Shown: positions 1 through 44,957 of the stretch, piece by piece
How positions within the stretch are numbered: position 1 is the first letter of the stretch
How the letters are laid out: each line of letters starts with the position of its first letter
Source: a virus
IMG/VR virus record: IMGVR_UViG_3300009012_000002
Span: 1 to 44,957 of that record
Strand: one strand, 5' to 3'
Length of the DNA stretch: 44,957 bases
The notes under the pieces: model-generated
The model's database searches: none
The model's input: the letters and a program-made list of their open reading frames with translations, nothing else
What the model was told of the DNA's origin: nothing
Position numbers and translations under genes: made by a program

Positions 1-78
1 GCAATCTAAGTATTTATGAACACAAGTTCCCAATGTAATTCTCTTATCTTTTTGAATATGAAATGTTACATATCTCAT
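1..78 (-). CDS. Partial N-terminal copy of the 60-aa Cys-containing protein
   Basis: This is the first part of the gene that is complete at 44730..44912. It appears twice because of the 123-bp terminal repeat. Its ATG overlaps the stop of the zinc-ribbon gene next to it in an ATGA arrangement, preceded by a GGAGAAG ribosome binding site. In the closed circle it is not a separate gene. Confidence 0.8.
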   Translation of the reverse strand, partial: MRYVTFHIQKDKRITLGTCVHKYLDC

Positions 79-123
79 TTCTTCTCCAATTGTCTGTAAA
101 ATGCGTCATCTCTCTCAAACATA
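1..123. repeat. Terminal direct repeat, left copy
   Basis: These 123 bases are identical to 44835..44957. The repeat falls inside a leftward operon, covering the start of a 60-residue gene and the end of a zinc-ribbon gene. It is most simply the overlap left by assembling a circular or circularly permuted molecule. A genuine short terminal repeat is possible but would be oddly placed within coding sequence. Confidence 0.95.
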
Positions 124-317
124 TTAGTTAGTCTCTCTTCAGTTATCACATCTTTCATAACAGATATTATTCTATTGAGAGTTACACCAACCTCTACCCA
201 TCTATGACCTTTACTACAAGTCCATCTGAAATTATGACCTGGTATAGGAACAGACCTACAATGTCTCTTCCTCTTACATTCTTTACAATAGATTAGCCTA
301 AATCCTTTCTCAGACAA
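75..317 (-). CDS. Small zinc-ribbon protein of unknown function
   Basis: An 80-residue protein with an N-terminal C-x2-C pair (YCKECK, residues 10-15) and a further Cys-x3-His (CSKGH, about residues 34-38), consistent with one bound zinc. It is rich in Lys and Arg. The start is TTG, chosen because it directly follows the stop of the P-loop ATPase gene and has a good AAGGAG ribosome binding site upstream. The stop overlaps the next gene's ATG as ATGA. No specific function is recognised; a nucleic-acid-binding role is inference only. Confidence 0.7.
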   Translation of the reverse strand: MSEKGFRLIYCKECKRKRHCRSVPIPGHNFRWTCSKGHRWVEVGVTLNRIISVMKDVITEERLTNMFERDDAFYRQLEKK

Positions 318-1559
318 TCACTTTTTCTCCTTACTAGCCATGTACTTCTTATAGCTCTCAAGTGGTTCACCAGACAAATGAACTTGCCAATCCATATGAA
401 CTCCAACTCCTACCTTTTGACGCTTTATCCATCCCATCTCTAATAAATTATCCATTATCTGGTCTAATGTAAAACTGTTGTATACTCCATAACCTCTCCA
501 TAATAATTGTTTGCGGCTCATCTCTTGGCCTGGTGCCGCTAACAAGTAATCTAACACAGCTTTAGTCGATGCGGCTAATGGGTCAGGTCCTCTACCTTCT
601 GTCGTTCTCTTATTGGAATAGACTAAATTAGTTACTTTATTAATGGAATCTTCTATATCTAACTGACTAATCTCTCCAGTAAAATCGTAATTACTCAATG
701 CTAAACACATTGAGACTTTAAGTACATGGTCTGGAACTCTATTCATAAATCCAGTCTTATCATATGTTTGAGATGCACGCCACTTACGGCGCCATGTATT
801 AAATAACTCTCTTGCGTCAGTTGATGGAACTAGCTGTCCCTTATGAGTTGAAACTTTAACTAAATGTGGGACATATTTTGGAATGATGTAATCATCAAAT
901 TTATCACCTTTGCCACCATTATCTGTATCCAATAGGTCTACGTCTTGACTTCTTTTCTCTTCATAGACAATGAGATTTCTACCAATATATCCTCCTTCAA
1001 TATTAGCTTGTGGAATAGAATCATAAAAATGAGCTGGGGAAGACCCAAACAATGCTGTGATATATGGATTTTTGAGCTTCTCGGCTCCATCACCCTTAAG
1101 TAAATTAATCCATTCCGGATTGAAGTTACCGTCATATAAATCCGTGAGGATGGTAAGTGAATCTGGGTCTGCAATAATCGCAGTAGATAATTCGCCATTA
1201 ATAATGAAGCCTCTACTATCAGCTATAGGTGGTTTACCTTCTTTAGTTCTGCTAGTAGCTAGTTCTTTAATGATAGCTTGAATCGAAGAACGGCCTGCTA
1301 TGACTCTTGTAACATCTGCTTTAGATACTAATAATTTAGCACGATTAATTGGAAACCCTTTGCCAAGTCCGGAGTCGCCTAATAACATTATGTAAAGGTT
1401 AGGTTTATATATTAGGTCTCCTTTCAATGTAGTCAAATAATAGTTGTTTCCAGCCGCTGCTGAAATACAACTCAAAAAACTCCACCATAACCACGATTTG
1501 GGCGTTTCAACGTGTGAACATTCAGCTACCAACGAATCAACAAAGTTAATCTGACTCAT
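318..1559 (-). CDS. P-loop ATPase, DUF3987-like helicase/primase-associated protein
   Basis: A 413-residue protein with a clear Walker A motif GDSGLGKG at about residues 62-69. It is followed by motifs typical of phage DUF3987-type ATPases (RSSIQAIIKEL, then FIINGELSTAI as the Walker B-like region, and ALFGSSPAHF). The C-terminal part looks like a winged helix (AVLDYLLAAPGQEMSRKQLL). The family is usually linked to replicative helicase or primase-helicase function. It lies in the replication operon a few genes downstream of the DNA polymerase. The start is ATG, with an alternative TTG one codon upstream. It is the best replicative-helicase candidate here, but no DnaB or primase signature is seen. 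Confidence 0.65.
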   Translation of the reverse strand: MSQINFVDSLVAECSHVETPKSWLWWSFLSCISAAAGNNYYLTTLKGDLIYKPNLYIMLLGDSGLGKGFPINRAKLLVSKADVTRVIAGRSSIQAIIKELATSRTKEGKPPIADSRGFIINGELSTAIIADPDSLTILTDLYDGNFNPEWINLLKGDGAEKLKNPYITALFGSSPAHFYDSIPQANIEGGYIGRNLIVYEEKRSQDVDLLDTDNGGKGDKFDDYIIPKYVPHLVKVSTHKGQLVPSTDARELFNTWRRKWRASQTYDKTGFMNRVPDHVLKVSMCLALSNYDFTGEISQLDIEDSINKVTNLVYSNKRTTEGRGPDPLAASTKAVLDYLLAAPGQEMSRKQLLWRGYGVYNSFTLDQIMDNLLEMGWIKRQKVGVGVHMDWQVHLSGEPLESYKKYMASKEKK

Positions 1560-1565
1560 CAAGCA

Positions 1566-1703
1566 TCATGTTGATTCATGGATGAAGTCTCTTAATTTCA
1601 TTACCAATTCAAATGCTCTTTTCTGAAGAGACAATGGATACTGACTACTGGTCATTCCTATGATAATCAAATTAAGTTCCTCTTTTGTCAGTTCTACGTT
1701 CAT
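1566..1703 (-). CDS. Small hypothetical protein, 45 aa
   Basis: An open frame of 45 codons fills the gap between two operon genes. Its ATG overlaps the stop of the upstream gene as ATGA, the spacing used throughout this operon. The product begins MNVELTKEELNLIIIGM and looks helical. No family is recognised. Confidence rests on the tight coupling and full use of the gap. Confidence 0.6.
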   Translation of the reverse strand: MNVELTKEELNLIIIGMTSSQYPLSLQKRAFELVMKLRDFIHEST

Positions 1704-1912
1704 TTTAAAATTAGTTCTACGTTCTTAAGCATGATGCCTTCATTTGGTCCTATACTTATGACTATACGTCCATTTATCGCGTACCGAGTTCTTTCCTTGA
1801 TAACAGATACACATACATTTGCATATGTTTCATAGTCTACTTCATATGATTCTGGCCAAGCACCCATGCCAAATTCAGTATTAAATATTTTTACTAATGC
1901 TTCTGTAGTCAT
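1700..1912 (-). CDS. Hypothetical protein, 70 aa
   Basis: A small protein of mixed character, rich in aromatic and hydrophobic residues (GAWPESYEVDYETYANVC near residues 17-34). Both ends show ATGA overlaps with neighbouring genes, supporting the frame. No motif or family is recognised. Confidence 0.6.
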   Translation of the reverse strand: MTTEALVKIFNTEFGMGAWPESYEVDYETYANVCVSVIKERTRYAINGRIVISIGPNEGIMLKNVELILK

Positions 1913-2130
1913 CTTCCAATCCTTCCACGCTCATGCGCTAGATTAAATATTTTCTCAAAGTAACTAGGTGGCACGTTTTGTCCAGCCGTTCCTATTACCA
2001 CAGTATGAAAATTACTACGCTGCTTTAGCTCATCTATATCTATTGGGTAAAACCACTCTTCGTTAGATAAATATTGGCTTCTAGCCCATATTTTGGCTTC
2101 TTGATAGTTTCCTGCTATGATACAGATAAT
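1909..2130 (-). CDS. Conserved-type phage protein, 73 aa, predicted rare ATT start
   Basis: A continuous frame beginning ICIIAGNYQEAKIWARSQYL and containing VVIGTAGQNVPPSYFEKIF resembles small phage proteins with an IIAGNYQEA...VGTAG pattern. The upstream in-frame stop (TAG) is only a few codons away, and no ATG, GTG or TTG lies between. The best start is an ATT codon seven bases after a GGAGGG ribosome binding site, comparable to the rare ATT start of infC. The stop overlaps the next gene's ATG as ATGA. Function is unknown; the N-terminus resembles a Rossmann-like strand and loop. Confidence 0.65.
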   Translation of the reverse strand: MICIIAGNYQEAKIWARSQYLSNEEWFYPIDIDELKQRSNFHTVVIGTAGQNVPPSYFEKIFNLAHERGRIGR

Positions 2131-2134
2131 TTTA

Positions 2135-2428
2135 TTACCCTCCGTCTAGAGAATTTAGAACCTGAAACATAATTGGTCCAGTTTTCTCTTCGCCTAATTC
2201 TCTTTGTATATCAGACCATCTTGGAATAGACCAGTATTCCATTAGTAACTCGCCTTTAATTGGTCCATCGTCAGTCACATATAGAATTCTCCGTAAATGT
2301 TTCATATTCTTATCTTTATATTTAATAATTCTAGCAAACCCAACTGGTATACCTACGCCTAAATCTGGATGTGGTATTCTACACAATCTGCCAGTTTTAA
2401 GGTGACAACCTAGATGATATGGGTACAT
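2135..2428 (-). CDS. Hypothetical protein, 97 aa
   Basis: The sequence is mainly beta-like (VGIPVGFARIIKYKD, RRILYVTDDGPIKGE). It starts eight bases after the upstream stop and ends in LDGG-stop, with GGAGGG at its 3' end serving as the ribosome binding site of the next gene. No family is recognised. Confidence 0.6.
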   Translation of the reverse strand: MYPYHLGCHLKTGRLCRIPHPDLGVGIPVGFARIIKYKDKNMKHLRRILYVTDDGPIKGELLMEYWSIPRWSDIQRELGEEKTGPIMFQVLNSLDGG

Positions 2429-2436
2429 TCTTCACC

Positions 2437-2625
2437 TCAGAATGGAATGTCATCATCCTCACCTATTGCATATTTGTTACTGTCTTCCTGTGAAATCTTA
2501 ATCTCTAAATTCTCAATAGTTAGTTCAAATTGCTCTTTCAAACTATCAGTATCGTCAGCCTCAATTCTATCTCTAGACTTGAACATACCATCTTTCCAAT
2601 AAGTTAAGACTAATTCAAATTTCAT
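2437..2625 (-). CDS. 62-aa acidic protein ending in an SSB-type C-terminal tip
   Basis: The protein ends in GEDDDIPF. Its last six residues, DDDIPF, are exactly the tip of E. coli single-stranded DNA-binding protein, the peptide that docks to host partners such as PriA, RecQ, Exo I, RecO and the chi subunit. The N-terminal 50 residues (beta strand MKFELVLTYW, then a helix) are too short for an OB-fold SSB. It sits among replication genes just downstream of the DNA polymerase/HNH cluster. Inference: a recruiter or decoy for host SSB-binding proteins, or a degenerate SSB remnant. Confidence 0.65.
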   Translation of the reverse strand: MKFELVLTYWKDGMFKSRDRIEADDTDSLKEQFELTIENLEIKISQEDSNKYAIGEDDDIPF

Positions 2626-2635
2626 ATTTTATAAT

Positions 2636-2815
2636 CTAATCCAATTCCAAATTAATAATTACTATGGCATGTTGCTTTTCATCTTTGTGTGATTCTCTAA
2701 ACTCTTGATGAACAGATTTAATATCAAACTCTTCTCCATTGTCATCATCAATAACTAAAACGTCAGCGTCATCTTCAAACTGTTCTAACTTATCTATCAA
2801 TTGTTTAACTGTCAT
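2636..2815 (-). CDS. Small acidic protein, 59 aa
   Basis: A 59-codon frame beginning MTVKQLIDKLEQFEDDADVL resembles the common small phage protein with an N-terminal helix, a beta strand and an acidic turn (VLVIDDDNGEEFDI). Its ATG overlaps the stop of the leftover DNA polymerase tail (2812..2862) as ATGA. This suggests the gene was directly coupled to the polymerase before the HNH gene entered. Function is unknown. Confidence 0.65.
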   Translation of the reverse strand: MTVKQLIDKLEQFEDDADVLVIDDDNGEEFDIKSVHQEFRESHKDEKQHAIVIINLELD

Positions 2816-2862
2816 ATCCTCACCTTCCTCATCTCAGCATAATTCGTATCACTAATTTCTAC
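2812..2862 (-). pseudogene. Leftover 3' tail of the DNA polymerase gene
   Basis: On the minus strand these 17 codons read VEISDTNYAEMRKVRI-stop. The intact polymerase upstream ends IEISDTNYAEMRPIKL-stop. Eleven of the first 12 residues match (I/V differs), while nucleotide identity over those 36 bases is only 26/36, nearly all differences being synonymous. The stop overlaps the ATG of the next gene as ATGA. The HNH stop codon overlaps the first codon of this segment. It reads as the original end of the polymerase gene, displaced by an HNH element carrying a recoded replacement end. Confidence 0.75.
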
Positions 2863-3305
2863 CTCTTATTATTATAGTTAAGAGAATGTTTAGTTCTACA
2901 CGCTTTACACCATCTATGGACTTGACCAGTCTTATAATCTTTCCAGATATATAAATTCAATCCGGATAACTTATGGCCGTGTTTACAAAATTCTTTATTA
3001 GTATTCGGATTCTTGAATGTTCCATCTTTAACAGCATCTAGAGTGTTAGTTGAAGTATTACCAATGTATATATGTTCTGGGTTCCAGCAAAATTTAGTTT
3101 TACAGGTGTGACATATTAAGTTGTCGGAGTATAAATCAAAACCTAAATGTATAAATGCTGATACTCTATTGACTAAATGATTTCTACCAAGAAAATGTAA
3201 CTCCCTTTTAACTTTACCAGATGGAGTTAACATAACCCAACAATTACTATCTGTAACTATTCTTCTCTTTATAAGTCTATTTAGCAGGGATTGTCTTAAG
3301 TTCAT
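2859..3305 (-). CDS. HNH homing endonuclease inserted behind the DNA polymerase gene
   Basis: A 148-residue protein with the phage HNH layout: NRVSAFIHLG, then LICHTCKTKFCWNPEHIYIG near the middle, giving the His, Asn and His of the HNH fold plus zinc-binding Cys. A C-terminal zinc finger follows (FCKHGHKL ... RWCKACR). It shares SAFIHLG, CWNP and the C-terminal finger with the HNH at 8045..8506, so the two are paralogues. Its ATG overlaps the polymerase stop as ATGA, and its stop overlaps the displaced polymerase tail. Expected role: a site-specific nuclease that cuts element-free polymerase genes. The first conserved His in the VHRLSA segment of the paralogue is Asn here. Confidence 0.85.
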   Translation of the reverse strand: MNLRQSLLNRLIKRRIVTDSNCWVMLTPSGKVKRELHFLGRNHLVNRVSAFIHLGFDLYSDNLICHTCKTKFCWNPEHIYIGNTSTNTLDAVKDGTFKNPNTNKEFCKHGHKLSGLNLYIWKDYKTGQVHRWCKACRTKHSLNYNNKR

Positions 3306-5761
3306 AATTTAATTGGCCGCATCTCTGCGTAATTAGTATCTGATATTTCAATCGAACACGGTATAGTCAACATATAATTACGTTTAAGACTACAATAAGT
3401 ACTGAAGTCAATGGGAGTTTCAAAATGTTTCTTCATCAATCTGGCATAAATCTCCCAGTTATTCTCTGGCACTTGCATCTTCAAACTATCATGGTCTTCA
3501 CTTAACCACATGACAGCATTATCGCCATTCAATTCATCATCAATAGCTAGAGCGGCTCCTTGCACTAAATGTGCTACTGTTCTTTGTGGTATGTTGGCGT
3601 AACCTTCTTTATATATCTCTTCGTCCATTCTGCCGTTGAATATTCTAAGTCCACCAAATGGGTCCACAATAGCACGCGTTGATTGGACGCAATCTTTGAT
3701 ATCTTGATGGAATTTACTGCGTATCCTTGGAGATGCACCGTGGAATAAATCAAGCATCTGACCAGCACGCCATTCGCTAATAGACATAGGTATGTCATAC
3801 TTTTGAGCATCTGTATTAAACTCTACCATAAACCTATTTTTGCCCATATCATAATTGCCAGCATGTCTTGTCTTCTTTCCACAGAACCTCTCAGGTCCAT
3901 CCTTTTCCATTATATCTACTACTGGAATTGATTCAGTTGTAAGTATTAATTTCTGGCAATATCCAAACATTAGTCCAGCCGTTCGTCTATGTATATCTAC
4001 TTTATCGAACGCTTCAAGTAACTCCCAGTCTTCAGATAATACAGCTACTACTCTTGCTTCAGCCTGACTAGAGTCTGCACTAAGGAAGATAGTTCCTTCG
4101 TCTGGTATAAACATGCTTCGTATGTCTTTAGCCAATCTCCCATGCTTAGAGATAGTGTGAAATGCAAGTCCGATTTTCTTTGGTCTAACTGGCTTCTTAA
4201 GAATGCTTGTAGAGCTTCTGCAAGTTTCTGTTGCTGATATATTGAAAGAAGTTTTGCATCTTCTGTCGTAATCTGAATTGAAATTGATATACCTGCTTTT
4301 TTGTGTCCTGATACGTCTCTCTTCGAGTAAGTCTGTGAGGATTGCTTTCTTCTCTTTTGTCTTGGCATGATTACCCAGCAGTGCAACTATAGTATCTTCA
4401 GATGTTGGATTACGCTTCATATACTTAAATTTCATTTCTCTATATAATAACTCAAACATTTGTGGATAACTATTAACATTTACTTCATGACCAACTGCTA
4501 TAGTCACACGGTCATGAACTACTTTAGCCATTTCTGTATATTTCTTGCGTAATTCTTTCTGTCGTGGAGCATTAACGGCAAAGCCGTTATTTTCCATCTT
4601 CAAATAAAACTTATGTTTCCTCATCATGTAGTCATAATAATATTCCCTCAATGGTATGTTGTATGTAGTTCCCAGGTCAATTAAGTCTTGGTCTTGTACT
4701 TCGTCAATCTCGTATTCAACAGCACAGTCCTTGCCATTATATTTAAATAACTGTTCTACGTTCTGCTTACCTAACTTAAATTCTTTTCCTTCTTCTTTAT
4801 AATATGGCTCACGAGTCCAGAGAGAACTAATCACATGTAGCTTCTTCTCTGGCAATTCAGGAAATATAACTCTTGTCTTAATCAATGTATCAGAATAAAT
4901 ATGTGGCAATTCAAACCCAATCAAGTTAAGTTTAAACTCGTCGTACTTTAAGTTCTGTCCAACTAACTTCAGCCGTCTTAATTGTTCATCAATTAATTTC
5001 CAGATTTCATCCATTTCATGGTCGCCCATATCAGTAAGCCTATACTTACCAATATTGCGAAGTAACGGTATAGATATGGCATGATGCCTGTTGAAAGCAA
5101 ATCCAATACAGACAGGAACGCAATTAATAGACTCAATATCAGTAACTGCTTTGTCGAGTTTTTCATATTTGGCAAAGAACCTATACAAGTCAAGTGAACT
5201 ATGACAAACATCTAGTTGTCTGTCAGGTAATACTAACGCTCGTGTCTTAGATTCCTCAACAGCACGAGCTATATCATGCTCAATTAATTTAATGTATGTG
5301 TATTCTAATCCACCCTTATCACCCCTGTTAAATAGTGCGGCTGGATGAACTGTTGGAACTACCTTAGTAACACCATCCTTAGCCAATAATATGCTACCAC
5401 GATACTTAAGGATACCAGTATAACCAGTAACGTGCTCTAATGCTGTGTCACCAACAGCCAAAATACATTTAGGTTTAAGACGGTGTATTTCTTCATCCCA
5501 TAACCTCTTAGCTTCATCAGATAAATCCACACCTATCATATGTAACTTTTTCAAGTCATTCATGGGTGGCTGATACTTGCATACATTTGTTACATATACC
5601 TGATTACGTCTTATCCCAGCCTTATTTAGACAATCATTAAGCATTTCTCCTGATGGTCCTGAGAACGGTATACCAGTTTCATTCTCATGTTTACCAGGTG
5701 CCTCTCCTACTACCATTAAATCTGGCTCAATAGGACCTATTCCTTCAACGTATCTTGGCAA
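3302..5761 (-). CDS. Uracil-DNA glycosylase/family A DNA polymerase fusion
   Basis: An 819-residue replicative polymerase. Residues about 14-150 form a UDG-superfamily domain with GEAPGKHENETGIPFSGPSG and the second motif TVHPA. A 3'-5' exonuclease follows: TDIES near 208, GQNLKYDE, and YNGKDCAVEYE. The polymerase domain has motif A ADSSQAEARV (about 560), motif B KKTRHAGNYDMG (about 630) and motif C EDHDSLKM (about 754). Motif B has His where family A usually has Lys, and motif C reads HDS rather than HDE. The catalytic Asp residues remain. The start is TTG, overlapping the upstream gene. The last 12 conserved codons are duplicated beyond the adjoining HNH gene. Confidence 0.9.
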   Translation of the reverse strand: MPRYVEGIGPIEPDLMVVGEAPGKHENETGIPFSGPSGEMLNDCLNKAGIRRNQVYVTNVCKYQPPMNDLKKLHMIGVDLSDEAKRLWDEEIHRLKPKCILAVGDTALEHVTGYTGILKYRGSILLAKDGVTKVVPTVHPAALFNRGDKGGLEYTYIKLIEHDIARAVEESKTRALVLPDRQLDVCHSSLDLYRFFAKYEKLDKAVTDIESINCVPVCIGFAFNRHHAISIPLLRNIGKYRLTDMGDHEMDEIWKLIDEQLRRLKLVGQNLKYDEFKLNLIGFELPHIYSDTLIKTRVIFPELPEKKLHVISSLWTREPYYKEEGKEFKLGKQNVEQLFKYNGKDCAVEYEIDEVQDQDLIDLGTTYNIPLREYYYDYMMRKHKFYLKMENNGFAVNAPRQKELRKKYTEMAKVVHDRVTIAVGHEVNVNSYPQMFELLYREMKFKYMKRNPTSEDTIVALLGNHAKTKEKKAILTDLLEERRIRTQKSRYINFNSDYDRRCKTSFNISATETCRSSTSILKKPVRPKKIGLAFHTISKHGRLAKDIRSMFIPDEGTIFLSADSSQAEARVVAVLSEDWELLEAFDKVDIHRRTAGLMFGYCQKLILTTESIPVVDIMEKDGPERFCGKKTRHAGNYDMGKNRFMVEFNTDAQKYDIPMSISEWRAGQMLDLFHGASPRIRSKFHQDIKDCVQSTRAIVDPFGGLRIFNGRMDEEIYKEGYANIPQRTVAHLVQGAALAIDDELNGDNAVMWLSEDHDSLKMQVPENNWEIYARLMKKHFETPIDFSTYCSLKRNYMLTIPCSIEISDTNYAEMRPIKL
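3317..3352 (-). repeat. Recoded copy of the polymerase C-terminal segment
   Basis: These 12 codons, IEISDTNYAEMR, are part of the intact polymerase. They correspond to 2827..2862 on the other side of the HNH gene. Nine of twelve codons differ between copies, eight of them synonymously, including TCA versus AGT for Ser and CGG versus AGG for Arg. That is expected if this copy arrived with the homing element and carries a changed cleavage site. Confidence 0.7.
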
Positions 5762-5960
5762 GGTCTTCTTCTGTCATTTTAGAAAGTGTATGTTCATTTA
5801 ATGAGTTAACAACACCGATTTTGAGATATTTAATCCATCTACATACTTCACATAACCACGGCCATCTGCTCTCATCGTCCCATTCCCAGTTTGGCCTTCT
5901 AAGACATTCAGAACATAAATCTTCATATTGCTTATGGATTCTTTCCTGATGGCTTGGCAT
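5745..5960 (-). CDS. Small zinc-binding protein, 71 aa
   Basis: The chosen start (MPSHQERIHKQYE) shares one base with the upstream stop as TAATG. A longer frame beginning MGNSRW would run through the upstream gene. The protein has two Cys pairs, LCSECLRRP and LCEVCRW, separated by a Trp-rich loop, which fits a single zinc knuckle. Its stop overlaps the start of the DNA polymerase gene. Function is unknown. Confidence 0.65.
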   Translation of the reverse strand: MPSHQERIHKQYEDLCSECLRRPNWEWDDESRWPWLCEVCRWIKYLKIGVVNSLNEHTLSKMTEEDLAKIR

Positions 5961-6157
5961 TATTCTATGTAAACTAATACTCCATCGGGAGTTTCCCATA
6001 TATTAACTATTTTCTTAGCCATGTGAACTTTATCATTACTAACATCTATTACCCTTGCAATCTTCAACTTATTAAATAATTGTTCTTCTATCCTAGTTAA
6101 TCTATTCTCTATATCTGTTAAGCACGATACAATTATTTGCTTGTCTTCGTTTGTCAT
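5960..6157 (-). CDS. Hypothetical protein, 65 aa, coiled-coil N-terminus
   Basis: The N-terminal half (DIENRLTRIEEQLFNKL) has a heptad-like helix. The C-terminal half is beta-like (VHMAKKIVNIWETPDGVLVYI). It is coupled to both neighbours: its start overlaps the upstream stop as ATGA, and its stop overlaps the next start as TAATG. No family is recognised. Confidence 0.6.
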   Translation of the reverse strand: MTNEDKQIIVSCLTDIENRLTRIEEQLFNKLKIARVIDVSNDKVHMAKKIVNIWETPDGVLVYIE

Positions 6158-6393
6158 CTTATCCTCGACATTACCTCTTGTTCTAAAGACTTATACATTG
6201 GGTCAAAAATAAGACCTCCAAATTCCCATGCTAACGCATCTTCTTTGGAAGTTACGATTACATAAGTAGTTCCATCTCCTGCAGTTAAGCTTCTCATAGT
6301 AGAATTATAAATGACTATATCGTAAGTTGAACGAAGCCATCTAACTGTAGTAGTTATATTATCAGATATAACAGCGATTGGTTTCTTAATCAT
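6154..6393 (-). CDS. Hypothetical protein, 79 aa
   Basis: Predicted alpha/beta protein starting MIKKPIAVISDNITTTVRWL, with a central GDGTTYVIVTSKEDALAWEF segment. It overlaps the upstream gene by 8 bp and the downstream gene as ATGA. The pattern resembles small phage proteins of unknown role. No catalytic motif is seen. Confidence 0.6.
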   Translation of the reverse strand: MIKKPIAVISDNITTTVRWLRSTYDIVIYNSTMRSLTAGDGTTYVIVTSKEDALAWEFGGLIFDPMYKSLEQEVMSRIR

Positions 6394-6664
6394 AATCTAT
6401 TTCCTCCAATCGAATCTCTCTACGTTTTGAACGTACAAATTCCAACGCATCACGAGCTGATGTAAATCGTTTAAGTTGTTTCTCGTGTGTCTTAATCCAA
6501 CTGGCTAATAATAAATCTTGAGAGATAGAACCTATTGAACGGTTAAGAGCTTTTGCAGTCTTCTCTATTGTCCAATTAGACTCATCTCGACATTGGCTAG
6601 TATGAAACTTATGAATATCAATAGCTCTCTCTAACCAGTTTTGTTTAACTGGTGGAGACTTCAC
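6386..6664 (-). CDS. Helix-turn-helix protein, 92 aa
   Basis: The central segment WTIEKTAKALNRSIGSISQDL (residues about 31-51) has the spacing of a helix-turn-helix, with the invariant-type turn in RSIGSIS. It is followed by a basic helix (KTHEKQLKRFTSARDALEF). It could bind DNA as a regulator or accessory replication factor. The start is GTG, overlapping the upstream stop as GTGA. The target is unknown. The repeats at the putative origin are one possible target, but nothing here links them. Confidence 0.6.
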   Translation of the reverse strand: MKSPPVKQNWLERAIDIHKFHTSQCRDESNWTIEKTAKALNRSIGSISQDLLLASWIKTHEKQLKRFTSARDALEFVRSKRREIRLEEIDYD

Positions 6665-6915
6665 TTCATCTGCTTCCAGATAGGGTCTGACTTCTTATTG
6701 AATGAGAAGCCACTCATAGCTGAGTCTTTATCATCCTTATCTATTTCTTTATTTACCTTTTCCATCTCTCTATCCGCTTTGCTACGACCTTGACTGTCTC
6801 TGGTCCCTTTACATTCTGGAAACTTCTTGCATCCCCAGAATACACCGTATTTACCAGTACGAGATACCATTTCACCGTCACACTCTGGGCATTTCACATT
6901 CTCAGGTTTTGTCAT
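6661..6915 (-). CDS. Topoisomerase-type zinc-finger protein, 84 aa
   Basis: The N-terminus carries a four-Cys ribbon, CPECDGEMVSRTG ... WGCKKFPECKG, which matches the DNA-binding C4 zinc finger found at the end of bacterial type IA topoisomerases. The rest is a charged, probably disordered tail (DREMEKVNKEIDKDDKDSA). No topoisomerase catalytic domain is attached. It is likely a free-standing ssDNA- or dsDNA-binding accessory protein. It overlaps its upstream neighbour by 14 bp. Confidence 0.75.
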   Translation of the reverse strand: MTKPENVKCPECDGEMVSRTGKYGVFWGCKKFPECKGTRDSQGRSKADREMEKVNKEIDKDDKDSAMSGFSFNKKSDPIWKQMK

Positions 6916-7102
6916 CCCTACTTAACTCCATCAACTCTTCTGTTTCAATCTTGATTAGATGAGCACGACTAAATGATTTATTAAATACTTCTTTAGTTAT
7001 ATCAGTTGCAATATCTTGTGCTTCAAATATTATATTTTTATCATTTCGAATACCTATGTCAATTGTAAATTCTACTTTTACCAATACCATATAATCAGTC
7101 AT
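6902..7102 (-). CDS. Hypothetical protein, 66 aa
   Basis: A small beta-alpha protein (MVLVKVEFTIDIGI, then a helix ending LIKIETEELMELSR). It begins directly after the upstream stop and overlaps the zinc-finger gene. The alternating strand pattern resembles small phage proteins of the MxxYxVxVxVxxxxDIxA type. Function is unknown. Confidence 0.55.
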   Translation of the reverse strand: MTDYMVLVKVEFTIDIGIRNDKNIIFEAQDIATDITKEVFNKSFSRAHLIKIETEELMELSRDDKT

Positions 7103-7369
7103 TTAGTCTGGCTCATGTTTTATTACTAATTCTCTTGGTTCCCACATATTAGGTTTGACTTCTATGAATAAATGTTTACCAGTTTTGTTAGTTATTTTAA
7201 TCCCTATGACTTCTTCCAATCCTCTACGCAGCAATCTGATTTCATCCTTCTTCATGGTTGGGTCTAATACAGTTATTCCTTCTTTTGTAAAGAGTTCCTC
7301 ATTCATATGACCCTCCCAGATTACACAAAATTGTGGCTCGTTGGTAGTGAAAGTGACAATCCTACCCAT
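7103..7369 (-). CDS. Hypothetical protein, 88 aa
   Basis: The start is taken as ATG (MGRIVTFTTNEPQF); a TTG lies one codon upstream. The middle (KKDEIRLLRRGLEEVIGI) is a charged helix flanked by beta strands. It directly abuts the next gene. A 70-bp gap without a gene precedes it (7370-7439). No family is recognised. Confidence 0.55.
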   Translation of the reverse strand: MGRIVTFTTNEPQFCVIWEGHMNEELFTKEGITVLDPTMKKDEIRLLRRGLEEVIGIKITNKTGKHLFIEVKPNMWEPRELVIKHEPD

Positions 7370-7439
7370 CAAATAAGATTGCGATTGCCTTATTCAATAT
7401 ATTCGGCAAACTCCAACGAACCACAAACTTAATAAGTAC

Positions 7440-7640
7440 TTAGAAGTGAGCCTTCTGCATGATATTCAATAACTCCTCTAAATCAGGATTCTTATCGAAT
7501 ATCTCCTTCGCTCTCTTAACAGCGGCTAGCTTCTCTTCCGCTTGCCTAACTGATAATTCTATTCTTTGTTTTATTGTTGGCATCTGAGCCATTTTAGCAC
7601 TATCTTGTTCTGGATAACTAGCACGAGTTAACTCATCCAT
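7440..7640 (-). CDS. Small coiled-coil protein, 66 aa
   Basis: Almost wholly helical and charged (RIELSVRQAEEKLAAVKRAK), ending in KNPDLEELLNIMQKAHF. It follows the ssDNA-binding-like gene by two bases, as expected for an operon partner. Similar small helical proteins occur beside phage recombination genes. No specific activity is claimed. Confidence 0.6.
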   Translation of the reverse strand: MDELTRASYPEQDSAKMAQMPTIKQRIELSVRQAEEKLAAVKRAKEIFDKNPDLEELLNIMQKAHF

Positions 7641-7642
7641 GA

Positions 7643-8032
7643 TTACTTAGCCGGTTCAAGCGGCATGAAGTCAACTACGTCGTTGAATTCATTACCTTTG
7701 TTGCTCTTACCACGTTTGATATACAGTTTGAGGCTGTGACCTATTGTCTGCCTAAACAATTCGGTACTCAGCTCATATCCCTTAACTGCATCGTATGGGA
7801 AATTGAGAGTCTTCCAGAGATTCTTACCAAACCCCAATGCTTTCTCATTGAATAAACGTCTGGGAGAGACTCCCTTATTTGGACCATCAGTAATCTTAAA
7901 GATGAATATGCAGTTTGTGCTGCCATCTGTATCTGCATCTTCTTCTTTATAATCAATAATAGTAGCTGGATGCCAGCCAACATCGGCCAAGTCGCCTTTT
8001 TTCAAGTCATCAGGGGTTAGTACAGCTCTCAT
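7643..8032 (-). CDS. Probable ssDNA-binding protein, phage SSB/DUF669-like
   Basis: A 129-residue protein beginning with a short helix (LTPDDLKKGDL). It continues with the beta pattern of phage single-strand binding or annealing partners: GWHPATIIDYKEEDAD, NCIFIFKITDGPNKG, LFNEKALGFGKNLWKTL, and a last strand with conserved lysines (LKLYIKRGKSNKGNEFNDV). Such genes usually sit next to a Sak4-type ATPase, as here, with only the HNH gene between. The SSB-type acidic tip is absent; a separate small gene at 2437..2625 carries one. Its ribosome binding site AAGGAAGA lies just after the HNH stop. Confidence 0.65.
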   Translation of the reverse strand: MRAVLTPDDLKKGDLADVGWHPATIIDYKEEDADTDGSTNCIFIFKITDGPNKGVSPRRLFNEKALGFGKNLWKTLNFPYDAVKGYELSTELFRQTIGHSLKLYIKRGKSNKGNEFNDVVDFMPLEPAK

Positions 8033-8044
8033 TGGTGTTCTTCC

Positions 8045-8506
8045 TTAGCTAGTTTTTGTGTTGGTTTTTGGTTGGTTGTGCCTTCTATTTCTATTCATAG
8101 TATTATGACATAATTTACACCTTTTTGTTCCATCACTTCGTATCTTGCTATTTCCCTCCTTTGGATGCCCACATCTAAAGTTTGGCAGTAATGTTATATC
8201 TTTCATATTATCAGCATGTGTACCTACATGTAGACAGTTAGGATTCCAGCAATTTCTACGGAAACAACTTGGCTTATGTAGAGCATGAGAATCTGTATCT
8301 TTTAAGTTGAGACCTAAATGTATAAATGCCGATAATCTGTGAACCTCTATATCTCTGCCTTTAATTCCTCCAACTTGCATCACACCACGTCCACTATGTG
8401 TTGTCTTTCCAATCCATAACCAATGTCCATCTTCTGTTATCTCAGTCTTATTGTTAAGCCTAGCAAGAAGTCTCTTCTTATCATAGAACTTCTCTGGCTT
8501 AAGCAT
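8045..8506 (-). CDS. HNH homing endonuclease inserted behind the Sak4-like ATPase gene
   Basis: A 153-residue protein starting MLKPEKFYDKKRLLARL. The ATG follows the ATPase stop by one base with GGAGAA upstream; a longer frame would run inside the ATPase gene. Motifs: WLWIGKTTHSGRG, EVHRLSAFIHLGL, ALHKPSCFRRNCWNPNCLHV, GTHADNMKDI, then a C-terminal Cys finger (FRCGHPKEGN ... RCKLCHN). It is a paralogue of the HNH at 2859..3305. The usual second His (NPxH) is Cys. Its last ten residues NQPKTNTKTS resemble the ATPase tail NQPQTTPEPT, suggesting fusion to a displaced ATPase 3' end. Confidence 0.85.
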   Translation of the reverse strand: MLKPEKFYDKKRLLARLNNKTEITEDGHWLWIGKTTHSGRGVMQVGGIKGRDIEVHRLSAFIHLGLNLKDTDSHALHKPSCFRRNCWNPNCLHVGTHADNMKDITLLPNFRCGHPKEGNSKIRSDGTKRCKLCHNTMNRNRRHNQPKTNTKTS

Positions 8507-8507
8507 G

Positions 8508-9398
8508 TTAGATTCTCCATTTGGTTGGTTCTGGTGTGGTTTGTGGTTGGTTTGCGAATGGGTTGATTGCATTTGGAACTACTAACTGTTTGCTATCTAT
8601 TTCATTTGACACCACTCTCAGTTTGAGAACTTGCTCTTTCCAAACTTCGTAGAACAAGCGATTAGTAATTTCAAATTCACCTGTTAAACCCAGATTTGAT
8701 TTGGCGAAGTCGTCGCCTATTGCATCAGTAGATACTATATATCTAGTGCGGCTAGTTCCAGTAACGCTATCCCAATTACTTTGTTTAGCGAAATGATAAA
8801 TCTCGCTGAAATTACCAGGAACAATACTAGCCACTTTATTACCATATGTCACGATTGGATTTACTTTAGTTACTTTCATGGACGAACCAGAACCTTCAAT
8901 CTTAATCGATGGAACTGGATGACAAGTCCATATGACATGACATGGTAATGTTCTACAAATATCTAAACATTGTGTTACCAGACTTGTTTCAACCTTGTAT
9001 TCGTCAAAGTCTGGCATAATCTTATCTTTGTCTTTTGCTTTTTTGTTGTCTCTGAATGCTAGTGACCAGTTAACAGCGCCACTGGTCATGTTAGTAATAG
9101 AATCATTAATGATTGCAAAGTATCTACAATCTTTAACAAAGCCTATTAACTTGTTGAGAAATTCGTTTGCATTGCTAGCACCATATACGTCATACTCTAT
9201 ACGGTCTTGCAATTCTGGTCTATTGATAACTCTTCTAAAGAAATGGTCTAGCTCGATTGGTTTCTTCTTATCCCAATATGCTAAATAAATTGGCCCTTCA
9301 ACTGCAAATGTAGCCGCTGCCAATGTCTTACCAAAACCCCAAGGGCCTTTCATAAGTATAGATACGTTCTTATCTACGGAGATTTCACTAGCTTTCAT
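8508..9398 (-). CDS. Sak4-like AAA ATPase, phage recombination/annealing protein
   Basis: A 296-residue P-loop ATPase. Walker A is GPWGFGKTLAAATF near residues 19-32, and the Walker B-like strand is YFAIINDSIT. A third motif, HVIWTCHPVPS, matches RecA-like phage nucleotide-binding proteins (AAA family PF13479, Sak4 type). The C-terminal 25 residues are low-complexity (NPFANQPQTTPEPTKW), as in many single-strand binding partners. It sits with an SSB-like gene and a Cas4/RecB-like nuclease, forming a recombination module. The role is presumed to be strand annealing or replication-linked repair. Confidence 0.75.
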   Translation of the reverse strand: MKASEISVDKNVSILMKGPWGFGKTLAAATFAVEGPIYLAYWDKKKPIELDHFFRRVINRPELQDRIEYDVYGASNANEFLNKLIGFVKDCRYFAIINDSITNMTSGAVNWSLAFRDNKKAKDKDKIMPDFDEYKVETSLVTQCLDICRTLPCHVIWTCHPVPSIKIEGSGSSMKVTKVNPIVTYGNKVASIVPGNFSEIYHFAKQSNWDSVTGTSRTRYIVSTDAIGDDFAKSNLGLTGEFEITNRLFYEVWKEQVLKLRVVSNEIDSKQLVVPNAINPFANQPQTTPEPTKWRI

Positions 9399-9625
9399 TT
9401 GTAATTCTCACTATGCCAGATGATTTTCGGATTACGAACATATTCTGTTGCTACTAAATATCTTAGTCTTTTCTCCGGCCTCTCATGTACCCATGTAACT
9501 CCCCATGTTGTATTACCCTCATAATTGGTATATTCAACTATCATATATACTTGTGGGTCATCATAATAATACCCATCATTCTTTATAATCTCATCAATAA
9601 CAGCTTTTGAATCTATAGTTGCCAT
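9395..9625 (-). CDS. Hypothetical protein, 76 aa
   Basis: Begins MATIDSKAVIDEIIKNDGYY and is rich in Tyr and Trp (VYMIVEYTNYEGNTTWGVTW). The C-terminal part (RYLVATEYVRNPKIIW) resembles small uncharacterised phage proteins. Its stop overlaps the ATPase start as ATGA. No domain is recognised. Confidence 0.6.
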   Translation of the reverse strand: MATIDSKAVIDEIIKNDGYYYDDPQVYMIVEYTNYEGNTTWGVTWVHERPEKRLRYLVATEYVRNPKIIWHSENYK

Positions 9626-9640
9626 TTAACACTCCTTATA

Positions 9641-9748
9641 TTATAATTTCCATCCCTGACTTCTTTCTCCACAATCATCACACATCAAATACATCTCGTT
9701 CTTTTCTATATGAAGATAAGTAGTTTTGTGTTTACACCTAAATATCAT
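9641..9748 (-). CDS. 35-aa zinc-knuckle microprotein
   Basis: The likely product is MIFRCKHKTTYLHIEKN... ending CDDCGERSQGWKL. A Cys-x-His and a C-x2-C pair suggest one zinc. The longer frame upstream (to 9874) lies inside the next gene and lacks sense, so the start is placed at 9748, where it overlaps the upstream stop by 11 bp. Similar FRCKHK...CxxCGxxSPGW peptides occur in phages. Function is unknown. Confidence 0.6.
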   Translation of the reverse strand: MIFRCKHKTTYLHIEKNEMYLMCDDCGERSQGWKL

Positions 9749-10097
9749 CTTCAGTAGGTTTAGATATAGCACTGTTAAGACGTGACCGCAAGTCTTCAGC
9801 GTTGTCACTAGCAAGCGAAGCCACGACTGGCGTACTATCACGCCTAACGTAATGCTTCTTTCCATCACTACCACTCACTTTCACCTTTCTACAATTGTTG
9901 CAACTTGGTAGATGCAACTTAATAGTGTATTCTGTCATGATGAATTCCATTCCACAAACATTACAAATAGATTCTTTACCCAAGGCTAATGGGCAATCAA
10001 TCTTAAAATAACAGTCTGTTAACGTGCAGAAATATATTGCATTACCAGTTGGATATATATGTCTCTTCAGTTTATGTGTGTGCTTTTTAGGTTTCAT
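9738..10097 (-). CDS. Zinc-binding HNH-like or Cys-cluster protein, 119 aa
   Basis: A basic N-terminus (MKPKKHTHKLKRHIYPTG) is followed by three Cys groups: YFCTLTDCYFKIDC, ICNVCGMEF and LPSCNNCRKVKV. These would bind one or two zincs. The tail (ASDNAEDLRSRLNSAISKP) is helical. No catalytic His/Asn arrangement is clear, so it is best called a nucleic-acid-binding zinc protein. The start overlaps the membrane microprotein gene as ATGA. Confidence 0.6.
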   Translation of the reverse strand: MKPKKHTHKLKRHIYPTGNAIYFCTLTDCYFKIDCPLALGKESICNVCGMEFIMTEYTIKLHLPSCNNCRKVKVSGSDGKKHYVRRDSTPVVASLASDNAEDLRSRLNSAISKPTEDDI

Positions 10098-10201
10098 TTT
10101 CTTAGTCCGCTAAGTGCGTAGTTCGTAGCAACGGCTAGGATGATAACGATGCAAATAAACTCTACTTGATGACCTATGACCCATTCTAGAGTTTCTGTCA
10201 T
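10094..10201 (-). CDS. 35-aa single-pass membrane microprotein
   Basis: The frame codes MTETLEWVIGHQVEFICIVI followed by a hydrophobic run and ends SGLRK. That gives one membrane span of about 19 residues with a basic C-terminus, so the N-terminus may face outside. Both ends overlap neighbours as ATGA, the strongest evidence that it is translated. Its place in the replication operon is unusual for a membrane peptide. Confidence 0.65.
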   Translation of the reverse strand: MTETLEWVIGHQVEFICIVIILAVATNYALSGLRK

Positions 10202-11097
10202 TCTACTTTACTTTCTCTCTTCTGCTCATCTGCCAACACTTCGGTAGCCTTACGTAATACCTTACTTACATCCCATGGTTCTATCTCTATATAGTTTGCT
10301 TTTAACTTATACATCTTAGCTTCTACACCAGAAGCATCACATGGTTCGAAATATTCACACTTACGATTATATTTATCACATGATGTCTCATTCATAGGCC
10401 ATGAGTTTTCGGCCACACATGTTAGATAATAAAATATGTTCTTAATCACATTTATTTTCCACTGTTCAAATACTAATGGGTCATAACTAAGTGGAATCCG
10501 TTCAAACTTTTCGTGTGGTGCTAATGTCTTCTGGAAACCTATGCGGTTTACGATTAGATAATCACTTTTGATGGCATAACAATAATTCTTAAATTGATTA
10601 GTCATCCTATGAACTTCAGACTTTCTGTCATAAGATTTATGGTCGTATGGTAGGTTGGTATATTTATTGTCTGAGATAATTAAATCAATCTTACCAGCTA
10701 GATGAATCCTTACTTCATCATCTTCGTATAACAAATATATAAATGGCTGTTCAACATCTACAATCTGAAAGCTCTGGTCCGCTACGCGCCAGTAATCGAA
10801 GTATTCTTCCATTACATCTAGCGTGCGTTCAATCATCTCTGGTTCTAATTCAGATGCTGTCACTCCCGCTTCTCGTATCTTACTGAGAGCGGCTGTTACG
10901 GCCTCATCGTAACGCATTCCATTCTTTAGTGCTTGATAGTATACTTCACAACCAATATGTACAATTGTGCCCCTATCGAGTTGCATTGCTTTCTGAGGTA
11001 ACGTCCTATTTAGATTATATCTGTTGTTGAATCTCTGTGGACACAACAGAAACATATCATACTGACTCATGTCCATAACAATATTGACTTTGGCCAT
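10198..11097 (-). CDS. PD-(D/E)XK nuclease, Cas4/RecB-like
   Basis: A 299-residue protein. The N-terminus has SQYDMFLLCPQRFNNRY, the usual first Cys and Arg. RGTIVHIGCEVYYQAL supplies the motif I His. The core follows with HLAGKIDLIISDNKY (catalytic Asp) and LPYDHKSYDRK (D-x-K). At the C-terminus three Cys (SCDKYNRKCEYFEPC) complete a likely 4Fe-4S cluster with the first Cys. This matches Cas4- or AddB-type exonucleases in phage recombination modules. It lies between a membrane microprotein gene and a hypothetical gene, near the Sak4-like ATPase. Confidence 0.85.
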   Translation of the reverse strand: MAKVNIVMDMSQYDMFLLCPQRFNNRYNLNRTLPQKAMQLDRGTIVHIGCEVYYQALKNGMRYDEAVTAALSKIREAGVTASELEPEMIERTLDVMEEYFDYWRVADQSFQIVDVEQPFIYLLYEDDEVRIHLAGKIDLIISDNKYTNLPYDHKSYDRKSEVHRMTNQFKNYCYAIKSDYLIVNRIGFQKTLAPHEKFERIPLSYDPLVFEQWKINVIKNIFYYLTCVAENSWPMNETSCDKYNRKCEYFEPCDASGVEAKMYKLKANYIEIEPWDVSKVLRKATEVLADEQKRESKVE

Positions 11098-11100
11098 TAT

Positions 11101-11325
11101 TCAATATCCTTTTCGTCTGAATCTAGCTAGCACATCTTCTAGTGTTGCATCGCGTTTCTGTCTCTTAATAATATCATATTCTTTCTTCTTAATTACTATC
11201 TCATCTAAGTATTTAACTCCATATCCTTGATGCCAGAACGGATACAAGCGTGTAACTACATTAGCTGGTTGATTAGCTAACCAATGTTCGAGCATTACCT
11301 TATATGCTTGTGGATTGGCTTTCAA
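11101..11325 (-). CDS. Hypothetical protein, 74 aa
   Basis: Helical and basic, ending KRDATLEDVLARFRRKGY. The middle has FWHQGYGVKYLDEIV. The start is uncertain. A TTG at 11325 overlaps the upstream gene by 26 bp and has AGGA five bases ahead. An ATG at 11295 lies five bases after the upstream stop but has AAGG too close. The function is unknown. Confidence 0.55.
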   Translation of the reverse strand: MKANPQAYKVMLEHWLANQPANVVTRLYPFWHQGYGVKYLDEIVIKKKEYDIIKRQKRDATLEDVLARFRRKGY

Positions 11326-11827
11326 TGAAATCCTGCCAGCTAACTACTTTACATTCGTAAATTTCTGCAATCTTATTGATTCTATTATTGAATAGTTTAA
11401 TCCAATCTAGAAATATTTGTTCACCTTTTGCATCTGACTCTCTTATATTAAATAATGTGTCAATCTCTGCATATTCTGACCTATATCCTATTTTATGAAT
11501 AGCTACATTACCCCATTGTTTTATGATTCCACCTAAATAATAATAATAATTATAATTATTATAATAATTATAATTATTATTATAATAATTATAATAATAA
11601 TAATTATAATTATAATTATTATAATAATAATAATTATAATTATAAGAGTACAGCCCCGAATTGGTATACTTTACAACGTGTGGTCCTTCCAATTTGGACC
11701 ATTCATAATCTTGATTTTCTGACTTAAGAATGCTAGGCTTAGAATTATAACTTCTCCAATCTCTATATCCAATTAATGCTTTTGACTTATCGATTTGCTT
11801 AAATTCTATGAAGTCTGGTAGGCACAT
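11300..11827 (-). CDS. Conserved-type phage protein interrupted by an Asn/Tyr homopolymer tract
   Basis: A 175-residue protein starting MCLPDFIEFKQIDKSKALIG; the ATG overlaps the upstream stop as TAATG. The C-terminal half (GGIIKQWGNVAIHKIGYRSE) resembles phage proteins with a GxVxLWGxVxxHxxGYRAEYA pattern, usually preceded by a GIYA-like segment. Here that segment (SGLYS) is followed by about 36 residues that are only Asn or Tyr, encoded by a pure A/T trinucleotide-like tract at 11534..11645. The tract is in frame. It may be a tolerated, length-variable loop. Function is unknown. Confidence 0.65.
   Translation of the reverse strand: MCLPDFIEFKQIDKSKALIGYRDWRSYNSKPSILKSENQDYEWSKLEGPHVVKYTNSGLYSYNYNYYYYNNYNYNYYYYNYYNNNYNYYNNYNYYYYLGGIIKQWGNVAIHKIGYRSEYAEIDTLFNIRESDAKGEQIFLDWIKLFNNRINKIAEIYECKVVSWQDFIESQSTSI
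11534..11645. repeat. 112-bp pure A/T microsatellite of ATT/ATA-type units
   Basis: These positions contain no G or C. They consist of interleaved taa, taat and tat units, read on the minus strand as AAT and TAT codons (Asn and Tyr). Such tracts are prone to slippage and to assembly error. The frame stays open across it, so the present length is a multiple of three relative to the flanks. Confidence 0.9.
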
Positions 11828-12438
11828 TAGTTTAATTCCTCTCTTAATACTCTGATTACCTTGCAAAATTCATTCTCGTCATTAGCTTGGAAAGAACCAA
11901 TCTGCTCTTTCTTGTTATCATCTGGATTCTCATACAACCAGACTTTATCAATATAAATGCCAAGACTGGTAAGTTGTACATTGTAATCTATCATGAGTAA
12001 TTTAGGTTCTGGCTTAGGTGGTGGCTCTGCTCTACGAGTTACTTTATGAGCCGCTAACACTTTCTGTCCTAATCTAGCAGATGATTCGGCTGGAATTGGT
12101 TCTTTCGTGTGGTTATCACAGAAGTATGCTTTCTTGTCTTTTACTTCTATGACAACAAAATGGTTTGGGACTGTTATGATATACATTCCGTCTTCATTTG
12201 CAAGACGTATTAATGTCCCAAATAAACTACTACCTGATGGTGCTAGTATATTATCAAATCCCAACTTGTTTGCCGCCTTTAGCAAATCGCTTAATTGAAC
12301 GCCAGCAATATTATAGTTGCCGTTTACTTGTGTGATTACTTTCGCACATTCATCTGTGCTCTTACCTGTTAATATGGAAAGAACGGCTGGACCACAAAAC
12401 CTATTCATTCCAACATTAACTGCTTTTAAGTTAGTCAT
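11827..12438 (-). CDS. C39-like cysteine peptidase-fold protein
   Basis: Residues near the N-terminus, GMNRFCGPAVLSILTG, match the catalytic Cys helix of C39-type papain-like peptidases. YIITVPNHFVVIEVKD supplies the His, and YFCDNHTKEPIP a possible third residue. The C-terminal 80 residues are Pro/Lys-rich, then beta-like. The start is taken as the ATG (MTNLKAVNVG) with AGGT eight bases upstream; a GTG at 12492 would add 18 residues. Double-glycine leader cleavage is the usual C39 role, but no transporter or leader peptide is nearby. It could act on a host protein or be inactive. Confidence 0.55.
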   Translation of the reverse strand: MTNLKAVNVGMNRFCGPAVLSILTGKSTDECAKVITQVNGNYNIAGVQLSDLLKAANKLGFDNILAPSGSSLFGTLIRLANEDGMYIITVPNHFVVIEVKDKKAYFCDNHTKEPIPAESSARLGQKVLAAHKVTRRAEPPPKPEPKLLMIDYNVQLTSLGIYIDKVWLYENPDDNKKEQIGSFQANDENEFCKVIRVLREELN

Positions 12439-12540
12439 ATCTTTGCACCTATAATGTTGACCGTCATCTAACTCATTATTATACGTCTCCACTTATTTCT
12501 AAATCTTTAATGTAAATCATTATCATGTTATCTAGGCTAG

Positions 12541-12801
12541 TCATTCATTAACTCCTACAACATTCTTCAAAAAATCATCAATAGCATTTCTTATATTCTT
12601 CAAATCGTCTATTGATGCACTGCTTATTAAATCTTGGTCGTGCATCTTTATGAATATAGTGCCACTATTAGTTGGTGCTACTGAAACAGGACCACACTTA
12701 CGTTGGCACTTTAAGAACAATTCACTCTTTTGGAGATTAATAGTTTCATATTGTTGTAGTAGACTTGGCATCTTGGGAAATGGCGTAGTCATAGCTTCCA
12801 T
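12541..12801 (-). CDS. Hypothetical protein, 86 aa
   Basis: Contains a Cys pair (LKCQRKCGPVSVAP), then a strand (GTIFIKMHDQD) and a final helix (IDDLKNIRNAIDDFLKNV). The start ATG has AAGGGG upstream, inside the end of the helicase gene, overlapping it by 13 bp. No family is recognised. Confidence 0.55.
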   Translation of the reverse strand: MEAMTTPFPKMPSLLQQYETINLQKSELFLKCQRKCGPVSVAPTNSGTIFIKMHDQDLISSASIDDLKNIRNAIDDFLKNVVGVNE

Positions 12802-14360
12802 GCTTTTTTCCCCTTTGTAGTTAAGATGTGAGCAAGCTCACTGAGTAAGCTACTCTGGTCCCATTGTATCTCTTTGTTATCTAGTGTTGATGCAACAACG
12901 GCTCGCTTCTGTTCTACCAGTTCAGTGAAGTATTCATCTATCGTCTCTGATGCTATCATGTACGTTACAGAGACTGGGTTTATCTGACCGAATCTGTGAA
13001 ACCTAGCTTCTGCTTGTTCTTCATTAGCTGGATTCCATTGTCTCTCAAGCATTATCGCGTCAGAGCAAAACTGAAGATTCAGTCCTTCACCGCTTGCTAA
13101 TGTTGATGCTATCATTACTCTACAATTGCTGTTCTCTCTGAACTTAACTACTAGATTCTGTCTATCATCTGCTGACAAACTACTGTTCATATTTAGACAG
13201 TTATGATATCCACCATCTTGTAACCAAGCGTTCAAGTCAGCTTCTAGCTTAGTAACTACTGCATGATGATGAACAAAGATAACTATCTTTCTGTCAGTAG
13301 ATAATAAGAACTCTGTAGTAAAGTCAACTGCTTGTTCTACCTTGGAGATGCCGGTTATCTGACGCATCTTCGTCATGATAGCTAGCATGTTAGTTGACTT
13401 CTCCATTGAACTCAAATCATCATCGTAAAGTGTATCATCTAACTCATCCAATGCGGCTGCATACGCCTTATTCAGCCGTTTGTCTAGTTCGACATGATAG
13501 AATTTACGAGAGAGTTCTGGCAAATCTGGTAAGACCTCAGACTTCGTTCTACGCAATATGAAGTCTTTTGTCTTCTCGTGGAATGCTTCTGGGTTACGCA
13601 ATCCACCTACTTTATATCCCCATCCATTATTATAACTGTCACAATCTCTCTCAATGAACTGTGTGTAATTTGGGAACATTCTTGGCTGGATTAGATTTAA
13701 TACTGTGAAGTATTCACCAGCATGATTTTTGATTGGTGTGCCAGACATTGGCAAAACATGTGAGATATTCTTGCAGACTTTCTGAATGGCTTTTGCTCTA
13801 CCAGACAGATGGTCTTTAATCCGCTGACATTCATCAATTACGATGAACTTTATTTTGTCAGCAACTAAATCAAAGCACTTCTCATTCTTAATCAAGTCAT
13901 ATGTTGTCACATATATATCGAATCCTGGTGCTGCCATCTCTTTACCAGATGCGATGACTTGAGTTAAGAATCCTTCTACGCCACATTTGCTTAGAATCTC
14001 GTGATGCCACTGCAACTTTACAGTGGTTGGACATACGATTATGGCTGGAAGTAGTGTATCTCTATGTAATTTGATTAGTGCTAGTGCTTCGATTGTCTTA
14101 CCTAATCCTTGCTCGTCGGCTAGAAGTGCTCTTGCATCACTCTGTTGTAAGAATTCAACGCCAGCTACTTGGTATGGCTTCAATTTACAACCATTCAAGA
14201 TTGTAGCTATATCAATGCTTGTCGATAAGACTTCATCAGATGTGACGTGACCACACTCCAGTGTGATTAGTTTGCTTGAGCCGAAGTTAATGCGGCTTTT
14301 CTCAACGGCTATTTTGCCACATTCTGCACAAGTCTTTTTTATTATGCTCGATAACGCCAT
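12789..14360 (-). CDS. SNF2-family DNA helicase/translocase
   Basis: A 523-residue protein. It begins with a C4-type zinc ribbon (KKTCAECGKIAV ... TLECGHV). The SNF2 motifs follow: LKPYQVAGVEFL (Q motif), LLADEQGLGKTIEAL (Walker A), VIDECQRIK (Walker B, DECQ rather than DEAH), PMSGTPIKN (motif III), FILRRTKSEVL, then IASTLASGEGLNLQF and EEQAEARFHRFGQ (motifs V and VI). Phage SNF2 proteins are linked to replication or recombination. It overlaps a 47-aa gene upstream. Confidence 0.9.
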   Translation of the reverse strand: MALSSIIKKTCAECGKIAVEKSRINFGSSKLITLECGHVTSDEVLSTSIDIATILNGCKLKPYQVAGVEFLQQSDARALLADEQGLGKTIEALALIKLHRDTLLPAIIVCPTTVKLQWHHEILSKCGVEGFLTQVIASGKEMAAPGFDIYVTTYDLIKNEKCFDLVADKIKFIVIDECQRIKDHLSGRAKAIQKVCKNISHVLPMSGTPIKNHAGEYFTVLNLIQPRMFPNYTQFIERDCDSYNNGWGYKVGGLRNPEAFHEKTKDFILRRTKSEVLPDLPELSRKFYHVELDKRLNKAYAAALDELDDTLYDDDLSSMEKSTNMLAIMTKMRQITGISKVEQAVDFTTEFLLSTDRKIVIFVHHHAVVTKLEADLNAWLQDGGYHNCLNMNSSLSADDRQNLVVKFRENSNCRVMIASTLASGEGLNLQFCSDAIMLERQWNPANEEQAEARFHRFGQINPVSVTYMIASETIDEYFTELVEQKRAVVASTLDNKEIQWDQSSLLSELAHILTTKGKKAWKL

Positions 14361-14485
14361 ACTACCTCAACTCTGAAACGCCATAGACATATCATGATTG
14401 AATTGGCTGAATCTCTAATTATCACAAATTTCTTATTCCTCGCTAGAGCTTTGTGACGTTTAGAAAATATAATCCTTACTGCCAT
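14342..14485 (-). CDS. 47-aa basic protein
   Basis: The frame codes MAVRIIFSKRHKALARNKKF and ends WRFRVEVVWRYRA. It is strongly basic with hydrophobic stretches. An AGGAG ribosome binding site lies nine bases before the ATG, and the 3' end overlaps the helicase start by 19 bp. No family is recognised. Confidence 0.65.
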   Translation of the reverse strand: MAVRIIFSKRHKALARNKKFVIIRDSANSIMICLWRFRVEVVWRYRA

Positions 14486-14531
14486 AATTATTTACTCCTA
14501 TACTGTTCATGTCAAACCTACTCATGTTAGC

Positions 14532-14849
14532 CTATTCATGTTTACTTGTTGCTGAAGTTTGTCTGGGAGCATTGAACGCTGTCATTGATTCGTATGTATC
14601 TAGAATCATTGACTCAAGCTGTCCAATCTGAATGTCGTCACTAGGACGAAGGAAGAAGAATGGTTTTGTCTCATCATTCCTCTTTACGATTGATGCAGGA
14701 AATAGAACGAATAGTCCCTTTTCCTTGTCATCGCAGATTGTGAATCCAACGAGGTGAAAGCCTATAAGGAATCCTTCGTCGAATTCGATAGCGGCTTTTG
14801 CTACGCGATTGCCTTTCTTCATTAAGAAAGGTTCTACCTTGATTTTCAT
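14532..14849 (-). CDS. SpoVG-like protein, 105 aa
   Basis: The first 60 residues (IKVEPFLMKKGNRVAKAAIE, DEGFLIGFHLVGFTI, KGLFVLFPAS) follow the strand order of the SpoVG family: a first strand, a conserved FD/E turn and the GLFVxxPS motif. SpoVG proteins bind DNA or RNA in bacteria, and phage versions are common in replication regions. The C-terminal 40 residues are specific to this protein. The start overlaps the upstream gene as ATGA. Confidence 0.5.
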   Translation of the reverse strand: MKIKVEPFLMKKGNRVAKAAIEFDEGFLIGFHLVGFTICDDKEKGLFVLFPASIVKRNDETKPFFFLRPSDDIQIGQLESMILDTYESMTAFNAPRQTSATSKHE

Positions 14850-14998
14850 TTGCTCTCTCCTAATTCTTCTACGTCTGTGACTTGAATGTCATCCAGTAGA
14901 TTCAGAAGATTAAGTTGCTTCCACAAGAAATTAACAGCTTCATCTTCTGACTCTGCTAGTATCTGAACATGAATAGTTATGTCGTAGTATCTTTGCAT
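14846..14998 (-). CDS. 50-aa acidic protein
   Basis: The frame starts MQRYYDITIHVQILAESEDE and ends VTDVEELGESK. A strand, helix, strand pattern (EDEAVNFLWKQLNLL) resembles small phage proteins of the same size. The stop overlaps the SpoVG-like start as ATGA, and one base separates the start from the upstream stop. Function is unknown. Confidence 0.65.
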   Translation of the reverse strand: MQRYYDITIHVQILAESEDEAVNFLWKQLNLLNLLDDIQVTDVEELGESK

Positions 14999-14999
14999 C

Positions 15000-15239
15000 T
15001 TACTTCTCCTCTAAAGTGTTTACGCCGTTTACTATCCATGGCCAATTACCATATTCTAATCCATCATAGAACATTCCTACGACGTTTCTTACTATCTCTC
15101 TGTTTGAAGTCGTGTTGAGGTCTTTCTGTCGCTCACGTATTTCACTAATCAAAGCATCTTGCTCTCTGCTACTGTTTCCAACAGCATGAGCTAGCTGAGT
15201 TAATGCTTGCATTGCGTTTATATAACTTATCTTATCCAT
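15000..15239 (-). CDS. Hypothetical protein, 79 aa
   Basis: Helical and rich in Gln and Arg (MQALTQLAHAVGNSSREQD, LISEIRERQKDL), ending in an aromatic segment (FYDGLEYGNWPWIV). It lies one base ahead of the 50-aa gene. No family is recognised. Confidence 0.55.
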   Translation of the reverse strand: MDKISYINAMQALTQLAHAVGNSSREQDALISEIRERQKDLNTTSNREIVRNVVGMFYDGLEYGNWPWIVNGVNTLEEK

Positions 15240-15242
15240 TAG

Positions 15243-15434
15243 TTAACTCCTATCAAGGTGATAAATATGAGTTACTCCAATTCTGTTTGCTAATGACTTG
15301 TGAGTTACAACCCAAATATCCTTGTCGGCCATGAATTGAATGCTTGTAATTCTTCGGCCATAATACATTAGGTTTTTGACGAACTCTCTGTATGCATCAT
15401 CTGAAATAACTTCTTTTCTTATTACATTTTCCAT
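15243..15434 (-). CDS. Hypothetical protein, 63 aa
   Basis: Pattern of helix (DDAYREFVKNLMYYG), strands (ITSIQFMADKDIWVVTHKSL) and a C-terminal THIYHLDRS. This resembles small KTSD-like phage folds, in which a short strand pair interacts with nucleic acid, but the signature is not certain. It lies three bases ahead of its neighbour. Confidence 0.5.
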   Translation of the reverse strand: MENVIRKEVISDDAYREFVKNLMYYGRRITSIQFMADKDIWVVTHKSLANRIGVTHIYHLDRS

Positions 15435-15505
15435 TACTTAGCTCCTTTTAATTAAATACTGTTAATGCTATGCTGAAGTTTGTTCACGCATGTTCATGCG
15501 GTGCG

Positions 15506-15628
15506 TTACGATTTGTTGAAGAGATATTTGTATTGATTAATGTATGTCCTCTTTCCTCGTCTAATACGTCTACGAAGCCATCGTCTGTATTGCATTGGGT
15601 ATTTGCGGAAATGTCCTAGTTCCCACAT
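15506..15628 (-). CDS. 40-aa arginine-rich protein
   Basis: The frame codes MWELGHFRKYPMQYRRWLRR and continues RIRRGKRTYINQYKYLFNKS. Ten of 40 residues are Arg and most others are aromatic or Lys, so binding to nucleic acid is likely. The ATG directly follows the upstream stop. The ribosome binding site is weak (GGTAATAAG), and the 71 bp after its stop hold no gene. Confidence 0.55.
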   Translation of the reverse strand: MWELGHFRKYPMQYRRWLRRRIRRGKRTYINQYKYLFNKS

Positions 15629-16123
15629 TTACTTATTACCAAATAATGATGATGGGTTGAACGGCTGTTTCACTTCTCCATTCTCTTTTACTTTCTGAAC
15701 TACTACAGCCGTTGGCTCAAATACTGGCTTATTGAATGTGACTGTCTTGAGATTCTTCTCTGTCGCTTTCCTCTCAAGATTAGATACCATCTCTTTGATG
15801 ATATCTTCGTCAATCCCAGCACTACGTAGTTGAGTTTGCAATCTATCCATTTTAGTCATTCGCTCTTTGCGAATTTTAACGGCATTGATTGCATCAGATG
15901 TGACTTGGTCTGGACCAGTGGGTGTTACTGTCCATTCCTTGTTAACTACTTTAGCCTTTCGTTCTCTTAGTTCGTCATCGGCAGCGGCTAATGTAGCCTT
16001 AGCTTCAAATGCTATTTGAGATAGCTCATCTCTATGTTCTCTTAGCTGAGTCGTATCCATGTCCTTAACAAGTATCTTTCCCTTGTTATAGAACTTGGCA
16101 TATAACTCTTCCTGTGGTGTCAT
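15629..16123 (-). CDS. Coiled-coil protein near the head of the replication operon, 164 aa
   Basis: The start is placed at MTPQEELYAKFY because GAAGGGAG lies nine bases upstream. A longer frame to 16270 has no ribosome binding site. Residues 15-60 form a charged coiled coil (LREHRDELSQIAFEAKATL, DDELRERKAKV). A second helix (RMTKMDRLQTQLRSAG) and a Pro/Asn-rich tail (KQPFNPSSLFGNK) follow. The tail resembles a docking peptide. No family is recognised. Confidence 0.55.
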   Translation of the reverse strand: MTPQEELYAKFYNKGKILVKDMDTTQLREHRDELSQIAFEAKATLAAADDELRERKAKVVNKEWTVTPTGPDQVTSDAINAVKIRKERMTKMDRLQTQLRSAGIDEDIIKEMVSNLERKATEKNLKTVTFNKPVFEPTAVVVQKVKENGEVKQPFNPSSLFGNK

Positions 16124-16370
16124 TATGCTTAACTCCCTTCCAGCAACAACTGACATTAAGTAATCAGGATTATTGTTGCTTATTTGATAGTGTTCACTCC
16201 TGTTACTCTGGTCTGCACACTTCGAGTTTAATCCAGAATTGAGTAGACCGCAGTAACAAAGCCATGACATTATTTTAATTCTTTTGTTAAGGTAGCAGTC
16301 GGTTCTTCTACCTACTTGTTATACTAAGTTTGGTAGACTCCGTATGCTTTAGTATATCAGTATCTCACTG

Positions 16371-16442
16371 TTAATGTGAGTCTGATGTCGCCCAAATAGC
16401 GGCTAATACTGCCACTATTAACCAAGTAATTGCTATTGTCAT
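16371..16442 (-). CDS. 23-aa membrane microprotein, first frame of the leftward operon
   Basis: The frame codes MTIAITWLIVAVLAAIWATS and ends DSH: one predicted transmembrane helix and almost nothing else. GAGGTAG lies six bases before the ATG. It is the first frame downstream of the putative leftward promoter beside the origin palindrome. The next recognisable gene starts about 250 bases further on, across a spacer with possible hairpins (a CTCAC/GTGAG pair at its start and a GGTAG/CTACC pair). Confidence 0.45.
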   Translation of the reverse strand: MTIAITWLIVAVLAAIWATSDSH

Positions 16443-16463
16443 TTGAATCTACCTCGTTTCTCT

Positions 16464-16493
16464 TGAATAAGAAGTGTCACCTAAAGAGGACAA
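16464..16493 (-). promoter_or_regulatory. Possible leftward promoter beside the repeat array
   Basis: On the minus strand TTGTCC (16488..16493) and TATTCA (16464..16469) are 18 bases apart. The -35-like element overlaps the first unit of the 10-bp repeat array, so a repeat-binding protein could repress the replication operon. The match to consensus is moderate, so this remains tentative. Confidence 0.3.
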
Positions 16494-16560
16494 ACGTGTC
16501 GGAACGTGTCGGTCTCTGTCGTATTGTGTCGGAACGTGTCGGAACGTGTCGTATCGTTGT
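16491..16560 (+). repeat. Left array of seven 10-bp repeats
   Basis: Seven consecutive 10-base units with consensus GGAACGTGTC (three exact copies at 16501, 16531 and 16541; variants at 16491, 16511, 16521 and 16551). The exact 10-bp period places every site on the same face of the helix, as expected for cooperative protein binding. The reverse-complement motif is arrayed at 16841..16907. Confidence 0.85.
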
Positions 16561-16676
16561 GCTCCGCGCAAGTCGTTGGCCTTCAGGGAGTTATCCTCAG
16601 AACGGAGTATACCATAGACTCCGCCAGATGTCAACCCCCCTCTCGTCCCTGGTGTGTCATTTGTGTCTTGTATGTA

Positions 16677-16714
16677 TTCTATATATATTTATATATATAT
16701 AAAAATATATATAA
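16677..16714. other. A/T-rich core of the palindrome, possible unwinding element
   Basis: About 38 bases are nearly pure alternating A and T with a short A5 run. The tract is at the dyad centre of the palindrome, inside otherwise GC-rich flanks. It is the natural place for strand opening in an iteron-type origin. Confidence 0.55.
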
Positions 16715-16840
16715 GAGATACTAACAAGAACACACACTGACCTAGGGGAGAAGAGGGGGGTCGCATATCGGCAGAGTCAGGGGTCTAGCCTCGAAACGCG
16801 GTTAACTTCCGTTCGGACAGCGACTTACAGCAACGCGAAG

Positions 16841-16907
16841 CGTTACGACGCGTTCCGACGGGATACGACGGATTACGACACTTCACGACACGTCACGACA
16901 CGTATGA
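16841..16907 (-). repeat. Right array of 10-bp repeats, inverted relative to the left array
   Basis: Units ending in ACGACG or ACGACA recur every 10 bases (CGTTACGACG, CGTTCCGACG, GGATACGACG, GATTACGACA, CTTCACGACA, CGTCACGACA, then a degenerate CGTATGACC). This is the reverse complement of the GTGTCG motif at 16491..16560, and its position mirrors that array about 16697. Confidence 0.8.
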
Positions 16908-16914
16908 CCTAAAT

Positions 16915-16923
16915 TGTGGACAA
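16915..16923 (-). other. DnaA-box-like site near the origin
   Basis: TGTGGACAA on the plus strand reads TTGTCCACA on the minus strand, one base from the DnaA consensus TTATCCACA. The same nonamer occurs again at 18410..18418. Host DnaA use is inferred only. Confidence 0.4.
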
Positions 16924-16983
16924 CGTAGCAATATCGAAACGTGTAATAAGCTAGTTATGAACACAATGGAAAGAGTGAGGGAG

Positions 16984-17012
16984 ATAGAATGGGTTTGCTG
17001 TCCCCATTCTAT
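16984..17012 (-). terminator. Hairpin terminator after the 151-aa gene
   Basis: A perfect 10-bp stem, ATAGAATGGG (16984..16993) with CCCATTCTAT (17003..17012), and a 9-base loop. It lies 26-54 bases past the stop of the leftward gene at 17038. The sequence after the stem in that direction is pyrimidine-rich (CTCCCTCACTCTTT) rather than a clean U run. It would also insulate the origin from transcription. Confidence 0.55.
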
Positions 17013-17037
17013 TATCTGGCAGATTGGTTGGTTGGAC

Positions 17038-17493
17038 TTACGCTGCTGGCTTGACTGCGAATTGCTTGGCGAAGCCAGGCTTGATGAGACTCACGGCATC
17101 CTCAAGAGATACCATTGCACCGCGAGAGTAATTCCGAACGACAAGCCTGAACTGAGTCTGTGCGTCCGCTGGCCACGTCAAATCGACGTATTCTGCCAAC
17201 GGGTCAGATGCGGCAGTGTATGCAGAATCGTTGAATCCAGCAATCAGGAATGACACGAGAGAAGGCTCATCCTTCACTGCTGTGACATCCATGAATTGCT
17301 GAATGGTGGTTGGGAGTGTTTCTGGCTGTGATTCGTCGAAGGCCTCCCACGTAATGACTACGGGATTCTTTCCACGCGTTTGACCTACTCTCTCACGCAC
17401 TCCGACACCTTTCTTTGCGGCGTTCTTGATGTCCGCCTCTTTCTGCTTCCGTTCCACTTCGAGTTCTCGCGGTGACGCTGCTTCGACTGCCAT
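17038..17493 (-). CDS. Unrecognised 151-aa protein with its own strong promoter, beside the origin
   Basis: The N-terminal 40 residues are highly charged (ELEVERKQKEADIKNAAKKG). The rest looks globular (NPVVITWEAFDESQPETLP, AEYVDLTWPADAQTQFRL, VSLEDAVSLIKPGFAKQF). The base and codon use is far GC-richer than in neighbouring genes. A GGAGG ribosome binding site and a consensus sigma70 promoter suggest high expression. A palindrome of the origin repeat motif lies at the predicted transcript start. It could be the repeat-binding factor or another early, abundant protein. No family is recognised, so no function is assigned. Confidence 0.75.
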   Translation of the reverse strand: MAVEAASPRELEVERKQKEADIKNAAKKGVGVRERVGQTRGKNPVVITWEAFDESQPETLPTTIQQFMDVTAVKDEPSLVSFLIAGFNDSAYTAASDPLAEYVDLTWPADAQTQFRLVVRNYSRGAMVSLEDAVSLIKPGFAKQFAVKPAA

Positions 17494-17509
17494 GTTTGTA
17501 ACCTCCGTT

Positions 17510-17527
17510 TGTCGGGTAATTCCGACA
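17510..17527. promoter_or_regulatory. Inverted-repeat operator at the start of the 151-aa gene transcript
   Basis: TGTCGG (17510..17515) and CCGACA (17522..17527) form a palindrome with a 6-base spacer. These half-sites equal the core of the 10-bp repeats in the origin arrays. The site spans the predicted transcription start and lies just upstream of the ribosome binding site (17502..17506). A protein bound there would block initiation or early elongation. Confidence 0.55.
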
Positions 17528-17532
17528 CGCTG

Positions 17533-17561
17533 ATTATCTCACGACTCGACCGAATTGTCAA
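17533..17561 (-). promoter_or_regulatory. Consensus sigma70 promoter for the 151-aa gene
   Basis: On the minus strand TTGACA (17556..17561) is followed after exactly 17 bases by GATAAT (17533..17538). The -35 is perfect and the -10 differs by one base from TATAAT. Transcription should start near 17526. Confidence 0.8.
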
Positions 17562-18374
17562 GTGGAGATAAGAGATGAAACGATTTGATGCTGAAACCAG
17601 TCTACCGCTGTGACCTTACAGGCTTCGCTCGGCACTTAAGGCAAGCGTGTTAGATACTTGTCGTTTACTGCAAATAGACCAGAGTCAGCAATTCACATGC
17701 TAGTCTTTTATTACCAGTCGCGTTAGACTGTAGGACTAGACTTACAGTGAATTCTGTTGTGAAACCCATTTCGGAGTATCGGCGCAGCGACATAAGATGC
17801 AAGCCGCAATTTACGTTTGAGCAAGATTTTGTTAGCACGTCTAACATTAACCTCATTCTTAGTGATTGCTAGTCTTGCATAAGAACTAGTCAACATGGTT
17901 AGCCTCATGCTCTCTATTGTGTTCACATTTAGCAAACGTCACTATATTTGTTGCCTAATATACTCCCTTGCCTAAGTAGGTAAGCCGATATTAGACAGAG
18001 ACAGCGTATTGAGATATTAAGTAGGCTGCGCTTATCAGCCTCGGTTGGCGGGTCACCCGCGCAGGGCGTTTGCCGCCGTTACCGTTTTGGTTCCTGCTCT
18101 CAGGCTACCATCTGAGAATATATATAGCATGGCGTATGCCAAGGGTTCTAATATCAAAAACCACAATAGGTTGTGGTGTGTTTATTTGGTGTGCTGTATA
18201 TTGTGTTGTCGCTAGAGTCAGATGACCATAATCACTACGCTGTTTGTAAGAATTACATAGCAAAACCATACATTTTACTGTATGATTTTGATGCAGGCAA
18301 CATTTATGCCATTTCCATAATAGAACATTGTTAGATTTAAGCAAGTAGCATGCCATATTTTACTAATGTATATT

Positions 18375-18394
18375 GAGTCATATAGAGTCATATC
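18375..18394 (+). repeat. Paired GAGTCATAT repeats, first pair
   Basis: GAGTCATATA and GAGTCATATC lie end to end with a 10-bp period. A matching pair occurs 148 bases further on at 18523..18542. Two phased pairs upstream of the structural promoter suggest binding sites for a regulator. Confidence 0.6.
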
Positions 18395-18409
18395 GATATT
18401 GGCACGATT

Positions 18410-18418
18410 TGTGGACAA
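18410..18418 (-). other. Second DnaA-box-like site
   Basis: TGTGGACAA, identical to the nonamer at 16915..16923. It lies between the two AGTCATAT repeat pairs. One mismatch from the DnaA consensus on the minus strand. Confidence 0.3.
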
Positions 18419-18522
18419 TGCAATGACTATGCCAGTGAAAGGTCGGCACGGCTCTTGCTAGGTCAATAAGCATGCCAATGTTTTATTTTAGGACACGACA
18501 TTAAAGTTTATTAAATATCACA

Positions 18523-18542
18523 GAGTCATATTAAGTCATATA
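18523..18542 (+). repeat. Paired GAGTCATAT repeats, second pair
   Basis: GAGTCATATT and AAGTCATATA, again with a 10-bp period, mirror the layout of the pair at 18375..18394. The two pairs bracket a DnaA-like nonamer. Confidence 0.6.
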
Positions 18543-18722
18543 GGGGATATACCATAGATGTATAAAGAGTCTCATGAACAAGTAGTAAGTGCGGATATTA
18601 ATCACATTTGTTCTGGTCAATAAGCCAGATTTACAAATTACTAAAGACTAACATGATAGAAATATGGTTCCATACAATGAGACTCATACATAATATGATG
18701 TTTTCAAATTTTGAAATCTTCA

Positions 18723-18743
18723 CGCTCTTCGAGCGGTTTTGTT
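18723..18743 (+). terminator. Small hairpin terminator ahead of the structural promoter
   Basis: CGCTC (18723..18727), loop TTC, GAGCG (18731..18735), then GTTTTGTT. The stem is short but GC-rich and followed by T residues. It would stop rightward transcripts from the gene-poor region before the promoter at 18767, hinting that something upstream is transcribed rightward. Confidence 0.4.
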
Positions 18744-18766
18744 AGCGTTCATGCGATGTTTTCCGC

Positions 18767-18795
18767 TTGACAATGCGCTGCGTCAAGCCTACAAT
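18767..18795 (+). promoter_or_regulatory. Sigma70 promoter of the structural operon
   Basis: TTGACA (18767..18772), 17 bases, then TACAAT (18790..18795). Transcription should start near 18802, about 16 bases before the first ATG at 18818. This also argues against the longer reading frame that begins at 18767. The operon downstream runs to 44058 with no other obvious promoter. Confidence 0.75.
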
Positions 18796-18817
18796 ATGGG
18801 CACGAAGGGACGTGTGT

Positions 18818-19219
18818 ATGCTTTTAACAGAAGATGAAATAAGCCAGCGAATTGAGTCGCCAATGAATTTATTGAATAGACTCAAGTCTGCTACAAATCC
18901 ACACAAGACAAGCCTCATTCCAGCACTACCACCTACAGCAAACGACATTATTGATGAATTAGATGATAAGATAAATAATGGTTCCATCAAAAGTAAAGCT
19001 ATGAGACTTATGAATGCGGCGATGGATGAATTAAAAAACCGTTTACCTGAAGTATCTAAACCAGAAAAACTAGCCGCTATCGCGGCTGATATGGGTAAAG
19101 TAGTTAATGGCGTAGAGCAGAAGACTAATAATGGAGATAGGCCAACGGCTCAGATAATTATATACGCACCACAAGTTGTACTAGAAGAGACATTCAACAT
19201 GGTTGAATTGGTGGAGTAA
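18818..19219 (+). CDS. Possible small terminase subunit
   Basis: A 133-residue protein starting MLLTEDEISQRIE; the ATG has AAGGGA eight bases upstream and follows the promoter. It is mainly helical: TANDIIDELDDKINNGSIKS, RLMNAAMDELKNRLPEV, KLAAIAADMGKVVNGVEQK. It ends with a strand-rich tail (QIIIYAPQVVLEETFNMVEL). First-gene position in a packaging/structural operon and an oligomerising helical core fit a TerS, but no helix-turn-helix is clear and the large subunit is six genes away. Confidence 0.4.
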   Translation: MLLTEDEISQRIESPMNLLNRLKSATNPHKTSLIPALPPTANDIIDELDDKINNGSIKSKAMRLMNAAMDELKNRLPEVSKPEKLAAIAADMGKVVNGVEQKTNNGDRPTAQIIIYAPQVVLEETFNMVELVE

Positions 19220-19222
19220 ACA

Positions 19223-19387
19223 ATGGCTCGTTCTATTCACCCAGGCTTCGCAGCAGTTCAAAAATCAATAGCATCTAAAGCTGGTGTAAGTAAAGAACGA
19301 GCTGGCGCTATATTAGCTAGCGGTTCACGTAACGCATCAGCTTCCGCCAAGAAAAAGAACCCAAGGCTAAATAGAGTCAAAGGATGA
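19223..19387 (+). CDS. 54-aa basic protein
   Basis: The product contains HPGFAAVQKSIASKAGVSKE and ends KKKNPRLNRVKG. A helix-turn-helix-like AGVSKERAGAILASGSR segment followed by a lysine-rich tail is a common small phage protein pattern, often found near terminase or structural genes. The stop overlaps the next ATG as ATGA. Function is unknown. Confidence 0.7.
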   Translation: MARSIHPGFAAVQKSIASKAGVSKERAGAILASGSRNASASAKKKNPRLNRVKG

Positions 19388-19644
19388 CTCCTGTATTATA
19401 TACTGTTATAGGAATATTATTAACACTAGCAATATTTATTGCAAATGTTATTTATAGAACAGGTCACCTATCAGCAAGAGTTGAAGAGATAGAAAGATGG
19501 AGAGTTAACATACGACAAGATATGCATGAGATATCTGAGAAGATAGAAATTATGAGTGTTGACTTAAGACGGTTAGCAACTGTAATAGAAGAGAGAACTC
19601 AGAGAAGAACTGACCATACAGAGAGAAAGACTGATGAGAAATGA
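19384..19644 (+). CDS. Membrane-anchored coiled-coil protein, spanin or lysis-accessory type
   Basis: One N-terminal transmembrane helix (LYTVIGILLTLAIFIANVIY) is followed by a long coiled coil (LSARVEEIERWRVNIRQDM, ISEKIEIMSVDLRRLATVIE) and a charged tail. This is the layout of an inner-membrane spanin or an XhlA-like accessory. It overlaps the two-span gene and lies one gene from a lipoprotein, supporting a lysis cassette. Confidence 0.55.
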   Translation: MTPVLYTVIGILLTLAIFIANVIYRTGHLSARVEEIERWRVNIRQDMHEISEKIEIMSVDLRRLATVIEERTQRRTDHTERKTDEK

Positions 19645-19834
19645 ACCAGTTGCAATTGCAGCCGCTATCAGAGCCATTATCATAGCCGCAATTGCATTTG
19701 GGTTGAAATGGAACACAGAGCAAATAGCAGCCACAATGTTTGCAGTAGAAGCTGTATTAGCTCTGTTTGTTCGTAGCAAAGTCACACCAGTAGCAAACTT
19801 AATAAGTAACAGCGGCTATAAGGTTAGCAAATGA
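19634..19834 (+). CDS. Holin-like protein with two membrane spans
   Basis: A 66-residue protein with two hydrophobic segments (AIAAAIRAIIIAAIAFGL and AATMFAVEAVLALFV) separated by KWNTEQI, and a basic tail (RSKVTPVANLI). The layout matches small phage class II holins, common in tailed phages. Its neighbours are a coiled-coil membrane protein and a lipoprotein. Confidence 0.6.
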   Translation: MRNEPVAIAAAIRAIIIAAIAFGLKWNTEQIAATMFAVEAVLALFVRSKVTPVANLISNSGYKVSK

Positions 19835-20193
19835 GGAAATATTTACTTCTACTATTAATTTCAATAGCGGCTTGCACACCGAAGGTTGCTCCAAGCACTG
19901 ACGCACGTACAATAGCTGCACTTAAAGTAAAAGAAGTAATCATTGCTATTAGCACAATTCAGCATACTGCTATTGAATTTAATAAGCAAGGCATTATAAA
20001 TAATGAAGCTACTGGATATACAATTGATTATGTCAAGTCTGCATTGAATGTTATCAGAACAACGCCGAACGGTTGGCGACTTACCGTTGTCAAAATATTA
20101 GATGAACTAGAAGGTAAACTAAATGCTAATGCAAAAGATAAATTGTCACCATATATTGACATTGCGAAAATATTAATTTTGAAGCTAGTATGA
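19831..20193 (+). CDS. Lipoprotein, 120 aa, possible outer-membrane spanin
   Basis: A signal peptide MRKYLLLLLISIAACTP ends in a lipobox with Cys at residue 15 (IAAC). The mature part is helical (ARTIAALKVKEVIIAISTIQ, YVKSALNVIRTTPNGWRLTV). A lipoprotein beside holin-like and coiled-coil membrane genes fits an o-spanin, although it is longer than usual. A superinfection-exclusion role is the alternative. Confidence 0.6.
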   Translation: MRKYLLLLLISIAACTPKVAPSTDARTIAALKVKEVIIAISTIQHTAIEFNKQGIINNEATGYTIDYVKSALNVIRTTPNGWRLTVVKILDELEGKLNANAKDKLSPYIDIAKILILKLV

Positions 20194-20375
20194 ATCCTCT
20201 ACTACAAGTACTAATTCAATCAGCTATTAAGTATGTACTTGATTTGCGTCTGAGATACATCTCATTAAATGGAAAAGAACCAACCTACGAAGATGTGTGG
20301 GCACAAATCGATGATGAAATAAATAAGACTATTACTGAAGGTGATGAATGGAAACGAACTCACCCAGAGACGTAA
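20190..20375 (+). CDS. Hypothetical protein, 61 aa
   Basis: Helical and charged, with LLQVLIQSAIKYVLDLRLRY and DVWAQIDDEINKTITEGDEW. The start overlaps the lipoprotein stop as ATGA. The glycosyltransferase gene starts inside its 3' end. No family is recognised. Confidence 0.6.
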   Translation: MNPLLQVLIQSAIKYVLDLRLRYISLNGKEPTYEDVWAQIDDEINKTITEGDEWKRTHPET

Positions 20376-21106
20376 AAGTCTATATAGGAGTTCCAACGGC
20401 TGAGAATGCAAGATTTGCAGTCTTCTATGATTATCTTGCACTTCTTGAGAAACCTACTACAACAATAGGTGCTAACTTCCATACAAACTCTGGAGCGTAT
20501 AATCGTAATCTGATTATTGATGATGCACTAGCTAACCGTTGCACTCACATTTTATTTATCGATGATGATATGGCATTTCCAGCTAACTCATTAATGAATT
20601 TATTGAAGCATGATAAAGATATTGTTAGTGGGCTTTTTCTACAAAGAAACTATCCACATATTCCAGCAATTTTTGATTTTGTTAACCAATCTCTTAGCTT
20701 TCATTATCTTCGGCATGGTGAGAGCGGCTTAATTGAGGTTGCCGCTTGTGGTTTTGGTTTTACATTAATTAAAACTAGAGTTTTCCAATCTATCGAGAAA
20801 CCATACATTAGAATGGGCGAAGTGTATAAAGATAAGCGTGGTGAAGATGTTGGTTTCTGTAATCGAGCTAGAGAAGCAGGATGGAAAATCTATTGTGATT
20901 TAGATACTATTATTGGTCATATCGGAGTAATTACATATTGGCCAAATAATATTAATTGTAAATGGTTTACATCAATTGATACTGGTGGTAGTGAGGTATT
21001 CAACATACCACAGAAAACTGGCTTCAAGCCAGAAATTAAAACACCATTATCATATACTACAGAGAATGATATGTATGCACATATGCTAGACTTGATTGAT
21101 AAGTAA
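20348..21106 (+). CDS. GT2-like glycosyltransferase, first paralogue
   Basis: A 252-residue protein starting METNSPRDVKVYIGVPTAEN. The GT-A signature HILFIDDDMAFP (DDD metal and sugar-nucleotide site) lies near residues 69-80. FLQRNYPHIPAIFDF, EVAACGFGFTLIKTRVF and EDVGFCNRAREAG follow, as in GT2 enzymes. It is clearly related to 30220..30924. Possible roles are glycosylation of virion proteins or modification of a host surface sugar. It overlaps the upstream gene by 28 bp. Confidence 0.75.
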   Translation: METNSPRDVKVYIGVPTAENARFAVFYDYLALLEKPTTTIGANFHTNSGAYNRNLIIDDALANRCTHILFIDDDMAFPANSLMNLLKHDKDIVSGLFLQRNYPHIPAIFDFVNQSLSFHYLRHGESGLIEVAACGFGFTLIKTRVFQSIEKPYIRMGEVYKDKRGEDVGFCNRAREAGWKIYCDLDTIIGHIGVITYWPNNINCKWFTSIDTGGSEVFNIPQKTGFKPEIKTPLSYTTENDMYAHMLDLIDK

Positions 21107-22725
21107 TGGCTTTCACTAAAGGAGAATGGAAACCTACAAAAAAGCAAGAGATTTTTCTGTCTCTTCCACTTACAATTAAGGAAGCATTATATGGTGGAGG
21201 AGCCGGTAGTGCCAAAACTGACGTACTACTTATATATGGTTTAGCACATAAGTGGCATGAATATCCTGGGTTCAAACAAGTATTCATGCGTAGAACATTT
21301 CCAGAATTACGTAATGAAGTCATTCCAAGAAGTCGTCAGATATATCCTAAGTTTGGAGCTACATTAAATAAATCAGATATGGCCTGGACATTTCCAGCCC
21401 CAGACCAATTTGGTGGTAGAGGATTATCTAATGCTGGAGCAATGATATTCTTAGGTCAGTGTGAGGATGAAAATGATGTTCATAAATATGATTCAATGGA
21501 AATTAATTTATTCACACCAGATGAGCTTACTAGCTTTCTTGAATATATTTATCTTTACATTGGTTTTACTCGTGTAAGAACTAGTGACCCAAATTTACCA
21601 GCAATCATAAGAGCGGCTGGAATGCCAGGTGGTGTAGGACATACTTTCACAAAGAAAAGATTTGTTGACCCAGCCGATTATGGCACTATCATTGTTGGCC
21701 GTGCTGGTGTTAAAAGAATCTACATCCACGCTACATTAGCTGATAATCCACACATAGACCCAGAATATAAGAAGTCATTAGAAGCATTACCAGAAGCCGA
21801 AAAGAAAGCCAAGCTATATGGAGATTGGAATGCTTATTCTGGACAAGTATTTGATGAGTTTAGAGATAGACCATATCCAGATGAACCAGATAATGCACTA
21901 CATGTAATTGATGAATTTGAGATTCCATCATGGTGGCCCAAAATCGTAATCGGAGATTGGGGATTCGCTGCCATGACTTGGATTGGATTTGGTGCTATTA
22001 GTCCAAGTGGTAGATTATATATTTACAGAGAATTATATTGGATTAAGACTAAGATTGAAGAGTGGGCACCTACTGCAAAGGAATTATTAGATGCAGAGAA
22101 TCCAAGGCTTGTCAAGTTCTGTAAGTCTGCTGGACAAGAACATGGACAAGAACATACTATTCAAGAACAGATTAGTTCGGCATTAGGAAGGCAAATCGAA
22201 TTAACTAATAACAGCCCAGGCAGTAGAATTGCCGGTAAACAATTAATTCATGAATATCTTAGGTGGAGACCAAAGCCTGTCGCTGTTAGAGATGCTAAAT
22301 TTGATTACAATGAAGAACATGCAATGTGGATTATTCGTAATAGAGGAATGGGTGAATATCGTTCTTACATGAATTCATTCGTTTCACCAGAACCAGAAAA
22401 TAATCTTCCTAAATTACAAATATTCAAATCATGTAGGGTTCTAATCGATGCAATTAAAGCATGCTCTTATGATAAGAAACGTATTGAAGACATCGCAGAG
22501 TTTCAAGGTGATGACCCTATTGATGGTCTTCGTTACCTTGTCGATGCTGCGGAACAGTATTTTGAAACTGCTTCTGAAGAGTTTAAGAAAATCCAAAAGC
22601 AAGAAGAGATAATCCAGAGGCTAACGGAGAATGCTGATTGGACAGCATTTTATCGTAATATGAGAACTATTGAGTCTGATGATATGTATAGACCAGTTAG
22701 TAAGTTTCACCATGCGAGGAGATAA
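21106..22725 (+). CDS. terL: Large terminase subunit
   Basis: A 539-residue protein. The N-terminal ATPase has Walker A LYGGGAGSAKTDVLL near residues 29-43, an adenine-binding MRRTFPELRNEV, and a Walker B-like region YDSMEINLFTPDELTSF. The C-terminal nuclease shows WPKIVIGDWGFAA and PSGRLYIYRELYW, as in RNase H-fold headful nucleases. It drives DNA packaging through the portal. It sits upstream of portal, scaffold and capsid genes, in the usual order. Confidence 0.9.
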   Translation: MAFTKGEWKPTKKQEIFLSLPLTIKEALYGGGAGSAKTDVLLIYGLAHKWHEYPGFKQVFMRRTFPELRNEVIPRSRQIYPKFGATLNKSDMAWTFPAPDQFGGRGLSNAGAMIFLGQCEDENDVHKYDSMEINLFTPDELTSFLEYIYLYIGFTRVRTSDPNLPAIIRAAGMPGGVGHTFTKKRFVDPADYGTIIVGRAGVKRIYIHATLADNPHIDPEYKKSLEALPEAEKKAKLYGDWNAYSGQVFDEFRDRPYPDEPDNALHVIDEFEIPSWWPKIVIGDWGFAAMTWIGFGAISPSGRLYIYRELYWIKTKIEEWAPTAKELLDAENPRLVKFCKSAGQEHGQEHTIQEQISSALGRQIELTNNSPGSRIAGKQLIHEYLRWRPKPVAVRDAKFDYNEEHAMWIIRNRGMGEYRSYMNSFVSPEPENNLPKLQIFKSCRVLIDAIKACSYDKKRIEDIAEFQGDDPIDGLRYLVDAAEQYFETASEEFKKIQKQEEIIQRLTENADWTAFYRNMRTIESDDMYRPVSKFHHARR

Positions 22726-22964
22726 TGGCAATAATACCCTTATTGCAACTTGGAGTAGTGACTGCAATTGCACAAAATGCTGTGTTTGCATTGCCACAAA
22801 GAAATGGCGTGATACTAGGAACTAATCCTATTCAATTCTCTCCAGATGGAACTACGTTCGCTGCGGATGTAGCTGCATCTTCTACAGTAGGAGTTCCATA
22901 TGCTGGTGGCTTTGTTAGGTCTACTAATGCTGCCGGTTCGATAGTGATATGTAAGGCAGAATAA
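22725..22964 (+). CDS. Small beta-rich virion-type protein, 79 aa
   Basis: The sequence is strand- and Gly/Ser/Ala-rich (AIAQNAVFALPQRNGVILG, VAASSTVGVPYAGGFVRS). This resembles short decoration- or fibre-like phage proteins, compare 28792..29680. It starts at the terminase stop. No family is firmly recognised. Confidence 0.55.
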   Translation: MAIIPLLQLGVVTAIAQNAVFALPQRNGVILGTNPIQFSPDGTTFAADVAASSTVGVPYAGGFVRSTNAAGSIVICKAE

Positions 22965-23419
22965 TGATTAGATGGATTCATCATCTTCTTGAACCTCATT
23001 GTCCTCATTGTAGAGAAGAGGAACAAGACAAATCTATTTGTCAATCTTGTGAAACATTAAAGCATCAGTTGGAAATTGCTAATTATGAGAAGAAACAAAT
23101 GATGGAAACTATATTAAGAATGAGTAATCCACAGTCGATGTTACCAATCGCTAAAGCGGAAATACCGGAACAAATCAAATCACGGACTATTCCGTGGGTT
23201 GTTCGCAGGCAAATGCTAGAAGCTGAAGATAGAGAAAGAGCCAGATTAATGAGAGCCGCTGACGTGGACAGAGGTGCTAGCGGCGGTGTAAAAGTTAACA
23301 TTGATAAACCCATTGAAAATCAAACTTCAACTTCAGCAATAAGTATTAATCAATCAGCAACAAGTATTAATGAGCTAGAAAAAGAACTTGGTATTGATGA
23401 ACAGAAAGGAATTGGCTAA
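22964..23419 (+). CDS. Zinc-knuckle coiled-coil protein, 151 aa
   Basis: The N-terminus has HCPHCREEEQDKSICQSC, a four-Cys zinc knuckle, followed by a helical segment (HQLEIANYEKKQMMETIL). A Ser/Asn-rich tail (STSAISINQSATSINELEKE) ends the protein. Similar proteins occur between terminase and portal genes. The role is unknown. Confidence 0.55.
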   Translation: MIRWIHHLLEPHCPHCREEEQDKSICQSCETLKHQLEIANYEKKQMMETILRMSNPQSMLPIAKAEIPEQIKSRTIPWVVRRQMLEAEDRERARLMRAADVDRGASGGVKVNIDKPIENQTSTSAISINQSATSINELEKELGIDEQKGIG

Positions 23420-23420
23420 C

Positions 23421-23618
23421 ATGGCAATTGGCCCATCTGGTGGAATGCTCAAAAGAATGTTTGACCCATCTGTTATGAAAAAGAAAATAAAGTCATCTCT
23501 TGGTGTTGCCAAATCTGGTGGACCAAAGATACAAAAGCCTATGTTGAGTATTGGTAGAATTGCTGGTACTAGGCCACAAATTCCTAGAATCAAAGCCATA
23601 TCGGCTAGAGGCTATTAA
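23421..23618 (+). CDS. Small basic protein, 65 aa
   Basis: The start is MAIGPSGGMLKRMFDPSVMK, with AAGGA upstream and two bases after the preceding stop. It is Lys-, Gly- and Pro-rich (KKKIKSSLGVAKSGGPK), probably disordered. Its location among head genes suggests a virion or assembly role, not proven. Confidence 0.55.
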   Translation: MAIGPSGGMLKRMFDPSVMKKKIKSSLGVAKSGGPKIQKPMLSIGRIAGTRPQIPRIKAISARGY

Positions 23619-23619
23619 C

Positions 23620-23778
23620 ATGCCAGCAAAATCAGCCAAACAATATAGATTCATGCAGATGATGGCTCATAATCCTGAAAAGAAAAGAACCAAAGGACCT
23701 GGACCATCACAAGCCGTTGCTGAAGAAATGATTCATAAAACTCCAGCATCTAAGAGGAAGCAATTTGCTAAACGATAA
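23620..23778 (+). CDS. Small basic protein, 52 aa
   Basis: Starts MPAKSAKQYRFMQMMAHN and contains GPGPSQAVAEEMIHKTP, a pattern seen in small proteins found near portal genes in many phages. It ends KRKQFAKR. A longer frame starting at 23551 would run inside the preceding gene. The stop overlaps the next ATG as TAATG. Confidence 0.65.
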   Translation: MPAKSAKQYRFMQMMAHNPEKKRTKGPGPSQAVAEEMIHKTPASKRKQFAKR

Positions 23779-23933
23779 TGGCTAGGACAGCACAAGAGAA
23801 ATTTGAAAAGCAATTGGAAAAACAAAAGGCTGATTTATCTGATACTATTGGTGAAGCTCAAGAAGTAAAAACTCAACGAGCCGTTGATGAGATAAGACAG
23901 AAGATTCTAAGTCAACAGCCAAAAGAAGAGTAA
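23778..23933 (+). CDS. 51-aa coiled-coil protein
   Basis: Frame MARTAQEKFEKQLEKQKADL through a second helix to QQPKEE. It is charged and helical throughout. Start and stop each share a base with neighbours (TAATG), linking it to the portal gene downstream. Confidence 0.65.
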   Translation: MARTAQEKFEKQLEKQKADLSDTIGEAQEVKTQRAVDEIRQKILSQQPKEE

Positions 23934-26260
23934 TGCCTAAGACTGAGCAAGAAAAAGATAAAATTCGTAACTTACTTAAGACAGTTGCGAATCACTTTGA
24001 CAAAGAGGATAGGTCTGCCCGTGAACGCCAATTAAGGAATTGGAGAAGACTAAAATTACTTTGGGAGGGATTTCAGCGTGTATGGTATTCTGAAGTAGCT
24101 CATGATTGGCGTATATGGGATGAAGAATTAAGTAATGCTGACAATGACCAAGCATTCTACGATAAGCCAATCAATGTATTTCGTGCATATCTTGAAAGTA
24201 TCATAGCGGCTCTATCAATTACAATTCCTAGTATCAAATGTTTTCCTGATGATGCTGACAATCCAATTGACTTAAGCACAGCTAAAGCTGGAGATAAGAT
24301 TGCACAATTAATTTATCGTCATAATGATGCACCTCTCTTATGGCTACATGCATTATATATTAATATGACTGAGGGTATGACTGCTTGTTATTCATATCCA
24401 AAAGCTGATGAGTCTTACGGAACATACAAAGAGAATAAATATGAAGATATAGCGCAAGAATCATACATATGTCCACAGTGCCAGAATCCACTAGAAGATG
24501 ACTTATTTACTAAACAAGAGATTGATGAGTATCAGCCAGATGATGAAGATGTAGAACTTCATGATTTAATCGTTAACGAACATAAAGTAGTTTGTCCTCA
24601 GTGCGCGGCAGAGTTAGACCCAGACTTACAGAAGTCAACATTAGTTGTAACACGACTAGTCAATCAGAAGACCATACCAAAAGCAAGAATTTGTTTAGAG
24701 GTATATGGTGGATTGTATGTGAAGGTACCGAATTATGCTATGGACCAAAAAGATGTTCCATATTTAATATTCAGTTATGAAACACATTACTCAAATGCTC
24801 TTGATAGATATAAGCACTTAAGAGATAAGTTTACTAGTTCTGGAAAGATTGGTCCTTCTGGTGGTGGAATGTATGACCCGTATGAACAATGGGCTAGACT
24901 ATCTCCACAATATAGAGGTGAATACCCAGTACATAATGTCACAGTTCGTAATTGTTGGCTAAGGCCATCATCATTTAACGTATTGGGCAATGAAGATGAT
25001 GTTAAATTGCTAAAAAAAGAATATCCAGATGGAGCTAAATTAGTTCTGATTAATGATGAATGGGCTGAGGATTGTAATGAGAATCTTGATGATTGCTGGA
25101 CAATTCTTAAGAATCCGATGGCTGATTACATTCATTATTATCCTACTGGCTCGCTGCTAGTCAGTGTTCAAGATATTACAAATGATTTGATTTCTCTAGT
25201 CATTCAGACTATTGAACATGGTATTCAACAGACATTTGCTGACCCAGGAGTTTTGAATTTTGAGAAATATCGTCAAGCTGAGACAATACCTGGTGGTATA
25301 TTTCCAGCCGTTCCTAAGACTGGCAAGACAGTGAGTGAAGGATTCTTTGAGACTAGAACAGCAACACTAAGTCAAGAAGTGTTACCATTCTTCCAACAAA
25401 TTCAATCGCTAGGACAGGTTGTTAGCGGTGCTCTTCCAAGTTTATTTGGTGGGCAAATGACCGGCTCTCGTACTGCTAGTGAGTATAGCATGAGCAGAGC
25501 ACAAGCATTACAACGCTTACAGAATACTTGGAAGATGTTTACATTTTGGTGGAAGACAATCTTTGCCAAAGTCATTCCAATGTATATTGAAGAAGTCCAA
25601 GAAGATGAGAAGTCAGTTGAGAAGACTGAACAAGGTAACTTTATTAATGTATTTATTCGTAAGGCTGAACTTGAAGGTACAATTGGTAGAGTTGAACTAG
25701 AAGCAAATGAGAACCTTCCAATTACATGGAGCCAACGTAAAGACGTTTATATGGAACTGGTAAAGGCTCAGAATCCACAGATTCTACAGGCTCTTGCATC
25801 TCCTGAGAATATTAAGAGCTTAGTTGAATCTATTGGACTTGATAGTTTCATTGTTCCTGGTGAAGACGATAGACAAAAGCAATATGAAGAAATAAGATTA
25901 CTAATTAATTCTGAGCCTATTACTCAACCTCCAGACCCAGTTCAATCTATGCAGGCTCAGGTAAATGGATTACCACCACCACAAGAGACCGAAATACCAT
26001 CTGTAGAGATAGACCCAGATTTAGATAATCATGATATTGAAGCTGATGTTTGTAGAACTTATTTAGTTTCTGATGCAGGGAGATTACTTAAACTTGAAAA
26101 TCCGCTTGGATATAAGAATGTATTACTTCATATGAAAGCTCATATGGAGATGATTAAACAAGGACTTATGCAACAGCAACAGCCGCAACAACAACCGCAA
26201 CAGCCTGGTGGCACTAATATGCCGCTAGCGGAGCAAACTAATGTCGCCACCGGTCAGTGA
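23933..26260 (+). CDS. Portal protein, with an inserted zinc-knuckle region
   Basis: A 775-residue protein located between terminase and capsid genes. It starts with a helical region (SARERQLRNWRRLKLLWEG) and shows portal-like segments (INVFRAYLESIIAALSITIP, PSLFGGQMTGSRTASEYS). Two CPQC motifs near residues 180 and 221 flank an acidic loop, giving a probable four-Cys zinc site not found in typical portals. The C-terminal 25 residues are Gln/Pro-rich. It forms the DNA gate of the head. Confidence 0.85.
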   Translation: MPKTEQEKDKIRNLLKTVANHFDKEDRSARERQLRNWRRLKLLWEGFQRVWYSEVAHDWRIWDEELSNADNDQAFYDKPINVFRAYLESIIAALSITIPSIKCFPDDADNPIDLSTAKAGDKIAQLIYRHNDAPLLWLHALYINMTEGMTACYSYPKADESYGTYKENKYEDIAQESYICPQCQNPLEDDLFTKQEIDEYQPDDEDVELHDLIVNEHKVVCPQCAAELDPDLQKSTLVVTRLVNQKTIPKARICLEVYGGLYVKVPNYAMDQKDVPYLIFSYETHYSNALDRYKHLRDKFTSSGKIGPSGGGMYDPYEQWARLSPQYRGEYPVHNVTVRNCWLRPSSFNVLGNEDDVKLLKKEYPDGAKLVLINDEWAEDCNENLDDCWTILKNPMADYIHYYPTGSLLVSVQDITNDLISLVIQTIEHGIQQTFADPGVLNFEKYRQAETIPGGIFPAVPKTGKTVSEGFFETRTATLSQEVLPFFQQIQSLGQVVSGALPSLFGGQMTGSRTASEYSMSRAQALQRLQNTWKMFTFWWKTIFAKVIPMYIEEVQEDEKSVEKTEQGNFINVFIRKAELEGTIGRVELEANENLPITWSQRKDVYMELVKAQNPQILQALASPENIKSLVESIGLDSFIVPGEDDRQKQYEEIRLLINSEPITQPPDPVQSMQAQVNGLPPPQETEIPSVEIDPDLDNHDIEADVCRTYLVSDAGRLLKLENPLGYKNVLLHMKAHMEMIKQGLMQQQQPQQQPQQPGGTNMPLAEQTNVATGQ

Positions 26261-27533
26261 TACAACACCTATTGAAGATAAGGCGTTGAGTCGTGAGGAT
26301 GTAATTGACTTCCTCTCTGAAGATTCGACTGAACAAGAAGTTATTGAACTGGAAAAAGATACTAAGAAACCAAAAGAAGATAAAACTAAAGAAGATAAAA
26401 AAGAGACTAAAGAAGAAGTTAAAGAAGGAGACGAAGAAGAAAAAGTAGAGACGAAGTCTCTAGAAGATGAAATAGAAGAAGAACTAGAGGAACCGGATGA
26501 AGAGAAGCTAGAATTAATAGCTCCAGTTGGAAGAAAAGAGATTCTAGCTAAGTATCCAGAGATATTCAAAGATTTTCCATATCTTGAAAAGGCTTATTAC
26601 CGGGAAAGAGCATATACTGAGATTCTGCCAACGATTGAAGATGCTAAGGTTGCCGTTGAGAAGGCAGAACGATTAGATACTTATGAAGCTGAAATTATGG
26701 GCGGCTCTACTGAAACATTACTCCAAGCCGTTCTCAACACAGACCGCGAATCATTCTCAAAAGTTGTAGATAATTATCTTCCAACTCTGTATAAGGTTGA
26801 TGAGAGTGCTTATTATCATACTATTGGAAATGTAATCAAGCATACGATTATGACAATGGTAAGAGATGGGAAAGAGCATGGGACAGATGAACTAATCCAA
26901 GCTGCTGATGTTGTCAACCAATATATCTTTGGAACTAAACAATTTACGCCTCCACAGCGGCTAGCTAAAGATGAAGTTAAAGATGACGCTAAAGAATCAG
27001 AAGTTGATGAACGAGAAGTTCAATTTACACAGCGTCAATTTGAAGTTGCTAAGAATGACATTACTACTAGAACAGATAACATTCTGAAGTCTACTATTGA
27101 TAAGAATATTGACCCTAATGAATCAATGACCGATTATGTTAAGAAGAGTGCAACTAGAGAGGTTTTCGATACACTCGAAAGAGTAATCTCTGAAGATACG
27201 CGTTTCCGAACTGTTCTTGATAAGCTCTGGGAGAGAGCATTTAATGATGATTTTAGCACAGAGTCGATGGACAGAATCAAATCAGCCTATTTGTCCAAGG
27301 CCAAGACACTGTTGCCTTCTATCATTAAGAAATCTAGAAATGAAGCATTAAGAGGACTTGGTAAGAGAGTCCGAGATGATAGTGATACTGATACAAAAGA
27401 TAAGAAAGGTCCTTTACCTGTTGGTAAGACTAGGAGTTCTTCCACCTCCCCTCAAAGTGGAAAAGCAGATAAGGACAAAGCCAAAGCCATTCCAAGAGGA
27501 ATGTCAACTTTGGAATATTTGAGTCAAGATTGA
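26241..27533 (+). CDS. Scaffold-like head assembly protein
   Basis: A 430-residue protein. Residues 35-85 are almost only Glu, Asp, Lys and Thr (KKETKEEVKEGDEEEKVE). A helical middle (AKVAVEKAERLDTYEAEIM) and a basic tail (KKSRNEALRGLGKRVRDD) follow. Position directly before the major capsid gene, acidic N-terminus and basic C-terminal helix fit a podoviral scaffold. It overlaps the portal gene by 20 bp. Confidence 0.7.
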   Translation: MSPPVSDTTPIEDKALSREDVIDFLSEDSTEQEVIELEKDTKKPKEDKTKEDKKETKEEVKEGDEEEKVETKSLEDEIEEELEEPDEEKLELIAPVGRKEILAKYPEIFKDFPYLEKAYYRERAYTEILPTIEDAKVAVEKAERLDTYEAEIMGGSTETLLQAVLNTDRESFSKVVDNYLPTLYKVDESAYYHTIGNVIKHTIMTMVRDGKEHGTDELIQAADVVNQYIFGTKQFTPPQRLAKDEVKDDAKESEVDEREVQFTQRQFEVAKNDITTRTDNILKSTIDKNIDPNESMTDYVKKSATREVFDTLERVISEDTRFRTVLDKLWERAFNDDFSTESMDRIKSAYLSKAKTLLPSIIKKSRNEALRGLGKRVRDDSDTDTKDKKGPLPVGKTRSSSTSPQSGKADKDKAKAIPRGMSTLEYLSQD

Positions 27534-27542
27534 GGGATTAAC

Positions 27543-28790
27543 ATGGCACTTGTTGAGTCTCAAGTTACCGCTCTAGAATTAGAGCGTGTAATTCCGAAGA
27601 TTCGAACTCTATTTGAACGTGATGACAAATTCTTCTCTAACATTCAGAAGAGAGATGTTGAGAAGATTTCTAATCGTCAGATGAGGGTACCACTTGAATT
27701 ACGACCTGGTGGTTCTTTCCAATATTTCAATCCTGATGGTGGAGATTTGGGACGTGGTGGTGGACCAACTTTCGACAAAGCTGTTCTATCATCTGTATTC
27801 GTCTCAGAGAACATCGAATATACCAAGCTAGCGCAGTGGGCAACTGATGATGATAGAAAGTCTATTATCAACGGTGTTCGCAGGCTTACTGCAACTGCAT
27901 TAGATGAATTGCGTCGGCAACTGGACGCACAAATGATGCAGCCTGGTGATGGTACTATTGGAACTGTTACTAGTGATACACCTGCTGGTGGTAGTAATGT
28001 TATTGTGCTAACCACTGATGGATTTGGTGCAAGGCTAATGAGATTTGGACAGACTGTTCAAGTCTTTAATGCTGCTCTCACGACGAATCGTGGTAGCGGC
28101 TTGATAACAAACTGGGATGTTGAAAACAAGACTGTTAGTATCACTCCACAGATTGCTGGTGTGATTGCTACTGATAGGATTGTCACTGGTGGTATAAGTG
28201 CTCCAACGTCTCTACCTGCTTTATTTGGTATTCCATATCATCATTCAAATGCTTCTACAGGAACGTGGCTTGGCTTCAGCCGTTCTACGACTCCTGAGAT
28301 ACGTGCAAATAGAGTAAACGCTGCATCAGCGGCTTTGTCATTGCCGTTCCCACGGTTGGCAATCAATAAGATTGGTAATCGTATTGGAATTGATAATGAT
28401 TTTGCTCCTAACGCATGGATGCATCCTGCTCAAAAGGCGGCTTACGAAGAGATTGGTCAGCTAGTATCGACCATTTTCAAGAAGCCATCTGATGAGTCAC
28501 TCAATATGTATTTCGATGGTATGCAAATGGCTGGTGCCGCAGTCAAATGCTCCTTTAACTGGGATAAGACGCGTATTGATTTCGTAACTGACAGTGTATG
28601 GGGCCGTGGTGAAATTCTACCACTTGGATTCTATACAACTGATGGAAGAAATATATTTGAAATTCGCGGTGCATCAGGTGGAGTCGCAACTGCTGAGATT
28701 TTCTACATGGTGGTAGGAACTCAGACATTTGTAAACAATCCTGCTGGCTGCTCATTTATTGATACATTGGCTGTTCCGGCAGGTTACTAA
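27543..28790 (+). CDS. Major capsid protein
   Basis: A 415-residue protein directly after the scaffold gene. It starts MALVESQVTALELERVIPKI and contains capsid-like segments (FERDDKFFSNIQKR, GGSFQYFNPDGGDLG, LDELRRQLDAQMMQPGDG, MHPAQKAAYEEIGQLVSTI). An HK97-type fold is expected for the place and size but cannot be shown by eye. Confidence 0.75.
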   Translation: MALVESQVTALELERVIPKIRTLFERDDKFFSNIQKRDVEKISNRQMRVPLELRPGGSFQYFNPDGGDLGRGGGPTFDKAVLSSVFVSENIEYTKLAQWATDDDRKSIINGVRRLTATALDELRRQLDAQMMQPGDGTIGTVTSDTPAGGSNVIVLTTDGFGARLMRFGQTVQVFNAALTTNRGSGLITNWDVENKTVSITPQIAGVIATDRIVTGGISAPTSLPALFGIPYHHSNASTGTWLGFSRSTTPEIRANRVNAASAALSLPFPRLAINKIGNRIGIDNDFAPNAWMHPAQKAAYEEIGQLVSTIFKKPSDESLNMYFDGMQMAGAAVKCSFNWDKTRIDFVTDSVWGRGEILPLGFYTTDGRNIFEIRGASGGVATAEIFYMVVGTQTFVNNPAGCSFIDTLAVPAGY

Positions 28791-28791
28791 T

Positions 28792-29013
28792 ATGCCAAGT
28801 CAAGCAACAATAACAGCTAAGACCGGGCCTGCCACACAGGCAACGGCACTAGTCGTTAGCAACGTAATAGAGTACAGAGTTGATTTAGTTAATAGGGTTA
28901 TTCTGGTGAGGACATCAGACCAACCCAGTAGATGGCTTGATTATGAATTAGTTGGCGTTACCACTTTTACGACATCTATCAGTGGTGCCAACTATACATT
29001 AACAATTAGCTAA
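28792..29013 (+). CDS. Small beta-rich virion protein, 73 aa
   Basis: Start MPSQATITAKTGPATQATAL, one base after the capsid stop; a longer upstream frame would overlap the capsid gene. Strands (VVSNVIEYRVDLVNRVILVR, TTFTTSISGANYTLTIS) suggest a beta sandwich. It may be a head decoration or stabilising protein. Confidence 0.6.
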   Translation: MPSQATITAKTGPATQATALVVSNVIEYRVDLVNRVILVRTSDQPSRWLDYELVGVTTFTTSISGANYTLTIS

Positions 29014-29037
29014 TATGGAATCTATGGAGGTGGAGGA

Positions 29038-29337
29038 ATGATTCCTGGTTTAACAAGTAAGCTATCAGAACAGAACGTTGCTGCTGCTTCTACACTTCAG
29101 CAACACACAGATATTATGAGAATTAACGATACTACAGCTACTACAGTTCTAGTTACCATTCTTCCGGCCTTTGCTGGATTTAGTGGTGTACTATTTCTGC
29201 AGAATAAGAGCGGTGCATCCTTAACGTGGACTACTGCTGGAAATATTATTACTACTGGTACGCTTCTCACCAACAGAATGGCTATTCTTGTCTTCAGTAA
29301 AGTTGAAGGCAAATGGTCAGTGTGCAACGATACGTAA
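29038..29337 (+). CDS. Small beta-rich virion protein, 99 aa
   Basis: Begins MIPGLTSKLSEQNVAAASTL and has strands in TTVLVTILPAFAGFSGVLFL and SLTWTTAGNIITTGTLLTN. The AGNI segment recurs in the next gene (TTAGNIQNIST), hinting at two related decoration or fibre-like domains. GGAGGTGGAGGA directly precedes the ATG. Confidence 0.6.
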   Translation: MIPGLTSKLSEQNVAAASTLQQHTDIMRINDTTATTVLVTILPAFAGFSGVLFLQNKSGASLTWTTAGNIITTGTLLTNRMAILVFSKVEGKWSVCNDT

Positions 29338-29350
29338 GGAGGGACAAAAA

Positions 29351-29680
29351 TTGCCTGACCTGAGCTTTCAAGATTTATCTACAGTAGGAAGTGATAAGAG
29401 TTCTAAGCCTGCAACGATTGCATCAGCAGCTACTGTAGCACCTACTACGTTCCTTAGTTTTATTACCGGAACTGTAGCAATTGTCACCATTACACCTCCG
29501 GTGTCTGGTGCTCATATGTTATGCTTCGTATACACAACAACAACTCCAGTAGCAAATACAACTGCTGGTAACATTCAAAATATTTCTACGCCAGCTACAA
29601 ATATTCCTGCGTTCTATGTATTTGACCCTATTACGGCAAAATACTTCGCTGGTAAACTGGCTGTTGCGGCGGCTAGTTAA
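29351..29680 (+). CDS. Beta-rich virion protein, 109 aa, TTG start
   Basis: The start is a TTG (LPDLSFQDL) seven bases after the strong ribosome binding site TAAGGAGGG, which itself includes the upstream stop. Strands and small residues dominate (TFLSFITGTVAIVTITPP, SGAHMLCFVYTTTTPV). It shares an AGNI-containing segment with the preceding gene. Confidence 0.65.
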   Translation: MPDLSFQDLSTVGSDKSSKPATIASAATVAPTTFLSFITGTVAIVTITPPVSGAHMLCFVYTTTTPVANTTAGNIQNISTPATNIPAFYVFDPITAKYFAGKLAVAAAS

Positions 29681-30241
29681 ATGGTAACGGCAAGCCAGGT
29701 CAATATTGCAAATGCATCTCTCATTCGTGGGTGGATGTCTGAGCAAGAATTGACTTGGCTTGCAAATGTAGCCACTAGATGTAATGTTATTGTTGAATTT
29801 GGTTCATATTGTGGACGTTCGGCAAGGGTATTAGCTGATAATACTGATGGAATTGTATATGCTGTAGACCCTTGGAATGGTGATTATCCTGGTAGATTTG
29901 TAGATGCAATGGCAGAAATTAATACGTTTGTAATGCCAGAATTTGTGAAGAACCTCAAAGACCATATAAATGCTAAGAAAGTTATTCCGGTTAGAACATG
30001 GTCAGAATGCTTCGAGCTTCCTACTGGCGTTAGTGCTGATTTTGTCTTTATTGATGGAGACCATAGATACTTAGAAGTCAAGAAAGATATAATGAAAGCT
30101 AAATCATTGCTAAGACCTGGTGGAATGTTAGCTGGTCATGATTATGGTCATTATGGTTTTATGGAAGTCAATAAAGCAGTAGATGAGTTACTTGGGAAGA
30201 TTGAGGTCGAAGATACTATATGGTGGACCGAAAAGTTTTGA
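29681..30241 (+). CDS. SAM-dependent methyltransferase
   Basis: A 186-residue class I methyltransferase. Motif I is VIVEFGSYCGRSARVLAD, motif II VYAVDPWNGDY, and motif IV SADFVFIDGDHRYLEVKKD. PGGMLAGHDYGHYGF follows, as in the Methyltransf_24 group that often acts on sugars. It overlaps the glycosyltransferase gene, so the two may modify the same glycan. Confidence 0.8.
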   Translation: MVTASQVNIANASLIRGWMSEQELTWLANVATRCNVIVEFGSYCGRSARVLADNTDGIVYAVDPWNGDYPGRFVDAMAEINTFVMPEFVKNLKDHINAKKVIPVRTWSECFELPTGVSADFVFIDGDHRYLEVKKDIMKAKSLLRPGGMLAGHDYGHYGFMEVNKAVDELLGKIEVEDTIWWTEKF

Positions 30242-30924
30242 TTGGTGTTCCGACTGGAGAATATGCGAGACGAGCTGATTTCTATGATTATTATAATTTA
30301 TTGAGTAAGCCAGTAGGTACTATGGCTATGTTTGTTCATGGTCCGTCTCCTGCTAAGAATAGAAATCAAATTATAGACCAGGCGATTGAACATAAATGTA
30401 GTCATGTTTTGTTTATCGATGATGACAGCGCATTCAAAAGTGATGCATTGATTCAGTTACTTGAACATGACAAAGATATAGTGTGTGGATTACAACTACG
30501 TCGGGAATATCCACATCAGCCATTGATTTTTGACCATATGAAGTCAGATGGTCAATCTCTTTACTCATATTTGAATGGTGATGAAACTAGACTCAAGCGC
30601 ATTGCAGCTTGTGGATTCGGATTTGTACTTATTAAGACAACTGTATTTGAAAAGATGGAAAAGCCGTGGGTTAGAATTGGTGAGTTAGACCCACAAGAGT
30701 GGTCTGATGATATTGGTTTCTTCAAACGAGCGAGAGAAGCTGGAGTAACCGAAATGTATTGCGACATGGAGTGTCGAATTGGTCATATTTCTACAATGGT
30801 TGTGTGGCCGAATAAGGTTGACGGTAAGTGGTATACAGGATATGATACTCGTGGAGATGAAGGTATGTTAAATACACCACAAATTATGCCAGCAATTCAA
30901 CAGACGGGAGTTAAGAATGGCTAA
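30220..30924 (+). CDS. GT2-like glycosyltransferase, second paralogue
   Basis: A 234-residue protein with KVLIGVPTGEYARRADFYDY, HVLFIDDDSAFKSDAL (DDD motif) and AACGFGFVLIKTTVF. It aligns end to end with 20348..21106 and ends in a shared YDTRGDE/IDTGGSE region. Paralogy points to duplication within this phage lineage. The start could be a GTG one codon later. Substrate is unknown. Confidence 0.75.
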   Translation: MVDRKVLIGVPTGEYARRADFYDYYNLLSKPVGTMAMFVHGPSPAKNRNQIIDQAIEHKCSHVLFIDDDSAFKSDALIQLLEHDKDIVCGLQLRREYPHQPLIFDHMKSDGQSLYSYLNGDETRLKRIAACGFGFVLIKTTVFEKMEKPWVRIGELDPQEWSDDIGFFKRAREAGVTEMYCDMECRIGHISTMVVWPNKVDGKWYTGYDTRGDEGMLNTPQIMPAIQQTGVKNG

Positions 30925-30954
30925 TGGAGCACCAATTGTTAGGAGAGTAGACAT

Positions 30955-31167
30955 ATGAAAGATACAGAAGCTAATACTACCAGCAAATTTACTACACCAG
31001 CTAACGCTCCTGTAGTGGAGAAGATAGATATTGAGAAAGAACAACTCAAAGCTGAATTACATAAGAAAATCCAAACTATTCTGGAAGAACATGGTGGTAT
31101 GGAGTCAAATATTGGGATTACCCATGACTATTGGAGATGGATGAATCAGATTAGGGCTATGAAATAA
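30955..31167 (+). CDS. Hypothetical protein, 70 aa
   Basis: Disordered N-terminus (ANTTSKFTTPANAPVVEK), then a helix (KEQLKAELHKKIQTILEEHG) and an aromatic end (HDYWRWMNQIRAMK). AGGAGAG lies upstream. No family is recognised. Confidence 0.6.
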   Translation: MKDTEANTTSKFTTPANAPVVEKIDIEKEQLKAELHKKIQTILEEHGGMESNIGITHDYWRWMNQIRAMK

Positions 31168-31752
31168 ATGCAGATTAATGAGTCGGTCGAGTCTATCAAT
31201 CAGCAACTAATAGATGAGTTTGGTATTGATACGATTACTGGCTTGCCAATTTGGCGCGTAGTCTTTAGTGAAGACCAATTTGAAAAGAGACTTGGTACTT
31301 ATGATGATTTTCTACCTGGTACTAATATATATTTGAGAACGATAACTGAAGTTAGGTTGGTTCCTAAATATAGACAATGGGTTCATCAGAAGTATGTCAT
31401 AGAAAGATTAGTTCTTGTTCCAGACATAAATGAACGAGAATTGCCAACTAGTAAGTTGTCATACGAGCCGATTTATGTATTTCAAACTGGTAGTGGAGCC
31501 TATTTACCACCGAAATTTGAAGCAGCTAAATTTATAATTGACTCTGTATATGCTGCACAAGGTAAGAGTAATTTAGCAAAATACAAAGACCCGGATGCCG
31601 GTCTTAAGACTGATGATTTAATTGCAAAGAAAGCCGCCGAGATAGATGAACTTCAGTCTGAATTATTTGGTAATGAAACATTCACTGGTGATGCGATAGC
31701 TCATGGTGAAGCTGTTATTGTACCACGAAATTATGAGAAAAAGGCGAATTAG
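31168..31752 (+). CDS. Hypothetical virion-operon protein, 194 aa
   Basis: Contains FGIDTITGLPIWRVVFSEDQ, YRQWVHQKYVIERLVLVPD, and YEPIYVFQTGSGAYLPPKFE, ending in a helical, charged region (AAEIDELQSELFG). Such proteins occur between capsid and head-tail adaptor genes in related phages. It directly abuts the preceding gene. Role unknown. Confidence 0.6.
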   Translation: MQINESVESINQQLIDEFGIDTITGLPIWRVVFSEDQFEKRLGTYDDFLPGTNIYLRTITEVRLVPKYRQWVHQKYVIERLVLVPDINERELPTSKLSYEPIYVFQTGSGAYLPPKFEAAKFIIDSVYAAQGKSNLAKYKDPDAGLKTDDLIAKKAAEIDELQSELFGNETFTGDAIAHGEAVIVPRNYEKKAN

Positions 31753-31784
31753 CATGAATAATGAGTTAGGAATAGAGGTGTAAT

Positions 31785-32480
31785 TTGGGCGTGGTTGGTC
31801 AGTTCCCATTAATGTCAGATTTGAAACGCAGGACAATTCCTGCTCCTGTAAATCCTTTAGATAAGTGTACTGTAGTTTCAATTTATCCGAAAGCAATTCA
31901 TGAGAAGAAGCATACAATTCAACCTGGTGTGTTTGATATTGAACCAGGCTCATATGATAAACCATCAATCCTAGTAGTTGGTCCCAGCTCATGGTGGAAA
32001 GAGTTAGATGAGAATCAACCACTACTAGAAATTCCACAATCATCCATTCAAATTGCTGATTCGGTAGTTAAAGATTATATTAACGGTATTTATGGATGTG
32101 ATATGGGTGAGAATCAACCTGGATTGTTCTATGTTCCTGGTGAGTGGACTGTAGATAAAATTAAGAAAGAGAAAAAATCTGAATTAGATGAAGCTAATCG
32201 TAAACAGCGTAACTGGTTTATGTTCTTGGTTAAAGTGGCTGATGCCATGTGGGCAAGAACAAATGGTAATCCATTGTCTATCATTGATGATTCGCGTATA
32301 GCCGCTCGTGAATTAAACATGATTAACAAAGAATGGCTGAGAGACATTGAAGCTGTTGAGCTTGTTCGTTGCAAGGCTTGTGGTAGTTTGAAGAATCCTC
32401 TTTATCCAGTCTGTGCAAATTGCAAAGCTATTGATGACCCAGCTAAGGCAAAAGAACTTGGTTTGGTGTTTGCTCAATGA
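31785..32480 (+). CDS. Zinc-ribbon protein of the virion operon, 231 aa
   Basis: The start is TTG with GAGGTG upstream. The body includes PSILVVGPSSWWKELDENQP and a long helix (KKEKKSELDEANRKQRNWF). A C-terminal four-Cys ribbon, RCKACGSLKNPLYPVCANCK, ends the fold. It probably works with 31168..31752. Function is unknown. Confidence 0.6.
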   Translation: MGVVGQFPLMSDLKRRTIPAPVNPLDKCTVVSIYPKAIHEKKHTIQPGVFDIEPGSYDKPSILVVGPSSWWKELDENQPLLEIPQSSIQIADSVVKDYINGIYGCDMGENQPGLFYVPGEWTVDKIKKEKKSELDEANRKQRNWFMFLVKVADAMWARTNGNPLSIIDDSRIAARELNMINKEWLRDIEAVELVRCKACGSLKNPLYPVCANCKAIDDPAKAKELGLVFAQ

Positions 32481-32725
32481 AATATAAAATAGTCAAAATA
32501 CATACGTCGGCGTTCATTGATATACTCAAACATGGAATATATAATAACGTAAGAGTTGCGAATAACGCTCTGCCAGGGGATGCCAAATTTATTAGGGCGT
32601 TCACAAATGATACAAACGGATGGGGTTATATTAGTTTGGTTATTGAAAGTGAATTATTTCCAGAGATACAAGAAGGTGATTTAATGGAAGTCCTTCCATA
32701 TCCAATATTTGAGAAGGTAATGTAG
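32477..32725 (+). CDS. Hypothetical protein, 82 aa
   Basis: Strand-helix-strand pattern: MKYKIVKIHTSAFIDILKHG, NGWGYISLVIESELFPEI. The start overlaps the preceding stop as ATGA. No family is recognised. Confidence 0.6.
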   Translation: MKYKIVKIHTSAFIDILKHGIYNNVRVANNALPGDAKFIRAFTNDTNGWGYISLVIESELFPEIQEGDLMEVLPYPIFEKVM

Positions 32726-33442
32726 ATGGGAACAACTTCACTAACAGCCACTTCAGTAATGGATAAAGCCGCATCATTAATGAATGATACGGCAAAGACT
32801 GTATATACATATGTCGCTCAATTGCCATATTTAAACATGGCATTTGATGAGCTACAAGAATCATTTGAACTTAATAACATACCAGTTACAAACCAAACAA
32901 CTAGTCCTGTTATTGTTATACCGATTGGTACAACATCAATTAATCCAGTTGATGGTATTGGTTCTGGGGCAGCACCTAATTATCCTACTGACTTAGTTGA
33001 AATCCAAGGTTTGTATGAGAGATTAACTGGTAGTAACGACCCATTCGTGCCAATACATCAACGTGAATTTTTACCACATGCCCTAGATAATTTGCCAACA
33101 GAGGCACTACAATATTGGATTTTTGAAGGTCAGAGAATTAAATTTATTGGTGCCTTAACTTCTAGGGATGTAGTGATTGATTATATCAAAGCAATATTTC
33201 CAGACCAGATAGCACAAACTACTGTAATTGGAGTTATTAATGCTAGAAGTTTTCTATATTATAGAACAGCCGCATTGTGTAGCCAATTTATTGGTGAAAA
33301 CAAAACTAGGGCTGATGAATTGAATAGCTTTGCTTTGATGGCTCTTGATAGAGTTACTGGCATTGGTGTAAAGAGTAAGCAGTCTATTATGACGCGCCGA
33401 AAGCCATTCATGGGCGCATACAAGCGCAGGTCATTCACATAA
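32726..33442 (+). CDS. Head-tail adaptor, podoviral type
   Basis: A 238-residue protein starting MGTTSLTATSVMDKAASLMN with VAQLPYLNMAFDELQESFEL, which resembles the helical N-terminus of podoviral adaptor proteins (T7 gp11, P22 gp4 type). YPTDLVEIQGLYERL and the C-terminal basic RRKPFMGAYKRRSF follow. Position between capsid and tail genes agrees. It would bridge the portal and the tail nozzle. Confidence 0.6.
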   Translation: MGTTSLTATSVMDKAASLMNDTAKTVYTYVAQLPYLNMAFDELQESFELNNIPVTNQTTSPVIVIPIGTTSINPVDGIGSGAAPNYPTDLVEIQGLYERLTGSNDPFVPIHQREFLPHALDNLPTEALQYWIFEGQRIKFIGALTSRDVVIDYIKAIFPDQIAQTTVIGVINARSFLYYRTAALCSQFIGENKTRADELNSFALMALDRVTGIGVKSKQSIMTRRKPFMGAYKRRSFT

Positions 33443-33756
33443 TGAGTGAGTTAAAGGTCAAACCCACGGTAAAACCAAAGTCACTTGTTATAGCTGCGGC
33501 TGTCATTAATGCAGCTAATGAAGCTAAACTATCTGTAGATATATTAATTACAAGTGGTAATGATAGTAAACATATGCAAGGAAGTAAACATTATACTAAC
33601 GAGGCATTAGATATTAGAACAAAAGAGCTTGATGATATTCAGTTAAACCAATTTATTGATATAACTATGCGTCGTTTGGGTAATAACTATCAATTTGTCA
33701 TGGAAGATAGAACAGGACCTAATGAACATCTTCACTTAGAATATGACCCACAATGA
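33442..33756 (+). CDS. M15-type peptidoglycan peptidase, likely endolysin
   Basis: A 104-residue protein containing SGNDSKHMQGSKHYTNEALD and GPNEHLHLEYD. The His (SKHY), Asp (ALDIR) and His (HLH) match the zinc ligands of the M15 D-Ala-D-Ala or L-Ala-D-Glu peptidases. The small size and virion-operon location fit a phage endolysin or a tail-associated lysin. No signal peptide is seen, so a holin would be needed. Confidence 0.75.
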   Translation: MSELKVKPTVKPKSLVIAAAVINAANEAKLSVDILITSGNDSKHMQGSKHYTNEALDIRTKELDDIQLNQFIDITMRRLGNNYQFVMEDRTGPNEHLHLEYDPQ

Positions 33757-35231
33757 GAGACCATACTCCATTAACAATTGAAGACTTCAATGGGTACTAT
33801 AATCGTGGCGACCAAGAAACTGTCCCACCAGACCACTTCGTAGAAGTAAATAATATTAAATATACTGAATCTGGATTTCAAACTAGAGATGGTATAGATT
33901 TATATCAGAGTATTGGGTCAATACTAGGTAATATACTTCGCATCCATCCATATAAGATGCAGACTCAGCAATCATTATTAGTTTTAACGGTTGGCGGGCA
34001 TTTACATCATGTTATATCACCATCAGTAGTCTTTAATGATATATTAGTCAAATCAGCGATGACTGATTTTAATGTAGCATCAATTGCTGGTAGAGCCTAT
34101 ATAACTCCATTCTCTACTGATTCATCTGGATATGAGAAAGGATTACAAAATGAGTTTTTATACGTGTACCTTGGCGCTGGCGCAGTCGCTAGAAAAGCCG
34201 CTGGCGACCCACCAACTGGTACTATTACAGTAGCTAACGGTGCTGCTGGATTAACTGATTTTGGATTACATTTATATGGTGTAGTATTTGAGAGTGACAC
34301 TGGATGGTTAAGTGCTCCAGCCGCATTCGCTCAATTTACTAATTCTGCTGCTCTCTCTGTATCATTTAGCACAATTCCAATTTCAGCACAATCTCACATT
34401 GTAAAACGTCATATAGTAGCAACAAAGAGAATTCTTAATTATAATGGCGACTTAGATGGTTATCAATACTTCTTCATTCCAAATGGAGTAATTAATGATA
34501 ACACTACAACAACGCTATCTAATATATCATTCTTTGATATTGATTTACTTGATGATGCTTCTCATCTTCTTGATAATTTCTCATCCATTCCGGCTGGTGT
34601 AGGACTTAATACGTATCATGGAAGATTAATTTTAACAACTACATTCACAGATATTTCTGTTGCTTATGCATCAGCGGCTGGAGAACCTGAAGCAATTGAC
34701 CAAGTTGATGGTGTAATGATTGTTACACTAGATGGTAATCCAATAACTAATTGTCAAGAATTTAGAGATAACTTGTATTTATTCAAGAAAACTAGAACTG
34801 TCGGATATGCGGATAATCAAGATGTTCCATCTACTTGGAAGCCATTCACCATAGATGAAGGAATTGGTGCGCCTGTTCACGGAATAGGGACTGTATTAGA
34901 TTCTGGTGGTGTTAATGTGGATTTTTTACTTATTGCAGATTTCTCAGGAATTATGTTATTTGATGGTGCTTTCACCAGACCAGAACTGTCATATAAGATT
35001 AGAAATTATTGGTTGTCAATAGACAGGAATCAATTTAGAAAATTAGAATTAGTTAATGATTCTATTGGACAACAAATATATTGTGTCTTACATGATGGGT
35101 CAATTCTGATAGGAAATTATCAGAATGGACTAAATCCAAAAGATATTAGATGGGGTAAGTGGACATTTGATATTACTATCACAAGTATAGAACTTATTAA
35201 TACTAGCACTCTCATTTTAGGAGCAGCTTAA
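33753..35231 (+). CDS. Probable tail nozzle/hub beta-propeller protein
   Basis: A 492-residue strand-rich protein. The N-terminus (EDFNGYYNRGDQETVPPDHF) resembles the start of podoviral tail tubular/nozzle proteins. Repeated propeller-like segments follow (NILRIHPYKMQTQQSLLVLT, AGRAYITPFSTDSSG, YHGRLILTTTFTDISVAYAS, FRDNLYLFKKTRTVGY). It follows the adaptor and lysin genes. The assignment rests on place and fold impression. Confidence 0.6.
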   Translation: MRDHTPLTIEDFNGYYNRGDQETVPPDHFVEVNNIKYTESGFQTRDGIDLYQSIGSILGNILRIHPYKMQTQQSLLVLTVGGHLHHVISPSVVFNDILVKSAMTDFNVASIAGRAYITPFSTDSSGYEKGLQNEFLYVYLGAGAVARKAAGDPPTGTITVANGAAGLTDFGLHLYGVVFESDTGWLSAPAAFAQFTNSAALSVSFSTIPISAQSHIVKRHIVATKRILNYNGDLDGYQYFFIPNGVINDNTTTTLSNISFFDIDLLDDASHLLDNFSSIPAGVGLNTYHGRLILTTTFTDISVAYASAAGEPEAIDQVDGVMIVTLDGNPITNCQEFRDNLYLFKKTRTVGYADNQDVPSTWKPFTIDEGIGAPVHGIGTVLDSGGVNVDFLLIADFSGIMLFDGAFTRPELSYKIRNYWLSIDRNQFRKLELVNDSIGQQIYCVLHDGSILIGNYQNGLNPKDIRWGKWTFDITITSIELINTSTLILGAA

Positions 35232-36928
35232 TGTCTGTTCCTACTAATCTAACTGCATTAACAGCAATTGATTTAGGTGTTTTGCCCGCTGATGTAACTC
35301 AAGATGTTCATGACACTGGAACAGGATTAAATTATACTGTATGGTATAAATTTACTACTCCTAGTGTTGCTAAAGTTGTTGGGGCGTGGGGATTTAGTGG
35401 AAATATTGGAGCTGGGTATCGTCCTAACATTACATCATATGATGGACCTGCATCAGCTCCGTCAGCTATTGTAAGTTCACTTACAGTATCTGGCTCTAAC
35501 AATAAACCAATTCAATTTCCTGTTAATCCATCTACTGAATATTTTCTTGAGTTTGTAAAGAACGTTGATACTTCTCCTGCTTTATTAAGAATTAGAGTTG
35601 AAGTAGCGCCAAATCAAGATTTAGTTGCTGGTTCTATAATTGTCCCAGATGATACTTCAGGACTACCAGCATCAGTTATATCGATAGGAAATGGTACTGT
35701 TAGAAGTTTTGTTAATCCATTTCCAGCAGGTGAACAGGGAGATATTCTATCAGTATCTGGAAGGAGTTTAGTATCTAATATTGGTGAGAGTGGCTTGAAT
35801 TTATATGAAAAAGATTTAACTTTATTAGTTGCTCAAATTCCGCTTTCTGAATTTGGTGTAATTAGAGCTAATCAAGGTTCTCAAAAGTTTTATACTGCTT
35901 TTTATAATGGTGGCACTAACATCGTCGTTAATACAGTTTCATCCGCTGGAGTTATTGGTGGTACTACTTATACAGTAACTGGTGGCTCTATTGCAGCTAT
36001 AGCAGCACTTAATAATGATACTATATTGTATTATTCTGAAATTGGAAATAACAAAGCCATTAAACGATGGGATTTAATTGGTAACGTAGCTTTAACTGAT
36101 TTTGTTGCTGGCGTTGCAAATTATCGAAATTGTGATATTCTAGTCCTTTCTGATAGTACCATATTAGTTTGTCGTTTCAAAAGTACGGCAGCGCGCGACG
36201 TTACTGTTACTAGATATAACACAACTGGAACAGTTTTGAATACTTATACTTTTGGAGCAGGTCCATTTATTGGTGTTAATCCAAGATTTGCATATGCAAT
36301 TAATGACCCAACTTCATTTTGGGCTTTTCTTCATTTAGATAATGCAGTTGGTGATTTATCAGGAAAATCAAGATTTGTGAATGTTAGAGTAAGTGATGGT
36401 GTTGCGCTAAATACAATTGAAATTATAGATTATCATTTTGGAATTTATAGTGGCGTGGAAACTGCTACACCACCAAATAGATTTGGGCCATCTACTTCTT
36501 GCCCATTATTCATTCTTAGAGGCAACTCTGGAATATATGTTATTTCACCTGGTAAAACAAATGATACAGTATGGCCAGGAGCATCATCAACTCTAGATGT
36601 GAAGATTCCGAATCCGTTAGTTCAAACGGCATTTACTGATATTAGTGAAGGAGAAAATATTAATCATTTTGCAGGAATAAGAATAAGGGTAAATGGAACT
36701 GGAAATTTAATTCCAAGATTATTATCTCTGGATAGTATTCTAACACAAACATTGGCGTCAATTGTTATGTCTACAACTACTGATAGACAACCAACTATAC
36801 TAGCTAATTTCCAAACTCAGAGATGTAGCTTAGAGTTAAAAACAACTGTCATAAATGAAATATTCAAAATTAATCGAATTATACTCTATGCTAAGGAAGT
36901 ATTTAGCGAATTCCCATCAGTTCAATAA
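35231..36928 (+). CDS. Tail protein with PPC-like N-terminal domain
   Basis: A 565-residue beta protein. Residues 30-130 (GLNYTVWYKFTTPS, EYFLEFVKNVD, LLRIRVEV) resemble bacterial PPC or carbohydrate-binding beta sandwiches. The middle looks like a propeller (IAAIAALNNDTILYYSEIG, DILVLSDSTILVCRF). The C-terminal 120 residues form another strand-rich domain. A cell-surface-binding role is plausible. Confidence 0.5.
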   Translation: MSVPTNLTALTAIDLGVLPADVTQDVHDTGTGLNYTVWYKFTTPSVAKVVGAWGFSGNIGAGYRPNITSYDGPASAPSAIVSSLTVSGSNNKPIQFPVNPSTEYFLEFVKNVDTSPALLRIRVEVAPNQDLVAGSIIVPDDTSGLPASVISIGNGTVRSFVNPFPAGEQGDILSVSGRSLVSNIGESGLNLYEKDLTLLVAQIPLSEFGVIRANQGSQKFYTAFYNGGTNIVVNTVSSAGVIGGTTYTVTGGSIAAIAALNNDTILYYSEIGNNKAIKRWDLIGNVALTDFVAGVANYRNCDILVLSDSTILVCRFKSTAARDVTVTRYNTTGTVLNTYTFGAGPFIGVNPRFAYAINDPTSFWAFLHLDNAVGDLSGKSRFVNVRVSDGVALNTIEIIDYHFGIYSGVETATPPNRFGPSTSCPLFILRGNSGIYVISPGKTNDTVWPGASSTLDVKIPNPLVQTAFTDISEGENINHFAGIRIRVNGTGNLIPRLLSLDSILTQTLASIVMSTTTDRQPTILANFQTQRCSLELKTTVINEIFKINRIILYAKEVFSEFPSVQ

Positions 36929-36931
36929 TTT

Positions 36932-38620
36932 ATGCCATTCAAGCTACCACCTCAGCAACCAGATTTTTCGCCCCTGAAAATATCTCTGGCTAGTTCAGGC
37001 TTCCAAACTAAAAATAATGCACTATATCAAACTATACTTTATGGTATCGAAAAAACCATTCAATTTCAAAAACTAACTGTAAGTGATTTAGATGATAGAA
37101 TTATTGGGCCAACATCGTCAACAGATAATGCAATAGCAAGATTTGATGGTACTAATGGAAAAAGAATTAAAAACTCTTCCATCCTTATTAATGATACTGG
37201 CATATTGCAATTTGGTGGGACCACCACTGATTTCCTTGCATTAAAACCTAATGAGTTAACACTAGAAGTAAAGTTAGCTGATGATAGTGACTACGCTTCA
37301 TTAAAAGCTGACGGTCTTATTCTTGTACATGGTCTAATAGTAGATGTTTCTACTATTTTTGTTGACCCTGTAAATCATCGTGTCGGTATAGGCACGACTA
37401 TTCCAAGTCAAACACTAGAAGTTAATGGATTCACAACGATTGATGGACAATTAACTACTGTTGCTGCTCTTGGTAATTTATTCATATTAAATAATAGTGC
37501 TGCTGACGCTGGTGTTACAGGAAGTTGTTATTTTACTTTCCAAACAGCTACGGCAAATCGCTGGTATCTCGGAATGTCAGCGGCTGGGTCAACTGGTAAT
37601 TTTGATTTATATGATAATATTGATGGATATAATGTAGCTTCATGGACTAAAGGTTCTGGATTATTTCAATGCTTAAAAGGAATAACTGTTACTGGATTAA
37701 CAACTCTGGCGACTGTCGCCAGTCCTTTAATTGTTCATACAAATGGTATTGCACAACGTATTGATATTGGAGCTACTGGAGATACTAGTTCATCAAGTCA
37801 AATTAGGTTGTTTCAGGACAGCACTCATTATAATTGGCAAATTGGAGCAGGCATTCAGAATAATGATTCATTAAGTATTACGCCTTCTACCGCTATTAAC
37901 GGAACAACATTTTCAAGTCCAATATTCTCATTCAACTTAACAGGTACAACATCACTTGTTCCTCATAGTGTTTCTTTTGCTGGAGCTTCACTTTTTAGTA
38001 TAAACAATTCAAATACAGATGCAGGAGTCACCAACGGCTCCTACATGACTTTTAATACTGCTGGCACAACAAGATACTACGTTGGTATTTCTACTTCTGG
38101 TGCAAATGGTAACTGGGAAATTTATAACAATGGTGCTGGAAATTTAGCTTTCTCAATTGATAAGACAACAAGTGCAATTAAACTATTTGGTAAGCTAACT
38201 TCTTACAATAATATCGTTACTACCGGTTGGGGTACTCCAGCAATATATGGAACTGGACGCGTAACAGCACAAACAGCCGCTGTTGCCTCTATTGCAGCAT
38301 ATACAGTAGGTGCGGCTGACGGTTCGTTTATCATTTCTGCAAATATTAATGTCACAACATCAACTCTTCATAGCTTCACAGTTGAGTGTGCTTACACTGA
38401 TGAGACTAATACGGCTCGTGTCTTGACATTGAGCTTTTCACAACTTACAGGAGCCTTTGTTACAACAATTACAAATGGAACTGGGGCTGGACCATATGAA
38501 GGAGTTCCTTTACATATCAGATGTAAAGCATCAACTACAATTACTATTAGAACACAAGCAGCCGGTGTTTATACCACTGTAACTTACAATGCTGAAGGTT
38601 CAATTACTCAGATTGCTTAA
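36932..38620 (+). CDS. Tail fibre protein with internal repeats
   Basis: A 562-residue protein with the fibre-type motif DNAIARFDGTNGKRIKNSSI (residues about 65-85) and HRVGIGTTIPSQTLEVNG, typical of trimeric fibre shafts. A segment near residue 182 (LFILNNSAADAGVTGSCYF) recurs near 353 (LFSINNSNTDAGVTNGSYM), each followed by a WYLG/YYVG and a GNFDLYD/GNWEIYN block. It is probably the receptor-binding fibre. Confidence 0.75.
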   Translation: MPFKLPPQQPDFSPLKISLASSGFQTKNNALYQTILYGIEKTIQFQKLTVSDLDDRIIGPTSSTDNAIARFDGTNGKRIKNSSILINDTGILQFGGTTTDFLALKPNELTLEVKLADDSDYASLKADGLILVHGLIVDVSTIFVDPVNHRVGIGTTIPSQTLEVNGFTTIDGQLTTVAALGNLFILNNSAADAGVTGSCYFTFQTATANRWYLGMSAAGSTGNFDLYDNIDGYNVASWTKGSGLFQCLKGITVTGLTTLATVASPLIVHTNGIAQRIDIGATGDTSSSSQIRLFQDSTHYNWQIGAGIQNNDSLSITPSTAINGTTFSSPIFSFNLTGTTSLVPHSVSFAGASLFSINNSNTDAGVTNGSYMTFNTAGTTRYYVGISTSGANGNWEIYNNGAGNLAFSIDKTTSAIKLFGKLTSYNNIVTTGWGTPAIYGTGRVTAQTAAVASIAAYTVGAADGSFIISANINVTTSTLHSFTVECAYTDETNTARVLTLSFSQLTGAFVTTITNGTGAGPYEGVPLHIRCKASTTITIRTQAAGVYTTVTYNAEGSITQIA

Positions 38621-38623
38621 TTT

Positions 38624-39007
38624 ATGATTCTAGGTGAATTGATAGCGGCAGAACCAGCATTAACTAAGTTATCAACTTTACGTTTACCTATAAAGACTTC
38701 TTATAACTTAATGAAATTGTTATCAAATGTGAAGAAAGAAATTGAAATCTTCAATACACAACGAAACTTATTTATTAAGGAGCTAGGTATAGAACGTGAT
38801 ACTACATTACAAGAAAAACAAAAAGGGATGGGTTCACAAGTAGTAGAAGTATTGCCAAACAACATAGAAGAATTTGTTAAACGCATAAATGAATTAGCTA
38901 GTGTTGAGGTTAGTATTGAAACTAATTTAACACTTGAATCTCTCGGAAGCATAGAAATTTCAGCAGAAGATTTGCTTGTATTAAAACCAATATTGAATAT
39001 TGAATAA
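38624..39007 (+). CDS. Helical protein downstream of the fibre, 127 aa
   Basis: Starts MILGELIAAEPALTKLSTLR and has a helical hairpin (YNLMKLLSNVKKEIEIFN, FIKELGIERDTTLQEK). A strand-rich C-terminus follows (VEVSIETNLTLESL, ISAEDLLVLKPILNIE). Its layout resembles small proteins found next to phage tail genes, some labelled DUF1617. Function unknown. Confidence 0.55.
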   Translation: MILGELIAAEPALTKLSTLRLPIKTSYNLMKLLSNVKKEIEIFNTQRNLFIKELGIERDTTLQEKQKGMGSQVVEVLPNNIEEFVKRINELASVEVSIETNLTLESLGSIEISAEDLLVLKPILNIE

Positions 39008-39008
39008 A

Positions 39009-39377
39009 ATGTATAAAACTAGGATATTACCAGTTGAAGAGTGGCATAAGCTAGAAGGAACAGAACCTGGCCTAGCTTATAAACATTTTGATGAAATTCT
39101 TACAAATGTAATGGTTGTAGAGAGAGATGATGTAATAGTTGGCACTTGGTGCCTAATGCCATATTATCATGCTGAATGTGTTTGGATTTCTGAAAAACAT
39201 CGTGGCAATCCAGTGGTTGTTAAAAGATTACTAGTTGGCATAAGACAAATGGCTAATGAAGTTGGAGTTAATTCAGTTATTACATCAGCTGTAGATGAAG
39301 AAACTATAAAATTATTAAATCATTTAGAAGCTGAGAAGCTACCTGGTGAACATTTCGTCATCAAATTTAGGGGTTAG
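39009..39377 (+). CDS. GNAT-like acetyltransferase
   Basis: A 122-residue protein with the GNAT strand order: MVVERDDVIVGTWCLMPYYH, then CVWISEKHRGNPVVVKRLL (the acetyl-CoA loop region), and SVITSAVDEETIKLLNHLEA. GNAT genes of this size are common in podoviral structural operons. The ATG at 39009 is preferred over a TTG at 39000. Confidence 0.65.
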   Translation: MYKTRILPVEEWHKLEGTEPGLAYKHFDEILTNVMVVERDDVIVGTWCLMPYYHAECVWISEKHRGNPVVVKRLLVGIRQMANEVGVNSVITSAVDEETIKLLNHLEAEKLPGEHFVIKFRG

Positions 39378-39379
39378 AA

Positions 39380-40048
39380 ATGCCAGCCGCAATCCCGTTA
39401 GCTCTTAGTGCCGGTAGTGCAATATACGGTGCTATTAAAAATAAGAGAGAGAAAGCTGCTGCTGAGAAAGCGCAAGCTGCTCAACAAGCTGCATCAGGCG
39501 GAGGTGGCGGTGGTGGAGGTGGAGGATTTAATCCACAAGCCGCTGCTGGATTCTCAGAATTTTCTAAAACTGGTGGATTTAGTCCTGAGGATTTAGCTAA
39601 CATTCGCGCTAGAGCTTTGTCACCAGTTCGCGCTGTATATTCTAATGCTCAGAGAGAAGTAAATAGACAGCGTTCATTACAAGGTGGTTACTCACCTGGA
39701 TTTAGTACATTAGAAGCTAGAATGGCTCGTGAACAAGGACAAGGAATTAGCGATGCTGCTACTGGAGCTGAAGCTAATATTGCACAAATGGTTCAACAAG
39801 GTAAATTAGCTGGATTACATGGATTAGCCTCTATGGGTGGTGGAGGTGGTGGTGGTGGAGTCGTTCCTATTGCACAACCAGAAAAGAAAAGGGGTTTCTG
39901 GGGTAAATTAGGTGGTGCATTAGGTCAAGTTGGTCAAGTTGCATTACCTATTGCTATGAATGCCTATGGTAATGGTCAACAAAATAAGCCATTGTTACCA
40001 TCGCGTCAAACAGTACCAAATTATAGCACTTCTCTTCCAGGGTTCTGA
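39380..40048 (+). CDS. Internal virion protein with glycine tracts, 222 aa
   Basis: The N-terminus MPAAIPLALSAGSAIYGAIK is hydrophobic, as in ejected podoviral proteins. Runs of 10 and 8 Gly lie around residues 40 and 153. The C-terminus contains a Gly/Val-rich helix (GKLGGALGQVGQVALPIAM). With the next two large genes it probably forms the internal ejection proteins. Confidence 0.6.
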   Translation: MPAAIPLALSAGSAIYGAIKNKREKAAAEKAQAAQQAASGGGGGGGGGGFNPQAAAGFSEFSKTGGFSPEDLANIRARALSPVRAVYSNAQREVNRQRSLQGGYSPGFSTLEARMAREQGQGISDAATGAEANIAQMVQQGKLAGLHGLASMGGGGGGGGVVPIAQPEKKRGFWGKLGGALGQVGQVALPIAMNAYGNGQQNKPLLPSRQTVPNYSTSLPGF

Positions 40049-40050
40049 TA

Positions 40051-41325
40051 ATGCCTAACATTTTGGACTATTTCCGAATGCAAAACATTTTTGGTGGTCA
40101 GAACGCTCAAAATCCAAGTCAAGGCGTTATAAATAGACCACAACCTACTGACGAACCACAATCACAAGTTGAACCAAGATTTCCATATTATACACCACCA
40201 TTTGCTGGATATTCAAATGAGCCAACTCCAGCTATGGATAGGTTTAGAAATATGCTAGATACTATGCCAGAAAGACATCGTCCTAGTATTATGAGAATGA
40301 TTGGTACTGGTGCGTTGTCATTCGCAAATGCACAGCAGCCAGACCAAGTAAGTGAAAGTACTGATAAATATGGTAATGTCAGTCGAACTGTGAAAAAGGG
40401 TAATTGGCAACCTTATGGATTAGAAGAAACTAATAAAATATTACAACAGCCATATGAGCAAGAGCTTGGAGATTGGGCTAATAGAGCTAAAGTAACACAA
40501 CAGGCTGCTCAACTTGAACGACAATTTAATACTGATAGAGCATTACAAGCTCAAAGATATGCTACTGCTGGTATAATTCCAGAGCGTGAAGCTAGACTTG
40601 GTGCTCAAGGTAGAACAAGATTAGAACAAGGACAAGAACGTATTGATATTAATAAGTCTAAACAGAAACTAGCTGATTGGAAAGCTCATAATCCAGATGG
40701 TAAGATTTATGCACCTAAAGGTGGTAATGTTGTAATTATCAATCCACAAACTGGTGAAGCTACTGATACTGGTATTGAATCTGGCATGTTAAGTGACGAA
40801 GAACGAATTAACTTAACAGGCCAAAAGAGAATGGAACAAATTGGTAAACAAGGAGAAATCCAGAAGGAAATTCAAGGCACCAAAGGTGAACAAGCATTAG
40901 AGCAGATTGGTGCTAGAGGTGGAGAAGCAAGAGAAACTAAAGAAGTAGTTCCTGGTGGAGCAGGTGCTACTAGCCAATTACCAACACAACAGAAAGTTGG
41001 ATTGCAATTAAAAGCTAATAAAGCTAAGCAAGAGCATCCTGAATGGTCTCGTTATATTAATACCGACCCAAACACTGGTATGGTAGAAATAACTCCACCA
41101 GCTACTGGATATTTCAGCCGTGGACCAGATAAAGCAGTTTATGATGAGATAATTAAGTACATGGGTGCTGCTCCAACTCAACCTACTAAGCCAAAATCTA
41201 CTACGCCAGCAGCACCTGAAGCTGGTAGAGTAAAAATTGCTGATGCTAGCGGTAAAGTAGTTGCGACTATTCCAATAGGTGATGTAGCGAGATTGAATAA
41301 AGATAAATATCATGTGGTGAAGTAA
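40051..41325 (+). CDS. Internal virion protein, 424 aa
   Basis: Gln- and Pro-rich N-terminus (GGQNAQNPSQGVINRPQPT), then a long helical part (AQLERQFNTDRALQAQRYAT) and a Glu/Gln-rich repeat region (GEIQKEIQGTKGEQALEQIG). The end is beta-like (GKVVATIPIGDVARLN). It lies between two other internal-type proteins. Confidence 0.55.
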   Translation: MPNILDYFRMQNIFGGQNAQNPSQGVINRPQPTDEPQSQVEPRFPYYTPPFAGYSNEPTPAMDRFRNMLDTMPERHRPSIMRMIGTGALSFANAQQPDQVSESTDKYGNVSRTVKKGNWQPYGLEETNKILQQPYEQELGDWANRAKVTQQAAQLERQFNTDRALQAQRYATAGIIPEREARLGAQGRTRLEQGQERIDINKSKQKLADWKAHNPDGKIYAPKGGNVVIINPQTGEATDTGIESGMLSDEERINLTGQKRMEQIGKQGEIQKEIQGTKGEQALEQIGARGGEARETKEVVPGGAGATSQLPTQQKVGLQLKANKAKQEHPEWSRYINTDPNTGMVEITPPATGYFSRGPDKAVYDEIIKYMGAAPTQPTKPKSTTPAAPEAGRVKIADASGKVVATIPIGDVARLNKDKYHVVK

Positions 41326-41326
41326 A

Positions 41327-41623
41327 ATGAGATTAGCTGAGCTAAATCCAAGATGGATTTCCTCTGGTGGAGCTGGTATCACTAATAGTGAAACTGGAGA
41401 ACCAATTCCAATTAATGAACATGCAGCATTGGAAATTGATTGCCCATGTGGATGTGGAGATAAATGTTTGATTCCATGTGAAAAGGGTCACGGAAATCGA
41501 TGGTATATCCAAAGTGACTTTAATTTTGATACTTTAACATTAACTCCTTCTATTCAAAGAACTACTAATCCATCGATGTGTAAAACCCATTTTTGTATTA
41601 CTAATGGAAAAATTACACCATAA
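41327..41623 (+). CDS. DUF6527-like Cys-rich protein, 98 aa
   Basis: The first half ends in a Cys-rich IDCPCGCGDKCLIPC. The second half carries FDTLTLTPSIQRTTNPSMCK and THFCITNGKI, the pattern of DUF6527, a metal-binding family that in bacteria occurs near ubiquitin-like/E1 gene sets. No such partners are seen here. Its place between ejection proteins is unexpected. Confidence 0.5.
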   Translation: MRLAELNPRWISSGGAGITNSETGEPIPINEHAALEIDCPCGCGDKCLIPCEKGHGNRWYIQSDFNFDTLTLTPSIQRTTNPSMCKTHFCITNGKITP

Positions 41624-44058
41624 TGCCGCAATCTCAAAAGCAGCCAGACGATTTATTCTCTTCTGAACAACCAGAAGACTTGTTTGCTCCTGAAGAACCA
41701 ACATCACCAACATCAGCTTCAAAAGCTAGTCCAGGCTTTTTAGATTCTATCTCAAGCTATATTCCTGAATCTGTCAAGAGCGGCTATGAATTTGCTAATA
41801 AACCATTATTAGATGTAACTCCATATGGTAGACGAGCTTCTGAATCTATTACCACTCCTACATTAGCTGATTCAGATTCTTATTGGATGCCACGAATTAA
41901 AGGATTTCTTGGTGGTGCAACAGAAGGTTTATCTAATGTTGCAAGCTCTCTTACATCTCCGTTAAGTCTAGCTACTATGGCTGCATCTGGTGGTGCTGTT
42001 CGTGGTATTCCAGGTGCTAGCATGTTAACTAGAGCATTATCATTACCTATAGCCGCTCATGGAGCATATCAAGTTGCTACTGGAAAAACACCAAGTGAGC
42101 AATTATTTGGCGCTGCTGAAATGGCTGGTGGTGGTGCTGGAATGTTTCACGTTCCACCAGTTAGAGGCGGTAGAATAAGAAGTATTAGTCCAGTTCCAGA
42201 AGTAGAGCCACAATTAGCTGATTTAACTGCACAGCATCTAGCTGAATTGACTAAACATGCTGATGAAGTTGTTCATAAAACTTCTACTGAATTAGCACAG
42301 AAATCAGCTATTGACGAAGTTTCACCAACAGAACAACAACCACCAGTAAAACCTAGAATTAAGGCAAATCAGGATGGCACATTTACTAATTTAGATACTG
42401 GAGAAGTATTAGATAAGACTGGTAAAGTTATTACTCCACCAGAAGTGTCACCTGAAAGAAAGCAGCCATTTAATGTGGCTGATTTGCAAGGTCTTGAGAG
42501 AGCACCTGAAATACCTGGTTATAAAGGTGGCGAACAAGCAAGAGCTACTGCTGAAGAGTTATCTAAGAAGCCACTAGCTGAACAACTACAATCATCTCTT
42601 GATGAAAGAACTACTGGAACTGAACAACCAAGATTAGCTTCTGAATTTGGTGAACAAGAAGTTGCTCCTAGCGATGGTCAAGATGGTGGCGGAGAAGTTC
42701 CACCTAAAGGACCAACTAGAATGTTATCATCAGATGAACTAGACCCGAGTATTCCTATTACAGAACGTAAAGCACCAGAATTGCAGAAGGCATCGTTAGC
42801 ATCTGAATTATATAATCTACCACGTGGTTTAATGTCAATGGATTTACCATTTATGACATCAGCCGCTTTCAGACAAGCTAGTCCTATGGCATGGACTGGA
42901 AACTGGCTTAAAGCGTGGACTAAAGCTGCTAAAGCATATGGGTCAACAGCGGCTTATGATGCAATGCAAGCTGATATAAGTAATAGCAAGTATTTCAAAC
43001 CTAGATATGAACCTGTGCTAGACAAGCAAGGTAATACACTTAATTATAGAGAAAAACCATCTTACGCTGAAGAAGTTGGACTTAAGACAACTGACTTGAG
43101 GCATTTGACAAGTAGAGAAGAGAGTATTGCTTCTGGACTAGCTGAGAGGATACCAGTATATGGACAAGCCGTTCGTGCTAGCAATAGAGCATATACGGCA
43201 TTCTTAAATGACTTACGCAAGAATACTCTTGAGAAGTTAGTTGGACAAGCTAAAGATATAGGAGAGAATCCAGAGACTAATCTGGTTCTTGGCAAAGAGA
43301 TTGCTAGCTTCATTAATAATGCTACTGGTCGTGGTGAACTAAATATTGGCGTTGGTAAGAAGAATATCAATCTTGAACAGAGTTCTAAATTATTAACTAA
43401 CGCTTTATTTAGCCCGCGTCTTATTGCTAGCCGTATAAAATTTCTTAATCCGTCTACTTATATACAAGCATCACCAATGGTAAGACAAGAGTACATCAAA
43501 GGTCTTGCACGGTCTACTGTTAATTGGTGGGCATTAGCTGGACTGGCTGAATTGGCTGGAGCTACTGTAAATAAAGATTCAAATAACGCTGATTTTGGTA
43601 AGATTAAGATTGGTAATACAAGAATTGACCCAGGCGCTGGATTTCAACAATATCTTGTTCTAAGTAGTAGAATGAGACCTAATGAGTTAGGTGGTGGATT
43701 TACTAGTTCTACCACTAGCAAAACTAGTCAATTTGGTCAGGGCTATAAGCCAAGAACTAGACTTTCTACGGCTCAAGAATTTGCAGCTAATAAGTTGCAT
43801 CCAACTGCGAGACTAGCTTATGATATGATGAATGCCTCATCTGATAAACCATTCAATCTAGGAGATGAATTAGTTCAGAGAGTAATGCCTATGATGGTTA
43901 CGGATATTATACAAGCCTCCAAGGATAGTCCAGAATTAGCCGCTCTCGTTGGAGGCTTATCTAGTGTTGGTATGGGAACACAAACATATGAGCCTGGTAG
44001 ATTCCAATCTCCTACGTATGTGCCAAGTAACTATGATATCTCATTTGGAGGTCGCTAG
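41623..44058 (+). CDS. Large internal virion/ejection protein, 811 aa
   Basis: Disordered Pro/Glu-rich parts flank hydrophobic helical segments (SSLTSPLSLATMAASGGAV). The C-terminal 400 residues begin LYNLPRGLMSMDLPFMTSAA and contain WTGNWLKAWTKAAKAYGSTA and NNATGRGELNIG. These are features of large phage internal or polyvalent proteins delivered with DNA. It is the last gene of the rightward operon, overlapping the convergent gene by 18 bp. Confidence 0.6.
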   Translation: MPQSQKQPDDLFSSEQPEDLFAPEEPTSPTSASKASPGFLDSISSYIPESVKSGYEFANKPLLDVTPYGRRASESITTPTLADSDSYWMPRIKGFLGGATEGLSNVASSLTSPLSLATMAASGGAVRGIPGASMLTRALSLPIAAHGAYQVATGKTPSEQLFGAAEMAGGGAGMFHVPPVRGGRIRSISPVPEVEPQLADLTAQHLAELTKHADEVVHKTSTELAQKSAIDEVSPTEQQPPVKPRIKANQDGTFTNLDTGEVLDKTGKVITPPEVSPERKQPFNVADLQGLERAPEIPGYKGGEQARATAEELSKKPLAEQLQSSLDERTTGTEQPRLASEFGEQEVAPSDGQDGGGEVPPKGPTRMLSSDELDPSIPITERKAPELQKASLASELYNLPRGLMSMDLPFMTSAAFRQASPMAWTGNWLKAWTKAAKAYGSTAAYDAMQADISNSKYFKPRYEPVLDKQGNTLNYREKPSYAEEVGLKTTDLRHLTSREESIASGLAERIPVYGQAVRASNRAYTAFLNDLRKNTLEKLVGQAKDIGENPETNLVLGKEIASFINNATGRGELNIGVGKKNINLEQSSKLLTNALFSPRLIASRIKFLNPSTYIQASPMVRQEYIKGLARSTVNWWALAGLAELAGATVNKDSNNADFGKIKIGNTRIDPGAGFQQYLVLSSRMRPNELGGGFTSSTTSKTSQFGQGYKPRTRLSTAQEFAANKLHPTARLAYDMMNASSDKPFNLGDELVQRVMPMMVTDIIQASKDSPELAALVGGLSSVGMGTQTYEPGRFQSPTYVPSNYDISFGGR

Positions 44059-44253
44059 TTTATCTTTCTTTCTCATTCTATATTGTTTACTATACCCTAA
44101 ATATTTCTTACGATGTTTCTTACAAGTCTTAAATGGATAACATGGTATGCCACAATAAGCACAACAGTTATTTAATCTCCATCTTGTTCTATACCGTAGT
44201 AGCCAAATACGATTATAGTTCCTTCTTTTATTCAAATCAATATAATGGGCCAT
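44041..44253 (-). CDS. Zinc-finger protein, 70 aa, last gene of the leftward operon
   Basis: Very basic, with CCAYCG ... CKKHRKKYLG giving three Cys and one His for zinc. Arg/Lys/Tyr-rich flanks (KRRNYNRIWLLRYRTRWRL) suggest nucleic-acid binding. The ATG overlaps the cold-shock gene stop as TAATG. Its 3' end overlaps the convergent structural operon by 18 bp. Confidence 0.65.
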   Translation of the reverse strand: MAHYIDLNKRRNYNRIWLLRYRTRWRLNNCCAYCGIPCYPFKTCKKHRKKYLGYSKQYRMRKKDKLATSK

Positions 44254-44492
44254 TATCCGTTAGCTTGATTAGGCCAATCTAACCTGTTTACACTAGACGC
44301 TCGTAATCCTTTTGGTGTATTATCTGCTACAAATTCTACTCTAATTATTGATGACCCATTCTGGTAGTCCACTACTAAATCTTGCCAGAATCCTAGAAAG
44401 TCATCTTCATGGAAAAAATAATCTTTTCCATCTTCGGCTCTGATAAATCCATATTTCTTTTTTGATTCAACTGTTTTGACTGTTCCGTTCAT
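44253..44492 (-). CDS. Cold-shock domain protein, 79 aa
   Basis: An RNP1-like KKYGFIRAEDGKDYFFHEDD (residues 12-31) and flanking strands (MNGTVKTVESK, SSIIRVEFVADNTPKG, LRASSVNRL) define a CSD OB-fold. It should bind single-stranded RNA or DNA. The start has GGGAAAGG upstream and overlaps the previous gene. Confidence 0.85.
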   Translation of the reverse strand: MNGTVKTVESKKKYGFIRAEDGKDYFFHEDDFLGFWQDLVVDYQNGSSIIRVEFVADNTPKGLRASSVNRLDWPNQANG

Positions 44493-44733
44493 CTAATATA
44501 CCTTTCCCTTCTGGATTATACCACATAGAACGACCGCAAATTAAAATATTAGCCGCTAATAAGCAATCATATAAATACTCAGCTAGCATAAGGTCTGGGG
44601 TATTTGAGTCATTCTCAATAGAAAATTTATTTATAGTAGATGAGAATTCTCTAATTATTTCTTCTCTCACCTCAGCCAATTTCATCCTATATTGATTTTC
44701 TCTTACAATTTGATATGAATACTTCTTACTCAT
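44467..44733 (-). CDS. Hypothetical helical protein, 88 aa
   Basis: Charged helical N-terminus (YRMKLAEVREEIIREFSSTI) followed by PDLMLAEYLYDCLLAANILI. The C-terminus overlaps the cold-shock gene by 26 bp. Start overlaps the upstream stop as ATGA. Similar helical proteins occur in phage early operons. Function unknown. Confidence 0.6.
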   Translation of the reverse strand: MSKKYSYQIVRENQYRMKLAEVREEIIREFSSTINKFSIENDSNTPDLMLAEYLYDCLLAANILICGRSMWYNPEGKGILDERNSQNS

Positions 44734-44912
44734 TCGTCACTCTCTGGTATTCTCTGATAACAGAAACCACACTTAGGTATCATCTGGACTATCTCACCAG
44801 ATATTTCTACTGGCTTTTTATCCTTAAGAGATGGGCAATCTAAGTATTTATGAACACAAGTTCCCAATGTAATTCTCTTATCTTTTTGAATATGAAATGT
44901 TACATATCTCAT
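44730..44912 (-). CDS. Cys-containing small protein, 60 aa
   Basis: Begins MRYVTFHIQKDKRITLG. It has Cys and His in CVHKYLDC and a C-x2-C pair (KCGFCYQRI), so it may bind zinc. The start overlaps the zinc-ribbon gene's stop as ATGA. Its 5' end is the same sequence as 1..78. Confidence 0.6.
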   Translation of the reverse strand: MRYVTFHIQKDKRITLGTCVHKYLDCPSLKDKKPVEISGEIVQMIPKCGFCYQRIPESDE

Positions 44913-44957
44913 TTCTTCTCCAATTGTCTGTAAAATGCGTCATCTCTCTCAAACATA
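44835..44957. repeat. Terminal direct repeat, right copy
   Basis: Identical to 1..123. It implies closure into a circle of about 44,834 bp. Confidence 0.95.
44909..44957 (-). CDS. Partial C-terminal copy of the zinc-ribbon gene
   Basis: Repeats the end of the gene complete at 75..317; present only because of the terminal repeat. Confidence 0.8.
   Translation of the reverse strand, partial: MFERDDAFYRQLEKK

Follow-up and report, generated by a model that had tools for sequence, protein, structure and literature searches.

A homing endonuclease gene has to integrate close to a conserved site and yet spare its host, and the textbook answers to this problem are introns and inteins. Gene-end replacement had been described in a single family of yeast elements and in some fungal mitochondria. 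The WHO elements of Torulaspora and Lachancea yeasts (PMC7282813) combine an endonuclease gene with a replacement 3' end of the target gene, and the native 3' fragment stays downstream as a second homology arm. The cut-and-replace scheme has been proposed and partly demonstrated; resistance comes from allelic differences, and the replaced end shows discordant divergence. WHO endonucleases are LAGLIDADG relatives of HO/VDE and act on nuclear yeast genes, with FBA1 as the single main target and replacement at 3' ends only.

Fungal mitochondrial mobile ORFs with foreign C-termini (Allomyces atp6; Glomus atp6, atp9, cox2 and nad3; PMC3630166) likewise consist of an endonuclease ORF and a foreign C-terminal segment, with the native C-terminus displaced downstream. 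Free-standing phage homing endonucleases, such as the T4 seg/mob genes (PMC2988022) and the Skunavirus HNHs (PMC12724721), have been described as intergenic insertions whose cuts may be far away and whose recipients become resistant by taking up the donor allele; co-conversion also occurs. In ShiLan, a methylase gene carries an insertion with an out-of-frame HNH; in the parts of the published description considered here (PMC11855218), its first 11 residues are reported to look like the 11 that follow the insertion site, and to be closer to uninvaded than to invaded methylases. The methylase frame is kept open, and in these parts the authors discussed introns and inteins; a proposal of end replacement was not found there. 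The open-licence literature yielded no description of a duplicated target-gene end beside a free-standing phage HNH, nor of a phage gene whose end was replaced and its own fragment displaced, and an earlier account elsewhere is possible.

Here we describe such an arrangement at a phage DNA polymerase gene. With a probability of roughly 0.8, we interpret it as a free-standing HNH homing element which, lacking both intron and intein, inserts into the terminal coding part of a conserved phage gene.

Organisation of the polymerase locus

The locus lies in a viral DNA stretch of 44,957 nucleotides, which is referred to as the window (Table 1). An earlier note on this DNA had given the positions of the polymerase, the HNH gene, a leftover segment and the next ORF together with their ATGA overlaps; all were confirmed. 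The start codon of the polymerase is uncertain (TTG at 5761 is one candidate), and its C-terminal end reads ...IEISDTNYAEMRPIKL*. The polymerase stop and the HNH start overlap as ATGA (3305..3302), the HNH stop (2861..2859) lies inside the leftover frame EVEISDTNYAEMRKVRI* and the leftover stop overlaps the ATG of the next ORF (2815), again as ATGA. The leftover no longer belongs to the polymerase. In its final codons (AAGGTGAGGATATG) it provides the next ORF with a Shine-Dalgarno-like site, and this role may help its retention. An obvious ribosome-binding site was not seen for the HNH ORF. When the exact empty site of the window, a polymerase followed by the 59-aa ORF, was looked for, this ORF had no homologue among the relatives, in IMG/VR or in phage records. 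A flanking duplicate was also looked for at the second HNH of the window (8045..8572), and none was found.

Table 1. Features of the polymerase locus in the window
Feature	Positions	Strand	Evidence
UDG + family-A DNA polymerase gene (target gene)	3302..5764	-	Pfam PF03167 UDG + PF00476 DNA_pol_A
Foreign replacement 3' end of the polymerase (IEISDTNYAEMRPIKL*)	3302..3352	-	closest to the L002 tail
HNH endonuclease ORF, 148 aa	2859..3305	-	PHROG 826/1492/1872 HNH endonuclease
Displaced native polymerase 3' end (EVEISDTNYAEMRKVRI*)	2812..2865	-	44/51 nt identical to the L021 working tail
Next ORF, 59 aa, function unknown	2636..2815	-	PHROG 5861 unknown function, E 2.6e-7

The HNH protein

The window HNH matched PHROG 826 with an E value of 4.5e-14. 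In the alignment the H, C, N, P and G residues are invariant, including the HNH/zinc residues, and the signature CHTCKTKFCWNPEHIYIGN is intact in the window protein. An AlphaFold2 model (pLDDT 84) had the homing endonuclease I-PpoI as its best PDB match in a fold search; this match was weak, and weak SMAD-MH1 matches were obtained too, while a PDB sequence search with the HNH alignment found nothing. All flanked HNHs scanned (see below) match PHROGs 826/1872 and mostly also 6254. The gene has several properties of a free-standing HNH homing endonuclease, namely an intact motif, a position outside introns and inteins and a sporadic occurrence among close relatives. No intron RNA interrupting a gene, the mark of a group I intron-encoded HNH, was observed, and none of the loci searched, the window included, matched an Rfam intron at the gathering threshold. 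By domain and context, the window HNH belongs with the free-standing phage HNH genes.

Origin of the two polymerase tails

About 45 polymerase relatives were fetched from IMG/VR, the closest being ~85% identical over the C-terminal 400 residues. Nearly all of them end in K-V-K-I/L or close to that. Over 51 nt, the leftover matched the working tails of L021, L019 and L028 at 44, 41 and 40 positions, respectively, whereas it matched the current tail of its own polymerase at only 31 (L021 versus own tail, Fisher P = 0.006). The working tail of the window polymerase is closest to that of L002 (37/51 nt, with PIK common to both). L002 is also nearest over the last 25 codons (0.84; next 0.72); in the 25 codons before these, several relatives, L019 and L021 among them, are level at 0.88 aa, and L019 leads by nucleotides. 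Because the nearest relative changes at ~3376, the foreign tract may include another ~25 nt on its upstream side. Since the leftover is nearest L021 and the working tail nearest L002, the leftover is the native polymerase tail and the working tail a piece from another, foreign lineage; the donor assignment of the working tail is based on 51-75 nt in rampantly mosaic genes. The foreign tail appears to have arrived with the HNH gene and to have pushed the native tail downstream. The earlier note had counted PIKL-type endings in HNH-free polymerases as evidence against its reading, and such a case does occur: PIKI endings are found in L002 and L027 alone among the relatives, and neither has an HNH at that place. 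The HNH-free L002 polymerase is more plausibly related to the lineage that donated the tail.

A polymerase-tail profile scored 51.5 bits on the leftover and at most 23.7 bits elsewhere (4 kb downstream, ~45 relatives), and the window alone has the long duplicate among these relatives. No close empty-site relative was found for the window's own locus. GTDB genomes contained no polymerase relatives, so no host was assigned.

The two 12-residue tails share 11 residues and 26 of 36 bases, as the earlier note had it; its nine differing codons, eight of them synonymous, were miscounted, since 7 of the 12 differ, six synonymously and one not. Neutral substitution would be expected to change 6.7 residues in the window tails, versus 1 observed. 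The tail had also been regarded as recoded by design. Five of the 11 codons for conserved residues are identical, however, which matches ordinary polymerase orthologs (mean 0.52 at 80-85% aa identity); the apparent recoding is therefore normal ortholog divergence, and a deliberate recoding was rejected as unnecessary. Codon identity is lower in a few of the other cases described below (L046, 4/18; L110, 0/6 conserved codons; KentuckyRacer, 2-3/10), which is too little for a claim of selection for recoding.

Duplicated gene ends at other HNH loci

We compared the translated DNA just before and just after every ORF and counted scores of at least 50. In the polymerase-locus set, duplicated flanks were found for 4/16 HNH versus 1/1069 other ORFs (P = 2e-7), and the sole non-HNH ORF resembles a tRNA-type repeat. 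In the wider set the numbers were 4/67 HNH versus 0/698 other ORFs. The flank matches of L123, L067 and several control ORFs were high-scoring but were rejected as low-complexity, GC-rich or tRNA-like repeats. A flank match of L242 scored 54; it stands outside the cases listed below.

When weaker matches were also accepted if anchored at a start or stop, HNH genes of the same protein families were found at ten loci between two copies of one end of a neighbouring gene that differ synonymously. The duplicated end is mostly the 5' end of the next gene. It is the 3' end in the window (polymerase) and in L010, where the fragment of a conserved gene is fused to the HNH C-terminus. The 5' end is duplicated for an ATPase up to its Walker A motif (L049, L046), a conserved 417-aa gene (L063), a distant UDG-polymerase (L110) and a gene which looks thymidylate-synthase-like by eye (L152). 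Two cases are cultured phages found as HNH homologues, Streptomyces phage KentuckyRacer (5' end of a nucleotidyltransferase) and Gordonia phage Malisha (5' end of lysin B); L095 completes the list.

Among 139 aligned codons from the ten cases, 39 are identical, 74 differ synonymously and 26 nonsynonymously versus 85.7 nonsynonymous codons expected neutrally, a synonymous excess that is biased upward because most duplicates were found by protein similarity. The comparisons of KentuckyRacer and Malisha with their relatives are free of this bias. The low nonsynonymous count suggests that the two copies diverged for the most part while each was still functional.

Most HNH genes surveyed have no duplicate, including those directly after the polymerase in L051, L055, L056 and L058; the architecture is therefore not family-wide, or remnants are often lost. 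Tail discordance was sought in these four remnant-free polymerases and gave no clear pattern. In Forrest and BrutonGaster the neighbouring sequence differs, and a stub was not seen.

Empty sites in relatives

It had been predicted that relatives lacking the HNH gene would have an uninterrupted locus. This was borne out away from the window, by L048 for L046 and by L045 and L160 for L010, and in cultured phages by Jollison for KentuckyRacer and Spooky for Malisha.

KentuckyRacer (PQ244013) and Jollison (PQ184817) are ~98% identical in the downstream gene. A left flank of 150 nt and 35 nt of the native nucleotidyltransferase start are identical in both, then the HNH gene follows in KentuckyRacer. 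After it comes VLLRTIHGSH, the same peptide as in the native start, with 2-3 of 10 native codons and 20/30 nt identical to Jollison; the patch matches Wofford at 25/30 nt. Beyond the patch, the displayed ~115 nt match Jollison save for one base in the next codon. The native start is thus a stub, and a differently spelled 10-codon copy joins an otherwise native gene. KentuckyRacer was the only record covering most of the HNH-containing query, and the downstream gene was found in 83 records.

Malisha (OP434458) does not differ from Spooky (MK937597) in the final 240 nt of the upstream gene. Behind its start codon, the annotated HNH ORF of Malisha matches native lysin B at 75/75 nt, so that the HNH gene uses the start of lysin B itself. 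The working lysin B restarts after the HNH gene with 47/75 nt identity, and the divergence fades after ~90 nt.

The polymerases of L046 and L048 are 98% identical. In L048 a small upstream gene abuts the ATPase directly; in L046 a stub of ~22 codons, the HNH gene and a new ATPase start lie between the two. The 20 codons of this new start are 40-47% identical to L048 and 73-90% to L049, versus 60-80% or more to L048 in most windows past these codons. The L046 and L049 stubs are 87% and 83% identical to the native L059 start, but only 63% and 74% to their own working starts, while the working ATPase 5' ends of the two are 83% alike. L059 has an unrelated-looking HNH upstream and no stub. In L010, the fragment and the following gene (MNNYEI...) are in the native order of L045 and L160.

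Alternative explanations

An unlikely alternative, though the one which survives best, is mosaic recombination at short shared sequences, with the HNH gene as a passenger without a role in its own insertion. Since the tail encodes the ribosome-binding site of the next gene (AAGGTGAAATATG), cassettes would recombine at the polymerase tail and carry an extra tail with them. The gene after the polymerase does differ in nearly every relative, and in L001/L024 a short tail duplicate (YKEMRKVKI) surrounds a small non-HNH gene. The duplicate in the window, however, is much longer than a ribosome-binding site, duplicates are strongly associated with HNH genes over other ORFs, and the 5' cases of KentuckyRacer and Malisha would require two precise joints in the target gene and a respelled patch.

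Slightly more doubtful is a real but incidental replacement, in which a conventional free-standing endonuclease cuts elsewhere and the exchanged ends are the boundaries of a co-conversion tract. In line with this idea, the sites cleaved by free-standing endonucleases of T4 are often hundreds of bases away from the gene that encodes the enzyme (PMC2988022). Yet plain co-conversion replaces recipient sequence and leaves no native fragment beside the HNH gene, whereas a fragment lies at or within tens of bases of it in every case and the divergence ends within ~35 nt (KentuckyRacer) to 90 nt (Malisha).

If insertion had produced a tandem or target-site duplication and one copy had then diverged, two copies flanking the inserted gene would be accounted for, but this is very improbable: amino-acid changes should accumulate in a dead copy, and most of the differences are synonymous; the remnants of the window, L046, KentuckyRacer and Malisha are closer to the working end of an HNH-free or native relative than to the neighbouring copy; and the divergent copy of KentuckyRacer is the working one, its remnant being native.

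HNH genes are often located in group I introns, and a comparable reading was once given to the ShiLan insertion in the part of its description considered here (PMC11855218), but an unrecognised self-splicing intron or intein with both tails in one spliced product is equally far-fetched, because the polymerase is already complete, with tail and stop, before the HNH gene and needs no splicing, the working genes of KentuckyRacer and Malisha are complete after it, and no Rfam intron was matched at the gathering threshold.

A model for end replacement by HNH elements

The preferred reading, a homing element which replaces the end of its target gene, would work as follows. A target gene consisting of parts A and B would be cut near the A/B junction in its element-free form, and the break would be repaired from a co-infecting, element-bearing genome, the source of the HNH gene and of a divergent substitute for the short gene end on the far side of the cut. 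At a 3' end the element would be B'-HNH and the repaired locus A-B'-HNH-B, in which the native body is joined to the divergent B' of the element and native B stays as a fragment. At a 5' end the element would be HNH-A' and the repaired locus A-HNH-A'-B. A full-length gene would be rebuilt at either end, and the intact target would be gone, with its two halves apart and a different spelling across the rebuilt junction. The left-over fragment could serve as the second homology arm in the next round of homing.

The sequence comparisons show a duplicated gene end, a working copy of foreign origin, a native fragment, relatives with empty sites and the same pattern at different genes. From these we infer that the native allele is a substrate of the HNH protein, which would spare the rebuilt one, that a co-infecting phage with the element provides the template for repair and that inheritance of the element is biased.

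The parallel to the WHO elements drawn in the earlier note holds in anatomy (PMC7282813). Endonuclease gene, replaced end and downstream native fragment have their counterparts here; allelic resistance would have one too, and the discordant divergence is cleaner in KentuckyRacer, Malisha and L046. In contrast to the WHO elements, the endonuclease is an HNH protein by PHROGs and alignment, the targets are phage polymerase, ATPase, nucleotidyltransferase, lysin B and other genes, and mostly 5' ends are replaced. The phage element thus works like a WHO element but is not one, as it has the wrong endonuclease family and other targets. In Glomus atp6 the native copy is 91.2% identical to a relative and the two copies are 63.5% alike (PMC3630166); the corresponding window values, 86% and 61%, are close to these. 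The fungal ORFs differ in residing in organelle genomes, in the LAGLIDADG type of Glomus atp6 and in that only C-terminal replacement has been described. With T4 seg/mob and the Skunavirus genes, the phage element shares the lack of an intron or intein and the class of phage HNH genes, and a resistant recipient and co-conversion would be further likenesses. The ShiLan insertion, judged from the portion of its published description considered above (PMC11855218), has the native-stub and replaced-end signature of the 5' type.

We further consider it probable, though with less confidence than the reading of the elements themselves, that phages use a widespread third route for endonuclease insertion besides introns and inteins: a short, cut-resistant replacement of the end beyond the cut. 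It would act at gene starts and gene ends, native start stubs could become the start signals of the HNH gene itself (Malisha, L063, L110), and the whole would be a natural cleave-and-rescue system. Its repeated occurrence in phages, in several genes and at starts as well as ends, suggests that the strategy is a general one. It would account for overlaps and repeated peptides next to HNH genes that have been puzzling, perhaps the ShiLan insertion among them. The elements would be small natural counterparts, available in culture, to the cleave-and-rescue logic of engineered gene drives, and the two cultured pairs, KentuckyRacer/Jollison and Malisha/Spooky, suit laboratory testing. In mosaic phages, end replacement may be a driver of the rapid turnover of gene ends.

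Genes and copied ends at the polymerase 3' end

In all relatives, the final codons of the UDG and family-A DNA polymerase gene (K-V-K-I/L) double as the ribosome-binding site (AAGGTGAAATATGA) of the next gene, which is different in almost every relative. Four phage loci (L051, L055, L056 and L058) carry other HNH genes immediately 3' of the polymerase, which identifies this end as a recurrent insertion place; no remaining fragment is present at these HNH genes.

In the loci L001 and L024, a small non-HNH gene of PHROG 18063, a family of unknown function, is located 3' of the polymerase. Downstream of it, the end of the polymerase is repeated over a short length (EMRKVKI) with synonymous codon differences. 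The homologue in L005 also follows the polymerase, but without a tail copy.

The L066 polymerase gene is interrupted by an in-frame insertion of about 330 aa, which starts around CGKKAQPLDSQILTPTGW and ends with IVTHN, followed by T. The insertion resembles an intein.

Coordinates of the features described
Locus	Feature	Position	Remark
Window	Final polymerase codons	2812..2823	Example of K-V-K-I/L
Window	Second HNH gene	8045..8572	ORF overlaps ATPase gene (8508..9407) 3' end by ~60 nt
L001	PHROG 18063 gene	7467..7735	
L066	Insertion in polymerase	6639..7645	
JimJam (L261)	HNH gene	337..832	Overlaps tRNA-Pro gene start
TomSawyer (L264)	HNH gene	1560..2030	With divergent tRNA-Ile (GAT)

HNH genes at other sites

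A search for a duplicated end at the second HNH gene of the window revealed none.

Two Streptomyces phages carry HNH genes beside tRNA genes. Between its nucleotidyltransferase and FtsK genes, the Streptomyces phage Jollison (PQ184817) has a different tRNA-Ile-like sequence, which is replaced in TomSawyer by the HNH gene and tRNA-Ile. The HNH gene of JimJam is of a different kind. Compared with Jollison, the JimJam tRNA-Pro showed paired changes in the anticodon stem, with the remainder nearly identical, as if the HNH element had brought its own version of this tRNA.

Follow-up and report, generated by a model that had tools for sequence, protein, structure and literature searches.

In the gap that separates the leftward and rightward gene arms of this phage genome lies a large imperfect palindrome, and the element is probably a replication origin combined with an early control region. 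An initial annotation of the sequence had called it a candidate origin. That remains the best-supported reading, although two things offered alongside it, a DnaA-like nonamer and the GC skew, turned out to lend it no support. Across relatives the architecture of the element is conserved while the sequence of its arms is not, and within one phage the left arm matches the right.

The window (the whole stretch of DNA analysed, a virus record of 44,957 nt) has a 123-nt repeat at its ends, as a circular assembly would. No close match to a named phage was found at the DNA level, and TerL and PolA relatives from named phages reach about 31% identity at most among the matches listed. The leftward gene set contains a replication module: a DUF3987 primase-helicase, a UDG-PolA fusion polymerase, a Sak4-like protein, a PD-(D/E)XK nuclease and an SNF2 helicase. 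Rightward genes run from 18767 on; among them are those for a head protein and, at 21106, for TerL. The genes that matter most here are the following:

44912-44041 and 16270-75, minus strand: leftward genes, containing the replication module
318-1562, minus strand: primase/helicase-like protein (DUF3987)
3302-5761, minus strand: UDG-PolA fusion DNA polymerase (Pfam PF00476 and PF03167), downstream of the leftward promoter
9738-10097, minus strand: homologue of a predicted two-zinc protein, with the pattern HxH..CxxxxC..CxxC..CxxC
15629-16270, minus strand: A15, a 213-aa protein specific to the window clade, first gene of the leftward operon
17038-17493, minus strand: A17, a 151-aa protein adjoining the palindrome, of no family

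The polymerase is a PolA with an N-terminal uracil-DNA glycosylase domain in a single open reading frame, and in the long relatives homologues match it over nearly its full length. Two HNH endonuclease-like genes (2859-3305 and 8045-8572) sit amid the replication genes. Elsewhere in the window, the predicted protein at 11300-11866 has a long low-complexity tyrosine/asparagine stretch (YNYNYYYYNNYNYN...) that the mirror scan also picks up, with an axis near 11600, and the roughly 1.3 kb at 17500-18767, which separates the rightward operon from the palindrome region, carries short repeats (GAGTCATAT) and no convincing genes. Searches of the window for RNA families and tRNAs found none.

The palindrome itself is made up of these parts:

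16487-16910, no strand: imperfect palindrome, axis near 16698 (blastn self-match, minus strand)
16492-16551, plus strand: left array, six 10-bp repeats of the GAACGTGTCG type (units AAACGTGTCG, GAACGTGTCG and so on)
16552-16561, plus strand: degenerate left unit, inward of the left array
16606-16634, minus strand: predicted leftward sigma-70 promoter inside the left arm (TTGACA at 16634-16629, 17-bp spacer, TATACT at 16611-16606), score 11 of 12
16634-16639 (approximate ends), plus strand: C6 tract on the left inner flank of the core, from the sequence
16678-16714, no strand: A/T core, TA steps around AAAAA, proposed DNA-unwinding element
16754-16759 (approximate ends), plus strand: G6 tract on the right inner flank, mirroring the C6 tract, from the sequence and alignment
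16840-16899, minus strand: right array, six 10-bp repeats of the GTCGTAACGC type in mirror orientation (read from 16899 to 16840, GTCGTGACGT and so on)
16900-16909 and 16830-16839, minus strand: degenerate units flanking the right array

The initial annotation had placed a large imperfect palindrome near 16697, and it is there: a blastn comparison of 16450-16950 with its own genome returned the segment itself and a minus-strand match covering 16487-16910 (68%, E=1.1e-27), and alignment of 16487-16910 with its own reverse complement gave 68% identity over 424 bp, with gaps. An ungapped mirror scan of all positions put the top axis at 16698.5 with 103 of 210 pairs matching (mean 55, sd 6.9), and a gapped scan reached 117 at 16701 (mean 22.9, sd 5.7); by both scans this is the strongest palindrome of the circular genome. 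The gapped score between left and right arm was 214, compared with 92 +/- 9 (maximum 120) for shuffled 30-nt blocks. The palindrome score credits tracts that mirror each other in composition as well as true repeats; the tests of own against foreign arms described below use real arms as controls. Mirror homology between the arms extends beyond the arrays over their full length, the promoter segment included, as if the left had been copied in mirror image to give the right arm, where the promoter is degenerate.

Seven repeats had been counted on each side; there are six on each, with degenerate units outside the arrays. The 10-bp phasing was read correctly: self-match at lag 10 is 0.68 and 0.67 in the two arrays, compared with 0.10-0.20 at lags 9 and 11. 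Scored in 60-nt segments, the arrays reach 39 matches; the rest of the window gives 26, and 60 Markov-simulated windows give no more than 29. The mirrored C6/G6 tracts and the A/T core are also present as described, and palindrome, arrays, tracts and core are all far above chance. Two features by which iteron origins are recognised are thus found in the window: a repeat array in helical phase, and an adjoining A/T-rich element (16678-16714) that is predicted to melt. The DnaA-like nonamer did not hold up, being represented by one-mismatch words without conservation (TTATCCTCA near 16591 and TGTGGACAA near 16915).

The left arm also carries a promoter sequence. Across 29 palindromes, left arms have a mean promoter score of 9.97 of 12, whereas right arms average 7.3 and random segments 7.5, and a score of at least 10 is reached by 62% of the palindromes and by 0.8% of random segments. 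Nearly all of the 29 have a leftward promoter in the same place, and their right arms are never equally strong. In the window lineage this promoter would read into the replication operon. A search for sigma-70 promoters, the one type within its scope, found no rightward promoter in the right arm or the core. The left-arm promoter was absent from the initial annotation, as were the zinc protein considered below and the joint variation of the arms.

The initial annotation had named relatives lacking conserved arrays at this site as a finding that would refute the origin, and the proposal passed this check: the architecture is kept at the site, although the array sequences differ. In a blind palindrome scan of relatives gathered by TerL, about 25 of 29 have the best palindrome of their locus at the A/T core, and the core lies at the axis in relatives too. 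The 10-bp arrays occur in the window, L005, L006, L012/L018 and L121 (genome G024); the arms of other relatives consist of purine, pyrimidine or GT/CA tracts that are likewise mirrored. An arm matches the opposite arm of its own phage with a mean score of 51.6, compared with 24.2 for the arms of other phages, and the own arm ranks first in 21 of 28 cases; the own-arm trace is 1445, compared with a maximum of 938 in 5000 permutations (the test kept L073, whose core was misplaced). No comparable palindrome at an A/T core was found in CRP-3 (first 50 kb), HTVC115P (50 of 55 kb), Pam5, Mel-JY34, MW202455 or MW202444.

The window lineage does not look like a DnaA-dependent oriC, a candidate that was rejected since no DnaA-box cluster was found. 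Exact DnaA boxes number zero in the 23 kb around 29 cores, with none within 400 bp of a core; one-mismatch boxes occur at 0.47 per kb near cores and 0.30 per kb far from them. Many relatives (L009, L016, L019, L021, L044, L059, L061 and others) carry CACAG direct repeats (GCGCACAGC, TTACACAGG, GCGTACAG) about 100-1500 bp to the right of the core, nearly all on one strand. These are possibly a second iteron set; they are missing in the clade with 10-bp arrays, which counts against the origin reading. GC skew was likewise rejected as evidence for an origin. The skew has a minimum near the palindrome in the window, yet it follows gene direction: third-position skew of rightward genes is 0.24, compared with 0.15 beyond the antipode, which is no reversal. 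Because the skew does not flip at the antipode, it is read as an effect of gene direction; it gives no sign of bidirectional replication from the palindrome, and the origin gains no independent support from it.

In most relatives the first leftward gene encodes a small protein, predicted to be a binder of two zinc ions, whose pattern of HxH, CxxxxC, CxxC and CxxC is invariant across the alignment. It belongs to no known family or fold (the best PDB match has E=2), although its structure model is good (pLDDT 87). The window has a homologue at 9738-10097 (HMM match 6e-25, to a profile that includes it) that aligns in all eight ligand columns and is 50% identical in G024. The profile of the whole family was too diverse for scanning the collection, so subtype profiles were used instead. 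Similarity of the zinc protein correlates with similarity of the far arm (Mantel rho 0.49, p=2e-4), and the correlation is unchanged when TerL is controlled for; TerL similarity itself does not track the far arm (Mantel 0.09, n.s.). Four zinc-protein subtypes predict far-arm type in 26 of 31 phages (permutation p=5e-5), the arm-type rule having been set on loci that form most of the 31 scored; for the seven loci found by the zinc gene alone, the type was right in five. The sequence of both arms can thus be predicted from the zinc-protein subtype, and phage relatedness does not account for this. The clearest single case is the pair L019 and L059. Their nearby flanks are 96-98% identical and their 37-bp cores are identical, but the zinc gene with the left arm and, separately, the right arm share no similarity, so that gene and arms on both sides were replaced jointly while the core stayed fixed. 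The correlation between arm and gene is due in part to co-inheritance of neighbouring DNA, which does not, however, simply explain the L019/L059 swap.

In the window clade the arrangement is different. The zinc homologue lies away from the palindrome, which is flanked instead by the products of 15629-16270 (A15) and 17038-17493 (A17). G024, an independent circular assembly, is organised likewise, with the zinc homologue followed by the 15629-type gene, the palindrome and the 17038-type gene. A17 had been named as a possible binder in the initial annotation and is retained as one because it is specific to the window clade and adjoins the palindrome: it is found in the array-bearing L005, L006, L012/L018 and G024, and in L004, at 66-79% identity, and it is absent from 12 long relatives with other arm types. 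A search of GTDB genomes gave no match to A17, and its AF2 model was too poor to use (pLDDT 52). The N-terminus of A15 (window 15629-16270, L005 3127-3765, L012 3649-4284) resembles a RanBP2-type zinc finger, with a WxCxxC..N..CxxC pattern that L012 preserves intact and of which the window and L005 have degenerate versions. The other protein suggested as a binder, the HTH protein at 6386-6664, was dropped: no homologue was found in 12 long relative genomes and the array-bearing contigs, not all of which cover its place. For a cognate initiator gene beside the origin, the candidate in relatives is the zinc protein, where co-variation is observed, and the neighbouring candidates in the window clade are A15 and A17. 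The putative array binders of this clade are A15, A17 and the zinc homologue at 9738-10097.

A second TerL lineage shows a similar design. MW202489 and Desulfofustis phage LS06-2018-MD01 have related UDG-PolA-type polymerases and a strong palindrome around an A/T core, and among TerL relatives of MW202489 a palindrome with an A-tract core is present in about 13 of 26 loci. The own arm ranks first in 13 of 14 cases (own 77, cross 24; controls at random positions have a mean of 23 and sd of 6, and one of them reached 76). No strong promoter was found in the arm at most of these loci. Exact DnaA boxes, however, are concentrated here: nine in 12 kb at palindromes compared with two in 260 kb elsewhere (Fisher 3e-11, a p-value that overstates the number of independent events since the enrichment is due to just L202 and L171). 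The L202 boxes are arranged as mirrored arrays to the left and right of an A11 core, with a spacing of about 11-12 bp on the right, and by its anatomy this element is an origin. UDG-PolA occurs in eight of ten long palindrome-bearing contigs of this lineage and in none of six palindrome-free ones, a count made on possibly incomplete contigs and uncontrolled for relatedness. L165 and L236 have a related PolA and no such palindrome; L231 has the palindrome and no PolA match.

These observations suggest how the element could work. Host RNA polymerase would fire the left-arm promoter and transcribe the replication genes leftward, and a cognate protein would load in helical phase on the arrays of both arms. 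Transcription away from the core would leave the core negatively supercoiled, the A/T core between its G/C tracts would melt, and the DUF3987 primase-helicase and UDG-PolA would be loaded there. By covering the promoter arm, the protein would in addition hold down expression of its own operon. An origin combined with an early control region is favoured because the parts fit known origin requirements and have a parallel in HSV OriS (see below). The recurrent mirror design is probably an undescribed type of phage origin in which the repeats are matched to the phage's own binding protein. A bolder generalisation, which we hold tentatively and think somewhat more apt to fail than to stand, is that this is a widespread class of phage origin loaded from both sides: initiators would be interchangeable (the two-zinc family, host DnaA, a third type), both arms and any phage-encoded initiator gene would be swapped around a fixed melting core, and the right arm would keep the symmetry without the promoter. 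Searches of an open-access library turned up no account of the architecture, and its novelty is hence provisional.

The main rival to this reading is pure transcription control, in which the arm binder (the zinc protein, or A15 or A17 in the array clade) would regulate its own gene by forming a loop between the promoter operator and a mirrored auxiliary operator beyond the core, and would play no part in replication. Such a protein would account for mirrored segments that overlap the early promoter and start region, for a regulator that would be the first gene of the same operon, and for the co-variation of arm and gene subtypes. We nevertheless consider it unlikely: it leaves unexplained why an A/T core is conserved at the axis, why arms can consist of DnaA boxes and why there is an association with UDG-PolA, and the scarcity of strong promoters in second-lineage arms also speaks against it. 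An RNA-level version would make the arms a leader pair like lambda nutL and nutR, shared by divergent transcripts, with an antiterminator as first leftward gene. The left arm does lie partly within the leader of the leftward transcript, and a first gene specific to its leader would be exchanged jointly with the arms, as observed. Divergent transcripts through both copies are not seen, however, as far as sigma-70 promoters go (none points rightward from the right arm or core), the right arm in the window faces a minus-strand gene, and strict 10-bp phasing fits a DNA-level feature more naturally, all of which makes this version improbable. Plasmid R1 parC has two clusters of phased short repeats flanking a promoter, and the resemblance raises the idea of a partition site; it is very improbable, since no ParM/ParA/ParB-like match was found among the window proteins scanned (palindrome neighbours included), second-lineage arms can be DnaA boxes, and the clusters are mirrored rather than direct. 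Least credible of all is a telomere-resolution (protelomerase) site or cruciform-forming palindrome, which would suit a large palindrome with an A/T core in a circularly assembled genome, but the arms are just 68% matched and gapped, whereas the telomere palindromes of N15-type phages are near-perfect, and no tyrosine recombinase or protelomerase match was found among the window proteins scanned, most large ones included.

The origin reading has some wider consequences. Homology searches cannot keep pace with the divergence of phage origins, which is why few are known for uncultivated phages; an element that conserves symmetry instead of sequence can be found blind in other genomes. Joint replacement of a gene and both arms amounts to a natural experiment in protein-DNA specificity, and it supplies a new family of zinc proteins for which many target sequences are predicted. 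A further question is why there are matching arrays on both sides when the promoter is on one only.

Several known systems share parts of this design. A likeness to bacterial oriC is seen in L202, whose arms are DnaA-box arrays beside an A-tract core; unlike oriC, the phage arrays are mirrored on both sides, and most relatives and the window have no exact DnaA boxes. The lambda control modules, N with nutL/nutR and OL/OR, are exchanged between relatives as units made up of the first leftward gene and its two matched sites. The gene and two matched sites are exchanged jointly here as well; the differences are that no rightward sigma-70 promoter accompanies them and that the phage sites are mirrored around an A/T core. 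Origins more generally combine phased iterons with an A/T unwinding element and G/C-rich flanks, and an outward promoter helps (PMC5043065). The iteron origins of lambda, P1, RK2 and R6K have repeats in helical phase to which a replicon-specific initiator binds, an A/T element, an outward promoter that aids opening, and G/C-rich flanks. The element described here has the same layout, with a putative initiator, but it has matched arrays mirrored on both sides of its core, inside a 420-bp palindrome. The nearest functional parallel is HSV OriS, where inverted initiator boxes flank an AT spacer and cooperative binding is thought to bend and destabilise that spacer (PMC12543377, in which the OriS oligonucleotide used was shorter than 100 nt). 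The HSV initiator OBP is a superfamily 2 helicase, whereas the candidate binders of the phages are small proteins without a helicase domain. Inverted sites around an AT spacer are found in both, a likeness in working rather than a claim of membership, and where OriS has single boxes the phage element has whole arrays.
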